A stretch of DNA of 51,203 bases. Source: Candidatus Eisenbergiella pullistercoris (GTDB lineage: Bacteria; Bacillota; Clostridia; Lachnospirales; Lachnospiraceae). The notes beneath the pieces are model-generated. The model had not been told where the DNA came from. It worked only from the letters and a program-made list of their open reading frames with translations, and made no database searches. The position numbers were made by a program, and so were the translations under genes. This document shows, piece by piece, positions 1-51,203 of the stretch. Within the stretch, counting starts at the first letter, position 1. The number at the start of each line of letters is the position of its first letter. The stretch spans positions 1 through 51,203 of the forward strand of contig DXDD01000176.1 in NCBI GenBank assembly GCA_019115665.1, read 5' to 3'.

Positions 1-2
1 AT

Positions 3-1343
3 GCGTATGAATTGCTGCAAGCCTGTCAGGAAAAATATCAGACGAATCTTCTCTATCTTGACGGAGCCTATTCGGTCGTGCTGACCCGTCCCAGTACCCT
101 CAGAAGCGGAATGCCTACCTACCTGGCCGCAGCTACTCTTGATATTTCCCACATCCAGGAGCAGCTCGCCAACTTCAGTGCATATAATAATAAAAATGCC
201 TTCATGCTCTATCATGGCTCCCATACCAATATTGTTTCCTGCCTGTACAGCAGCGAAATGTCTTCTGAGGACATTTCCGCGATAGAAGGAAGCTCTTTTC
301 CCGGTCTCAGAACCGATACAGAAGATGCTTATTTTCTGAAGCTTCCGCAGCCGCTGAGCGACCGCTACCTTGCCGTTGCCTGCTATTCCAGTCAGCTGCA
401 GAGCACCTTCGTCCAGCTGATTCCGCTGGAAAATCTCCGCACGATCCCCAACCATTTCCGTAACTTTATTTTGATCTATCTCAGCCTGTTTTTCCTGGTA
501 TCCTTTGCATTTGCCCTTTTTCTGTACAGACTTGTCAAAAAACCGGTAAACGATTTCAGAGAAAGCTTCCGCAGCCTGGGAGACGGAAACTTCGGCATCA
601 GCATCATCCCATCCTATTCGTATGAATATAATGAGCTCGCCGAAAATTTCAACAAAATGAGCAGTCGTCTGGAGCATCTGGTCCGGGAAAATTTTGAGCA
701 GACCATCCATATTCAGGCCGCCGAGCTGAAGCAGCTGCAGGCTCAGATCAACCCCCATTTTCTCTATAACAGCTTTATATTTATCTCTAATATGATTTCG
801 ACCGGCGACTGCCGGACTGCAGAAGAATTTCTGTATCACCTGAGTAAATACTATGAATACCTGACGCGCAACACCGGCGATACCGTTTCCTTGAAGGAAG
901 AATATACCCATATGCTCAATTATCTTTCCATTCAGGATATGCGGTTTGAGGGTATGTTTGATCTGAAAATCGAGGAGCTTCCGGAAAGCAGTCAAACCAT
1001 TCCGGTTCCCCGCCTGATTCTGCAGCCTCTTGCAGAAAACATCATCAGGCACGGACTGGATTCCGGTGAAGAAGAAGCAGTGATCCGAATTACCACATCT
1101 GTCCGCAGCCAAAGCCTTTTCTGCCTCTCAATTGAAAACAGCGGTCATATCACAGAGGAAGCGCTTCACCGCATTCAGCGTCTTCTGAAGGAAAACGGGC
1201 AGTCGGAATCCGGAATAGGAATGGCAAATATCAACACCCGTCTGAAGCTCTATTACCATGATGACGCCTGCGGTCTGGAGGCCGCCAGGAGTGTCCTGGG
1301 CGGACTTCATGTAACTGTTGTGATCCGGAGGGAAAAATTATGA
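3..1343 (+). CDS. Sensor histidine kinase, YesM type (5' truncated)
   Basis: The reading frame is already open at the window edge, so the N-terminus is missing. What remains is the end of an extracellular sensor region, one membrane segment (about residues 148-175 of the visible part, ending YLSLFFLVSFAFALFLYRLV), a HAMP linker with a GDGNFGI motif, and the His_kinase domain with QAQINPHFLYNSF. The His of NPHFLYN is the expected autophosphorylation site. The ATPase domain follows, with the N-box LAENIIRHGL and the G-box SGIGMANINTRL. Kinases of this family sense an extracellular ligand, often a sugar or oligosaccharide, and phosphorylate a partner AraC-type regulator. The stop overlaps the next start by four bases (ATGA), so the two genes are translationally coupled. 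The ligand cannot be read from the sequence. Confidence 0.93.
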   Translation, partial: AYELLQACQEKYQTNLLYLDGAYSVVLTRPSTLRSGMPTYLAAATLDISHIQEQLANFSAYNNKNAFMLYHGSHTNIVSCLYSSEMSSEDISAIEGSSFPGLRTDTEDAYFLKLPQPLSDRYLAVACYSSQLQSTFVQLIPLENLRTIPNHFRNFILIYLSLFFLVSFAFALFLYRLVKKPVNDFRESFRSLGDGNFGISIIPSYSYEYNELAENFNKMSSRLEHLVRENFEQTIHIQAAELKQLQAQINPHFLYNSFIFISNMISTGDCRTAEEFLYHLSKYYEYLTRNTGDTVSLKEEYTHMLNYLSIQDMRFEGMFDLKIEELPESSQTIPVPRLILQPLAENIIRHGLDSGEEEAVIRITTSVRSQSLFCLSIENSGHITEEALHRIQRLLKENGQSESGIGMANINTRLKLYYHDDACGLEAARSVLGGLHVTVVIRREKL

Positions 1344-2625
1344 CGAACTATTACCGTCTTCTTCTGGTTGACGATGAACCGCATATTATCGATATGGTCA
1401 TGCGTCTTCTGGATTCTGTTGAGAATATGGAGCTGGATATCTACTATGCATACTCCGCAGCAGATGCTGTAGACATCATAAAAAAGGGCGTATTGACCTG
1501 CTCATAACAGATATTCAGATGCCCGGCATGAGCGGCCTGGAGCTGCTCCGTCAGGTCAATCAGTTCTGGAACGGTACAAAGACAATCGTTCTCACCGCCT
1601 ACCCTGAATTCCGGTACGCCTACGAAGTATTCCGTCAATACGGTGCCGGCTATCTTCTGAAAACGGAAGAAAAAGAAGTCATTCTGCAAACCATCACGCA
1701 TACACTGGAGCAAATCGGCAGAGAACGTCTCGCTTCCTTTTCCTCCGATCCCTTCACGGACCAGCCCTCTGTTCCGTCCGACGGCATGCATCAGGATCGG
1801 GATATTCCTCTGCGCGAGGCCGATTTGCTGCGCGCTCTGCATTTTCATGGCAGCGGAAATCTGCTTATGATACTCTGCGCTGCCGCAGGCTGTACACAGT
1901 ACGCTTCCGGCTCTCTGCAGGATCTTCCGTCTGCCCTGTGCCGGCTTCTCCGCCTTCACTTCCGGCAGATGATCCGTTCTTCCTTCTGTTACCAGGATTC
2001 CCATGGACATCTGCTGTTCCTGGCAGAGCTGTCTGAACGTATCCCTGAAGCCCAGGCAGCAGACGGGTGGATCAGCGGTATCCTGGAAAATATACAGGAT
2101 ATCCTTGTATCCACCGGTCCAAGACTTCCCTTTCTCTATGGAACATCTGCCTCCCTTGCCGACGTTTTTTCTCTTTACCAGACTGCCATGACCAGGCTTT
2201 CTGATACCGCGCAGCCTTCGTCTGCCTCCTGGATTTTCTGTCTTGATTCCTCTTCGGCCCCTGCGGAGGAACCGTCCTCGCTGGTGGAGTACCTGAAAAA
2301 CTATATCGAAGCGCATGCGGCTGAGGATCTCTCTCTTCTTCAGCTTTCCGAAATTACAGGCTATAACGCTTCCTATATTTCCTGGCTTTTTCACAGTGAA
2401 ACCGGAATCCGCCTGAGCAGATACATCAGCCGCAAAAAAATGGACCTTATCGATTCCTATTTTTTGAAGCCTTCGCTAACCATCAATGATATCATTGAGA
2501 AAACAGGGTTTCATTCCCGACGGTATTTTAATATTTTTATCAAACGGGAGACCGGAATGATCCCCAAGGAATATCGTGCCCGCCTTCTGCAGAAACAGGC
2601 ATCGGAAATCACTTCCCAGCCCTGA
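1340..2625 (+). CDS. YesN/AraC-type response regulator, frame-shifted at an A-run
   Basis: From ATG 1340 the frame encodes the start of a receiver domain, with LLLVDDEP giving the acidic pair Asp11-Asp12. It stops at 1505-1507 after 55 codons. A one-base backward shift at A_AAA_AAG (1480-1486) restores a continuous frame: KKGR-IDLLITDIQMPGMSG, with phospho-acceptor Asp58, running to 2625. The joined product is 428 residues: receiver, a variable middle region, and a C-terminal AraC-type double helix-turn-helix from about residue 325 (LSLLQLSEITGYNASYIS, then ending near IPKEYRARLL). The broken frame could be a true mutation, a sequencing indel in the A6 run, or programmed -1 frameshifting. The internal ATG at 1519 would give a protein without a complete receiver and is not a credible start. 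It is the partner of the upstream kinase. Confidence 0.85.
1480..1560 (+). other. Slippery heptamer A_AAA_AAG with downstream inverted repeat
   Basis: The heptamer at 1480-1486 lies in the correct phase for -1 slippage relative to ATG 1340 (ATA AAA AAG GGC). Five bases downstream begins a perfect 9-bp inverted repeat: ATTGACCTG at 1492-1500 pairs with CAGGTCAAT at 1552-1560. A smaller hairpin, GAGC/GCTC at 1530-1548, lies inside the loop. Slippage moves translation into exactly the frame that carries the rest of the receiver domain. I see no strong upstream Shine-Dalgarno-like stimulator such as dnaX has. Whether slippage occurs is inference. Confidence 0.5.
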
Positions 2626-2659
2626 CCGATAAAAGCTCTGTATCGCTGTCGTTCCAGCT

Positions 2660-3205
2660 TCAGAGCCTCTTCATCATGGAAATCTCCTTTTTCATCGAGC
2701 CGTCCTTCAGCCGCACGGCATCCGGCCGCTCCGCCACGGGGACGAAGCCCAGCTTCTCATAGAGCCTTCTGCCCCGTTCATTCCCTTCGATATAGTCCAG
2801 CTCCAGCTGGAGGATCCCTCTTTCCCTGGCAGCCTTCTCCATTTCCTCAAACATGGCTGTCCCGATCCCAAGCCCCCAGAACCTTTCCAGAAGCCCGATG
2901 GAAAGCACGGCCCGGTGTCTGGTCTTGATCCCCGGGAAAAAACTGATCTGACTGTTTCCGGCGATCTCGCCGTCCACCGTGCAGAGGATCATCAGATCAT
3001 TCTGCGAACGGTTCAGCCCTTCCAGATATCCCGCCTCCTGCTCCGCCGTGGTCGTCCATTCCTCCGGATAGCGGAGAAGGAAGTCCGTCTCTGCGGAAAG
3101 GCGCTTCAGAACCTCCAGCATCTGTGTGCCGTCGGACGCGGACGGGCTTCTGAAAACCGCCTCCTGCCCGTTTTTCAGCTGTATTTTTTTCGTTTCGTAG
3201 ATCAT
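2660..3205 (-). CDS. GNAT family N-acetyltransferase
   Basis: The 181-residue protein has the GNAT fold order. The acetyl-CoA pyrophosphate loop is in [20 protein letters not shown] (about residues 112-131). The C-terminal strand-helix is [20 protein letters not shown], followed by FVPV, typical of this superfamily. The family moves an acetyl group from acetyl-CoA to an amine, but the substrate here is not predictable. The protein is cytoplasmic, with no signal or membrane segment. The start ATG overlaps the stop of the upstream DUF234 remnant by four bases (ATGA), so the gene may once have been coupled to an intact upstream ORF. Its 3' end converges on the response regulator gene. Confidence 0.88.
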
Positions 3206-3600
3206 GGGCGCCTCTTTTCCGCCGTCCGCCGGACAGCATTTTTTCTTTCCATGGTAGCATATATGCTTAAGTTGCTCAATCCTGTTTTCGGATTTACTAT
3301 TTTGTCTTCATGGATCAGGACCAGACCCGGATTTTCTTTCGCCGCATCCAGCATTCTCTGCGTAAAACCGCTTTTGGAAAATACGCCATAAAGAATCCGA
3401 TGTTCAGGGAATGCTGCCCGGATCTCCTTTGATGTCGTAACCTTGTCTCTCAGCCCGAAAAACACAGGCAGATCCACCGGTTCGCTGTGAAATTTGCATT
3501 CACCCGCGAAGAGCTGTCCGTTTTGCCGGTCCACCGCCATGATATCAATCTCCGTATCACTGTTCAGATCGTTCGACCAATAAGATCCGATGCGGGAAGG
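3202..3600 (-). pseudogene. C-terminal remnant of a DUF234-type ATPase
   Basis: The frame reads RIGSYWSNDLNSDTEIDI then MAVDRQNGQLFAGECKF, which resembles the C-terminal nuclease-like DUF234 part of archaeal/bacterial AAA ATPases, in which E-ID and ECK are conserved. The P-loop ATPase domain that should precede it is absent. The frame stays open upstream through the fucosidase terminator hairpin and reaches a stop only at 3670-3672, the fucosidase's own stop codon. There is no credible start with a ribosome site, although an internal ATG at 3540 could yield 112 residues. This looks like a 5' deletion whose edge lies at the terminator near 3600. The family assignment comes from motif memory. 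Confidence 0.6.
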
Positions 3601-3601
3601 G

Positions 3602-3653
3602 AAAAAGCCGGAAAGGCGGCGTGGATCGCTCCGCGCCGCCTTTCCGGCTTTCT
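3602..3653 (-). terminator. Intrinsic terminator of the fucose operon
   Basis: A perfect 18-bp stem (3604-3621 with 3634-3651, core GGAAAGGCGGCG) has a 12-base loop and is followed on the minus strand by a T-run at 3606-3602. It lies 17 bases past the fucosidase stop. Because the arms begin with AAA and end with TTT, it could also work in the plus direction. Confidence 0.9.
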
Positions 3654-3669
3654 TCTGTATATCAATCGT

Positions 3670-5145
3670 TCAGACCAGCTCCACCTGAAATACTACCGGC
3701 TTATCGGTCGCAACGCCTTCCACCTTCACATGAAGTCCGCTCTCGTCCCGCGTCCATTCACAGGCGGAATCGAAGCCCAGCACGGAAACACGGTCGATGA
3801 TCCCGGCAAAATTGGGCTTATGGGAGGCATCCTGCTTTCCGAGGGAAGGGAAGGTATAGCTTCCGTCCTGCGCGCAGCGCATGGCGATGGCATAGATGCT
3901 GTCGCCCTTCATGGTGTAGCGGATGTCGTCGGAGGTAAACTCCTTCTTGATGCCGTCGGAGAACTGACCTTCCACCACCTGGGTAGGGCCTTCGCCGTAT
4001 TTTCTCCACACATGGGTGCCGTAGATGGCCTCTCCGTTGACTTTGAGCCACGCACCGATCTCCCGCAGGATCGCCGCATCCTCCGCAGGGATGGTTCCGT
4101 CCGCCCTGGGACCGATGTTCAGCAGAAGATTTCCGTTCTTGCTGACGATGTCCACCAGATCGCAGATGATATCGGAGGCCGGACGGTAGTTGTTGTTTTC
4201 CGTATAGCACCAGGAATTCAGGGCAACCGCCGTATCCGTCTGCCAGTAGTAGGGCTTCACATCCGCGAACTGTCCTCTCTCAATGTCCACCACGGCCGTG
4301 CCGAACATGAAGGCGTCGTGCTTGTAGTTGATCAGCACCTCCTCGCCCCACTCCTCGGCCCGGTTGTAATAATAGGCCGCCAGCTTCTTCAGATAAGGGC
4401 GGAAGGACTGATGCTGAATCCACCAGTCAAAATAGAGAAGCTTCGGATGGTATTCGTCGATGATCTCGCAGGTTCTGGTCAGCCAGTCCTGCAGATACTC
4501 CTCCGTGGGCGCGGGCTCGCTGAAAATATCATGGTGATCCGCCTCCGGCATGGCCGGCCAGTAGAAATCGCCGCGCTGCATGGGCTCCTTGATATCGCTG
4601 TCAAATTCCTTCCCGTGTCCCATGAAAAACCAGTGCTCCGCCCGGTGGGAGGAAGCGCCGTTTACCAGGCCGTGCTCATGGAACGCTTCGCACAGCTCAC
4701 CCAGGGTATCCCGCTTCGGGCCCATCTCGGCCGCGTTCCAGTGAGAAAGTTCACTTTTATACATCTGGAAGCCGTCATGATGCTCCGCCACGGGCACCAC
4801 ATACTTCGCTCCCGCTTCTTCAAAAAGCTGCGCCCACTCCCCGGCATTGAACTTCTCCGCCTTGAACATGGGAATGAAGTCCTTGTAGCCGAAATCCTTA
4901 TGGGGGCCGTAGGTTTTCACATGATGCTCAAATTCCGGACTCCCCTGGATATACATGTTCCTGGAGTACCACTCGCTGCCGAACGCCGGCACGCTGTAGA
5001 CGCCCCAGTGGATAAAAATGCCGAATTTTCCCTTCTGAAACCACTTCGGCAGCGGATGAGCGCTTAGCGAATCCCAGTCGTCCCGATAGGGTCCCTTTTC
5101 GATCACTTCATCGATCTGCTTCAGATATTCCTTCATGTCTCTCAT
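3670..5145 (-). CDS. GH29 alpha-L-fucosidase
   Basis: The 491-residue protein hydrolyses terminal alpha-L-fucose from glycans. Recognisable GH29 blocks are KGKFGIFIHWGVYSVPAFG (residues 38-56), the His-rich AEHHDGFQMY (about 120-129), and PKLLYFDWW, in which Asp240 is at the family's nucleophile position. A beta-sandwich C-terminal region follows. There is no signal peptide, so it should act in the cytoplasm on imported fucosylated oligosaccharides. Its start overlaps the stop of the mutarotase gene by one base (TGATG), so it is the last gene of the fucose operon, followed by a strong terminator. The length is normal for bacterial GH29. Confidence 0.95.
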   Translation of the reverse strand: MRDMKEYLKQIDEVIEKGPYRDDWDSLSAHPLPKWFQKGKFGIFIHWGVYSVPAFGSEWYSRNMYIQGSPEFEHHVKTYGPHKDFGYKDFIPMFKAEKFNAGEWAQLFEEAGAKYVVPVAEHHDGFQMYKSELSHWNAAEMGPKRDTLGELCEAFHEHGLVNGASSHRAEHWFFMGHGKEFDSDIKEPMQRGDFYWPAMPEADHHDIFSEPAPTEEYLQDWLTRTCEIIDEYHPKLLYFDWWIQHQSFRPYLKKLAAYYYNRAEEWGEEVLINYKHDAFMFGTAVVDIERGQFADVKPYYWQTDTAVALNSWCYTENNNYRPASDIICDLVDIVSKNGNLLLNIGPRADGTIPAEDAAILREIGAWLKVNGEAIYGTHVWRKYGEGPTQVVEGQFSDGIKKEFTSDDIRYTMKGDSIYAIAMRCAQDGSYTFPSLGKQDASHKPNFAGIIDRVSVLGFDSACEWTRDESGLHVKVEGVATDKPVVFQVELV

Positions 5146-5585
5146 CAGTCTGTCACTACACCTTTCTGCAGCATGATATTGGCGTAAAGCGCCGTTTCCC
5201 CCGTGGCAATGATGGCATAGGCCTTTTTGGCCTCCTCATAAAAGGCAAAACGCTCGATCTGCCCGATGGCAGCCTTTCCGCGGGGCTCATATTTCTCTTC
5301 GATCTGTTCGTATACGTCCCAGATGGGCGTTTCCACGTCGTCTCCCGGCATGACCTGCATCAGGTTAAACGGCTTCTCCACATAGGTATCCAGCGGAAAA
5401 ACCTGCAGGATGGCATCCAGGATCTCCGGCGTTCCGTGTCCGTCCATGCGGATCACCTTCGCGTCCTTTCCCATGGTCTCCGCAGGAAAATTGCCGTCCG
5501 CGATGACGAGCCGGTCGCTGTGTCCCATTTCGCACAGAACCTTCAGGAGCTCCGGCGATAAGATTTTCGGTATTCCCTTCAGCAT
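5145..5585 (-). CDS. fucU: L-fucose mutarotase, FucU/RbsD family
   Basis: The 146-residue protein matches the FucU/RbsD family from end to end. It begins MLKGIPKILSPELLKVLCEM, has GHSDRLVIADGNFPAE around residue 21 with the catalytic-site His, and a C-terminal segment near ERFAFYEEAKKAYAIIATGE. FucU interconverts alpha and beta anomers of L-fucose, which helps the downstream enzyme that accepts one anomer. Its position directly before the fucosidase supports fucose rather than ribose as substrate. A ribosome site (AGGGAGAG) precedes the ATG. It is separated from the upstream reductase gene by a 115-base gap with a strong hairpin. Confidence 0.93.
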   Translation of the reverse strand: MLKGIPKILSPELLKVLCEMGHSDRLVIADGNFPAETMGKDAKVIRMDGHGTPEILDAILQVFPLDTYVEKPFNLMQVMPGDDVETPIWDVYEQIEEKYEPRGKAAIGQIERFAFYEEAKKAYAIIATGETALYANIMLQKGVVTD

Positions 5586-5621
5586 GATTGCTTTTCTCTC
5601 CCTTTCTTTTTTGGTGTATCC

Positions 5622-5666
5622 CGCGCGGTTTTCAGGCGGATCCGCGATCTGTCTGAAAACCGCGCG
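5622..5666 (-). other. Intercistronic 14-bp hairpin
   Basis: A perfect inverted repeat (CGCGCGGTTTTCAG at 5622-5635 with CTGAAAACCGCGCG at 5653-5666) lies between the reductase and fucU genes. No T-run follows it on the minus strand, so it is more likely an mRNA processing or stability element than a terminator. Confidence 0.6.
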
Positions 5667-5700
5667 CCGGCAGAGGACGTTCTGTCCCGCCGCCTTTTTT

Positions 5701-6714
5701 TCAGCGTGTGATCGTGCCGTTTACGTCCCAGAGATCTTCCCAGCCCTTTGCTCCCGGCCAGAGGAATACCTGTCCCTTTACCAGCCTGCAGTTTTTATCC
5801 GCAAGACGGATGGTCTCCATCTCTTCATCGGTCAGAGGATCCTCCGTGGCGCACTTCAGGTTGCTGATGTACTGGGGCTCCTTCACGGAAAACGGGATCG
5901 GAACCTGTCCTCTCTGCACCGCCCATTTCAGGCAGATCAGCGCCGGATGCACATGGTGGCGCTCCGCGATCTCAACGATCTCCGGCATCTGGGTATCCGC
6001 CACATCCTCCGCCGTCCGGTCGCGCTCCGGCCGGGAAGGGGAGCCGATGGGACAATAGCCCACCGGAAGGATATCGTGCGCCTTTGCGTAATCGAACAGC
6101 TCCGGCTGCTGGAAGCCGGGATGCAGCTCCATCTCCAGAGCCGCGGGCTTGATGCGGCACAGAGGCAGGACCGCCTCCAGCTTGGGGATCGTCATGTTGG
6201 ACATGCCGATGTATCTTACTTTTCCCTCGTCCACCAACTGCTCACACTGTCTCCAGGTCGCCATGAATTCATCCAGGTCAAAGGGTCTGGAATCGGGATT
6301 GCGGGAGTCGCCGTCGCAGCCCGGCGCATGATAGTTGGGGAAGGGCCAGTGCACGAAATACAGGTCGATGTAGGACAGCTTCAGATCCTTCAGGCTCTTT
6401 TCGCAGGAAGCGATCACCTGTCCCTCTCCGTGCATGTCGTTCCACACCTTGGAGGTGATGAACAGCTCCTCCCGCTTCACGATCCCTTCCTGCAGCACGC
6501 GCTCCAGGGCTCCTCCGATCCTGTCCTCATTCATATATACGGAAGCGCAGTCGATCAGACGATATCCAGCCCGGATGCCGCCGTAAACAGCCTCTGCGAT
6601 CTGCTCCGGCCCGTATTTGTCGCTTCCGAAGGTCCCCATTCCGACGGCAGGCACTGTGGTCCCGTCATACAGCGCCCTGCGGGGGATTTTGTTCTGCTCT
6701 ATGATTTCTGACAT
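5701..6714 (-). CDS. Aldo/keto reductase
   Basis: The 337-residue single-domain TIM barrel has the complete catalytic tetrad: Asp55 in YRLIDCASVY, Tyr60, Lys89 in LFITSKVWND and His122 in YFVHWPFP. These enzymes reduce sugar aldehydes or oxidise sugar alcohols with NAD(P)H. The usual coenzyme motif IPKS near the C-terminus reads IPFS here; the missing Lys normally contacts the NADPH 2'-phosphate, so NADH use is possible (inference). Lying between a zinc polyol-type dehydrogenase and a fucose mutarotase, it may reduce L-fucose or act on a later aldehyde such as lactaldehyde. The start ATG follows a GGAG-type ribosome site. Confidence 0.9.
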   Translation of the reverse strand: MSEIIEQNKIPRRALYDGTTVPAVGMGTFGSDKYGPEQIAEAVYGGIRAGYRLIDCASVYMNEDRIGGALERVLQEGIVKREELFITSKVWNDMHGEGQVIASCEKSLKDLKLSYIDLYFVHWPFPNYHAPGCDGDSRNPDSRPFDLDEFMATWRQCEQLVDEGKVRYIGMSNMTIPKLEAVLPLCRIKPAALEMELHPGFQQPELFDYAKAHDILPVGYCPIGSPSRPERDRTAEDVADTQMPEIVEIAERHHVHPALICLKWAVQRGQVPIPFSVKEPQYISNLKCATEDPLTDEEMETIRLADKNCRLVKGQVFLWPGAKGWEDLWDVNGTITR

Positions 6715-6731
6715 TTCAGTTCTCCTTGTAT

Positions 6732-6809
6732 CATAAGTCTCTGCCGCACGGCAGTCTCCGGCCTTTGTGCCATAAGTCTCCGCCGCGCGGCAGTCTCCGG
6801 CTTTTCAGT
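6732..6809 (-). repeat. 39-bp tandem duplication
   Basis: Two adjacent copies (6732-6770 and 6771-6809) both start CATAAGTCTC/T and contain a small GC hairpin (TGCCG...CGGCA in the first, CCGCCGCGCGG in the second). They fill the gap between the dehydrogenase stop and the reductase start. The second copy touches the dehydrogenase stop. Confidence 0.8.
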
Positions 6810-7857
6810 CAAATACCACCGCAACCTTGCCGCAGTTTCCTCCGGCCATCAGGGAATAAGCCTCTCCTGCCTTCTCCAGCGGGAACTCGTGGGTGATCAG
6901 ATCTTCCGGATGGATGCCCCAGCGCACCAGTCTCTCCACCAGCTCCTCCATTCTCCACAAAGAGGTTACCCAGGAGCCGTAGATGGTCTTCTGGCCATGG
7001 ATGATATCCGGGCTGGGATTGAAGGTGCATGTGCCGCCCTCTCCCACAAACGCGATCTTGCCCCACTCCCTGGTCGCGCGGATGGCAAGCTGACGTCCCG
7101 GATCGCTGGCGCTGGCGTCGATGGCGCGCTCCACGCCGTGACCGTTCGTCACCTTCATGATGCCGTCCATCGCCTCATCGGGCGTGAACACATAGTCCAC
7201 CAGACCCAGCTTCTTTGCCAGCTCCACGCGGTATTCGTTCATCTCCACACCGATCAGCATGTTGGCTCCCATGGCCTTTGCCAGCATCAGAGCCGCCAGC
7301 CCTACCGGGCCAAGGCCGGTCACCAGCACCGCGTCGTTTCCGCAGATGCCGATCTTCTCGATGGCTTCATAAACCGTTCCGAATCCGCAGGCCACCTGCG
7401 CGCCGTCCTTGTAGGTCAGCTCGTCGGGAAGGGCGATCAGATCCTTCTCGTCCGCAAGGATGTAAGGAGCCATTCCGCCGTTTCTCTGCCAGCCGTATGC
7501 CTGACGGAAGCGGCTCTTGCAGGAAATGTAGTAGCCTCTGCGGCAGTCGTTGCACACGCCGCAGCCGGAAATATGATAAACAATGACTCTGTCGCCCTTC
7601 TTGAAGCGTCTGAGACCCTCGCCCTCCTCTACGATCACGCCGCAGGGTTCGTGTCCCGCAACCATTCCGGGGATGTAGCCTTCCGGCCCCTTTCCCACAT
7701 GCGCTCTGTAGATGCAGCGAATATCGCTTCCGCAGATCGTCGTCGCCTTCGTCTGGATCAGCACCTGTCCATGGCCCGGCTTCGGGATCTCAAACTCCTT
7801 CATCTCCACCGTGCTGTTGCCGGGAAGCGTCGCCCCCCGCATTCTCATTTTTTCCAT
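6805..7857 (-). CDS. Zinc-dependent medium-chain dehydrogenase
   Basis: The 350-residue protein is of the sorbitol/threonine dehydrogenase type. The catalytic zinc site includes Cys in TTICGSD and the His-Glu pair in AGHEPCG. The structural zinc lobe is CGVCNDCRRGYYISC. The nucleotide-binding motif is VTGLGPVGLAALMLA, followed by an acidic GVEMNE, which fits NAD. I chose the ATG at 7857 because GGGGAAG precedes it by about six bases; the frame runs further upstream only through repeat DNA. It is the first gene of the fucose operon. It may oxidise L-fucose, L-fucitol or a related polyol; the exact substrate is not visible. Confidence 0.9.
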   Translation of the reverse strand: MEKMRMRGATLPGNSTVEMKEFEIPKPGHGQVLIQTKATTICGSDIRCIYRAHVGKGPEGYIPGMVAGHEPCGVIVEEGEGLRRFKKGDRVIVYHISGCGVCNDCRRGYYISCKSRFRQAYGWQRNGGMAPYILADEKDLIALPDELTYKDGAQVACGFGTVYEAIEKIGICGNDAVLVTGLGPVGLAALMLAKAMGANMLIGVEMNEYRVELAKKLGLVDYVFTPDEAMDGIMKVTNGHGVERAIDASASDPGRQLAIRATREWGKIAFVGEGGTCTFNPSPDIIHGQKTIYGSWVTSLWRMEELVERLVRWGIHPEDLITHEFPLEKAGEAYSLMAGGNCGKVAVVFD

Positions 7858-7900
7858 TTTTTCTTCCCCTTTCTGCCGCCGCTTCGGCGGCGCTGAATCT

Positions 7901-8059
7901 GTGAGGGATTGGGCATATGCCTGATTCCCGGGAGAAAGCCGCAGGTTTTCTCCGCTCCTTGTCCGCCGCCGGACGGCGACATTCCATTCATGAGAAATTG
8001 GGCGTGAGCCCAATTTCCAGGAGAAAACCGCAGGTTTTCTCCGCCCCTTGTCCGCCGCG
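7901..8059. repeat. Two tandem copies of a double-hairpin element
   Basis: Copy 1 (7901-7970) and copy 2 (7990-8059) repeat with an 89-base period. Each has two hairpins side by side: GAAATTGGGC-GTGA-GCCCAATTTC, then GGAGAAAACC-GCA-GGTTTTCTCC, followed by a GTCCGCCGC tail. Copy 2 is nearly perfect, while copy 1 has drifted in its first hairpin. A third copy lies at 24446-24501 between hisS and aspS. Here both copies fall in the predicted 5' leader of the fucose operon. Confidence 0.85.
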
Positions 8060-8082
8060 TTCCCGCGACCTTTTGTATTTTC

Positions 8083-8111
8083 ATTATAAATTTTCTCCCT
8101 TGAAATGATAA
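8083..8111 (-). promoter_or_regulatory. Predicted promoter of the fucose operon
   Basis: On the minus strand, TTATCA (8111-8106) and a perfect TATAAT (8088-8083) are 17 bases apart. It lies about 225 bases upstream of the dehydrogenase start, leaving a leader that carries the two double-hairpin repeats. Confidence 0.6.
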
Positions 8112-8303
8112 GAGAAACTTTTGACAACTTGTCCCGTTTCATGTCGCATCGGCGCAGGTTTTAATTCACGGCCGGATACCCTTCACCTGCCGCCTCCCTC
8201 TTCTGCACGTCGATTGCAGTTTTTTCCCCGCCCGGGTCCCTCACGCTTCCTGCAATTCAATATTTTTCCAGGTTATTGCCAAAAACCCCAAAATTCCATA
8301 TTC

Positions 8304-8469
8304 TACCGTACAAAAATGGTCTCCTCTACGGTACAAACTTCAAAAAATCTGTTTTTGGCCGTACTGAACGGTGTAATCGTACGGTAAATATTCCGAAAAT
8401 CCTATTTTTTTCCGTATCAGCTCCTTTTTTGTACGGTTACCATATACTGACTGCCATTTTGTAACCGTA
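8304..8469. repeat. 53-bp-period inverted-repeat array, copy 1
   Basis: CCGTA occurs at 8306, 8359, 8412 and 8465, exactly 53 bases apart. TACGG occurs at 8327, 8380 and 8432 (53, then 52). Each TACGG is followed by CCGTA after 27-28 bases of variable AT-rich sequence, then a spacer of about 16 bases. The array sits in the 618-base gap between the fucose operon and the divergent AraC gene, between their predicted promoters. The same geometry recurs at 35039-35356 with different internal sequence. Confidence 0.85.
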
Positions 8470-8509
8470 CCAAGAAGAATCCCTTTACCCATTTTTTACT
8501 GTCCGTCAA

Positions 8510-8673
8510 AGAATCGGCCTGCATGGCATCCCGCCAGCGAATCGGCCAGCAGGGGAAATCGGTCCGCAGGAAAAATCGACCTGTAAGGCGTCCCGTCAGC
8601 GCTCCCGGCAGGCGATCAGCAGCAGGCGATCGGTGGCAGATGATCAGCAGGAGACGATCAGCGGCAGGCGGCC
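8510..8673. repeat. Degenerate GC-rich tandem repeats
   Basis: Short related units such as AATCGGCC, AATCGGTCCGCAGG, AATCGACCTG, GGCAGGCGATCAGCA and GATGATCAGCAGG follow one another without an exact period. No reading frame with a plausible product covers them. A similar patch lies at 25790-25870. Apart from this, the array above and the two promoters, I see nothing in the 7858-8760 gap. Confidence 0.5.
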
Positions 8674-8702
8674 TTGACTTTTTCCGCCCCCTGTCCTACA
8701 GT
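8674..8702 (+). promoter_or_regulatory. Predicted promoter of the AraC-type regulator
   Basis: TTGACT (8674-8679) and TACAGT (8697-8702) are separated by 17 bases, about 60 bases upstream of the regulator ATG. No other element in the gap has a comparable fit on the plus strand. Confidence 0.6.
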
Positions 8703-8760
8703 AGGGGAAGCAGAAGGCGCAGAAGGACGCGTCGCATCTTTCAGGAGGAAGAAGGCCGGC

Positions 8761-9660
8761 ATGTGGACGGATTATAAGGATGCAGATATTCATTTTTCCA
8801 TTGCGGATACCCGATTTCATACGCTGAATCTCGTTTATGAGCGCTTCCAACGTTCCATTCCCAGCCATTCCCACGGAAACGGCAGCTATGAGATCCATTA
8901 TATTGCCGAGGGGCGGGGACGCGCCATCATCAACGGAATTTCCCATGAAGTAACGCCAGGCACCCTTTATGTGACCGGCCCGCATGTGGAGCATGCCCAG
9001 AGCCCGTTTCTGGAGGACCCCATGTGCGAATACTGCATTTACCTGAAAACAGAAAAAAGGCGGAAAAGCGCCGCGTCCTTCCCCGCGGGGGAAAAGGAGC
9101 TGCTTGCCGCCTTTGAGCATACGCCATTCTGGTTCGGAGCCGATACCCAGAACGCCGGAAGCCTGATCATCGAGATCTTCGAAGAACTGCAGGAGCGCAG
9201 GACAGGCTGCATTTTTCAGGTGGAGGCGCTGCTGCGCCAGCTTCTGGTAAAGCTGGTGCGCAACTATGAAAAAAGCGGCCGTCCCAGGGCGCAGGATCTT
9301 TCTGCCGCCGCGGACAAGACCGCCGTTATCATCGAGGAATATTTTCTCTATCAGTACCGGAATCTGTCTCTGGAAGAGCTGGCCGGGAAGCTGGGGCTCG
9401 GCGCCCGCCAGACCGAGCGTCTCCTGAAGCGCCAGTACGGAAAGACCTTTCTCCAGAAAAAGGCGGAGGCCCGCATGTCCGCCGCGGCGATCCTGCTGTC
9501 GGACCCTTCCCGCAGCATCACCTCCGTGGCGGAGGATCTGGGCTACTCCTCCATCGAGCATTTTTCCTCGGCCTTTCGGAGCTATTATCACATCAGCCCC
9601 AGGCAGTACCGGAAGGAAGGCGTCTACCACAGCTTTCCGGAAAGAAGCGAAAGCGGCTGA
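8761..9660 (+). CDS. AraC-family transcriptional regulator
   Basis: The 299-residue protein has an N-terminal cupin-like sugar-sensing domain (SHSHGNGSYEIHYIAEGRG, then TPGTLYVTGPHVEH) and a C-terminal AraC double helix-turn-helix from about residue 200. The first helix pair is in LSLEELAGKLGLGARQTE; the second is in SITSVAEDLGYSSIEHFSSA, ending SPRQYRKE. An AGGAGG site lies 12 bases before the chosen ATG. It is divergent from the fucose operon and is the obvious candidate to control it, possibly through sites in the intervening gap. Its 3' end overlaps the convergent hexosaminidase gene by 37 bases. The ligand is inferred, not visible. Confidence 0.92.
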   Translation: MWTDYKDADIHFSIADTRFHTLNLVYERFQRSIPSHSHGNGSYEIHYIAEGRGRAIINGISHEVTPGTLYVTGPHVEHAQSPFLEDPMCEYCIYLKTEKRRKSAASFPAGEKELLAAFEHTPFWFGADTQNAGSLIIEIFEELQERRTGCIFQVEALLRQLLVKLVRNYEKSGRPRAQDLSAAADKTAVIIEEYFLYQYRNLSLEELAGKLGLGARQTERLLKRQYGKTFLQKKAEARMSAAAILLSDPSRSITSVAEDLGYSSIEHFSSAFRSYYHISPRQYRKEGVYHSFPERSESG

Positions 9661-12251
9661 AGGAACCGGTCGCAGATCCCTTCCTCCGTGATCCCCGCAT
9701 CCAGACTCCCTATGGTATCGTTCCACAGGCAGTAAATGGCTCCCGCCGTACGGGACGACCAGGCAGGCAGAAGCTCTGTCCGGCCTCCCAGGGGATATTC
9801 ATTTGCCTCCCAGTCCGCAAGGGCCTCCAGATCCAGATAGTCGTAGCCGCCCCCGGGAATGAGGTACAGGCTGCTGTTCAGGGAATTGATCACGGTATAG
9901 CCCGCCTGCCAGGTTTTCAGAGGATCCGACCAGTCGGCGCTCCAGATCTGAATCTGGATCTGCTCCGGCGAAACCGCCGCTTCCTCCCCTTCCTCCCACA
10001 GGCGGTACGCATTCTGTCCGGTACGCCCCTCCTTCCGGTTCGCTTCTTCAATCAGGCGAAGGCTTCCCCACATCCGGACCGGGCGGCCGCTTTCCGCGGC
10101 CAGGCTGACCATCTTCCGCATATAGTCCCGGTAATCCTGCACATCCCCGTAATATTCATCCATGCCGATATGCACGGTTCCCCCTTCCGCGAAAACCGGA
10201 TCCTCTCCCTCCAGATATTCCTTCCAGAGTGTCTCCGTCAGAGAGAGCGTTTCCTTCCGGGAAAGATCCAGCTGGTCCACATTTTCCGGCTCATCCGCCA
10301 GAGCCGCTTCCGGAAACACCTTTGTGAGCGCAAGGCTGTGCGCCGGCGTGTCGATCTCCGGAACCACCTCGACGCCGAATCCGGCCGCCCATTCCACGAA
10401 TTCCTTCCACTCCTCCTTGGTAAACGCGCCGTCCTGCGAGGTGATCCCCTCTCCTTTCTCATTTTGCAGGGAGGATTCCAGCCGGAAGCCGGAATAGGCG
10501 GTAAAAGCATTTTCCAGGCTGTCGTTTTTCCCGCTGGTGGAAAGGATCTCATTATCGTTCAGGTGTATGCCGAGGGTGTTCATTTTGTGGGCGGACAGCT
10601 CCAGGACCATTTCCCGCAGGGTTTCCATGGATACCATCCGTCTCCCGATATCGATGGAGAAGCCTCTCACGCTGCAGCGGGGATAATCCCGGATCACGCC
10701 GCAGGGGATCCCGCCCGCGACGTGACCCTGCCCGGCATTCTCCTGTCCCGCAGCATTCTCCTTCCCCAGATCTTCCGTTTCCGCCCCCGTTTCCTCCAGA
10801 AGCCTGCAGAGGGTGTTCACGCCCCAGATCAGTCCCTGGCTTTCTTCGGCCAGAAGGACGATACCGTCCCTTTCGATCTCACACAGATAGCCTTCCTTCC
10901 CAAGTCCCAGCTCCCCGGAAGCCGTCCCAAGCCGGATATCCCCGGCGCTTTCGCCCGCGGATCCGGCTTCCGCCTCCTCTGTCGGAACGCCTGTGGACCC
11001 GGCTTCCGCCTCCTCTGTCCGAACGTCTGTGGGCCCGGATTCCGCCTCGTCTGACCAGACGACCTCGGCCCTGTTCCCAAGCGCCTCCTGCAGGCGGGCG
11101 ACCGCCTGGGGAGCCTCTTCCTTCCACCTGGCGTCCGCAAGGATCCGGATCTCTTCTCCGGGGAGGAAGCTGCCGCTTCCGGCACGCCATTCTGCCGCCC
11201 CGCTGACCGCCTGCGGCCGCGTACTGTCCGCGGAAACCTGTCTGTCTGTCGGGTGCAGGCTGTCCGCGGCTTCTTTTTCCGCTGGCTGTCCGCTTTCCGA
11301 AGCGGACGCCGTCTTCTTGCCCGCGAAAACGCCGTCCTCCTCCCAGGCTGCCGGGACCGTGACCGGATAGCCGGGAGTCGTCTCCGTTTTCCCGTCTCTG
11401 GAAAGAAGGAAGCCCACCTCCACCTCTTTTTCCTCCACCGTGGGATATACCATGCCGTCCCTGCCGATCACTTCCTCATAATCCGCTCCCGCAAGCTCGA
11501 TCTGAACGCCCTCCGGCACTTCGGGAAGCGCAAGCCTCCGGCTGCCGTCCGCCTCCGTTTCCACCCGGATATCCTGAAGCGACCAGGAAAGCGGGACTTC
11601 CTCATACAGCTCCGCTTCCAGAAGGGATACATTCTGATAATACAGATACTGATTCTCTTCGCTCTCAGACACCGCAGTCGTACGGATGCGGAAATACCTT
11701 CCCGCCGCAGGGCTGTCAAGCGTCAGGCACTGCTCGTTTGCTTCCGGCGCTTCCTCCGCCCGGGCCGCCGTCACCCAGTCCGTCCCGTTCCGGGAGCTTT
11801 CCAGCACAAAGCCCTCCACGTTCAGCCTCTCCCAGTACAGCCGGACAAAGGAGATCCTTCTTTCCTCCGGAAATTCAAACATCAGCCAGTGGGACGGCTG
11901 CCCCGGCTCATTGGCGGAAGACCACCGGCTGTCCGAATCGCTGCGATTCCCGTCCGCCGCCTTTTCAGGAGAAAACGCTTCTGTCTCCGTGCTGTCCGCC
12001 GTCACGCGCACGCCCTCCGCCAGCGCCAGGTTCACCATCTTTTTTCCGGAAGCGCTTCCAGCCGGAAAGCTTTCCGCCTCCTGCATATCCACGCTCCCGC
12101 CTTCTTTCCGGCCGTCTCCGGAAAGGAAAATGGCCAGAGCCGCGCACAGAAGCAGGACGGCCGCAGCCGCGGCCGCCCCCTTTTTCCAGAGCTTTCTGTC
12201 CCAGAACTTTCTTCCCTGATCCCGCTTTCCTTTCCGTTCCTTTTTTTTCAA
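9624..12251 (-). CDS. GH20 beta-N-acetylhexosaminidase with F5/8-type domain, membrane-anchored
   Basis: The 875-residue protein starts with a Lys-rich segment and one hydrophobic helix (about residues 28-46), so it is exported and anchored. A discoidin/F5/8-type C domain follows (about 70-190; DGNRSDSDSRWSSANEP). A GH20 N-terminal domain ends with LIWGVNTLCRLLEE. The catalytic barrel begins at CSVRGFSIDIGRRM. EIDTPAHS and HIGMDE supply the catalytic Asp698-Glu699 pair. The family removes terminal GlcNAc or GalNAc from glycans. Residues about 395-440 carry a 12-residue acidic repeat (TEEAEAGSTGVP) copied in DNA. The start is TTG, overlapping the previous stop as TTGA, which couples it to cobO. 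Confidence 0.9.
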   Translation of the reverse strand: MKKKERKGKRDQGRKFWDRKLWKKGAAAAAAVLLLCAALAIFLSGDGRKEGGSVDMQEAESFPAGSASGKKMVNLALAEGVRVTADSTETEAFSPEKAADGNRSDSDSRWSSANEPGQPSHWLMFEFPEERRISFVRLYWERLNVEGFVLESSRNGTDWVTAARAEEAPEANEQCLTLDSPAAGRYFRIRTTAVSESEENQYLYYQNVSLLEAELYEEVPLSWSLQDIRVETEADGSRRLALPEVPEGVQIELAGADYEEVIGRDGMVYPTVEEKEVEVGFLLSRDGKTETTPGYPVTVPAAWEEDGVFAGKKTASASESGQPAEKEAADSLHPTDRQVSADSTRPQAVSGAAEWRAGSGSFLPGEEIRILADARWKEEAPQAVARLQEALGNRAEVVWSDEAESGPTDVRTEEAEAGSTGVPTEEAEAGSAGESAGDIRLGTASGELGLGKEGYLCEIERDGIVLLAEESQGLIWGVNTLCRLLEETGAETEDLGKENAAGQENAGQGHVAGGIPCGVIRDYPRCSVRGFSIDIGRRMVSMETLREMVLELSAHKMNTLGIHLNDNEILSTSGKNDSLENAFTAYSGFRLESSLQNEKGEGITSQDGAFTKEEWKEFVEWAAGFGVEVVPEIDTPAHSLALTKVFPEAALADEPENVDQLDLSRKETLSLTETLWKEYLEGEDPVFAEGGTVHIGMDEYYGDVQDYRDYMRKMVSLAAESGRPVRMWGSLRLIEEANRKEGRTGQNAYRLWEEGEEAAVSPEQIQIQIWSADWSDPLKTWQAGYTVINSLNSSLYLIPGGGYDYLDLEALADWEANEYPLGGRTELLPAWSSRTAGAIYCLWNDTIGSLDAGITEEGICDRFLQPLSLLSGKLW

Positions 12252-12784
12252 TACTCGATCCCTTTCCTTGCGCCGATCCCCCGGTCAAAAGGATGCTTCA
12301 CACATTCCATCCGGGTCACATAATCCGCGCACGCTGTCAGCCACTCCTGCGGATCCCGTCCGGTGCATACGATCTCGGGAAAATGCCGCTTATCGTCCGT
12401 CCGGCTTAACAGCCGCCGCAGCAGATCTTCCTCCAGCAGCTTCCAGTTCACCGGATAGGTCACCTCATCCAGAACGATCACATCCGCCTCTCCTGCTTCC
12501 GTCCGCTCCAGCGCCTGCTTCAGCAGCCCGTTATGGATCCGGGTCAGCTCCTTTTTTTCTGCCTCCGACATCTGAAAATAGAAGCCGAAGTCCTTTTCGC
12601 TCCTCAGAATCTCCATCCCGGGCAGCCGGTTCAGCGCATGCAGCTCTCCCGTATCCCGTCCCTTCATGAACTGGATAAAAAGAACCCGCTTTCCCGCGCC
12701 CGCAGCGCGCACCGCAAGGCCGACCGCCGCCGTGGTCTTTCCTTTACCGTCTCCCGTATATAAATGTATCAGTCCTTTTTCCAT
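12248..12784 (-). CDS. cobO: Cob(I)yrinic acid a,c-diamide adenosyltransferase
   Basis: The 178-residue CobO/BtuR-type enzyme attaches adenosine from ATP to reduced corrinoid, forming adenosylcobalamin precursors. It begins with HLYTGDGKGKTTAAVGLA, whose P-loop holds ATP. It continues with VLFIQFMKG and DVIVLDEVTYPVNW, the family's conserved Walker-B-like strand, and ends with VTRMECVKHPFDRGIGARKG. The ATG at 12784 has GGAGG five bases upstream; longer readings of the frame run through another gene's shadow. It lies 71 bases after a protein resembling the MetH reactivation domain, so the two share a cobalamin theme. Its stop overlaps the TTG of the hexosaminidase gene. Confidence 0.95.
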   Translation of the reverse strand: MEKGLIHLYTGDGKGKTTAAVGLAVRAAGAGKRVLFIQFMKGRDTGELHALNRLPGMEILRSEKDFGFYFQMSEAEKKELTRIHNGLLKQALERTEAGEADVIVLDEVTYPVNWKLLEEDLLRRLLSRTDDKRHFPEIVCTGRDPQEWLTACADYVTRMECVKHPFDRGIGARKGIEY

Positions 12785-12855
12785 TTCTGCCTCCATGCCG
12801 AAGCGTTTCCGCGCCGATGGACCGGCGCAGAAATACGGTCTTATTCTGTACGGTC

Positions 12856-13518
12856 TTATTCTCTGCGATCCGTTTTCTCCCAGCTGCCGGACTGCGCCCC
12901 GCAGCTTCCTCTCCTGGAACAGTCCCCGCAGAATCCGGCGCAGACCGTTTCCGGGCTTTCGGACAGCCGGATCACGCAGGCCACGCTCTGTCTCGGGAGC
13001 AGCACGCCGCCGGGAAGCAGACGCGCCGGAGGCTCCTCTCCGTTTTCTCTCAGGCGGGAAAAGATCGTCTCCATGGAAGAAAGCGGAAGCTGCTCTCCCG
13101 GGAACAGGTAACGCTGCGCATACAGGCCGAAGCGATCCGCCAGAAGCCCGTTCAGCTGTCTGCATCCCCCGCGGAGCAGCTCCCTGCACAGGCAGTCCGT
13201 CAGATAGGCCTCCGTCAGAAGCCCCTTCCTGCAGTACAGCTCCTGAAGCCCGTCCACCCGCGCTCCCAGCGACAGGACCGCATACGCCTCCCGCCTTCCT
13301 TTCTCCGGCACACAGACCGCCCGGCAGTCCGCCGCCTCCTGCAGCCTTTCCCGGAGTCTTCTGCAGGATTCCTCCTGTTTTTCCCTGAACCTTTCCGGCT
13401 CCGCCGGACCGCTCCCGTCGGCAGAAGCCCAAAAATGATATTTTTCCGCAGCCGCAGCCAGCTCCTCCAGGCTCAGCTTGGGATCCCATCGACATTCCAT
13501 TCCGCTATCCGCCCCCAT
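12856..13518 (-). CDS. Protein resembling the B12-dependent methionine synthase reactivation domain
   Basis: The 220-residue protein has a C-terminal stretch, YLFPGEQLPLSSMETIF then VLLPRQSVACVIRLS, that resembles the S-x-G-Y-x-D-x-P-L and L-P-x-x-S-V blocks of the MetH reactivation domain, although Tyr-Gly is replaced by Glu-Gln. It ends with CGDCSRRGSC, a CX2CX5C cluster seen in stand-alone clostridial members. That family helps re-methylate or reactivate corrinoid methionine synthase. Its neighbour cobO supports a corrinoid role. The start could instead be the ATG at 13500, which has a G-rich stretch upstream. The family call is from motif similarity only and the divergence is marked. Confidence 0.6.
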   Translation of the reverse strand: MGADSGMECRWDPKLSLEELAAAAEKYHFWASADGSGPAEPERFREKQEESCRRLRERLQEAADCRAVCVPEKGRREAYAVLSLGARVDGLQELYCRKGLLTEAYLTDCLCRELLRGGCRQLNGLLADRFGLYAQRYLFPGEQLPLSSMETIFSRLRENGEEPPARLLPGGVLLPRQSVACVIRLSESPETVCAGFCGDCSRRGSCGAQSGSWEKTDRRE

Positions 13519-13546
13519 GCACGGAATTTTCCGGCCGCCCGTCAGG

Positions 13547-13584
13547 AAAAGAAGCCGCCGGCCTTTTCCGCCGGCGGTTCTTTT
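13547..13584 (-). terminator. Intrinsic terminator after the lipoprotein gene
   Basis: The stem CCGCCGG/CCGGCGG is extended by AAAAGAA/TTCTTTT with one bulged base and closes a 9-base loop (13562-13570). On the minus strand the right arm ends in CTTCTTTTCC. It lies 34 bases past the lipoprotein stop and before the next gene start. Confidence 0.8.
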
Positions 13585-13617
13585 CTGTCATCCGTTTTCT
13601 CTTCCTGTCCGGCCGGA

Positions 13618-14295
13618 TCAGTAATTGATCCCCTTAATGGCCAGCGCGCCGTCCACCACTCCGAAGGTGATATTGGGGACATCGTCCGCAGACACGACGA
13701 ATCCCGCCATGCTGGCGGAAAGGCCGCTCAGATCCGCGCCTGCCACAGCCTCCATCAGCTCAGGCGTAAAGATGCGGTCCGCGCCGAGCGCCACAAACTC
13801 TTCTCTGGATGCGGGCGTTGCGCTTTCCTCCGGGAAGCCGACATAGACCGGATACGCCGTCAGATCTGCCAGCGCTTCCAGATCCTGCGCCGCCACCGCT
13901 TCCTGGATCTTTGCGGCAAAAGCCGCGGCCGCCTCGCTGTCCACGGCAAAGTTATCCGCATAACCCTCTGTCGCCTCTTCTGTCTGCGCGGCGCTCTCCT
14001 GCGTCTCAGCCGCTGCAGAACCTTCCGAAGCGGAAGTCTCCTCTGCCGCAGCAGTCTCCTCCGCTGCGGTAGTCTCCTCCGCTGCGCTCTCCGCCGCTGC
14101 AGTGGTCTCCTCCGCCGCCTCTTCCGTTCCGGCGGTCTCTTCCGCCGCTGCGGTCTCTGCCGCCTGCGTGCTCTCCTGCACCGTTTCCGCCGCAGGCGCG
14201 GACGCCTGCGTGCTCTGTGTCTCCGCGCTCTGTCCGCAGGCTGCCAGGCAGAGTCCCAGAAGACCCGCCGTTACGATCGTCATTGCTTTTTTCAT
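13618..14295 (-). CDS. Lipoprotein with acidic Ala/Glu/Thr linker
   Basis: The 225-residue protein starts MKKAMTIVTAGLLGLCLAAC, a lipoprotein signal with lipobox LAAC, so it is anchored at the outer face of the membrane. Residues about 25-100 form a low-complexity linker rich in Glu, Ala and Thr (EETTAAEETAAAEE). The C-terminal domain (about 105-225) reads FAAKIQEAVAAQDLEALADL and later ITFGVVDGALAIKGINY, which could be an NTF2-like fold with a short variable region. The ATG at 14295 has GAGGAG at the right distance. I do not recognise a specific family or function. Confidence 0.85.
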   Translation of the reverse strand: MKKAMTIVTAGLLGLCLAACGQSAETQSTQASAPAAETVQESTQAAETAAAEETAGTEEAAEETTAAAESAAEETTAAEETAAAEETSASEGSAAAETQESAAQTEEATEGYADNFAVDSEAAAAFAAKIQEAVAAQDLEALADLTAYPVYVGFPEESATPASREEFVALGADRIFTPELMEAVAGADLSGLSASMAGFVVSADDVPNITFGVVDGALAIKGINY

Positions 14296-14404
14296 TTTCT
14301 TTTCTCCTCTCGCCGGATGCCGTATATTCCAGACGGAATCATACCACACCTTTCCGAAAATTGCACCCCCTGTTTTGCAAAATCTGAAAAGAGGGGATGC
14401 CCGG

Positions 14405-14542
14405 GTTACTGTTCAGACAGGTCTGCGCATTTACTGCGCAGATCGTACGAAAACGTACAGGCAGGAAGCATCCGGCCCATCGCGAAGCGATTGGAATGGC
14501 GGATGCCGGGCCTGTCGCACAAAGGGCCGGCCTCATCCGGCC
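14405..14542. repeat. Composite palindromic element, partial copy
   Basis: GTTACTGTTCAGACAGGTCT (14405-14424) is followed by hairpins TGCGCAtttacTGCGCA and GTACGaaaaCGTAC, then GCATCCGGCCCATCGC and its partial complement. This is the reverse complement of the right half of the full element at 35412-35558. A further small hairpin, GGCCGG/CCGGCC (14525-14542), overlaps the end of the next gene and may terminate it. Confidence 0.75.
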
Positions 14543-14901
14543 AGCCCCGTTCCCTTCAATATGCCCCAGATATAGGGCGCTCCGAACATGCACAGTCTCT
14601 TCGGCCCCCGGATCGGATCCCCGGCAGCCTGCGCCGCCAGGATCTTTTCATACGCGCGCGTCACCGTAGCCTCCGTGATCGACTTTTCCTTCCTGTCGCA
14701 GAAAAGCTCCCTTCCCTTAACCGTATAGGTAAAGGGAAGCTGCTTGCTGGTAAAAAAAGGCTCTCCGGCATACAGTTCGACGACCCGCCACAGGAGCGCC
14801 CCCAGCTCTTCCGGTCTCTCGCAGCTTTGCACAGCGGCCACCGCCGTCTCCCGTTCCAGCTGCAGCCTGGCCTCCGCTTCCGTATTCCCCTCTCTTTCCA
14901 T
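14533..14901 (-). CDS. Conserved hypothetical protein, 122 aa
   Basis: The small soluble protein has no signal or membrane segment. Its N-terminal half is a charged helix (AEARLQLERETAVAAVQSC) and its C-terminal half contains FTYTVKGRELFCDRKEKSIT, followed by GPKRLCMFGAPYIWGIL near the end. The last segment resembles a short conserved C-terminus I associate with uncharacterised Lachnospiraceae proteins, so a real gene is likely. GGAGG precedes the ATG and a good promoter lies upstream. No function is proposed. Confidence 0.75.
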   Translation of the reverse strand: MEREGNTEAEARLQLERETAVAAVQSCERPEELGALLWRVVELYAGEPFFTSKQLPFTYTVKGRELFCDRKEKSITEATVTRAYEKILAAQAAGDPIRGPKRLCMFGAPYIWGILKGTGLAG

Positions 14902-14948
14902 GTTCCTTCCTCCCTGCTTCCGGATTTTTCAAACCGCTCTTTTTGTCT

Positions 14949-14977
14949 ATTATATAAGGCGGGATCCGGTATGCCAA
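14949..14977 (-). promoter_or_regulatory. Predicted promoter of the 122-aa gene
   Basis: TTGGCA (14977-14972) and a perfect TATAAT (14954-14949) are 17 bases apart on the minus strand, 48 bases upstream of the ATG. It lies just after the esterase stop, so this gene has its own transcript. Confidence 0.75.
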
Positions 14978-14993
14978 CCCCTGCGGGAAAATT

Positions 14994-16445
14994 TTACTCC
15001 ATATATGTAGTTTGGCAGTCACTTCCTGTTCGCTGGTCTGCCAGTGAACAGGACGTCTGAAACAGCATGGGCAGGAAATCGCGGATGCATTTTCTCCATA
15101 CGTTCCAGTCGTGGCCGCCCTCATATTCCCGGCGCACGCAGGCCACATGATTTTCCCGGCAGAAAGCGTCGTCCTCCTCGAAGTTTTTCCAGAAGCCGTC
15201 CTGTCTTCCCATCCCGCGGAACAGAAGGTTCATGTTCTGAGAAAATTCCGGCTTCCGGATCTCCTCCAGATGGCTGTTGTCCGGATGCTCCCCCACCAGA
15301 TTGTGCAGGAAGCCGGAGAAAAGCCCGGCCCAGGCAAACAGCTCCGGGTATTTTCCGATCAGCATGCTGGTCTGCATGGAGCCCATGGAAAGCCCGGCCA
15401 TGGCGCGGTGCTGCCGGTCCTTCTTCACGCGGTAATTTTTTTCAATGAAGGGAATGATATCCTTCGTCAGCTCTTCCAGAAAAAGCTCCTGTCTGAGCCG
15501 GAGCTTTCCGGGCTCGTTTTCCGTTATCACCATGCCGTCCGCCATCACAACCAGCATGGGGACCGCCTTTTTCTCCGCAAGGAGATTGTCCATGATGTGG
15601 TTCAGCTTTCCCTGCCAGATCCAGCCTCTCTCATTTTCTCCGAATCCGTGCTGCAGATACAGAACCGGATAATCCTCCCCGCTCTTCTCATAGCCCGGCG
15701 GCACATAGCAGATACAGGTCTGCGTCCTTCCGGTGGCCGTGGAGGTAAAATATTCATGCCTCACCGTTCCGTGGGGCACCTCCCTCATCAGGCAGAAATC
15801 CTCCATCGGCCCCACCTCCAGATAGTTGATCGGCCTGCAGCAGCCGTAGCCGATGGGAAGAAAAGGGCTCAGGACAAGACAGCCGTCCACATAAAGGCTG
15901 ACATAGTAAAACCCCGGATCAACCGGAAGGTCCACCGTCCAGATGTCCTTATCCGTTTCCAGAAAAGGATACCGGACGCCGCCGATCTCGATCTGCACAT
16001 CCGCCGCGTTGGCAAAACGGAGCCGCAGGCAGGGCATGCCCTCCGCCCGGTACGATAAGCCCTCCTGTCCGGAAACGGGAACCGGCGCATCCCCCATATC
16101 CAGCATCACCGGACGGCTGTAGGCGCAGGACTGCTCCACAACGGCAGGATTGTCCAGCCATTCCTTATCCGCGTCCATCTGCTCCCGCACCTCCAGGGTC
16201 AGACCCTCCGTCACGGCCTCCGCCGCACGCAGCATCCGGATCACGCCGTCCAGATAGCCGGCCTGCTTTCCATGATTTCTGGTGATCCCTTCCACTATGA
16301 TGTGGAGCTTTCCTGCCGCCATGGTCAGAAAATCATAGATATTATCCAGGCTCTCCCCCTCCGACTGCGGCACCTGCAGCTTTTCCTCCAGATATCTGTG
16401 CAGCTCCTGTCTGGTGCGGATTCCTGCAAAACTCAGTTTGATCAT
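14994..16445 (-). CDS. Esterase (CE1/esterase-D type) with N-terminal barstar-like domain
   Basis: The 483-residue protein appears to have three parts. Residues 1-90 look like barstar, the barnase inhibitor fold: RTRQELHRYLEEKLQVP then EGESLDNIYDFLT, matching the L-H-x-x-L and G-x-x-L-D-x-x-x-D-x-L-T pattern. Residues about 110-225 are an Ig-like esterase N-domain. The alpha/beta hydrolase follows: YLQHGFGENERGW (oxyanion region), nucleophile Ser353 in AGLSMGS, and His in EGGHDWNVW. Such esterases remove acyl groups from glycans. There is no signal peptide. The chosen ATG (16445) has AGGAAAGGA upstream. A longer start at 16472 would overlap the sigH stop as ATGA. Confidence 0.85.
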   Translation of the reverse strand: MIKLSFAGIRTRQELHRYLEEKLQVPQSEGESLDNIYDFLTMAAGKLHIIVEGITRNHGKQAGYLDGVIRMLRAAEAVTEGLTLEVREQMDADKEWLDNPAVVEQSCAYSRPVMLDMGDAPVPVSGQEGLSYRAEGMPCLRLRFANAADVQIEIGGVRYPFLETDKDIWTVDLPVDPGFYYVSLYVDGCLVLSPFLPIGYGCCRPINYLEVGPMEDFCLMREVPHGTVRHEYFTSTATGRTQTCICYVPPGYEKSGEDYPVLYLQHGFGENERGWIWQGKLNHIMDNLLAEKKAVPMLVVMADGMVITENEPGKLRLRQELFLEELTKDIIPFIEKNYRVKKDRQHRAMAGLSMGSMQTSMLIGKYPELFAWAGLFSGFLHNLVGEHPDNSHLEEIRKPEFSQNMNLLFRGMGRQDGFWKNFEEDDAFCRENHVACVRREYEGGHDWNVWRKCIRDFLPMLFQTSCSLADQRTGSDCQTTYME

Positions 16446-16468
16446 GGGTTCCTTTCCTCTGTCTTCCT

Positions 16469-17071
16469 TCATCTTCCGATCGCCTTTCTCAGCTTGCTTC
16501 TGATCCGAAACAGCGCGTTGTCCGTACTTTTGGCGTCCTTTCCCAGCACCCTTGCGATCTGCGGCGTACGCATCCCCGTAACGTACAGATCCAGCACCTG
16601 TTTTTCAAAGGCGCTCAGCTCCTTTTCAATGGTCCGCTCCAGTACCTCCACGTTTTCCCTGTCAATGAACAGCTCCTCCGGGCTCTTCTCGCTGTCCGCC
16701 GGAATCGCGTTCATCAGCTCCGTTTCCTCTGCCTCTCCCTGCGCGCCGTAAAGGGAAATATAGGTATTTAACGGCATATGTTTTTTTCTGGAGGATGCCT
16801 GCACCGCCGTATACATCTGCCGGGACACGCACAGCTCGGCAAAGGTGGCAAAGCTTGCGTCCCGGCCGCTGTCATAGTCCCTTACCGCCTTGAACAGGCC
16901 GATCATCCCCTCCTGGATCAGATCGTCGCTGTCGCCGCCGAGCAGATACATGGACCGGGCTTTCGCCTTCACCATCCCCTTGTACTTTTCCATGATATAA
17001 TCCGTAATGTCCCGCCGCCCCTCTCTCAGAAGGCCGATCAGTTCCTCGTCGCTGTATTCTGTGTAGACCAA
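16469..17071 (-). CDS. sigH: RNA polymerase sigma-H factor
   Basis: The 200-residue sigma-70 family protein is of SigH (Spo0H) type. Region 2 contains EKYKGMVKAKARSMYLLGGD then DDLIQEGMIGLFKAVRDYD, the core-binding and -10 recognition helix. Region 4 contains LSAFEKQVLDLYVTGMRTPQ and ARVLGKDAKSTDNALFRIR, the -35 helix-turn-helix. In Bacillota SigH starts the switch to stationary phase and sporulation genes. The start is TTG, preceded by GGAGG seven bases away, and lies inside the last 34 bases of the SGNH gene, so its translation is coupled to that gene. The position after rlmB is the standard Clostridia order. Confidence 0.94.
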   Translation of the reverse strand: MVYTEYSDEELIGLLREGRRDITDYIMEKYKGMVKAKARSMYLLGGDSDDLIQEGMIGLFKAVRDYDSGRDASFATFAELCVSRQMYTAVQASSRKKHMPLNTYISLYGAQGEAEETELMNAIPADSEKSPEELFIDRENVEVLERTIEKELSAFEKQVLDLYVTGMRTPQIARVLGKDAKSTDNALFRIRSKLRKAIGR

Positions 17072-18489
17072 TCCTCTTCCTCCAGTTCTGCCCCATCTTC
17101 CGAACTGCCGTCAGAGAACCCCTCCGGCAGTTCCGCCTTCCTCTCATCCAGGAGCCGGATCAGCTCCGCCGCCACATGTTCCCCGAGAATCCGGTAGCCC
17201 TCCTCGTTGGGATGCACCCCGTCCGGCATCAGATGAAGCACATTATCCCTGTCATGACCGTCCAGAATGTTGGAATTGTACAGGTCGAACACCTCCAGCC
17301 CATGCTCCCCGGCAAGAGTCAGGATCGTCTCCGGAAACGCCTCCTGAGGCATCAGATATTTCCGCCGGGCCTTCAGATAATCCTGCAGACTGTTGGGCAG
17401 CGGCGTCAGAAAGATCACCTCCGCCTCCGGATAATCCTCCTTCAGTCCTTCCATCAGCTCATCCAGATCTCCCCAGAAGGTGCGCGGCGCACGCTCCTTT
17501 TCATTTCCAAACTCCACAAAGCTGGCGCAGAACCCGTCGTTGGTCCCGCCCATCACCAGGATCAGATCCGTATCCTCCGGGATCTTACTGTACCGGTCCA
17601 CGAAGGCGTCCGCCCAGTATCTTCCGATGGAGGAGCCGCCGATGCCCAGATTGACCGCTTCCTTCGCCCCCAGCGCCTCCTTCATGATATTCGGCCAGGC
17701 AAGCGCCTGATAATTTTTCAGACTGTCCAGATTCACGGCCTGAGTGATGCTGTCCCCCAGACAGGCGATTTTGATCTCTGAAAAATCAATGTCATTTCCG
17801 GAAATGGTCTTTCTGTCCGCTTCATTGGCCTGCATGGTCTGCCTGTGGGAGCTCATCACCTTCTGCCGGTCCGCAAGCGTCAGCCGCCTGCCAGGCATTT
17901 CCGCAGGCCGGTTTTCGGAAACGCCGTTTCCCGAGACCGCATTTCCGGAGACTCCGCTTTTTGAAGCTCCGTTTCCCGAGACCGCATTTCCGGATATTCC
18001 GCTTTTTGAAGCTCCGTTTTCTGAGACCGTATTTCGGGAAACGCTGTTCTGAGAAACAGAATTCCGGGAAACTGTGTTGCGGGAAACAGCGTTTTGAGAA
18101 ATACTGTTCCTGGAAACACCGTTTCGGGAAACACTGTTTCCTCCTCCCGACGGCCGCAGGAGGAGCAGCGCCGGAATTCTGTTTTCGGAAATCTGATCTC
18201 CTGAAACAGAATTTTCTGAAATCCGGTTTTCGGAAACCTCCTCCGTTTTTCTTTCCTCCAGGGCTTCCGTTCCTGCGTCCTGTTCCTCCGCAGCGTCACG
18301 CTCATCCGCGGCGTCCTGTTTCTCCGCAGCGTCACTCTCATCCGCGGCATCCCGCCCGTCCGTCGCTTCCTCCTGTGCGGCAGTCCTCTCCTGCCGGGGC
18401 GCGGCCGAAGCGGCCGATCCGGCGCAGGATAAAAGAAAAACCGCAAACAGGCCGCAGCAGACCGCAGTCAGAAATCCGTTCGTCTTCAT
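17038..18489 (-). CDS. SGNH-type esterase lipoprotein with pentapeptide repeats
   Basis: The 483-residue protein begins with a lipoprotein signal (AVFLLSC). Residues about 30-85 are Asp/Glu/Ala-rich, with DAADERDAAEEQ copies. Residues about 88-200 form a five-residue repeat of the pattern V-S-x-N-x (VSRNTVSRNSVSQNSVS). The C-terminal SGNH domain has block I LGDSIT, block II GIGGSS, block III GGTND and block V DGVHPNEEGY, so the Ser/Asp/His catalytic set is complete. SGNH enzymes usually deacylate lipids or glycans outside the cell. The ATG directly abuts the rlmB stop (TAAATG). Its last 34 bases overlap sigH. Confidence 0.9.
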   Translation of the reverse strand: MKTNGFLTAVCCGLFAVFLLSCAGSAASAAPRQERTAAQEEATDGRDAADESDAAEKQDAADERDAAEEQDAGTEALEERKTEEVSENRISENSVSGDQISENRIPALLLLRPSGGGNSVSRNGVSRNSISQNAVSRNTVSRNSVSQNSVSRNTVSENGASKSGISGNAVSGNGASKSGVSGNAVSGNGVSENRPAEMPGRRLTLADRQKVMSSHRQTMQANEADRKTISGNDIDFSEIKIACLGDSITQAVNLDSLKNYQALAWPNIMKEALGAKEAVNLGIGGSSIGRYWADAFVDRYSKIPEDTDLILVMGGTNDGFCASFVEFGNEKERAPRTFWGDLDELMEGLKEDYPEAEVIFLTPLPNSLQDYLKARRKYLMPQEAFPETILTLAGEHGLEVFDLYNSNILDGHDRDNVLHLMPDGVHPNEEGYRILGEHVAAELIRLLDERKAELPEGFSDGSSEDGAELEEEDWSTQNTATRN

Positions 18490-19233
18490 TTATTTTCCCA
18501 GCCTCTGGCGCACGATCTCATAGGCGAGGACTCCGGCCGCCACGGAAGCGTTCAGGGAATCGATATCGCCCTTCATGGGAATGGATGCCGTAAAATCGCA
18601 GGTTTCCTTCACCAGCCTGCCGACTCCTTCTCCCTCGTTTCCGATCACCAGACCGATGGAGCCCTTCAGGTCCAGATCGTACATGGCCGTCCCGTCCATA
18701 TCCGCGCAGACGAACCACATGCCCTGCTTTTTCAGCTCCTTCATGGTCTTGGCCAGATTGGTCACCCGGGCGACCGGCGTATAGTTCAGCGCTCCGGCAG
18801 AGGTACGGGCAACGGTGGCCGTCAGACCCGCCGCCCGATCCTTCGGGATGACGACGCCGTGAGCTCCCGCCAGGTTTGCCGTGCGGATGATGGCTCCCAG
18901 GTTATGGGGATCCTCAATGCCATCCAGCAGGATGAGAAAGGGCGGCTCCCCCTTCTGATGCGCAGCCTCCAGCATGTCCTCCACCTGCGCATATTCATAG
19001 GCTGCGGCGCAGGCGATAACGCCCTGATGGCGTCCGGTTTCCGAAAGCTGGTCCAGCCTCTCCTTTTCCACATATTTGACCGGGATGTCCTTCGTCCTGG
19101 CAAGCCGTTTGATCGTCAGCACCGGCCCGTCCTGGCAGTGATCCTGGATGAAAAGCCGGTCGATGGGCTTTCCGGAACGCAGGGCTTCCGCCACCGCGTT
19201 TCTTCCTTCTATGGTCATTTCCTGATATCGCAT
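18490..19233 (-). CDS. rlmB: 23S rRNA (guanosine-2'-O-)-methyltransferase, TrmH/RlmB family
   Basis: The 247-residue SpoU/TrmH-type enzyme methylates a ribose 2'-OH in 23S rRNA. It has an N-terminal substrate-binding domain (IEGRNAVAEALRSGKPIDRL) and the knotted SAM-binding domain: LDGIEDPHNLGAIIRTANLA (motif 1), IGLVIGNEGEGVGRL (motif 2) and IPMKGDIDSLNASVAAGVLA (motif 3). The start at 19233 has GGAGG five bases upstream; longer readings run into duplicated intergenic DNA. It follows mrnC, as in many Bacillota. A housekeeping translation role is certain in kind, and the exact nucleotide is inferred from orthology. Confidence 0.94.
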   Translation of the reverse strand: MRYQEMTIEGRNAVAEALRSGKPIDRLFIQDHCQDGPVLTIKRLARTKDIPVKYVEKERLDQLSETGRHQGVIACAAAYEYAQVEDMLEAAHQKGEPPFLILLDGIEDPHNLGAIIRTANLAGAHGVVIPKDRAAGLTATVARTSAGALNYTPVARVTNLAKTMKELKKQGMWFVCADMDGTAMYDLDLKGSIGLVIGNEGEGVGRLVKETCDFTASIPMKGDIDSLNASVAAGVLAYEIVRQRLGK

Positions 19234-19244
19234 GTTTTCCTCCA

Positions 19245-19388
19245 AAATATCCGGCCGTCCCGGCGCCTCCGAAAGCGCTCTGCGCCCGCGGCGTCCGCAG
19301 GAAGATCCGACTGCTGAAATATCCGGCCGTCCCGCTGCCGTCAAAAGCCTCCTCCGCCTGCGGCGTCCGCAGGAAGGTCCGGCCGCGC
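19245..19388. repeat. 72-bp tandem duplication upstream of rlmB
   Basis: Two copies (starting at 19245 and 19317) share AAATATCCGGCCGTCCCG at the left and GCGGCGTCCGCAGGAAG at the right, exactly 72 bases apart, with drift between. They fill most of the 171-base gap between mrnC and rlmB. Confidence 0.8.
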
Positions 19389-19404
19389 GCACCGCTTTCG
19401 CCCC

Positions 19405-19845
19405 TTACAGCTTCCAGCCAAGCGCATCCAGCGACAGACGGATCAGTTCCAGCAAACGTTCCTCCTGCCCGGAAAGATACAGCCAGCCGTACAGGGCTTC
19501 CAGCCCGGTGGCCTTGCGGTAGTCCAGCACGGAGGCGTTTTTCGCCGTGGTATGGGATTTGGCGTTGCGCCCGCGGCGGTAGACGGCTTCCTCCTCCGGC
19601 GTCAGATGCTCCTGCAGAGCCTCCGCCATCTCCGCCTGGGAGGGCGCCTTGGCCAGGCGGCTCTTTTCCCGGTGCAGCTGGTTGGGGCTGGCGTTGTGCC
19701 GCTCCACGATCACGGTCCGCAGGATCAGATCATATACGCAGTCTCCCACGAAGGCCAGGGTCAGCGGGGAAAGCGTTCTCAGATCCACCTCCCCCAGACC
19801 GAAATCCCGTTTGATCCGCTGCAAAAACGTCAGGCTCTCTTCCAT
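19405..19845 (-). CDS. mrnC: Mini-ribonuclease 3
   Basis: The 146-residue stand-alone RNase III catalytic domain lacks a double-stranded RNA-binding domain. The signature region is LAFVGDCVYDLILR, where the conserved Asp replaces the classical E-x-x-G-D start, with RGRNAKSHTTAKNASVLDYR and TGLEALYGWLYLSG later. Mini-III matures 23S rRNA precursor ends. Its first 16 bases overlap the cysS 3' end, with GAGGGAG before the ATG, which couples the two genes. The order cysS-mrnC-rlmB is standard in Bacillota. Confidence 0.95.
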   Translation of the reverse strand: MEESLTFLQRIKRDFGLGEVDLRTLSPLTLAFVGDCVYDLILRTVIVERHNASPNQLHREKSRLAKAPSQAEMAEALQEHLTPEEEAVYRRGRNAKSHTTAKNASVLDYRKATGLEALYGWLYLSGQEERLLELIRLSLDALGWKL

Positions 19846-21239
19846 TTCACTCCCTCGCGGGTGTCCTCCAGGACGATTCCCTTTTCCAGAAGCTCATTAC
19901 GGATCGCGTCGGCTCTGGCAAAATCCTTCGCCTTTCTCGCCGCCTGCCGCTCCTCGATCAGCTTTTCAATCTCTTCGTCCAGCATTTCTTCTTTTCTGTC
20001 CACGATCAGGCCGCACACGTCGCAAAGCTCCCGGATCTGCTCATGGAGGGCGGACAGATAGTCTTTGGAGGATTCCCCGTCCGTATTGGTATTGATGAAT
20101 TTTACCAGCTCAAAGATGGCCGCGATGGCGTCCGCCGTATTGAAATCATCGTCCATGGCCTCGTCAAAGCGGGCGGTATAAACCTTCGCTTCCTCCAGAA
20201 GCTTCTTTTCCGCCTCCGTCCTTTCCTTTTCCTGCGCTTTGGAAAGGAGGAAATTCAGGTTGGAAACCGCCGTCAGGATGCGCTCCAGGCCGTTCTTCGC
20301 CGCCTCCATCAGCTCCGCAGAGAAATTCAGAGGGCTTCTGTAGTGCGCGGACAGCATGAAGAAACGCAGCACCTGAGGATCATATTTTGTAATAATGTCC
20401 CGCACGGTGAAAAAGTTTCCGGCGGATTTGCTCATTTTCCGGTTGTCGATGTTCAGGAAGGCATTGTGCATCCAGTAGCGGGCGAAGGGCTTTCCGTTCG
20501 CCGCTTCGGACTGGGCGATCTCGTTTTCATGGTGCGGGAAAATCAGATCCTCTCCGCCCGCGTGGATGTCGATCTCGTCTCCCAGATATTTTTTGCTCAT
20601 CACGGAGCATTCGATGTGCCAGCCGGGACGGCCGTCGCACCAGGGAGACTCCCAGTAAGGCTCTCCGTCCTTTTTGGGCTTCCAGAGCACAAAGTCCAGC
20701 GGATCCTCCTTCTGGTCCTCTCCGGATACCAGAAGGGAACGCTTTCCGCCCTCCAGATCGTCCAGATTCTTGTGGGACAGCTTCCCATAGTCACGGAAGC
20801 TTCTCACCCGGTAATACACCGTTCCGTCCTCCGCCGCGTAAGCGTGTCCGTCGCCGATCAGCTTCTGAATCATCTCCAGCATGCCGCAGATTTCCTGCGT
20901 GGCCTGGGGATGTACCGTGGCAGGGCGCACGTTCAGGGATTCCATATCCTTTTTGCACTCCGCGATGTAGCGCTCGGAGATCACCTCCGCGTCCACGCCC
21001 TCCTCAATGGCCTTTTTGATGATCTTGTCGTCCACATCGGTGAAATTGCTGACATAATTCACCCGGTAGCCCTTATGCTCAAAATAACGGCGTACCGTAT
21101 CGAACACGATCATGGGGCGGGCGTTTCCGATGTGGATCAGGTTGTATACGGTGGGGCCGCACACATACATCTTCACCTCGCCCGGCGTGATGGGAACAAA
21201 TTCTTCCTTTTTCTTTGTCAGGGTATTATAGATCTTCAT
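19830..21239 (-). CDS. cysS: Cysteinyl-tRNA synthetase
   Basis: The 469-residue class I synthetase charges tRNA-Cys. The HIGH motif appears as IHIGNARPM around residue 36, and KMSKSAGN holds the second signature. The zinc ligands start with YVCGPTVYN and include the WHIECSVMS and [10 protein letters not shown] region. The DALR/anticodon region fills the C-terminus, ending in [11 protein letters not shown]. Length and order are normal. It is the second gene of the T-box operon, 66 bases after cysE. Confidence 0.97.
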
Positions 21240-21305
21240 CTTGTCTGTCTCTCCTTTTTTATGAATTCCCGCCTTGCCGGTCCCGGGACACGTCAGGCAG
21301 GCTTC

Positions 21306-21977
21306 TTACGCGCCTTTTCCTTTAAGGTACCGCACCTGCGCCTCCAGGTCAAGCAGTCTCTGCGAAAGCCGTGCGTTTTCCTTCTGCAGGGCGGCGATCT
21401 CCTCGTGGACGGGATCCGGCAGATGCACCTGATCCATGGTCGCCCTGGGGATGGGCTGATCTCCCCGCTTCACCACCCGCCCCGGAACGCCCACCACCGT
21501 GGAATTGGGCGGCACCTCCCGCAGCACCACGCTTCCCGCGCCGATCTTGGAATTTTCTCCGATGGTGAAGGAGCCCAGCACCTTCGCTCCGGCGCTGATC
21601 ATCACGTTGTCGCAGACCGTGGGATGCCGTTTGCCGTGCTCCTTTCCCGTACCGCCCAGCGTCACGCCCTGATACAGGGTCACATTGTCGCCGATCACCG
21701 TGGTTTCCCCGATGATCACCCCGTTTCCGTGGTCGATGAAAAATCCCTTTCCGATCTGCGCGCCCGGATGAATCTCAATCCCGGTTTTTCTCGCCCCCCG
21801 CTGAGAAATCCATCTTGCCAGAAAAAAATGGCCTGCCCGGTACAGCCTGTGCGCCACCCGGTAATGGAGCATCACCTTGAAGCTGGGATACAGAAATACC
21901 TCCAGCGAGGAATGGATCGCCGGATCCCGTTCTCTGATGATGCGGATCTCTTCTCTGATATTACCAACCAGTCCCAT
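21306..21977 (-). CDS. cysE: Serine O-acetyltransferase
   Basis: The 223-residue protein makes O-acetylserine from serine and acetyl-CoA, the first step of cysteine synthesis. It has a short N-terminal helical domain of EpsC type and a left-handed beta-helix made of hexapeptide repeats: IEIHPGAQIGKGFFIDHGNG (active-site His), VIGDNVTLYQGVTLGGTG and KIGAGSVVLREVPPNSTVVG. The C-terminus has a coiled-coil-like tail (EEIAALQKENARLSQRLLDL). It is the first gene after the T-box leader, which fits regulation by tRNA-Cys charging. Confidence 0.96.
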   Translation of the reverse strand: MGLVGNIREEIRIIRERDPAIHSSLEVFLYPSFKVMLHYRVAHRLYRAGHFFLARWISQRGARKTGIEIHPGAQIGKGFFIDHGNGVIIGETTVIGDNVTLYQGVTLGGTGKEHGKRHPTVCDNVMISAGAKVLGSFTIGENSKIGAGSVVLREVPPNSTVVGVPGRVVKRGDQPIPRATMDQVHLPDPVHEEIAALQKENARLSQRLLDLEAQVRYLKGKGA

Positions 21978-22067
21978 CGCTTCCTCCCTCTTTCCGGAAC
22001 ATTTTTCCGAAATATTTTTTCGGAACCTCTTTTGGAGATCCCTTCCGGGATCTGTCCGGCCGGACTT

Positions 22068-22335
22068 AAAAAGACCCTGCCGTCTCCTTTTTCATTTCAG
22101 AGACGGCAGGGCCGCGGTTCCACTCCGATTCAGAAGGATAGAAAAACTCTGTCCTTCTGCACTTGACGCGCGTAACGAGCGCAGGACGGATCCGGCTGTA
22201 CAGGATGAACTCCTCTTCACCGGACCGGCTCCCGGATGCACTTCAGTCCTCACGCGCCGGGAATGCTTTCAGCCGGCGGCATTCCCTCTCTGCGGCCGGA
22301 TCATGGACTGTTTTTTTCCGTTCCAGGCCTTTCTC
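22068..22335 (-). promoter_or_regulatory. T-box riboswitch leader, tRNA-Cys
   Basis: On the minus strand the conserved T-box TGGAACCGCGG is at 22122-22112. It overlaps a strong terminator: GGCCCTGCCGTCTC pairs with GAGACGGCAGGGTC (22113-22073), followed by TTTTT. Upstream lies a Stem I region with a UGC codon (22240-22238, context GAAGTGCATCC) suitable as a cysteine specifier. Uncharged tRNA-Cys should pair with the specifier and T-box and prevent termination, turning on cysE-cysS. The specifier assignment agrees with the downstream genes. Confidence 0.93.
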
Positions 22336-22340
22336 AATCT

Positions 22341-22376
22341 ATTATACAGGATATGCAAGAAAAACTGTTTTGTCAA
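22341..22376 (-). promoter_or_regulatory. Predicted promoter of the T-box operon
   Basis: A perfect TTGACA (22376-22371) is followed after 17 bases by TATCCT (22353-22348). A perfect TATAAT lies seven bases further (22346-22341), at a spacing of 24. The first pair has the better geometry; either places the start near 22335. Confidence 0.65.
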
Positions 22377-22516
22377 CCCCCGATCCCTCTTTACTGCAGG
22401 CAGGAAAATGGAAGTGAGATTCCGGTTTCTCAATTCTCCGCCAGCCCGGTTTTCCCCATGGGAAAATTCCCGTCCTGTATCATCCAGGCACAGGCGGAAC
22501 AAGACGCTCTTTCTTT

Positions 22517-22553
22517 AAAAAAAGCCGAAGCCCAAAAGAATCAGGCTCCGGCT
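22517..22553 (-). terminator. Intrinsic terminator after aspS
   Basis: On the minus strand AGCCGGAGCC pairs with GGCTTCGGCT (one G-T pair) across an 11-base loop, followed by TTTTTT. It lies 30 bases past the aspS stop. The rest of 22380-22516, upstream of the T-box promoter, holds nothing I can identify. Confidence 0.85.
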
Positions 22554-22582
22554 CTTCATGATATTTATGCTTTTTTCCCAGC

Positions 22583-24406
22583 TTATTCCTGCTCTGCGCC
22601 CGTCCCGGCAGGCGCTGCCTCTTCTTTCGCCGTGATGGCGATTCCCAGCTCCTCCAGCTGCTTTTCGTCCACCACGTTGGGCGCTTCCGTCATCAGGCAG
22701 GAAGCGTCCTTCACCTTCGGGAAGGCGATGACCTCACGGATGCTGTCCGCGCCGGTCAGGAGCATTACCAGACGATCCAGGCCGTAGGCCAGTCCGGCGT
22801 GCGGGGGAACGCCGTACTTGAAGGCGTCAAGAAGGAAGCCGAAGCGCTCATGGGCGCTTTCCTTCGTAAAGCCAAGGGCTGTGAACATGCGCTCCTGGAT
22901 GTTTTCATCGGAAATTCTCACGCTTCCGCCGCCCAGCTCCGTGCCGTTTAACACGATGTCGTAAGCCTTGGCGCGCATCTTTCCGGGATCGGTCTCCAAC
23001 AGGTCCAGATCCTCCTCCACCGGCATGGTGAAGGGATGATGCATGGCCACGTAGCGGTTCTCCTCCTCGCTCCACTCGAAGAGCGGGAACTCGGTCACCC
23101 AGAGGAAATCGAAGCGGTTTTCGTCGATCAGTCCCAGCTGTTTTCCCAGCTCCAGACGCAGACCGCCCAGCACGTTGTAAACGATGGTATTCTTATCCGC
23201 CGCGAAAAGAAGCAGGTCGCCCTTCTCTCCTTCCATGGCCGCCGAAAGAGCGTTCAGTTCTTCTTCGGTCATGAACTTGGCAAAGGAGGACTTGTAGCTG
23301 CCGTCCGGCTGGATGGAAAGGTAGGCAAGGCCCTTCGCGCCGCAGCCTCTGGCGTATTCCACCAGGGAATCGATCTTCTTTCTGGGCATGGCGGCCTGTC
23401 CCTTCACGTTGATGCCGCGCACGGAGCCGCCCGCCTCCAGAGCGGAGGTGAACACGCCGAAGCCGCAGCCCTTTACCACGTCGGATACATCCTTTAATTC
23501 CAGGCCGAAACGGGTATCCGGCTTGTCGGAGCCGAACCGGTTCATGGCCTCGATCCAGGGCATCCTGCGTAAGGGCAGCTGCACCTCCAGGCCGATGGCT
23601 TCTTTGCAGATGTATTTGATCAGCCGTTCATTCACTTCCATCACATCGTCCTGATCCACGAAGGACAGCTCCATATCCACCTGGGTGAATTCCGGCTGCC
23701 GGTCCGCGCGCAGATCCTCGTCGCGGAAGCACCTTGCGATCTGGAAATACCGGTCATAGCCGGAACACATCAGCAGCTGCTTGAACAGCTGAGGCGACTG
23801 AGGAAGGGCATAAAACATGCCCGGATGCACCCGGCTGGGTACCAGATAGTCTCTCGCGCCCTCCGGCGTGGACTTGGTCAGCATGGGCGTCTCGATCTCC
23901 AGGAAGCCCTCCTTCGTCATGAATTCCCGGATCGCGGAGGTGATCCGGCTTCTGAGCATGATCTTTTTCTGCAGATCGGGTCTTCTCAGATCCAGGTAGC
24001 GGTATTTCAGACGCAGCTCTTCCTTCGTCCTGGAATTCTCTTCAATGGGGAAGGGAGGGGTCAGCGCCTCGGAAAGGATGCGCACAGACTGAGCCCGCAC
24101 CTCGATCTCACCGGTCGCCAGGTTGTCATTGACCGCGCCCGCGCGGCGCTCCACCCGTCCGGTCACGGCCGCCACGAACTCGCTGCGGAGCCTTCCGGCC
24201 TTTTCAAAGCCCTCCGCTCCCACGTCTCCTTCTTCAAAAATGATCTGCAGGATGCCGGAACGGTCTCTTAAATCCACGAAAACGATGCCGCCCTTGTTTC
24301 TCTGCTTAGCCACCCATCCCATGACGGTGACGGTCTCTCCCACGTTGGCTGCGGAAAGCTCCCCGCACCTGTGGGTCCTCTTCAGGCCCTTCATTGATTC
24401 AGCCAT
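22583..24406 (-). CDS. aspS: Aspartyl-tRNA synthetase
   Basis: The 607-residue class II synthetase charges tRNA-Asp. It has an N-terminal OB-fold anticodon domain (GETVTVMGWVAKQRNKGGIV, FVDLRDRSGILQ), then the catalytic core with motif 2 in YFQIARCFRDEDLRADRQPE and motif 3 in GLAYGLDRLVMLLTG. A bacterial GAD insertion domain lies between them. The C-terminal tail AITAKEEAAPAGTGAEQE is a low-complexity extension. It follows hisS after 94 bases that hold a double-hairpin repeat. Confidence 0.97.
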   Translation of the reverse strand: MAESMKGLKRTHRCGELSAANVGETVTVMGWVAKQRNKGGIVFVDLRDRSGILQIIFEEGDVGAEGFEKAGRLRSEFVAAVTGRVERRAGAVNDNLATGEIEVRAQSVRILSEALTPPFPIEENSRTKEELRLKYRYLDLRRPDLQKKIMLRSRITSAIREFMTKEGFLEIETPMLTKSTPEGARDYLVPSRVHPGMFYALPQSPQLFKQLLMCSGYDRYFQIARCFRDEDLRADRQPEFTQVDMELSFVDQDDVMEVNERLIKYICKEAIGLEVQLPLRRMPWIEAMNRFGSDKPDTRFGLELKDVSDVVKGCGFGVFTSALEAGGSVRGINVKGQAAMPRKKIDSLVEYARGCGAKGLAYLSIQPDGSYKSSFAKFMTEEELNALSAAMEGEKGDLLLFAADKNTIVYNVLGGLRLELGKQLGLIDENRFDFLWVTEFPLFEWSEEENRYVAMHHPFTMPVEEDLDLLETDPGKMRAKAYDIVLNGTELGGGSVRISDENIQERMFTALGFTKESAHERFGFLLDAFKYGVPPHAGLAYGLDRLVMLLTGADSIREVIAFPKVKDASCLMTEAPNVVDEKQLEELGIAITAKEEAAPAGTGAEQE

Positions 24407-24445
24407 AATTTTCTCTCCTTCTGCCGTCTATGACGGCATTTAATC

Positions 24446-24501
24446 CGAGAAATTGGCCGCAAGGCCAATTTCCAGGGAAAATCTCCGATTTTCCCGCCCC
24501 C
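24446..24501. repeat. Double-hairpin element, third copy
   Basis: GAGAAATTGGCC and GGCCAATTTC form the first hairpin, and GGGAAAATC-TCC-GATTTTCCC the second, followed by GCCCCCT. The layout is that of the copies at 7901-8059, with compensating changes that keep the stems paired. It fills the hisS-aspS gap and ends at the hisS stop. Confidence 0.8.
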
Positions 24502-25760
24502 TATTTCAGCGGTTCTCTGTAAAACTCCTGAAATTCCTCCCAGCCCTCTTTCATGAGCTGCTCCTTCTGGAATTTCTTGTTTTTATTCATCCGGGCCACC
24601 AGCACCTGCGTGCCGGTCTCCCGCTCCTTCTGCGCCTGCGCGATACAGTCCGCAAGCGCTTTGCCGGAAACGCCCTTTTCGATCAGGAACACCTTCTTCT
24701 TCGGGCGGCCCGGGATCTGGAAGCCCTGCTCCATCAAAAGCAAAATGATCCGTTCAAAGCCGATGGAAAAGCCGCAGGCCGGAACGTCGTTTCCGGTGAA
24801 TTTCCCCACCATTTTGTCGTATCTTCCGCCGCCTCCGCAGCTTCCGCCGAATTCCGGAATGGCGATCTCAAAAATGGTTCCGGTATAATAGGACATGCCG
24901 CGCACCAGCGTGGGATCGAACACCATCTCAAAATCCGCGGCCTTCGTCTGCGTCACGCTGTCCACGATTTCCTGCAGGTTCTCGATCACGCCGCTCTCCA
25001 GCGCATCCCCCAGCGTTTCCTTCAGCCAGGAAAGACCGTCCTCCGTCTGCCCAAGCGATTCAAACAGGGACAGATACCTTTCCACGCCCGCCGGATCGAA
25101 GCCGCTTTCCAGAAGCTCCTTCTCCACGCCTTCCCTGCCGATCTTGTCCATCTTGTCCAGAATGATAAAGACGGTGTCAAAACTCTCCTCCGGGAAGCCG
25201 CTGTAGGCCGCCATGGCCTTCAGGATCCGCCGCTCATTGATGCGGATCTGGAAATTTTTAAAGCCAAGCCTTCCCAGAGTGGTGGTAGTGGCCAGGATCA
25301 GCTCGATTTCCGCCAGGTTGGAGGGCTCGCCCAGGATGTCGATATCGCACTGCATGAACTGGCGGTATCTTCCCCGCTGCGGCCTGTCGGCCCGCCATAC
25401 GTTTCCCATCTGCAGCGCCTTGAAGGGCGACGGCAGGCTATTGGCGTTATTGGAATAATAACGGCAGAGGGGCACGGTCAGATCGTATCGGAGTCCGCCG
25501 TCCACCAGATCGGCTTCCGTCTGCGCCGTTTCCAGGTTCAGCTTTTCCCCTCTTTTTAAGATCTTAAAGATCAGTTTTTCATTGTCGCCGCCCTGTTTGT
25601 TAGTCAGGTTGGCGATGTTCTCCACACAGGGCGTCTCGATGGAGGTGAATCCGAACTTCGCATAGGTATCCTTGATGATGCCGATGCAGTAATCCCGGAT
25701 CTCCATCTCCGCGGGGAGAATATCCTTCATGCCGGTAACCGGCTTCTTACTGAGTGCCAT
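24501..25760 (-). CDS. hisS: Histidyl-tRNA synthetase
   Basis: The 419-residue class II synthetase charges tRNA-His. GMKDILPAEM starts the protein, motif 2 is in GNVWRADRPQRGRYRQFMQ with CDIDILGE after it, and the histidine-binding blocks are LVRGMSYYTGTIFE and GGSCGGGGRYDKMVG. A C-terminal anticodon domain follows (KKVFLIEKGVSG onward). The ATG at 25760 has AAAGGAAAAG upstream; an in-frame ATG further out lies in repeat DNA. The hisS-aspS pair is typical for Bacillota. Confidence 0.97.
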   Translation of the reverse strand: MALSKKPVTGMKDILPAEMEIRDYCIGIIKDTYAKFGFTSIETPCVENIANLTNKQGGDNEKLIFKILKRGEKLNLETAQTEADLVDGGLRYDLTVPLCRYYSNNANSLPSPFKALQMGNVWRADRPQRGRYRQFMQCDIDILGEPSNLAEIELILATTTTLGRLGFKNFQIRINERRILKAMAAYSGFPEESFDTVFIILDKMDKIGREGVEKELLESGFDPAGVERYLSLFESLGQTEDGLSWLKETLGDALESGVIENLQEIVDSVTQTKAADFEMVFDPTLVRGMSYYTGTIFEIAIPEFGGSCGGGGRYDKMVGKFTGNDVPACGFSIGFERIILLLMEQGFQIPGRPKKKVFLIEKGVSGKALADCIAQAQKERETGTQVLVARMNKNKKFQKEQLMKEGWEEFQEFYREPLK

Positions 25761-25789
25761 AATCTTTTCCTTTCTTCCGGGCCGGATCG

Positions 25790-25870
25790 GCCTTCCAGGC
25801 TGGCTTTCCAAACTGGCCTTCCGGATCGGCCTGTCAGGCCGGCCTTTCCAATCGACCTGTCAAACTGACC
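25790..25870. repeat. Degenerate tandem repeats upstream of hisS
   Basis: Units such as ATCGGCCTTCC, AACTGGCCTTCC, ATCGGCCTGTC, GGCCTTTCCAATCGACCTGTC and AACTGACC follow each other at about 15-17 bases. They recall the patch at 8510-8673. The DNA is full of short complementary stretches and could fold when transcribed. Confidence 0.5.
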
Positions 25871-25972
25871 GGCCATACAGCCGCCGCAGCGGCCCGGCTG
25901 TCAAATCTGTTCCGATTTTACACTTTTTTCCCGCATCCCGCAAGAGGAGGGCCGCTTTTTCCCGGGAAAATC

Positions 25973-26040
25973 GTAACAGTTCAGCCTTCGGCAGAACTGT
26001 TACGGCATCCGGCCATTCCAATCGCTTCGCGATGGGCCGG
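25973..26040. repeat. Composite palindromic element, partial copy
   Basis: GTAACAGTTC (25973-25982) and GAACTGTTAC (25994-26003) enclose AGCCTTCGGCA. GGCATCCGGCC and a partly complementary GATGGGCCGG follow, up to 26040. It equals the left end of the element at 35412-35558 and stands between hemZ and hisS. Confidence 0.8.
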
Positions 26041-26042
26041 AC

Positions 26043-27491
26043 TCAGGCTTCCAGCCCCAGAAGCCGGCGCTTCCGTTCGATCATCTCATCGATCTTTTCC
26101 AGATACAGCGGCAGCTCCTTCACATTTTCGCACCGTTCGATGCGCCCGTCGGGATGGACCGCCTTGGAGATGGTCCCGGCCCCGATGGCCATGATGGACT
26201 GCTTTTCTTCCATGATCAGGATATTGTACAGCCCGTAGCAGCCTTCCCTGGCATAGCCCACATTTTCCAGATTCCCGGTCATGTTCTTCTGGCGGTACAG
26301 ATAATAAGGGTGCAGATTCATTTCCGCCGCCGTCCGCGCCGCCAGCTGAACGGTTTCCTCCGTATTGTGCAGAAGCTCCAGCCCGTTCTTTTCGATCCAC
26401 TGCATCATTCTGGAAGCTTTTTTCACAGCCAGGGAGTGGACGGTCAGGCTGTCCGGAGACAGCTTCCTGATCTCCTCCATGGTATGGCTCACCTCCGGGA
26501 TATCCTCTCCGGGAAGGCCAAGGATCAGATCCATGTTGATGTTGTCAAAGCCTTCCCGTCTGGCCAGGGAAAAGGCTTCCTTCACCTGCTCCACCGTAGC
26601 CCTGCGGCCGATCAGGTCCAGGGTCTTCTGGTTCATGGTCTGGGGATTCACGGAGATCCGGGTCACGCCGTATTTTTTCAGCACCCGCAGCTTGTCCGCC
26701 GTGATGCTGTCCGCCCGTCCCGCCTCCACGGTAAATTCCTTCACCTGTGAAAAGTCAAAGGTATTCCGGAGCCGGGAAAGAAGCCGTTCCAGCTGGTCCG
26801 GTTCCAGCGTGGTGGGCGTGCCCCCGCCGATGTACACGCTGTCCAGCACCTTGTCACGGAAGGCTTCCCGGACGAAATCCATTTCCTTTTCCATCGCCGT
26901 CAGATACTCCTCCACCCGCGCCCGCCATGCGGAGATAGGGAAAGAGGTAAAGGAGCAGTACAGGCAGGTGGTGGGGCAGAAGGGAATTCCCACATACAGG
27001 CTGTAGCCCTTCTCGTAATGGATGTCCTTCAGGATCTCCCGCTCCCTGCAGGCGATGCCCAGAGCCAGCTCCGCCTTCTCCCGGCTGCAGAAATAGGTTT
27101 CTTCCATATAAGAAAGGATCTCCTCCCGGCTCTTTCCTTCCTCCAGATGCTGCATGGCGATCTTGGCCGGGCGGATGCCGGTCAGGCTCCCCCAGGGAAG
27201 CAGCTTTCCCGTTTTGGCGGAAAGCATCCGGTAAAGGAGCTGCTTCAGCTCATTTTTTACCACATTTTTTTCCTCCGGGCGGCTGAGGAGAGTCTCTTCC
27301 TCCTGCCCGTCCATACGGATGCGGATCCGGTCCGCTTCAAAATCCACGGAAATCTCCGGATTGTCCCCGTCGGACGCAAGATCCTTCGTTCCTTCTTTAA
27401 AAACCTTCACCGTCTCCGCCGGGTAAAAGGCCTTCACTAGGGAATGGATATCATATTCAAAACGCAGTTCATTCAACGTTACCGCAAGCAT
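26043..27491 (-). CDS. hemZ: Coproporphyrinogen dehydrogenase-like radical SAM protein (HemZ)
   Basis: The 482-residue protein has a HemZ-type N-terminal domain (about 1-150), then the radical SAM core with CPTTCLYCSF (CX3CX2C iron-sulfur site), VYIGGGTPTTLEPDQLERLL and EAGRADSITADKL. The HemN-like C-terminal part includes SLTVHSLAVKKASRM. The family is oxygen-independent coproporphyrinogen oxidase-like; the exact reaction in Clostridia is not always haem synthesis. GGAGG lies five bases before the ATG at 27491. It is downstream of the MBL gene after an 85-base gap. Confidence 0.9.
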   Translation of the reverse strand: MLAVTLNELRFEYDIHSLVKAFYPAETVKVFKEGTKDLASDGDNPEISVDFEADRIRIRMDGQEEETLLSRPEEKNVVKNELKQLLYRMLSAKTGKLLPWGSLTGIRPAKIAMQHLEEGKSREEILSYMEETYFCSREKAELALGIACREREILKDIHYEKGYSLYVGIPFCPTTCLYCSFTSFPISAWRARVEEYLTAMEKEMDFVREAFRDKVLDSVYIGGGTPTTLEPDQLERLLSRLRNTFDFSQVKEFTVEAGRADSITADKLRVLKKYGVTRISVNPQTMNQKTLDLIGRRATVEQVKEAFSLARREGFDNINMDLILGLPGEDIPEVSHTMEEIRKLSPDSLTVHSLAVKKASRMMQWIEKNGLELLHNTEETVQLAARTAAEMNLHPYYLYRQKNMTGNLENVGYAREGCYGLYNILIMEEKQSIMAIGAGTISKAVHPDGRIERCENVKELPLYLEKIDEMIERKRRLLGLEA

Positions 27492-27576
27492 CGTTACCTC
27501 CGTGCCGAAGCTCTCTTCGCCTTCCGGCAAAGCTTTTTTCCGCTTCTTCCCATGACAAAGGCGGGGAAGCCCCGCC

Positions 27577-28227
27577 TTACTGACAATAGGGATTGTACTT
27601 TTTCTCATCCCCGATGGTGGTGGTGTCTCCGTGTCCCGGATACACCGTCACATCGTCGGGGAGGATCAGCAGCCTTTCCTTAATGGATCGGATCAGGCTG
27701 CCCATGCTGCCCGTGGGGAAATCGGTCCTTCCCACGGAGCCCTCGAACAGGGTATCCCCCGAGAACAGGATCTTCTCTTCCTCCAGATAATAGCAGCAGC
27801 TTCCTCCGGTGTGTCCCGGCGTGGCGATCAGCTTCAGCGAAAAGCCTCCAAGCTCCAGCTGCGCGCCGTCCTTTTCGTAAAAATCCGCCCGCACCGTCTC
27901 AGGCCTCCCCGCGTCCCGGGAAACGTTCTTTCCCGCGTCCTCGCAGAGCTCTTTTTCTCCTTCATACGCGTAGATCTTCGCTCCGGAAAGCCTTCTCAGC
28001 TCATTCGCGCCCCAGATATGGTCAAAATGTCCGTGGGTGAGAAGGATGGCGTTCACATGAAAGCCCTTCTGAGAAAGCGCCTCATAGATCTGCGCGCCCC
28101 GGTCCGCCGGATCGATGACGATCGTTTCGGTGAGGCCGTTTTCTCCCTTCTGTCCTTCCCGATATAAAAAATAGCAGTTGGTCTGGCAGATGCTCAGCAC
28201 CATCCGCCGGATTCTGATCTCTGACAT
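27577..28227 (-). CDS. MBL-fold hydrolase (glyoxalase II-like)
   Basis: The 216-residue protein has the metallo-beta-lactamase motif LTHGHFDHIWG, a second His in TPGHTGGSCCYY, an Asp in LFSGDTLFEGSVGRTDFPTG and a final His in YPGHGDTTTIGDEK. This set is that of hydroxyacylglutathione hydrolase-like thioesterases. The substrate is unknown. The start at 28227 follows GGAGG in the 10-base gap after rel. The position between rel and hemZ is a familiar arrangement in Clostridia. Confidence 0.93.
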   Translation of the reverse strand: MSEIRIRRMVLSICQTNCYFLYREGQKGENGLTETIVIDPADRGAQIYEALSQKGFHVNAILLTHGHFDHIWGANELRRLSGAKIYAYEGEKELCEDAGKNVSRDAGRPETVRADFYEKDGAQLELGGFSLKLIATPGHTGGSCCYYLEEEKILFSGDTLFEGSVGRTDFPTGSMGSLIRSIKERLLILPDDVTVYPGHGDTTTIGDEKKYNPYCQ

Positions 28228-28237
28228 AATTCCTCCA

Positions 28238-30685
28238 TCAGCTTCGTTCAATGTCAATGACGCTGTCGATCGTCCGGATCTTATCGATCACCCTGCTCAG
28301 CTCTTCCCTGCCTCCCACTTCAAAGGAAGCGGACAGAGTCGCCATGCCCTGCTTGTTGATCCGGGTGTTCATGGAAAGGATATCGATGTTCTTCTCCGTC
28401 AGCGCCCGGGAAATATCCGCAAGCAGACCGCTTCTGTTGTTGGCGTAGATCACGATCTCCGCCACATATTTTTCTCCCTCGCTCTCCGCCGGCGAAGCCT
28501 CCCATTCCGCGTCGATCAGCCTTCCCCGCTCCGGCTCGGGCAGGTTCAGGATATTGACGCAGTCGGTCCGGTGGATGGAGATCCCTCTTCCTCTGGTCAC
28601 AAAGCCGATGATCTCGTCGCCCGGCACGGGAGAGCAGCACTTGGAAAACCGCACCGCCACATCATGGATCCCCTTCACCACGATGCCGTTCTTCCCCTTC
28701 GCGCGGGGCAGCATCTGGCGGGCCTGGGCGTTCTCCGCCACGTTTGCCAGCACCTCGGCGTCGCTTAACACCTTGGGATGATCCCTGTCATACAGCTCCT
28801 GCATGCGGTTTAAGATCTGGCCCTCCTTCAGGCCGCCGTGTCCGACCGCGGCAAGCAGGGAATCCCAGTCCCGGAAGCCGTATTTTTTCATCTGAGCCTC
28901 CATGTAGGGAGGCTTTAACAGATCGGAGGCGGAAAGGCCCTTCGCCTTGCAGTAGGCCAGAAGCATTTCCTTGCCCTTTACGATATTTTCTTCCTTGAAT
29001 TCGTTGCGGAACCACTGGTTGATCTTGCTCTTGGCCTGGGTGGACTTCACCAGGTTCAGCCAGTCCCGGCTGGGGCCCTTGGAGTTCTGGGAGGTGAGGA
29101 TCTCCACCCGGTCCCCGTTCTGGATCTCGTAATCGATATTTACCAGCTTGTCGTTCACCCTGGCCCCGATCATCCGGTTTCCGACCGCGGTATGCACGTT
29201 ATACGCAAAATCAATGGGCGTGCTTCCCGCCGGAAGGGTCTTCACATCCCCGGTAGGGGTAAAGCAGTAAACGGTATCGGAGAACAGATCCAGGTCGCTC
29301 TTTAAGAGGTTCATGAACTCCCTGTTGTCCGACATATCCCGCTGCCATTCCAGGATCTGCCGCAGCCAGGCCAGCTTCTCCTCCTCCTGCGCCTGCACCT
29401 TTTTCCCGTCCGAAGCTTCCTTGTATTTCCAGTGGGCGGCGATACCGAATTCCGCCGCCTTGTGCATTTCCACGGTCCGGATCTGGATCTCAAAGGGCTG
29501 GCCCGAGGATCCGATCACGGTGGTATGCAGGGACTGATACATATTCGCCTTAGGCATGGCGATATAGTCCTTGAAGCGCCCCGGGATCGGCTTATACATT
29601 TCATGGATCACGCCAAGGGCCGCGTAGCAGTCCTTTACCGTATCCACGATAATCCGGACCGCGAACAGGTCGTAGATCTGATCCAGCGTCTTGTGCTGGT
29701 TCTTCATCTTCTTATAGATGCTGAAAAAATGCTTGACCCTGCCGTCCAGCCTGGCCTTGATGCCGGCATTCTTCATATGCTCGGCAACCTCTTCCACGAT
29801 CTGGCGGATGTAAGCCTCCCGTTCGCTTCTGCGGATGGCGATCTTATCCACCAGGTCGTAATAAACCTCCGGCTCCAGATATTTTAAGGACAGATCGTCC
29901 AGCTCCACCTTGATCTTGGAAATACCAAGCCGCTGGGCGATGGGCGCATAGATTTCCATGGTTTCTCTGGCGATGCGCTGCTGCTTTTCCGGGGGCTGAT
30001 GCTTGAGAGTACGCATGTTGTGAAGCCGGTCCGCCAGCTTGATCATGATCACGCGGATGTCCTTTGCCATGGCAAGGAACATCTTTCTCAGGTTCTCCGC
30101 CTGCATTTCCTGCTGATCCGGCGTCCTGGTTTCCCCGTTCTCCTTGTCGCTGCGGAAATTGATCTGCTGCAGCTTGGTCACGCCGTCCACAAGAAGAGCC
30201 ACGTCAGCGCCGAACTCCTTCGTGATCTCCTCCGTGGTCATGATGGTATCCTCCACCACGTCATGCAGAAGGCCCGCTTCAATGGTCTCCTTATCCAGCT
30301 CCAGATCCGCCAGAATGATCGCCACGCAGAGAGGATGAATGATGTAGGGCTCTCCGGATTTGCGCACCTGCCCCTCATGGGCTTTCGCGGCGATCAGATA
30401 GGCCTTTTCGATCATGGAAATATCGTCTGACGGATGATACCTGCGCACGCGCGCGATCAGATCCTGATACAGCTCCTCCGGGCTCAGGTACTCCTTCATC
30501 GCCTCGATGCGCCCGTCGTCGATCAGAACGCCTTCTCCGTTCTGCCCCGGCTCCGCATCCAGACTTCCGCCGCCTTCATATACAATTTTGGTCTCTTCCT
30601 CTTTCTGCGGCGCCGGGAGGATCCTGCCGTCCTCCTTCTGAACGCCTTCTGCCAGCTTCTCTTCCCTCATAACCGCTTCACCCAT
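28238..30685 (-). CDS. relA: Bifunctional (p)ppGpp synthetase/hydrolase, Rel
   Basis: The 815-residue protein controls the stringent response. The HD hydrolase domain has KAHEGQVRKSGEPYIIHP and LLHDVVEDT. The synthetase domain contains DLFAVRIIVDTVKDCYAALG and FKDYIAMPKANMYQSLHTT. TGS follows (LPAGSTPIDFAYNVHTAVGN), then helical and zinc-finger-like regions (VRFSKCCSPVPGDEI), then a C-terminal ACT domain. The N-terminus has an extension of about 70 residues (Glu/Gly-rich) beyond the usual Rel start. The proposed ATG has only a moderate ribosome site, AAAGGG. It sits between apt and the MBL gene. Confidence 0.95.
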   Translation of the reverse strand: MGEAVMREEKLAEGVQKEDGRILPAPQKEEETKIVYEGGGSLDAEPGQNGEGVLIDDGRIEAMKEYLSPEELYQDLIARVRRYHPSDDISMIEKAYLIAAKAHEGQVRKSGEPYIIHPLCVAIILADLELDKETIEAGLLHDVVEDTIMTTEEITKEFGADVALLVDGVTKLQQINFRSDKENGETRTPDQQEMQAENLRKMFLAMAKDIRVIMIKLADRLHNMRTLKHQPPEKQQRIARETMEIYAPIAQRLGISKIKVELDDLSLKYLEPEVYYDLVDKIAIRRSEREAYIRQIVEEVAEHMKNAGIKARLDGRVKHFFSIYKKMKNQHKTLDQIYDLFAVRIIVDTVKDCYAALGVIHEMYKPIPGRFKDYIAMPKANMYQSLHTTVIGSSGQPFEIQIRTVEMHKAAEFGIAAHWKYKEASDGKKVQAQEEEKLAWLRQILEWQRDMSDNREFMNLLKSDLDLFSDTVYCFTPTGDVKTLPAGSTPIDFAYNVHTAVGNRMIGARVNDKLVNIDYEIQNGDRVEILTSQNSKGPSRDWLNLVKSTQAKSKINQWFRNEFKEENIVKGKEMLLAYCKAKGLSASDLLKPPYMEAQMKKYGFRDWDSLLAAVGHGGLKEGQILNRMQELYDRDHPKVLSDAEVLANVAENAQARQMLPRAKGKNGIVVKGIHDVAVRFSKCCSPVPGDEIIGFVTRGRGISIHRTDCVNILNLPEPERGRLIDAEWEASPAESEGEKYVAEIVIYANNRSGLLADISRALTEKNIDILSMNTRINKQGMATLSASFEVGGREELSRVIDKIRTIDSVIDIERS

Positions 30686-30709
30686 ATGGTTTTCCCTTTA
30701 ACGGGCAGT

Positions 30710-31234
30710 TCAGTTTCCTTCGTACCGGATCGCGGACTCCAGACGGTATCCGGCGATCTTTTCCCTGCCCTTCAGGCCCTTCAGCTCCATGAGCACCACA
30801 ACGCCGACCACCTGTCCGCCCAGCGATTCCACCAGCCGGATCATGGCCTCCGTGGTCCCGCCCGTAGCGATCAGATCGTCCACGATCAGCACCTTCTGTC
30901 CCGGTTTGACAGCGTCCTTATGGATCTCGATCACCGCCGTGCCGTATTCCAGCTCATATTCCACGGAAACCGTCTCGCAGGGAAGCTTTCCCTTCTTGCG
31001 GATCAGCACAAAAGGCTTATGATTATTGTATGCGATGGGGGTTCCGAAGATAAAGCCCCTGGACTCCGGCCCTGCCACCACGTCATAATCCAGATCCTTC
31101 ACCAGATCCTGCATCGTATCGATCGCCAGATGGAGCCCGTCCGCGTCCTGCAGCACGCTGGTCACATCGCGGAACATCACACCCTTTTCCGGGAAATCCG
31201 GAATACATCTTACATACTCTTCCAGTTTTTTCAT
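30710..31234 (-). CDS. apt: Adenine phosphoribosyltransferase
   Basis: The 174-residue salvage enzyme makes AMP from adenine and PRPP. The PRPP loop is VLIVDDLIATGGTTEA, the N-terminus IPDFPEKGVMFRDVTSVL is typical, and PESRGFIFGTPIAY holds the adenine-site Arg region. The ATG at 31234 has GGAGG five bases upstream; an in-frame ATG twelve bases earlier has none. It heads the apt-rel-MBL-hemZ transcript from a strong promoter. Confidence 0.95.
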   Translation of the reverse strand: MKKLEEYVRCIPDFPEKGVMFRDVTSVLQDADGLHLAIDTMQDLVKDLDYDVVAGPESRGFIFGTPIAYNNHKPFVLIRKKGKLPCETVSVEYELEYGTAVIEIHKDAVKPGQKVLIVDDLIATGGTTEAMIRLVESLGGQVVGVVVLMELKGLKGREKIAGYRLESAIRYEGN

Positions 31235-31361
31235 CTTTTCCTCCATGCCGCCTGAATATCCCTTCCCCGCGCCGGTCAGCAGATACCCGGCGCGGATCAG
31301 CGCGGCAGTTTCCTTCGTCTGCATGCTTCTGCAGCTGCTTTTTCCTGAAAAACTATTCTTT

Positions 31362-31390
31362 ATTATATTATCTATCCCTGCATAAGTCAA
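31362..31390 (-). promoter_or_regulatory. Predicted promoter of apt-rel operon
   Basis: TTGACT (31390-31385) and a perfect TATAAT (31367-31362) are 17 bases apart on the minus strand, about 130 bases before the apt start. The gap 31235-31544 holds only this promoter, the apt leader and the groEL terminator. Confidence 0.85.
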
Positions 31391-31451
31391 CGGATTCCCC
31401 TGCTGCTGCAGTTTCTTTTCCGAAAGGAAAGCCCGCCGGGCACACCGGAAA

Positions 31452-31490
31452 GAAGACGGCGCCCGTTTTTCGACAGGCGCCGCCTTCTTT
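31452..31490 (-). terminator. Intrinsic terminator after groEL
   Basis: On the minus strand GAAGGCGGCGCC and GGCGCCGTCTTC pair (one G-T) around a short loop. The right arm ends in TCTTC and a modest T-rich tail. It lies 54 bases past the groEL stop and upstream of the apt promoter. Confidence 0.8.
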
Positions 31491-31544
31491 TCTATTTTTC
31501 CTGATTCGATTCTTTTCTTTCCCAAAGCTCCGATCACGGAAGGA

Positions 31545-33248
<1,704 letters not shown>

Positions 33249-33263
33249 TCAGGCAGATTCCTG

Positions 33264-33554
33264 TTATTTCTCAATCACTGCCAGAACGTCGGACTGCTTT
33301 ACGATGATGTATTCCTGGTCCTCGTCAAGCTTTACTTCCGTTCCCGCATATTTGGAATAGATCACCTGATCTCCAACCTTCACTTCCATTTTGATTTCCT
33401 TGCCGTCAACCATTCCGCCGGGGCCTACAGCGATGACTTCCGCCTGCTGGGGCTTCTCCTTGCTCTGTCCGGGAAGAACGATTCCGGATTTGGTGGTTTC
33501 TTCCGCTTCCAGCTGCTTTAATACGATTCTGTCGCCTAAAGGTACTAATTTCAT
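33264..33554 (-). CDS. groES: 10 kDa chaperonin GroES
   Basis: The 96-residue co-chaperonin begins MKLVPLGDRIVLKQLEAEE. The mobile loop is TTKSGIVLPGQSKEKPQQ, the roof region VGPGGMVDGKEI, and the C-terminus DEDQEYIIVKQSDVLAVIEK. It caps the GroEL ring. AAGGAGG lies seven bases before the ATG. The CIRCE operator lies 50 bases upstream. Confidence 0.98.
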   Translation of the reverse strand: MKLVPLGDRIVLKQLEAEETTKSGIVLPGQSKEKPQQAEVIAVGPGGMVDGKEIKMEVKVGDQVIYSKYAGTEVKLDEDQEYIIVKQSDVLAVIEK

Positions 33555-33603
33555 AAAAATGCCTCCTTGTTGAATCCTTTCTGATCCAGTATTGTTTAGG
33601 CTG

Positions 33604-33630
33604 TTAGCACTCACTTATGTCGAGTGCTAA
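33604..33630. promoter_or_regulatory. CIRCE operator (HrcA binding site)
   Basis: TTAGCACTC-N9-GAGTGCTAA is a perfect match to the CIRCE inverted repeat. The HrcA repressor binds it and blocks groES-groEL transcription until heat stress. It lies in the groES leader just downstream of the promoter. Confidence 0.97.
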
Positions 33631-33641
33631 ACACTATAGAT

Positions 33642-33670
33642 ATATTATGTTTTCACCCCTCTTTATGCAA
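33642..33670 (-). promoter_or_regulatory. Predicted promoter of groES-groEL
   Basis: TTGCAT (33670-33665) and TAATAT (33647-33642) are 17 bases apart on the minus strand. The start of transcription would fall beside the CIRCE operator, as is usual for HrcA-controlled genes. Confidence 0.75.
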
Positions 33671-33812
33671 CGTCATTAGCGGGAAAGAGCAGTCTTTTTC
33701 CTTTGCATCTCTCTGTTTTTCTGTCATTATCTCTTTTTTTCTTAGCTTTGTAATTTTTTTCTTTTCCGCACAGGCTGCCTCCGTTCCGCCATGGACCCGC
33801 CCCGCAGGATGC

Positions 33813-33841
33813 GGCCGGCAGAGGGCCTGCCGGTCTTTTTT
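33813..33841 (+). terminator. Orphan plus-strand intrinsic terminator
   Basis: GGCCGGCAG pairs with CTGCCGGTC (one G-T) around AGGGC and is followed by six T. It points in the plus direction, but no plus-strand gene precedes it; both flanking genes are on the minus strand. The rest of 33671-33812 is T-rich on the plus strand with no clear feature. Confidence 0.7.
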
Positions 33842-33871
33842 GATATCGAAGATTTTCCGGTTTTCTTCCGT

Positions 33872-34717
33872 CTAAAATTCCACTTCCATCCCGTCGTAGG
33901 ACACCAGGAACCCATACTGTTCTGCCACAGGCAGCATCTCGTCATAGGTTACTCCCGCATTATGAGTGAAATGGTTCGCCACGTAGATGGTGCTTTCATC
34001 CGCAAGCCCTTCCTTCACCAGCCGGTCGCGAATCTGCGCATCGGCGGCAAAGCCCATATGTCCGCTGTAATTCGCGTGAATGGCATGGGTGGCATCCAGG
34101 CTCACCAGATTCAGCTTCACCGGATGGCCGGTCAGATATTCCCAGGTGCTTTCCGGGAACAGCCCCGTATCATGGGCGTACAGGAGCGCCTTCCCATCCT
34201 TTTCAATCAGATAGATCACCGGCTCGCAGCGCACGTCATGCTGCGCCTCCAGCGGGGTGATCCGATACCCTTCCGCCTCAAAGGGCTCGAAGGCCTTCAC
34301 GCGCACAGGCGACACCCGGTCCTCCATCACGTTGTGATCCGCATAGCCCGTCCCCTTGTCGATGGCCGCAACCACCTTCGCATAAGCAGGATACGTTCCA
34401 TAGATAAACAGCGGCTGTCCGTCGATACCATGGGCGAAGCCCTCCTGCCGGTTCAGAAGCTCGTCCTGATACAGATGGTCTTCGTGGTCATGTGTGATGA
34501 GGCAGGTATGGATGGACGGCAGATCCAGTCCGTAAAACAGGCTGTGGACATAGGTATCCGCATTCAGGTCAAGAAGCAGCGTATCGTCCACGAGCGCCTG
34601 GCTCCTCGTCCGGATATTCCTTCCGCCCGCCTTTCTGCTCTTTTCACAGACCTCACATCTGCAGAAGGCCGCGGGCACTCCCTCGCATGCCGCGGTGCCA
34701 AGATATTTGATTTTCAT
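33872..34717 (-). CDS. MBL-fold phosphodiesterase (PhnP-like)
   Basis: The 281-residue protein starts MKIKYLGTAACEGVPAAFC. CRCEVC and further acidic residues can hold a structural zinc, as in PhnP-type enzymes. The MBL motif is ITHDHEDHLYQDEL; later His and Asp residues are in EAQHDVRCEPVIYL, LLYAHDTG, SLDATHA and VANHFTHNAG. PhnP family members hydrolyse cyclic phosphates; the substrate here is unknown. GGAGGG precedes the ATG at 34717. Confidence 0.88.
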   Translation of the reverse strand: MKIKYLGTAACEGVPAAFCRCEVCEKSRKAGGRNIRTRSQALVDDTLLLDLNADTYVHSLFYGLDLPSIHTCLITHDHEDHLYQDELLNRQEGFAHGIDGQPLFIYGTYPAYAKVVAAIDKGTGYADHNVMEDRVSPVRVKAFEPFEAEGYRITPLEAQHDVRCEPVIYLIEKDGKALLYAHDTGLFPESTWEYLTGHPVKLNLVSLDATHAIHANYSGHMGFAADAQIRDRLVKEGLADESTIYVANHFTHNAGVTYDEMLPVAEQYGFLVSYDGMEVEF

Positions 34718-35038
34718 TCTCTTTCCCTCCATGCCGGAACGCTTTGTGTCAAAACATGCGCTCCGTTTCTTCCATTCGGCGTCTGCGCCGGAATCTTCCC
34801 TGATTATCTCTTTTTTCCGGAAGAAATGCAAGCTTCTTTTCCGCAAGGGGCCACTGTTCACACGCAATGAGGCGGAGCGGCGGCGCAGGCCGTATCGCTT
34901 CCGGAGACGCAAGACTTTTGAGGGAAGGCTTTTGAGGGAAGCCTTTTGAGGATGCCGGAAGTTTTTCGGGAATGCCGAAAGTTTTTCAGCGCCTTTTCAG
35001 GCTTCCGAAACCGGGGTCCGGCACAGGAAATCCGCCTG
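34718..35038. other. Gap with short imperfect direct repeats
   Basis: The 320 bases upstream of the MBL gene hold no convincing reading frame. From 34910 to 35000 short copies of TTTTGAGGGAAG and of AAGTTTTTC-GGGAATGCCG repeat. I found no promoter of good fit here. Confidence 0.5.
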
Positions 35039-35356
35039 CTACGGGCAAAAAGCCGGTTTTCCTGATTCAGACCGTAGAAAATCTCCTCTCACTACGGAAA
35101 AAAAGCCAATTTCCCTGATTCAGACCGTAGAACATCCCTGAAATCTACGGGTAAAAAGCCGATTTCCCCGATTCCGGCCGTAGAACCCCCCTGAAATCTA
35201 CGGGTAAAAAGCCGATTTCCTCGATTCCAGCCGTAGAACGCTCCTGAAATCTACGGTACAAAAACCAAAATTTCCTGATTTGGCCGTAGTGCGATCCCGA
35301 TCTATACGGATCATCATGCCATTTTTCTGATTTCTGCCGTAGAAGCCTGCACAGGG
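35039..35356. repeat. 53-bp-period inverted-repeat array, copy 2 (six units)
   Basis: Units start at 35039, 35092, 35145, 35198, 35251 and 35304, exactly 53 bases apart. Each is CTACGG-N27-CCGTAG plus a 14-base spacer; in the last unit the first arm is ATACGG. The inner sequence keeps an A-run then GCC-ATTTCC, while other bases vary. Across each spacer the arms can form CCGTAGA-N12-TCTACGG. The arm spacing and period equal those of the array at 8304-8469. Confidence 0.9.
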
Positions 35357-35411
35357 ACCATTTCAGTGACCATTTTAGGGATCCTTTTGGTCCCGGCCCG
35401 GCCATTCCGTC

Positions 35412-35558
35412 GTAACAGTTCAGCCTTCGGCAGAACTGTTACGGCATCCGGCCCATCGCAGCACTCGCTTTATCGTGCAGCGATGGGCCGGATGCTTTCT
35501 GCTGATATGTTTTCGTACGGTCTGCGCAGTAAATGCGCAGACCTGGCTGAACTGTTAC
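35412..35558. mobile_element. MITE-like palindromic element, full copy
   Basis: The 147-bp element has perfect 14-bp terminal inverted repeats (GTAACAGTTCAGCC at 35412, GGCTGAACTGTTAC ending 35558). Inside are a long palindrome, GCATCCGGCCCATCGC with GCGATGGGCCGGATGC (35444-35495), and the hairpin TGCGCAgtaaaTGCGCA. It carries no gene. Partial copies lie at 14405, 25973 and 37292. No transposase is in the window. Confidence 0.75.
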
Positions 35559-35576
35559 ATTCCGTCCCCTTTTTTA

Positions 35577-35604
35577 TTGAAATATCCGGCGTTTTGTGTA
35601 TAAT
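35577..35604 (+). promoter_or_regulatory. Predicted promoter of the ABC-F gene
   Basis: TTGAAA (35577-35582) and a perfect TATAAT (35599-35604) are 16 bases apart, 48 bases before the ABC-F ATG. Confidence 0.75.
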
Positions 35605-35651
35605 GGAAGAGCAGCAAAAACATGGATATTTGAAATAAGTAAGGAGTCAGA

Positions 35652-37289
35652 ATGATACAGGCGATCAATGTCACTTTAAGATTGGGAAAAAAGGCGCTGT
35701 TTGAGGATGTGAACATCAAGTTCACCGAGGGCAACTGCTATGGCCTGATCGGCGCGAACGGGGCGGGGAAGTCCACTTTTCTGAAGATCCTGTCCGGCCA
35801 GCTGGAGTCCACCAACGGAGAGGTGGTCATCACCCCCGGCCAGCGTCTTTCCGTGCTGGAGCAGGATCATTTCAAATACGACGAGTTCCCGGTGCTGGAC
35901 ACGGTCATCATGGGAAACGCCAGGCTGTACGAGATCATGAAGGAAAAGGAAGCCATCTACGCGAAGGAGGATTTTTCCGATGAGGACGGCATTCGGGCCA
36001 GCGAGCTGGAAGCGGAATTCGCCGAGATGGACGGCTGGGAGGCGGAGTCCAACGCCGCAAGCCTGCTTAACGGCCTTGGCATCGAGACGGAGCACCACTA
36101 CAGCCTGATGAAGGACTTAAACGGAAGCCAGAAGGTAAAGGTGCTGCTGGCGAAGGCGCTGTTCGGCAACCCGGACATCCTGCTTCTGGACGAGCCCACC
36201 AACCATCTGGATCTGGACGCCATCGCATGGCTGGAGGATTTCCTGATCGAATTTGAGAATACGGTCATCGTGGTCTCCCACGACCGTTATTTCCTGAATA
36301 AGGTCTGCACCCAGATCGCGGACATCGACTACGGCAAGATCCAGCTGTATGCGGGCAACTACGATTTCTGGTACGAGTCCAGCCAGCTGCTCATCAAGCA
36401 GATGAAGGAAGCCAATAAGAAAAAGGAAGAAAAGATCAAGGAGCTGCAGGAATTCATCTCCCGCTTCTCCGCAAACGCTTCCAAATCCAAGCAGGCGACC
36501 TCCAGAAAGCGGGCCCTGGAAAAGATCCAGCTGGACGAGATCCGTCCTTCCAGCAGAAAGTATCCCTACATCGATTTCCGTCCCGACAGAGAGATCGGAA
36601 ATGAGGTGCTCACCGTGGAAGGGATCTCCAAGACCATCAACGGAGAAAAGGTGCTGGACAACATTTCCTTCATCATGGGACACAACGACAAGATCGCCTT
36701 CGTGGGCGGAAACGAGCTGGCGAAGACCACTCTTTTCCAGATCCTGATGGGCGAGATGGAGCCGGACGAAGGCACCTATAAGTGGGGCGTCACCACCTCC
36801 CAGGCCTATTTTCCCAAGGACAGCACGAAGGAATTTGACAGCGAGCTGACCATCGCGGACTGGCTGATGGGCTATTCCCCGGTGAAGGATATCACCTATG
36901 TGCGAGGCTTCCTGGGAAGGATGCTGTTCGCGGGCGAGGACGGCGTGAAAAAGGTGTGCGTCCTTTCCGGAGGAGAAAAGGTACGGTGTCTGCTTTCCAA
37001 GATGATGATCTCCGGAGCCAACTGCCTGGTGCTGGACGAGCCCACCAACCATCTGGACATGGAATCCATCACGGCCCTCAACAACGGCCTGATCAAATTC
37101 CCCGGCGTGGCCCTCTTCTCCTGCCGCGACCATCAGTTCGTACAGACCACGGCCAACCGGATCATGGAGATCCTGCCGAACGGTACGCTGATCGACAAGA
37201 TCACCACCTATGACGAATACCTGGCAAGCGACGCGATGGCGAGAAAGCGCACCGTCTATACCGCGAACCGGGAAGATGATGAAGACTGA
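35652..37289 (+). CDS. ABC-F family ATPase
   Basis: The 545-residue protein has two ATP-binding domains and no membrane segments, so it should act on the ribosome rather than in transport. Domain 1: Walker A GANGAGKST, signature LNGSQKVKVLLAKALFG (a departure from LSGGQ), Walker B ILLLDEPTNHLD. A linker rich in Lys follows (about residues 245-300). Domain 2: Walker A reads GGNELAKTT instead of G-x-x-G-x-G-K-T, with LSGGEKVRCLLSKMM and CLVLDEPTNHLD. The changes may be subfamily traits. AAGGAG lies five bases before the ATG. It follows a MITE-like repeat. Confidence 0.92.
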   Translation: MIQAINVTLRLGKKALFEDVNIKFTEGNCYGLIGANGAGKSTFLKILSGQLESTNGEVVITPGQRLSVLEQDHFKYDEFPVLDTVIMGNARLYEIMKEKEAIYAKEDFSDEDGIRASELEAEFAEMDGWEAESNAASLLNGLGIETEHHYSLMKDLNGSQKVKVLLAKALFGNPDILLLDEPTNHLDLDAIAWLEDFLIEFENTVIVVSHDRYFLNKVCTQIADIDYGKIQLYAGNYDFWYESSQLLIKQMKEANKKKEEKIKELQEFISRFSANASKSKQATSRKRALEKIQLDEIRPSSRKYPYIDFRPDREIGNEVLTVEGISKTINGEKVLDNISFIMGHNDKIAFVGGNELAKTTLFQILMGEMEPDEGTYKWGVTTSQAYFPKDSTKEFDSELTIADWLMGYSPVKDITYVRGFLGRMLFAGEDGVKKVCVLSGGEKVRCLLSKMMISGANCLVLDEPTNHLDMESITALNNGLIKFPGVALFSCRDHQFVQTTANRIMEILPNGTLIDKITTYDEYLASDAMARKRTVYTANREDDED

Positions 37290-37291
37290 AA

Positions 37292-37322
37292 GTAGCAGTT
37301 CTGCCGAAGGCTGAACTGTTAC
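37292..37322. repeat. Short hairpin copy of the palindromic element
   Basis: GTAGCAGTTC-TGCCGAAGGCT-GAACTGTTAC lies directly after the ABC-F stop, in the reverse orientation to the left end of the 35412 element. Its first arm has one changed base. Confidence 0.75.
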
Positions 37323-37353
37323 GACTGAAACGGATAAAAACGGAGGACAGCCT

Positions 37354-38238
37354 GTGAAAATCGTTGACCTTCACGTTCATTCCTGCTGCTCCGACGGCAC
37401 GCTCACCCCTTCTGAACTGGTGGATCTCGCCCTTCAGAAGGGGCTTTCCGCATTCGCCCTGACGGATCATGACACCACCGCGGGGCTGGACGAGGCCATC
37501 GGCTATGCGCAGGGCCGGGATATTGAGGTGATCCCCGGCATTGAATTTTCTACAGAATATAAAGGAAGGGATATCCATATCCTGGGACTTGCCATCGACT
37601 GGCACTCTGCCGCCTTTGAAAAGCGCATCCGGGCCTTTGTGGATTCCCGCGTCGAACGCAACCGGAAAATGTGCGAAAATCTTTCCCGGGCGGGCATCGA
37701 CATCTCTTATGAAAAGCTCCTTGCCGCTTTTCCCGGCGCCGTTGTGACCCGGGCGCATTATGCCAGATATCTGCTGGATCATGGCTGTGTGAAGAGCCTG
37801 CCGGAGGCCTTTGAGCGCTACGTGGGCGATCACACCCCGTATTTCGTTCCCAGGCAGAAGGTCACCCCCGTCCAGGCAGTGGAGCTGATCCTGCAGGCGA
37901 AGGGCCTTCCCATCCTGGCCCATCCCACCCTTTACCACATGGGAAAGGACGCCCTGCAGACCCTGGTATCCCTTCTGAAGGAGGCAGGACTTGTGGGCAT
38001 CGAAGCCGTCTATTCCACCTACAGCGCCGGAGAGGAACGGGAAATGCGGCAGCTTGCCGCAAGGAACGGCCTTCTCATCAGCGGCGGCTCCGATTTCCAC
38101 GGTTCCAACAAGCCCGGTCTGGAGCTTGCCACAGGCTATCATGGAAGGCTGGTCATCCCCTTTGACATCTGGGAACGTCTCATGAAAAAAGGGCGGGAGC
38201 TGTACGGAGAAGACTGGAGCCAAAACACACCGGGATGA
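37354..38238 (+). CDS. PHP-domain phosphoesterase
   Basis: The 294-residue protein has the four PHP motifs: DLHVHSCCSDG (residues 5-15), ALTDHDT, a His in TRAHYARYL and the final DFHG in SGGSDFHGSN. Related enzymes (YciV/TrpH type) hydrolyse 3',5'-nucleoside bisphosphates or short RNA ends. The start is GTG with GGAGG six bases upstream. It follows the ABC-F gene on the same strand after 64 bases. Confidence 0.92.
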   Translation: MKIVDLHVHSCCSDGTLTPSELVDLALQKGLSAFALTDHDTTAGLDEAIGYAQGRDIEVIPGIEFSTEYKGRDIHILGLAIDWHSAAFEKRIRAFVDSRVERNRKMCENLSRAGIDISYEKLLAAFPGAVVTRAHYARYLLDHGCVKSLPEAFERYVGDHTPYFVPRQKVTPVQAVELILQAKGLPILAHPTLYHMGKDALQTLVSLLKEAGLVGIEAVYSTYSAGEEREMRQLAARNGLLISGGSDFHGSNKPGLELATGYHGRLVIPFDIWERLMKKGRELYGEDWSQNTPG

Positions 38239-38275
38239 GAAAGCTGCGGACACGAGAGAGAAAAGGAGAAAACCC

Positions 38276-39130
38276 ATGACAGAAGGAAAGAACGCAGAAG
38301 AAAAGAATGCAGGGACAAAAATCCTGTTCAGCGACATGGACGGGACGCTTCTGAAAAATGACAGCACCGTTTCCCCGGAAACCAAGCAGGTGCTGGACCG
38401 AATGACCGCAGCCGGGCATCGTCTGGTCCTTACCTCCGGACGGCCGCTGGACAGCATGCTGGAGGTCATGGAGCAGGAGGGGCTGTTCTATCCGGATACT
38501 CTGCTCATCGCCTACAACGGAAGCCTCACCTGGGACTGCACGGCGCAGGCCCCTCTGTTCTCCCTTCCGCTTCCCCTGGACATCTGCCGGGGGATCGCCG
38601 ACGCGGCCAGGCGGCACGGCGTCCATTACCAGACCTATACGGACCATGAGATCGTCTGCGAAAAAGAGGATGAGGAGCTGCGCTATTACCGCAGGCGCAT
38701 CCATCTTCCCGTCCTCCTTTCCCCGGATCCCGTCTCCGCCCTGACCGCGCCCCCTTACAAAATGCATGCCATCCATCTGACGGATCACGAAAGGCTGGAA
38801 GCGCTGAAGGCGGACGTGGAGGAACGCTTCAACGGCCGGGTGACGGTACAGTTTTCCAACGATCAGTATCTGGAATTTTTCCACAGCGGCTCCGGGAAGG
38901 GAAGCGCCATCCTGCAGCTGCTCCGCCATCTCGGCATTCCCGTGGAAAACAGCTTTTCCGCAGGGGACGCCCCCAACGACATCTCCATGCTGCAGGCAGC
39001 CGGATGCGGAATCGCCATGAAAAATGCGGATCCCGAGGTAAAGGAATCCGCAGATTATATCACGCGCTTTGACAATGAGCACGACGGTCTGGCCGACGCC
39101 GTTGCGCTTCTTATTCTGAACGGCGGCTGA
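38276..39130 (+). CDS. HAD-superfamily (Cof-type) phosphatase
   Basis: The 284-residue protein has HAD motif I FSDMDGTLL, with the nucleophile Asp, motif II TSGRPL, the Cof-type cap, and motif III/IV GKGSAILQLL and SAGDAPNDISMLQAAG. Such proteins dephosphorylate sugar phosphates or small metabolites. An AAAGGAG site precedes the ATG. It follows the PHP gene. Its 3' end overlaps the convergent acyltransferase gene by 20 bases. Confidence 0.93.
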   Translation: MTEGKNAEEKNAGTKILFSDMDGTLLKNDSTVSPETKQVLDRMTAAGHRLVLTSGRPLDSMLEVMEQEGLFYPDTLLIAYNGSLTWDCTAQAPLFSLPLPLDICRGIADAARRHGVHYQTYTDHEIVCEKEDEELRYYRRRIHLPVLLSPDPVSALTAPPYKMHAIHLTDHERLEALKADVEERFNGRVTVQFSNDQYLEFFHSGSGKGSAILQLLRHLGIPVENSFSAGDAPNDISMLQAAGCGIAMKNADPEVKESADYITRFDNEHDGLADAVALLILNGG

Positions 39131-40289
39131 GCTTTGCCGCCTCCCCTTTCGGCCTGAGGGCCGATTCCGCCGCGGCCCCTTTCGTTCTGAGGACGGATTC
39201 CGCCGCGGTCCCTTTTGTTCTGAGGATGGATTCCGCTGCGGCCTTCTTCATCATCCTTCTGCGAAAGGCGTCATAGAGCACCTTTCCGCCGATGGGAAGG
39301 CCGGTCATCGCCCCCAGATACACCGCTGTTTTCAGAAGCGACATCTCTGTTAAGAACGGAAATACCAGAGGGAGGCAGTCCAGGATCAGCATGTGGTACA
39401 GGAAAATATAGAGCGTATATCTTCCCAGCCAGGCAAGCAGAGAAAGCAGACGGTCCGCCGCCGGGCTGTTTAAAAGCGCCCCCAGGCTGCACCAGGAAAA
39501 AAGAAAGAAAAGGACGGCAAGGGAATAGACCGTTATGGTGATTCCCGGCGGATTCACGCGAAGCAGCCAGCCAAACAGCCCTTCGTCCAGGGCGAGCCGG
39601 TCCGTTAACAGAAAGGCGGCGGACAGCGCAAGCAGTACAAGGGACGCGGCCGCGCATACCGCCGCCCGGCTCCGATACCGGATCTCGATCTGCATGTCCG
39701 CCGCGATCATTCCCATCACGAACAGGAACAGGAAGGTTCCTCCCATCAGATAATTTCCCCCGCCATAGGTCTCGAGGGCAAGGGTGTGCTTCACGCTGAA
39801 GATGGACGCCGCCAGCGCCGCCGCCAGATATCCGCTTCTCCACAGAACGCTCAGCCTGCCTCTGCGGCAGAAAACGGTCAGGAGATAAAGAACCGGAGCC
39901 GCCGCGATCAGCTGCAGGTAGATCAGGACAAAATAGAACTGTCCCTCCAGATTAAAATGCAGCGCCCAGAGCACATAGGGGCCAAGGCTCAGCTGAAAGC
40001 CGCTTTTTACGAACTGACAGACGGCGACGGCCGCCAGGTAAGGGGCGAGGATCCGCCACAGTCTCCTTCCGGTCCAGCGCAGGTACGTCTCCTCCTGCCT
40101 CCGCCGCTCCAGCGAATACCAGGAGGTCATCCCGGACAGGAAGAAAAAGGCGGAAACGGAAAAGAAAGAAAGATACTGAATGTTCTCTCCCTCATATAAA
40201 ATTCCCTTTCCGTGATCCACCAGTACGCCCAGTATGGCCAGAAATTTGGCGCAGTCTATCCACACAACGTTATTTTTGGTCTCCGCCAT
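39111..40289 (-). CDS. Membrane acyltransferase (Acyltransferase_3 family)
   Basis: The 392-residue protein has about ten hydrophobic segments. The start CAKFLAILGVLVDHGKG carries the family's Asp-His, and FFSVSAFFFLSGM is the next membrane helix. Related enzymes move acyl groups onto surface sugars. The C-terminus repeats an 11-residue block (AAAESVLRTKG) in direct tandem, the same 33-base DNA unit at about 39135-39235. GGAGG and GGAG sites lie somewhat far upstream of the ATG. Confidence 0.88.
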   Translation of the reverse strand: MAETKNNVVWIDCAKFLAILGVLVDHGKGILYEGENIQYLSFFSVSAFFFLSGMTSWYSLERRRQEETYLRWTGRRLWRILAPYLAAVAVCQFVKSGFQLSLGPYVLWALHFNLEGQFYFVLIYLQLIAAAPVLYLLTVFCRRGRLSVLWRSGYLAAALAASIFSVKHTLALETYGGGNYLMGGTFLFLFVMGMIAADMQIEIRYRSRAAVCAAASLVLLALSAAFLLTDRLALDEGLFGWLLRVNPPGITITVYSLAVLFFLFSWCSLGALLNSPAADRLLSLLAWLGRYTLYIFLYHMLILDCLPLVFPFLTEMSLLKTAVYLGAMTGLPIGGKVLYDAFRRRMMKKAAAESILRTKGTAAESVLRTKGAAAESALRPKGEAAKLSRRSE

Positions 40290-40359
40290 AATACGGGTCT
40301 GCTCCTTTCCTCCCTTTCGGGGCGTCCGTCCTTCCTTCGGTCTGTCTTCTGTCTGTCCC

Positions 40360-40446
40360 GGCTATTCCAGCACGATCTGGCCTGTTTGTCCCGGCTATTC
40401 CAGCACGATCCTGGCCTGTCTGTTTCGGCTATTCCAGCACGATCCT
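40360..40446. repeat. 33-bp triplication at the 3' end of the secreted-protein gene
   Basis: GGCTATTCCAGCACGATC occurs at 40360, 40393 and 40427. The last copy encodes the end of the neighbouring gene (ARIVLE plus stop) and the others lie beyond its stop. Confidence 0.85.
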
Positions 40447-41175
40447 GGCGCAGCCCTCCGGAATGTACCATTCCAGCTCCATCCGGCTTCCGGAAAGAGG
40501 GTCTCTGGTATAGAGCGCCTGACGGCGGATCAGCTCTCCCGCCGCGTCATAAAAGTCCGCGTAAAAGGTATTCATGCCCGGCGTTTTGCTGTCGCCGGAA
40601 AGCAGGGTTCCCGTCACCCGCAGGCAGTCCAGGCCGCTCTCCCGTTCGATCTCCATCCCCGCGATGGCCACGCTGGCTCCGTTTCTTCCGGTCAGGGTGC
40701 TGTTGTAATAAACCATCCGGTCGTCATAAACCGTCACCAGACTGGTTCCCGTCATCTGCGTATAGACCTCCCCGTCCTCCGCAAGACCGCTGCGGATGGT
40801 GATATAATCCACCACAGCCGGGTTGCTGATCCGGTAAACCGCCGCCACCGTCGTGCCGGGCGCGGCCGCCGCCGCGGTCATCTTCGCGGTTCCGTCTCCG
40901 TTATCGGTCAGCACCGCCACGGCGATGGACGGATCCGCCGTCAGCACGGCCATATCGGCAAAGCCGCCGGCAAGCGCATACTCCACCTCGGCGCTTCCCG
41001 TTTCTCCCAGCCCCAGGGAAAGCACCTCCTCTTCCATCTGAATGCTCCCCTCTCCGGAAACCGGAGCCGCCAGCGCGGATATGGGGGAAAGGGCCGAGGC
41101 CGCAAGCGTCCCCGCAAGCAGCAGAGCCGCCGTTTTCTTCTGATTCCGCTTAATTCCATCTCTGATTCTGAACAT
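40429..41175 (-). CDS. Secreted protein of unknown function
   Basis: The 248-residue protein has a signal peptide (KKTAALLLAGTLAASALSP, cleavage likely after ALA). Residues about 40-120 resemble a bacterial Ig-like (BIG-type) domain (LGLGETGSAEVEYALAGG). The C-terminal half has VTVYDDRMVYYNSTLTG and GTLLSGDSKTPG, typical of small beta-rich surface domains. I do not recognise a family. AAGGAGAG precedes the ATG. It lies downstream of the ABC exporter and may be exported or assisted by it. Confidence 0.82.
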   Translation of the reverse strand: MFRIRDGIKRNQKKTAALLLAGTLAASALSPISALAAPVSGEGSIQMEEEVLSLGLGETGSAEVEYALAGGFADMAVLTADPSIAVAVLTDNGDGTAKMTAAAAAPGTTVAAVYRISNPAVVDYITIRSGLAEDGEVYTQMTGTSLVTVYDDRMVYYNSTLTGRNGASVAIAGMEIERESGLDCLRVTGTLLSGDSKTPGMNTFYADFYDAAGELIRRQALYTRDPLSGSRMELEWYIPEGCARIVLE

Positions 41176-41196
41176 ATTCTCTCCTTTTTGCTTCCC

Positions 41197-41287
41197 CCGC
41201 AGCCTCCGGGCTGCGGAGATTTCCGCGGCAGCCTTCTGACTGCCGGGATTATCCCTGCGGCCTCCGGGCTGCAGAGATTTCCGCGCT
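41197..41287. repeat. 58-bp direct repeat with hairpins
   Basis: CCGCAGCCTCCGGGCTGCGG and its near copy CTGCGGCCTCCGGGCTGCAG are 58 bases apart, each followed by AGATTTCCGCG. A hairpin GGCAGCC...GGCTGCC-like block lies between. It occupies the gap between the permease and the secreted-protein gene. Confidence 0.75.
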
Positions 41288-42488
41288 ACTCGCTTCTGAG
41301 CGCATCGATGGGACTCAGTCTGCTGGCCTTCCTGGCCGGAGCCCAGCCGAAGATGATGCCCACCGCCGTGGAAAAGCCCACGCCCAGCGCCACCGCAGAA
41401 ACCGAAAAAACAAAATCCGTATCCATTAACGCCGCGGCAGCCACCGAGATCAGCAGGCCAAGGATCACGCCGATGATGCCGCCGATCAGGGAAAGCACCA
41501 CCGATTCCAGCAGAAACTGCATCTGGATCCTTCCCGGCGTGGCTCCCATGGCCTTTCTCAGGCCGATCTCCTGCTTGCGCTCCGACACGGATACCAGCAT
41601 CATGTTCATGATGCCGATGCCGCCCACCAGAAGGGCGATGGAGGCGATGCCGGCAAGCATATAGGTGAGCATGCTCATCATCTCGTTCATGGTGTCCAGC
41701 AGGCTGTCCATGGCGAATACGAAATAGCTGTCCTCATTCTGGTTAAAGGCCTGATACAGAACGCCCTCCACCTCGTCGGAAAGCTGATCGGTATAGTCCG
41801 TATTTTCAATGTAGATTTCCAGGCTGCTGATGTTTTTCTGGCCGGTGATCTTTCTCGCCGTGGTATAGGGGATGGTGACGGTTCCGTCCGAGCTGGTCCC
41901 GAAGCCGGACATGGAGGCCATCAGGTCGGAATTTTCTCCTTCCAGGCCGATCACCGTATAGGTCGCCCCGTTCAGCGTAAGGGTCTTCCCCACCGGGTTC
42001 TCTCCCGCGAAAAGGTTTTCCGCGATATCCTGATCGATCACGCACACGTAGGCCTGATCCTCCACGTCCGTCCGGTTGATGGCTCTTCCCACCGTGACCA
42101 GGTTATTGTGTTCGTAGTAGACCTCGCTCTTTCCCTGGATGGACACGGCGTCCAGCAGGTCCTGATTTCTGGCCGCCATTCCCGTGGCGCTGATGGTGGG
42201 GGAGAGTCCCGCCACATTGTCCAGCTCCCCCAGGCTTTCCAGATCGTTTTCCGTCAGCCCGGATTTCAGGGGCGTTCCCGTGATGGAAACGCTGAGCGTT
42301 CCCGCGCCCAGGGAGGAAAATTCATCCATCACGGTGCTGATCGCGCCGTTTACGATGGTGATCAGGGAAATGACCGCCGTTACGCCGATGATGATTCCCA
42401 GCGTGGTGAGCAGGGTACGCATTTTATTGCTTCTGATATTTTCCCAGGAAAGCTGAACGCTCTGCCTGATGATTCCGATATTAGGCAT
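41286..42488 (-). CDS. ABC exporter permease (MacB/FtsX type)
   Basis: The 400-residue protein has the MacB topology: an N-terminal helix (MRTLLTTLGIIIGVTAVISL), a long periplasmic-type extracellular loop, and three C-terminal helices with RKQEIGLRKAMGATPGRIQM, the FtsX-domain signature. The family works with an ATPase and an HlyD adaptor to export peptides, drugs or lipids in mechanotransmission style. The ATG at 42488 overlaps the ATPase stop by eight bases and has AAGGAG upstream. Confidence 0.94.
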   Translation of the reverse strand: MPNIGIIRQSVQLSWENIRSNKMRTLLTTLGIIIGVTAVISLITIVNGAISTVMDEFSSLGAGTLSVSITGTPLKSGLTENDLESLGELDNVAGLSPTISATGMAARNQDLLDAVSIQGKSEVYYEHNNLVTVGRAINRTDVEDQAYVCVIDQDIAENLFAGENPVGKTLTLNGATYTVIGLEGENSDLMASMSGFGTSSDGTVTIPYTTARKITGQKNISSLEIYIENTDYTDQLSDEVEGVLYQAFNQNEDSYFVFAMDSLLDTMNEMMSMLTYMLAGIASIALLVGGIGIMNMMLVSVSERKQEIGLRKAMGATPGRIQMQFLLESVVLSLIGGIIGVILGLLISVAAAALMDTDFVFSVSAVALGVGFSTAVGIIFGWAPARKASRLSPIDALRSE

Positions 42489-43176
42489 CCGCTGTATCTC
42501 CTTCCCCGATATTTCCGTCCAGGATCCGGACGATCCGCTTCGCATGGGAGGCGATGCCCGCGTCGTGGGTGATCATGATGATCGTCCTTCCCTCCTCGTT
42601 GATCTCATGGAACAGCTCCATCACCTGGCGGCCGGTCTTCTGATCCAGCGCGCCGGTGGGCTCATCCGCGAGAAGGATGGCCGGATTGTTGCACATGGCG
42701 CGGGCGATGGCCACCCTCTGCTGCTGTCCGCCGGACAGCTGGTTGGGATAATAATCCTTTTTCTCCAGAAGCCCTACGCGCCGGAGCATTTCCTCCGCCC
42801 GCGCGTTCTGCTCCCGTTCCGGAACGTCCGCATAAATCATGGGAAGCTTTACATTTTGCAGAGCGGTCTGACGCTGCATCAGGAAAAAGGACTGGAAGAT
42901 GAAGCCGATCTCCCGGTTTCTGATCTTTGCCAGGGTCTTTTCATCCTGTTTTCCGATCTTCCGTCCGTCCAGCACATATTCTCCCGCCGTCGGCACGTCC
43001 AGGCAGCCGATGATGTTCATCAGGGTGGATTTTCCGGACCCGGAGGGGCCGAGCACCGCAAGGAACTCCCCCTCCTTCACATCCAGGTCGATGCCCTTCA
43101 GCACCGTGGATACCTCGCCGCCCACCTGATACTGCTTGACGATCCCCCGCATGGTGAGAATGGTTTTCTCCTGCAT
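42481..43176 (-). CDS. ABC exporter ATPase (MacB/LolD type)
   Basis: The 231-residue protein has Walker [14 protein letters not shown]-loop region FIFQSFFLM, signature [15 protein letters not shown], Walker [13 protein letters not shown] and H-switch MITHDAGIA. It powers the neighbouring permease. It follows the adaptor gene after 10 bases and overlaps the permease start, so the three genes are one operon. Confidence 0.96.
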
Positions 43177-43186
43177 ACGCCACCTC

Positions 43187-44665
43187 CTACTGCTGCTCCA
43201 TGGACATGGACATCATCAGGTCGGCATAGGAAGGGGTATATACATAAAGCACCGTCTGTCCCGCCTCAAGGCCCTCGGTGATCTGCACCCAGGTTCCGTC
43301 CGTGGCTCCCAGGGAAACCGGCTGCTCCGTCACTTCCCCGGCCTCGTTCCTTATGTACACATAAGCGCTGTTGTCCTCATGGTAGGCCACCGCCTCGGAA
43401 GGAAGGGCGGGAACGCCCAGCTCCTGCTCCCGGATGAGGCGGATCTCCGCGGACAGGCCGTCGCGCACCTCCTCATCCGCTTCAAATTCCACGGTGGCGT
43501 CCAGATAGGAGACTTCATTCTCCACGGTGGCCGTCCGGGAGATCCGGGAAATGACGCCCTCATAATCCTTTCCCAGCGCGTCCACATGGATCTGCACCGC
43601 ATCTCCCTCCTTCACCTGGGCCACATCATATTCGCTGATCCGCACCTCGGCCTGCATGGTATCGAAGCTGGTCACCACGGCGGCCGCAGACGCGCTCGCC
43701 GTATACTCGCCCTCCTTTAAGGAAAGCTCCGTGATATAGCCGCTGATGGGAGCGGTGATGGTATAGTCCTCCAGGGACTCCTTCAGATGATCGATCTGCA
43801 GCTGTGTGGCCTCCTGGGACGCCAGCGCCTGCGTTTTTTCCAGGGTATCCTCGCTGGTCTGCACGTTCTGATCCACGGAAAGCTCCGCCGCCTCATAATC
43901 CCGCTCCGCGTCGGCAAGCGCCTCCTGCGCCGCGTTCATATCCTCATAATAGTCCTGCACCTCCTTCTGCGCCGTCTCCTCCGCAAGCCGCAGGCTCTCC
44001 TGCGCATTGCTCAGCGTGACTGCATAGGTTGCAAGGGCCTCGTCCGTGATCAGATGGTTTTCGTTCTGCTCCGCGGCCGAGTCATAGGACGCCTGGGCGG
44101 AGGCCACGCTCTGTCTGGCGGAAACCACGGACTGATTGGTGCCGTTCTCCAGCTCTTCCTTTGCCCGGTTGTAGGTCTCCACCGCCGTCTGGTAGCTTTC
44201 CTGCGCGTTCAGGAGGGCTTCCTGCGCCGTATTCAGCGTGGAATTCAGCCCTTCCTCCAGCTGGCTGTTCAGATTGTCCAGGCTGGTCCGGCTGTCCTTG
44301 ATATTGTAGGAATCCGTCAGCTGCGCCAGCTCCAGATTCGCCTCCTGCAGGGCGATGTTGTACTCCACCTCGCCGGAATCCAGCACGGCGATCACATCCC
44401 CCTCTTTTACATAGTCTCCTTCCTCCACATTCAGCTCCGTCACCTGAGCCGCCACGGCCGCGTAGACCGTGGATACCTCGGAGGCCTCGATATTTCCGGA
44501 AAATTCCAGATAGGAAACGATATCCCTGTTTTCCACTGTGGTCTCAAGATACCGTCCGCCGCCGTTTCCTCCTGCGGATACCGCAAAGGATACGGCCAGC
44601 ACGATCAGCAAGATGACGACGATCAGGCCGGTCAGCTTCTTCCTGCTCAGTTTCAGCTTTTTCAT
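43187..44665 (-). CDS. HlyD-family efflux adaptor
   Basis: The 492-residue protein has one N-terminal membrane helix (LTGLIVVILLIVLAVSFAVS), then a biotinyl/lipoyl-like and a long coiled-coil hairpin region (about residues 95-290) with many Gln, Glu and Ala, then a beta-barrel (ISGYITELSLKEGEYTASAS, EVRISEYDVAQVKEGDAV). This is the MacA/HlyD layout. It links the ABC pump to export. GAGGAG lies just before the ATG at 44665. It is the first gene of the exporter operon. Confidence 0.93.
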   Translation of the reverse strand: MKKLKLSRKKLTGLIVVILLIVLAVSFAVSAGGNGGGRYLETTVENRDIVSYLEFSGNIEASEVSTVYAAVAAQVTELNVEEGDYVKEGDVIAVLDSGEVEYNIALQEANLELAQLTDSYNIKDSRTSLDNLNSQLEEGLNSTLNTAQEALLNAQESYQTAVETYNRAKEELENGTNQSVVSARQSVASAQASYDSAAEQNENHLITDEALATYAVTLSNAQESLRLAEETAQKEVQDYYEDMNAAQEALADAERDYEAAELSVDQNVQTSEDTLEKTQALASQEATQLQIDHLKESLEDYTITAPISGYITELSLKEGEYTASASAAAVVTSFDTMQAEVRISEYDVAQVKEGDAVQIHVDALGKDYEGVISRISRTATVENEVSYLDATVEFEADEEVRDGLSAEIRLIREQELGVPALPSEAVAYHEDNSAYVYIRNEAGEVTEQPVSLGATDGTWVQITEGLEAGQTVLYVYTPSYADLMMSMSMEQQ

Positions 44666-44735
44666 AATTCTCCTCACTCTGCCGGCTCCTTTTTCCGGAT
44701 CCGGACATGCTTTCATGATGTTATTTATGCAGGAA

Positions 44736-44765
44736 GAAGCATTGCCCCCACCGGACAACGCTTCC
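44736..44765 (-). terminator. Possible terminator hairpin before the exporter operon
   Basis: GAAGCGTTGTCC and GGGCAATGCTTC (two G-T pairs) form a 12-bp stem on the minus strand, followed by TTCC but no true T-run. It lies between the small acidic gene and the exporter genes and might separate the transcripts. Confidence 0.4.
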
Positions 44766-44793
44766 TTCCCCTCACAGCTGTCAGTTTTTTCCG

Positions 44794-45060
44794 TCAGCCC
44801 TCCACGATCAGATATCTGCCGTCTCCCACGTCGAACACCTCGTCGGCCTCCAGCAGCTCCTCCAGGTCGGCTCCGTCCATGTCGATCCCTTCCTCATCGA
44901 AGTACTCCTGTACCTCCTCCGGGGAATCCACTACCACCGCCATGCACTCCTCCAGAAAGGCTTCCGCTTCCTCCAGGCTGGAGGCCACGTCCTCCTCCGG
45001 AAAAAGCTTTCCCTGGTTATCCAGGAAGCATCTCAGGACCGCATCATCGTATACCTGCAT
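44794..45060 (-). CDS. Small acidic protein, 88 aa
   Basis: The 88-residue protein is very acidic (DLEELLEADEVFDVGDGRYL near the end) and has no signal or membrane segment. The N-terminal part, YDDAVLRCFLDNQGKLFPE, is the only hydrophobic section. I associate it with uncharacterised short proteins of Lachnospiraceae. AAGGAGG lies upstream and it has its own promoter. No function is proposed. Confidence 0.75.
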   Translation of the reverse strand: MQVYDDAVLRCFLDNQGKLFPEEDVASSLEEAEAFLEECMAVVVDSPEEVQEYFDEEGIDMDGADLEELLEADEVFDVGDGRYLIVEG

Positions 45061-45098
45061 GGGTTTCTCCCTCCTTTCCGCGCAATTTTCTATACAAG

Positions 45099-45127
45099 AA
45101 TATAACCTCTGCCCCTGCGGGCTTCAA
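45099..45127 (-). promoter_or_regulatory. Predicted promoter of the small acidic gene
   Basis: TTGAAG (45127-45122) and TATATT (45104-45099) are 17 bases apart on the minus strand, 38 bases before the ATG. Confidence 0.7.
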
Positions 45128-45180
45128 CCCTTTTATAAAAATTTTATATTCGCGTCTCTTTCGCGGGGCATTGTTCCCCG

Positions 45181-45240
45181 GCGGGCAGCACCCTTTCCCG
45201 GATCATCGTTCATCGGCGGGCAGTACCCTTTCCCGGATCG
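45181..45240. repeat. 35-bp duplication across a stop codon
   Basis: GCGGGCAGCACCCTTTCCC (45181) and GCGGGCAGTACCCTTTCCC (45216) are 35 bases apart. The second copy encodes the last residues of the phosphatase gene (RERVLPAD) and the first lies beyond its stop. Confidence 0.85.
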
Positions 45241-46012
45241 CCTTCCACACCCCTTTTTCCGCCCAGGAGGGACAGGAAAACCGCGCGGCGGCCTTCACCT
45301 CCGGACGCGCGTTCTCCACCGCGCAGCTGTAATACGCCGCGCGCATCAGGCCGATGTCGTTGGTGTTGTCGCCGAAGGTCATGGTCTCCTCCGGCCGGAT
45401 CCCGAAGCGCTGCTGGATCCAGCGCAGGGCGTTTCCCTTATCCACGCTTTTATCCATGAAATCCACCCACTCCTCGCCCGCCACGCAGACCTGCACCCGG
45501 TCCTTCCAGGCCGGGATCAGCCTTTCCTCGCCCAGCCGCCGGATGCTTCCTTTGTGATAGACCGCGATCTTTAAGATCACCGCGTTTTCCTCCAGCACGT
45601 CCTTCACCCGGCGGAAGCGGTTGTGATAGCCGTATGCCATCAGATCCAGAAATTCCCGGTCTTCGGACTCGATCAGGCTGCCCTGGGGCGTGGAAACCAC
45701 GAATTCATAGCCAGGCCCCAGCGCGCGCAGCTGTCCGACGATCTCCCGGCAGACTTCCGGCTTCATGGGCGTGACCATCAGATCCTCTCCCCGGTAATGA
45801 ATATGCGCCCCGTTTTCCGTGATATAGCAGATCTGATCCGCCACATTCCGGAACACGTTGCGCACGCTGGGAAGCTGCCTGCCGCTCGCGGCGCAGAACA
45901 GCACGCCCCGGGCCGTAAGTCTGCGGATCTCCTCCTCCATCTCCGGATAAAGATCCGGCGTGGACTCCTCGATCAGAGTCCCGTCAATGTCCGATGCGAT
46001 CAGCCTGATCAT
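45203..46012 (-). CDS. HAD-superfamily (Cof-type) phosphatase
   Basis: The 269-residue protein has motif I ASDIDGTLI, motif II AASGRQLPS, motif III around DKGNALRWIQQRFG and motif IV FGDNTNDIGLMRAA. The cap is of Cof type. It hydrolyses phosphate from small metabolites, with an unknown natural substrate. The start overlaps the stop of the preceding HAD gene (ATGA). It is the last gene of the polyphosphate operon, and its 3' end is duplicated beyond the stop. Confidence 0.92.
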   Translation of the reverse strand: MIRLIASDIDGTLIEESTPDLYPEMEEEIRRLTARGVLFCAASGRQLPSVRNVFRNVADQICYITENGAHIHYRGEDLMVTPMKPEVCREIVGQLRALGPGYEFVVSTPQGSLIESEDREFLDLMAYGYHNRFRRVKDVLEENAVILKIAVYHKGSIRRLGEERLIPAWKDRVQVCVAGEEWVDFMDKSVDKGNALRWIQQRFGIRPEETMTFGDNTNDIGLMRAAYYSCAVENARPEVKAAARFSCPSWAEKGVWKAIRERVLPADER

Positions 46013-46740
46013 GTCTCCTGCCCTCCCGTTTCTTCCAGTGCAGCCGCCCCAGAAGGTTCCGTCTCCTGCGGCATGTTTTCCCGCGGCAGGTCCAGAAGCG
46101 AAAGCAGCTCCCCTGGCTTTCCGATCACGGCGTCCGCGTGATTTTCCTCCAGCTCCGCCCGGTCTCTGAAGCCCCAGAGCACGCCCACGGTAAAGAGGCC
46201 CGCGGCCTTCCCGGTCCGCATGTCCACGCAGCTGTCCCCCACGTACAGAAAATCCTCCGCCCGCAGGCCGAAGGCCTCCAGGATCCGGTATACGCCGGCC
46301 GGATCAGGCTTTCTTGGAATGCCCTCCGTCTGTCCCTGGATATGGTCAAAAAAGCCCTTTCCGAACAGCTCCTCCACCACGCGGCGGCTGTCCGCGTCCG
46401 GCTTGTTGGAAAGGACCGCGATCCGGATCCCCCTTTTTTTCAGCTCCGCGAGCAGAGGAACGATCCCGTCATAGGGCTTTACCTGATACATGCAGTCTCT
46501 GGAAAAGATCTCCCGGTACGCCTGATAGACCCCGTCAAAATGGGACAGCGCTTCATCCCCCGCCGCCAGCAGGGCCCGGCGCACCAACATGGCGGCGCCG
46601 TCCCCCACAAACCGTTTATATTCCGCTTCCGAAAAGGAGGGAAGCCCGAATCTCGCAAGCGCCCGGTTTCCGCACCAGGCAATGGACGCGATGGTATCCG
46701 CCAGCGTCCCGTCCAGATCAAAAATTACCGCTTTCTTCAT
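46009..46740 (-). CDS. HAD phosphatase, phosphoglycolate phosphatase-like
   Basis: The 243-residue protein has motif I IFDLDGTLADT, a cap with GNRALARFGLPSFSE, motif II AVLSNKPD, motif III RKPDPAGVYRILEAFG and motif IV LYVGDSCVDMRTGKAAG. This is the Gph/PpaX pattern. The likely role is dephosphorylating phosphoglycolate or another small phosphate, possibly clearing pyrophosphate. It overlaps maf by 23 bases. Confidence 0.92.
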   Translation of the reverse strand: MKKAVIFDLDGTLADTIASIAWCGNRALARFGLPSFSEAEYKRFVGDGAAMLVRRALLAAGDEALSHFDGVYQAYREIFSRDCMYQVKPYDGIVPLLAELKKRGIRIAVLSNKPDADSRRVVEELFGKGFFDHIQGQTEGIPRKPDPAGVYRILEAFGLRAEDFLYVGDSCVDMRTGKAAGLFTVGVLWGFRDRAELEENHADAVIGKPGELLSLLDLPRENMPQETEPSGAAALEETGGQET

Positions 46741-47326
46741 TTATCCAGATGCCTTCCGCCTTCATCTCCTGATACAGCCTTCCCACCGGAAGGCCGACCA
46801 CATTGTTGTAATCCCCCTCGATCTTCTGAATGTGCCTGGCAAAGAGCCCCTGAATGCCGTACGCTCCCGCCTTGTCCATGGGTTCTCCGGTCCTGATATA
46901 TGCCAGGATCTCCTCCTGCGTCATGGGATAGACCGTCACGTCCGTGCATTCATGGAAGCTCCTTCTTCTTTGTTCGCCGTCCCGGCTCCAGATCAGAGCC
47001 ACGCCCGTATAGACCTGATGGGTCCGCCCCTGCAGGGCGGAAAGCATCCTGGCCGCTTCCTTCTCATCCTGCGGCTTTCCCATCGGCTTTCCGTCCAGAA
47101 AGACCAGGGTATCCGCGCCGATCACGATCACGTTCTCTCCCGCTTCCTCCGCGATCTCCTCCGCCTTCTGAAGCGCGAGCTCCTCCACCTGCTCCCAGGC
47201 CGAGGCCCCCCGGCTTCGTTCCTCCCCGCAGGCAGGCTTTACCGTAAAGGCAAGGCCGATCCGGGAAAGGAGCTCCCTCCTTCTCGGTGAAGCGCTTGCC
47301 AGTATCATCTGATATTCCATCGTCAA
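46718..47326 (-). CDS. maf: Maf-family nucleoside triphosphate pyrophosphatase
   Basis: The protein has the Maf signature ILASASPRRRELLSRIG, the catalytic Asp in VIGADTLVFLDGKPMGKP, and GAYGIQGLFARHIQKIEGDY, then NNVVGLPVGRLYQ. It hydrolyses non-standard or excess nucleoside triphosphates to monophosphates. The first codon is TTG at 47326, with GGAG five bases upstream; an ATG two codons later (47320) is the alternative. The TTG overlaps the ppk stop. Confidence 0.93.
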   Translation of the reverse strand: MTMEYQMILASASPRRRELLSRIGLAFTVKPACGEERSRGASAWEQVEELALQKAEEIAEEAGENVIVIGADTLVFLDGKPMGKPQDEKEAARMLSALQGRTHQVYTGVALIWSRDGEQRRRSFHECTDVTVYPMTQEEILAYIRTGEPMDKAGAYGIQGLFARHIQKIEGDYNNVVGLPVGRLYQEMKAEGIWINEESGNF

Positions 47327-49482
47327 ACCGTCTCCGCATGCATCTCCGGGATGAATACCCGGCTGTCTTTTCCTTTGTCCTCTTCTGCCGCCGCCTCCAT
47401 GGCCTCCTGGCAGAACACCTCCTGGGCGGTCACGGGCTCCTTGCCCCTGCGGTCCACCTTCTCATAGCTGCCGTCGGAAAGCAGGACCTGCGCCTTCATG
47501 GTATCCGCCATCTGCACATCCAGGATATGGATCAGTTTCTCCTTCAGCTTCGGATCCTCCACAGGGAACAGAATCTCCACGCGGCGCTCCAGATTCCTGG
47601 GCATCCAGTCCGCGCTGCCGCAGTAGACCTCGCTCTTTCCCGCGTTCTCAAAATAGAAGATCCGGCAGTGCTCCAGGAAGGTTCCCACGATAGAGCGGAC
47701 GGTGATGTTCTCGCTCACGCCCGGGATCCCCACCTTCAGGCAGCAGATTCCGCGGATGATGAGATCGATCTTCACGCCCGCCGCGCTGGCTTCATACAGG
47801 GCCGCGATCACGTCCCGGTCGCAGAGGGAATTCATCTTCGCCACGATATGGCCCTTTTCCCCGTTTCTGGCATGCTCCGCCTCTCTGCCGATCAGGTACA
47901 GGAATCTGTCCTTCAGCCAAAGCGGCGCCAGGGAAAGCTTATTCCAGGACAGCGGCTCGGAATAGCCGGAAAGCATGTTGAACACCGCCGTAGCGTCCTC
48001 TCCGATCGCTTCGGAGCAGGTCATCATGCCGATATCCGTATACTGCTTCGCCGTGGAATCGTTGTAGTTTCCGGTTCCCAGATGGACATAGCGGCGGATG
48101 CCGTCCTCCTCCCTTCTCACCACCAGGGTGATCTTGCTGTGGGTCTTCAAGCCCACCAGGCCGTAGATCACGTGGCAGCCCGCTTTTTCCAGCTTTTTCG
48201 CCCAGACGATATTGTTTTCCTCATCAAAACGCGCTTTCAGCTCCACCAGCACGGATACCTGCTTGCCGTTCTCGGCGGCCTGGGCCAGGGCGGCGATGAT
48301 GGGCGAATTGCCGCTGACCCGGTACAGGGTCTGCTTGATGGCCAGCACGTCCGGATCGGCCGCCGCCTCTCTGACAAAACGGATCACCGGCTCAAAGGAC
48401 TGATAGGGATGATGCAGCAGGATATCCCCCTTCCGGATCTGGTCGAACACAGAGCCCTCTCCCATGAACTCCGGCACGGGCTGCGGCTCGTATTTCTCCG
48501 CCTTGAGGTGTTCAAAGCCGGAAAGGCCGTACATCTTCATCAGGAAGGTGAGATCCAGAGGCCCGTCGATCCGGAAGATATCCTCCTCCTCGATGGAAAG
48601 CTCCTTTTTGACGATGGCAAGCAGGCGCTTGTCGATCCCTGCCTCCACCTCCAGGCGGATGGCCTGGCCCCACTGCCTTTTCTTCAGCTGCTTCTCGATC
48701 TCCTTTAACAGATCCTCCGCCTCATCCTCATCGATGGTCAGATCCGCGTTTCTCATGATCCGGAAGGGATGGGAGCAGAGCACATCATAATTCAGGAACA
48801 GCCTGGAAATGTTGCGCTCGATGATCTCCTCCAGCAGGATCACCGCCCGGTTTCCATCCTCTCCCGCAGGGATCTCCACCACTCTCGCAAGGACGCTCGG
48901 CACCTGGACCGTGGCGAATTCCAGCTCCTTCTTTTCTCCCTTTTTGGAGAGCAGGGAACCGATATTCAGGGACTTGTTGCGGATCAGCGGGAAGGGCCGG
49001 GAGGAATCCACCGCCATGGGGGTGAGCACCGGATACACGTTTTCCTCAAAATAGTCGTCCACATAGGCTGCCTGCGCTTCGGTCAGCTCCTCATGCTTTT
49101 CCACCACCGTCAGGCCGTTCGCTTTCAGGAGAGGAAGCAGGGAGCGGTTGTAGGTGGAGTACTGCTGCGCCACCAGATCGTGGGTCACCACCGTGATCTC
49201 GGAAAGCTGTTCAGAGGCGGTAAGTCCCGCGATATCCCTTTTGGTATATTTCGCATTCACCATGTCCTTTAAGGACGCCACCCGCACCATGAAAAACTCA
49301 TCCAGGTTGGAGGCCGTGATGCTTAAAAATTTCAGCCGTTCAAAAAGAGGGATCTGTTTGTCCCTGGCTTCTGACAGCACTCTTTTGTCAAATAACAGCC
49401 AGCTCAGCTCTCTGTTGGTATAAAGCGAAGGATCCAGAAAGGACTTTTCCTCCGCCTCCTGCATTTTTTTCTTCTCTGCCAT
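47323..49482 (-). CDS. ppk: Polyphosphate kinase 1
   Basis: The 719-residue enzyme builds polyphosphate from ATP. The N-terminal domain starts YTNRELSWLLFDKRVLSEA. The two phospholipase-D-like halves hold VSVLVELKARFDEENNI, then GLKTHSKITLVVRRE with the autophosphorylated His, then YVHLGTGNYND and the second half with SLCDRDVIAALYEASAAGVK. Length is standard. GGAGG precedes the ATG. It sits 15 bases after ppx, so synthesis and degradation of polyphosphate are co-transcribed. Confidence 0.97.
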   Translation of the reverse strand: MAEKKKMQEAEEKSFLDPSLYTNRELSWLLFDKRVLSEARDKQIPLFERLKFLSITASNLDEFFMVRVASLKDMVNAKYTKRDIAGLTASEQLSEITVVTHDLVAQQYSTYNRSLLPLLKANGLTVVEKHEELTEAQAAYVDDYFEENVYPVLTPMAVDSSRPFPLIRNKSLNIGSLLSKKGEKKELEFATVQVPSVLARVVEIPAGEDGNRAVILLEEIIERNISRLFLNYDVLCSHPFRIMRNADLTIDEDEAEDLLKEIEKQLKKRQWGQAIRLEVEAGIDKRLLAIVKKELSIEEEDIFRIDGPLDLTFLMKMYGLSGFEHLKAEKYEPQPVPEFMGEGSVFDQIRKGDILLHHPYQSFEPVIRFVREAAADPDVLAIKQTLYRVSGNSPIIAALAQAAENGKQVSVLVELKARFDEENNIVWAKKLEKAGCHVIYGLVGLKTHSKITLVVRREEDGIRRYVHLGTGNYNDSTAKQYTDIGMMTCSEAIGEDATAVFNMLSGYSEPLSWNKLSLAPLWLKDRFLYLIGREAEHARNGEKGHIVAKMNSLCDRDVIAALYEASAAGVKIDLIIRGICCLKVGIPGVSENITVRSIVGTFLEHCRIFYFENAGKSEVYCGSADWMPRNLERRVEILFPVEDPKLKEKLIHILDVQMADTMKAQVLLSDGSYEKVDRRGKEPVTAQEVFCQEAMEAAAEEDKGKDSRVFIPEMHAETV

Positions 49483-49497
49483 GTTTTCCTCCCTCTG

Positions 49498-51048
49498 TCA
49501 AATGAACTTTTTCTGCCGGATGACGGGCCGGACGCTGAACACCTCTTCAAAGAAAGCCGCCTTTGCCGAGAACAGCCCCTTCTCCAGGGTGATATCCTCC
49601 GTCGTGTTCACCGTGATCACCAGCTGATTGTCCTTCAGAGCGGTCTTAAAATCCCGGAACTTCTGCTTATGGCTGCGGTCCAGCCCGTTCGCCACCCTGA
49701 GGATCGCCGTCAGCTTGGCGATGGTCAGATAGGAAGCATGGTCCATGCCCGCCGGCAGGCCCATGTTTTCATAATAGGCGAACGCCTGATGGTTGTAGCG
49801 GACCACGTTGGCGACGATCTCCCGCTCCCTCTGGGAAAGGCCGATGATCTCCGTGGCCATGACGATCTGATAGGAGCATTCTCCCAGATTCACCATGCTG
49901 ATATATTTTCCGCAGTCATGAAGAAGCGCCGCGATGCGAAGAAGCAGCCGTTCCCGTTTCCCCAGCCCGTGCAGCTTCCTGCAGCTGTCAAAGATCGTCA
50001 TGCAGATATGCTCCAGGGTCTCGCCCCGCCGTCTGCTTCCCAGGAAGCGCTTGCTGATGTTCCTTGCGCAGGCGACGATGTCCTGGTCAAAATCGTGCTT
50101 CGGCACCAGGATCTTATTTCTCTCCGCGTATTCGTAGGCGATGCCGTCGCAGAGGGTCACGCCGGGCGCCCAGATCAGCTTCGCGTCCATCAGCTGCAGC
50201 ACCCGGCCGATCAGAGCGGCGGAGATGCACACCAGCCGGAAATTCTCCTCCGACACGCCGAAGTGGGCCGCCGCCTCCTCTCTGGCGTGGGTATGCAGAT
50301 ACTCCATGAACCTGCCGTAACCCTCGCTGTCCAGATATCCCGCCCGCTGGGAGCCGGCGATCTTCTTCTGCAGCAGCATGGACACATAATCGTCCACCAC
50401 GATGATGTTTTCCACATCCCGGTCCTTCAGGTACATCCGTTTAAACACGGAAAGCTGGCTGTCGATCATCTCCTCCAGAAGGCTTTCATACCTGGAGGGC
50501 CTCGCGTTCAGCTCTCCCAGAAGCTCCTGCAGGCGCAGCACGCCGATCCGAAGGTTCTGCGTCGCCACCAGGGTATCCTTGTCGAACAGGGAAAGCTGGA
50601 TGCTCCCGCCGCCGATATCCAGGATGGCCGTGCCCTTTTCGATGATCTTTCCGAAGTCCTCTCCCTTAAAGGCGATGGACTTGTAATCCAGGAAGCGCTG
50701 CTCCGAGTTGGCGAGCACGCCGATCTCGATCCCGGTTCGCTGGCGGATCTGATCCAGAATGATGGCCGTATTGTCCGTTTCCCGGATGGCGCTGGTGCCG
50801 TAGGCCTGATAGCTCTCCACCCGGTAGGTCTTCATGATCCCGGCAAATTCCCGCAGGATGCAGCACAGCTCATCCACCTTTTCATAGCTGATCTTTCCAT
50901 GGGCGAAGGTGTCGTTTCCCAGATCCAGCCTGTGGCGGATGTGGTCGATCTCCTTCATCCCCGTTTTCGGCGAAAACTCGAATATTTTCATGGCAAGCTC
51001 GTAAGAGCCCACATCGATCGCTGCAAATGTTTTCAAAATTCTCTCCAT
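49498..51048 (-). CDS. ppx: Exopolyphosphatase/GppA-family phosphatase with HD domain
   Basis: The 516-residue protein has the ASKHA fold of Ppx/GppA: FAAIDVGSYELAMKIF (phosphate loop 1), ILDIGGGSIQLSLFD (loop 2). The C-terminal HD-type domain holds LLRIAALLHDCGKYIS. It removes terminal phosphates from polyphosphate or hydrolyses pppGpp. The ATG at 51048 has only AGGA nearby; a TTG four codons later (51036) follows GGAGAG at the ideal distance and may be the true start. It begins two bases after the DUF815 stop. Confidence 0.93.
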   Translation of the reverse strand: MERILKTFAAIDVGSYELAMKIFEFSPKTGMKEIDHIRHRLDLGNDTFAHGKISYEKVDELCCILREFAGIMKTYRVESYQAYGTSAIRETDNTAIILDQIRQRTGIEIGVLANSEQRFLDYKSIAFKGEDFGKIIEKGTAILDIGGGSIQLSLFDKDTLVATQNLRIGVLRLQELLGELNARPSRYESLLEEMIDSQLSVFKRMYLKDRDVENIIVVDDYVSMLLQKKIAGSQRAGYLDSEGYGRFMEYLHTHAREEAAAHFGVSEENFRLVCISAALIGRVLQLMDAKLIWAPGVTLCDGIAYEYAERNKILVPKHDFDQDIVACARNISKRFLGSRRRGETLEHICMTIFDSCRKLHGLGKRERLLLRIAALLHDCGKYISMVNLGECSYQIVMATEIIGLSQREREIVANVVRYNHQAFAYYENMGLPAGMDHASYLTIAKLTAILRVANGLDRSHKQKFRDFKTALKDNQLVITVNTTEDITLEKGLFSAKAAFFEEVFSVRPVIRQKKFI

Positions 51049-51050
51049 TC

Positions 51051-51203
51051 CTAAGCGCCGCAGCGCTTCCTCGTTCCCGACAGATAATCCACAAACTGCT
51101 GGGCCGTTCTTCCGGACAGCCCGCCGTGGAACAGCTCCCACTTGTTCGCCTCCGAAAGCAGCTCCTCCTCCGGCAGGCTGATGCCGGCCCGCGCGGCAAG
51201 CGT
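51051..51203 (-). CDS. DUF815-type AAA ATPase, C-terminal end (partial)
   Basis: The last 50 residues lie at the window edge: [20 protein letters not shown], then [20 protein letters not shown], ending TRKRCGA. This is the characteristic C-terminus of the DUF815 ATP-binding proteins. The P-loop and most of the gene lie outside. The stop TAG is two bases before the ppx ATG. The function of DUF815 proteins is not established. Confidence 0.75.

Follow-up and report, generated by a model that had tools for sequence, protein, structure and literature searches.

An array of short inverted sites in a contig of Candidatus Eisenbergiella pullistercoris (DXDD01000176.1, positions 1 to 51,203; this whole stretch of 51,203 nucleotides is referred to as the window) raises the question of what such an array is and what reads it. 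By pattern search, the array extends over 35039..35342 (no strand is assigned to this or the following window features) and consists of six 37-bp inverted pairs with a period of 53 bp, namely 35040..35076, 35093..35129, 35146..35182, 35199..35235, 35252..35288, and 35305..35341, each reading TACGG ... CCGTA with 32 bp from start to start. Its 12 half-sites are exact, alternate between TACGG and CCGTA over 35040-35341, and follow one another at start-to-start intervals of 32 and 21 throughout. The longer form CTACGG-N27-CCGTAG (on average 0.00 matches per sequence in 100 dinucleotide-preserving shuffles) is found at 35039, 35092, 35145, 35198, and 35251, and with one mismatch (ATACGG) at 35304, in steps of exactly 53 bp. 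The first-pass annotation had described six such units at 53 bp without an indel; the spacing is indeed exact, but the sixth unit carries A instead of C as its outer base, with the TACGG core intact, and the conserved arm is 5 bp (TACGG) rather than 6. Tandem Repeats Finder catches just part of the array (35039-35289, 4.7 copies, 81% matches), because the unit interiors diverge.

A second window array of the same grammar was found by pattern search at 8306..8469, with seven half-sites in the interval series 21/32/21/32/20/33. The two arrays had been taken as identical in geometry and arm sequence; they do share a grammar, but the intervals at 8306-8469 vary (20/21 and 32/33), and just one of its arms reads CTACGG. 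Next to the 35-kb array, at 35412-35567, is a separate dispersed short repeat of ~140 bp with inverted ends GTAACAGTTCAGCC, which was also seen at nine further loci that were fetched, in several cases next to arrays. More short tandem repeats are located at 10952-11053, 14005-14164, 17924-18140, and 40349-40449.

The dispersed repeat family suspected from these two arrays was borne out genome-wide and in other genera. In the 3.29-Mb window genome (G000), a search for the exact triplet TACGG-N27-CCGTA-N16-TACGG gave 114 forward and 122 reverse matches, compared with 0 for a reversed control. At least 28 arrays were found in this genome (26 regions fetched from the triplet matches listed), and there are perhaps ~65 in all, extrapolated as 28 x 236/100. 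Across a Lachnospiraceae sample, the triplet is present in 17 of 397 genomes and 15 of 334 genera (the reversed control gave one match each in six genomes), and the single matches in G101 and G356 fall within longer arrays of 11 and 7 half-sites respectively. A scan of named genomes returned at least 100 stretches, the matches listed including Blautia, Mediterraneibacter, Roseburia, Acetatifactor, Drancourtella, Eisenbergiella, Levyella, and one planctomycete. A phage origin was considered and set aside, the four-half-site pattern being absent from all viral contigs searched. In the planctomycete, Rubripirellula obstinata, TACGG/CCGTA arrays (L168 1057-1136 and 5277-5517) have a period of 54, which is a multiple of three, and so may be a coding repeat. 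Literature searches, in which most papers were represented by their listing and the start of the abstract, did not return a description of this layout, and a text search of a paper on GTAG- and CGTC-tagged repeats (PMC3733652) for taxon terms gave 0 matches.

Near-copy units inside some arrays, e.g., L253, are what a functionless simple tandem duplication (minisatellite) would leave. The arrays in other genera, however, combine this geometry with interiors that are unrelated, strong conservation is confined to the half-sites, and the periods are quantised over homologues of the linked gene described below. A tandem duplication devoid of conserved geometry, which the first-pass annotation had named as an alternative, is contradicted by these observations, and we consider a minisatellite origin extremely improbable.

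Compiled over 63 genomes, 649 inverted pairs give a motif of TACGG, a weak TT, and then A/T-rich positions 9-12. The inverted arms could pair, and their position is intergenic, as would be expected of RNA hairpins serving as a terminator, a processing site, or a small RNA array: among 49 arrays parsed from 26 window-genome regions, 18 regions of the relatives G004 and G006, and the window, 48 overlap no gene predicted by a crude codon-based caller. The arms do not covary, however, with 77 broken arms facing an intact partner vs. 1 matched by the same change, which disfavours the RNA-processing role that had been offered as one option for these elements. A covariation check had also been proposed for the interior, where positions 6-14 pair without a clear excess over shuffled partners (the largest, at position 7, is 401 vs. 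389.1, sd 7.8). An Rfam search of the window gave 0 matches above the gathering threshold, and the spacing is quantised by helical turns (below). Both neighbouring genes were called for 40 arrays, 11 of which stand between divergent genes and 3 between convergent genes; all 244 pairs of neighbouring genes at these loci include 25 divergent and 27 convergent ones, intergenic length being uncontrolled in this comparison. An RNA hairpin function is thus very improbable.

A tRNA search of the window found nothing. A CRISPR array was also considered and rejected, as only the 5-bp half-sites are strongly conserved and none of 20 flanking proteins is a Cas protein (Pfam). Of the 31 genes that have their start towards an array, 20 were compared by Pfam, and no regulon theme emerged; array-facing genes include recA, Spo0A, glnA, mutS2, glycogen phosphorylase, MatE, and ABC, and 4 of the 20 have no Pfam match.

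What does accompany the arrays is a nuclease-like gene, in line with the earlier proposal of a consistently linked gene, perhaps encoding a dedicated protein. By unsupervised clustering of the ORFs near arrays, the top family comprises 20 ORFs under 17 labels (some of which are one genome fetched twice), with a median distance of 64 bp from the array and 16 of the 17 within 600 bp; the runner-up, ABC transporters, has 14 labels and a median of 209 bp. The window genome contains two copies, of which L226, identified by homology search on a contig other than the window (G000:C126:6730-7518), is full length, has a chain of 14 half-sites upstream, and is taken as the cognate gene, and L227, which is missing the first ~36 residues, is accompanied by 4 half-sites close to its start. 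Within the genus, the protein is present in 4 of 13 genomes, precisely those whose triplet counts exceed 20 (236, 142, 21, and 21); in the other nine, triplets are found only in G008 (2 + 2), which is without the protein, and G003 (0 + 1).

Across the family sample, a homologue at E 1e-20 is present in 115 of 397 genomes and in 12 of the 17 triplet genomes, and all 10 genomes listed with a homologue of at least 62% identity belong to those 17. A second search of the five triplet genomes without a homologue at this threshold turned up fragments in two (G091 and G080) and no match in the other three (G153, G228, and G356). In G091, L280 (G091:C242:15452-15835) is a 165-aa frame that matches the profile at positions 6-135 only, and an array was not found upstream of it. 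Full-length matches in a phylum sample of 398 genomes come from the own family only (five genomes), and in six genomes of other families the nuclease part alone matches, within frames of 213 to 1,269 aa. Among relatives that have just the nuclease domain, 0 of 6 showed an array in the stretch tested, a weak control given that this stretch is inside the frame where the frame is long. An unannotated phage record from human faeces ('Bacteriophage sp.', MT839528.1 380-1120) contains a homologue 32% identical over 90% of the protein. Among plasmids, four records match with the nuclease part only, three of them annotated as AAA ATPase or RecD-like helicase.

The linked protein (~264 aa) combines a helix/three-strand/helix domain at the N terminus with a PD-(D/E)XK nuclease domain. 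No Pfam family was matched at E 0.01 by more than 1 of 34 members, and NCBIfam gave no match in the 3 members scanned. Residues E161, D192, E207, H208, and E244 are invariant in 34 of 34 alignment rows; the first three are the PD-(D/E)XK acidic residues, and H208 replaces the usual K. On these conserved residues the protein is assigned to the PD-(D/E)XK superfamily, and it may cleave DNA. The AlphaFold model (pLDDT 90.3) has a helix at 4-27, three strands at 33-59, and a long helix at 61-96, followed by the nuclease part. Foldseek returned weak matches only, led by the nucleases Bax1, DrdV, and BamHI (best E 0.069). We dropped the idea that the N-terminal domain is AP2-like, as a Foldseek search with this domain alone gave no match at E 0.001; that the domain binds DNA is our guess. 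The PADLOC model PDC-S68, a group of candidate defence proteins, matches the nuclease part in 34 of 34 members, which indicates a homologous C-terminal nuclease domain. The PDC-S68 profiles have 1,202-1,273 positions, however, whereas the protein described here is ~264 aa long, has another N-terminal domain, and is accompanied by an array.

Upstream of the homologues, the same architecture is found with different words: TACGT (L239, L253, and L254), TACGA (L240), TTGAC (L244 and L247), and GTGAC (L250), and in distant paralogues ACGCGC, GGCTAA, GCGAAC, and GGTACA. In a free scan of 73 homologue loci (including two same-gene pairs, a truncated copy, and L263, which is only distantly related), a strict 6-mer test accepted an upstream array in 39, and a downstream score of 4.5 or more was reached in 7. 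The strict test was failed by 34 of the 73; L237, L248, and L251, which fail it, pass a 5-mer test, as does L231. Repeats were recognised by eye in L233, L234, and L241, and none was seen in others (L249 and L256). Arrays with the same word are present on both sides of the gene in L258, L284, and L294, and downstream in L298, L308, and L310. In G101, which has seven paralogues, the five that were read (L279, L282, L284, L286, and L287) have different words and periods of 52, 64, 73, 74, and 85. Within the protein, the beta hairpin reads, by eye, RYY or RFY in 7 of 7 members of the TTGAC/TGAC group vs. QYY in the TACGG group, which counts as one event because the seven form one clade.

Spacing follows the DNA helix. 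In 124 loci, the distance from CCGTA to the next TACGG within 70 bp is 20-21 bp in 464 cases and 30-31 bp in 28, with 0 at 22-28 bp and 32 scattered elsewhere, the 20-21 class being partly selected by the search pattern and the 30-31 class not. The periods of 36 accepted arrays (the 39 accepted upstream arrays minus three close relatives of L226) are 51-54 (23 arrays), 62-64 (6), 73-74 (4), and 84-85 bp (3), i.e., 5, 6, 7, and 8 helical turns; the array of L277 (the G004 copy) mixes 53 and 63 and was scored as six-turn. Measured against multiples of 10.55 bp, their mean deviation is 0.61, whereas the random expectation is 2.68 and 0 of 20,000 random sets reached so small a value; the 13 arrays outside the five-turn class give 0.64 with the same step (again 0 of 20,000), and 10.6 bp, the best of six steps tried, gives 0.52. 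These figures depend on a step (10.55-10.6 bp) that was fitted to these very periods and on a random model drawn uniformly from 48-90 bp. The homologues are also non-independent, with several sister pairs sharing one word, so that the effective number is smaller. The sisters L307 (AGGTAC, 74 bp) and L260 (GGTACA, 84 bp) share a word and are one turn apart, and on the tree the turn classes change several times, with supported branches forcing at least four changes for six turns, at least three for seven, and at least three for eight. This helix-phased geometry argues for a DNA-binding protein, and we infer from the spacing that the half-sites would lie on one face of the helix as a DNA binding platform.

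Phasing of this kind fits any multimeric DNA-binding protein, and the arrays precede many unrelated genes, as if a nucleoid or transcription factor, neither related nor linked to the nuclease-like protein, bound them and the nuclease gene were one target. Such a factor is improbable, as the half-site word changes with the homologue, the five G101 paralogues that were read have different words, and the presence of the protein tracks the arrays within the genus. That the nuclease-like protein itself binds the half-sites is probable.

Some arrays may be mobile. Those referred to as class A (G000 and G004) sit in a ~520-bp element with inverted ends GTTACTTTTCAYGG and many copies. Of 26 copies, 10 show both ends, among them two (L066 and L164) that look orthologous, and the 8-bp flanks of these 10 match at 39 of 80 positions vs. 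21.5 (sd 4.5) when shuffled, with one perfect pair and lesser signals at 7 and 9 bp. With its terminal inverted repeats and target duplication signal, the class A element is MITE-like. One class A copy of G000 is absent from G004 along with ~100 bp around it, and no autonomous partner was found among inverted end pairs 121-519 bp apart. A P. gingivalis MITE that contains a minisatellite is reported in PMC4596501. Class A resembles bacterial MITEs in its size, inverted ends, 8-bp target duplication signal, and copy number, whereas the array grammar as such also occurs in other genera with unrelated interiors, and class A ends were not seen, by eye, in the flanks of the 35-kb array. The 35-kb array is absent from G005, G006, and G008, in which both neighbour genes are kept with 127, 21, and 21 bp between the matched ends; the segment 34847..35509, with the array and part of the neighbouring short repeat, corresponds to 21 bp at the orthologous G006 site. 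The orthologous locus of G004 ends within the neighbouring repeat, the left neighbour is unmatched at the site in G002, G003, G010, and G011, and G009 has weak matches elsewhere only.

In REP/RAYT systems, the cognate protein is a Y1/HUH transposase and the palindrome forms a hairpin. The arrays could likewise be REP/BIME-like, i.e., non-autonomous elements mobilised by the linked nuclease, as is thought for TnpA-REP (RAYT): they are inverted-repeat arrays scattered over the genome, some of which adjoin a cognate gene for a nuclease-domain protein, the same word stands on both gene sides in L258, L284, and L294, and three relatives lack the window array at the corresponding site. REP/BIME elements, with which PMC8266576 deals, are dispersed intergenic palindromic repeats with a nuclease-domain protein encoded beside some of them. 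The likeness ends there, as the protein found here is PD-(D/E)XK-like with no sign of an HUH/Y1 transposase (by Pfam, invariant residues, and weak nuclease folds), the absence of covariation speaks against a hairpin constraint, and the units span fixed helical turns; membership in REP/RAYT was rejected on both the linked protein and the hairpin. In addition, class A arrays are in a TIR-bounded element, and the gene follows rpsI at 15 of the 50 homologue loci, from 11 or 12 genomes whose words differ, and so looks vertical. REP/BIME-like mobilisation is therefore unlikely, and spread of the arrays driven by the nuclease is doubtful. This constant place behind rpsI, in contrast to the arrays, suggests that the gene descended vertically and that the arrays spread secondarily.

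Taken together, we propose that the array is a multi-site DNA binding platform with its half-sites on one face, most likely read by the N-terminal domain of the cognate PD-(D/E)XK nuclease-like protein (probability about 0.72), which would explain the phase, the co-varying words, and the gene linkage. The protein would bind the half-sites as a phased multimer. An array before its own gene could make that gene self-regulated, and we put forward such autoregulation only tentatively. The dispersed arrays would be secondary copies, class A being carried by the MITE-like element; it counts against a platform tied to the nuclease-like protein that the MITE-like ends explain class A dispersal without the nuclease, and so do the 34 homologue loci that fail the strict test, the five triplet genomes without a homologue at E 1e-20, the triplets of G008, the N-terminal domain's want of a structural match, and the absence of a theme among the 20 flanking genes. 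Plasmid centromere arrays of the sopC type also consist of tandem units with inverted short sites that are read by a cognate protein. Unlike these, the arrays described here are on chromosomal contigs, have tens of dispersed copies, and are tied to a nuclease domain.

These arrays constitute a large, unnamed class of intergenic repeats in the Lachnospiraceae, tied to a protein family for which scans against Pfam and NCBIfam gave no model. Their period steps of ~10.6 bp equal the DNA helical repeat across homologues, so that protein-DNA geometry is readable from sequence alone. The nuclease domain is common to candidate phage-defence proteins, which raises the question of function. There is an even chance, in our judgment, that the arrays and their proteins represent an undescribed, fast-diversifying family of orthogonal DNA-addressing modules, with an own word for each protein, units of 5 to 8 turns in front of the gene, and several modules per genome, whose addresses, spread to dozens of sites in some lineages, may serve genome organisation, self/non-self marking, or nuclease-driven spread. 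With so many half-site words occurring naturally, specificity can be tested directly, and the words may provide a set of orthogonal DNA-binding modules.
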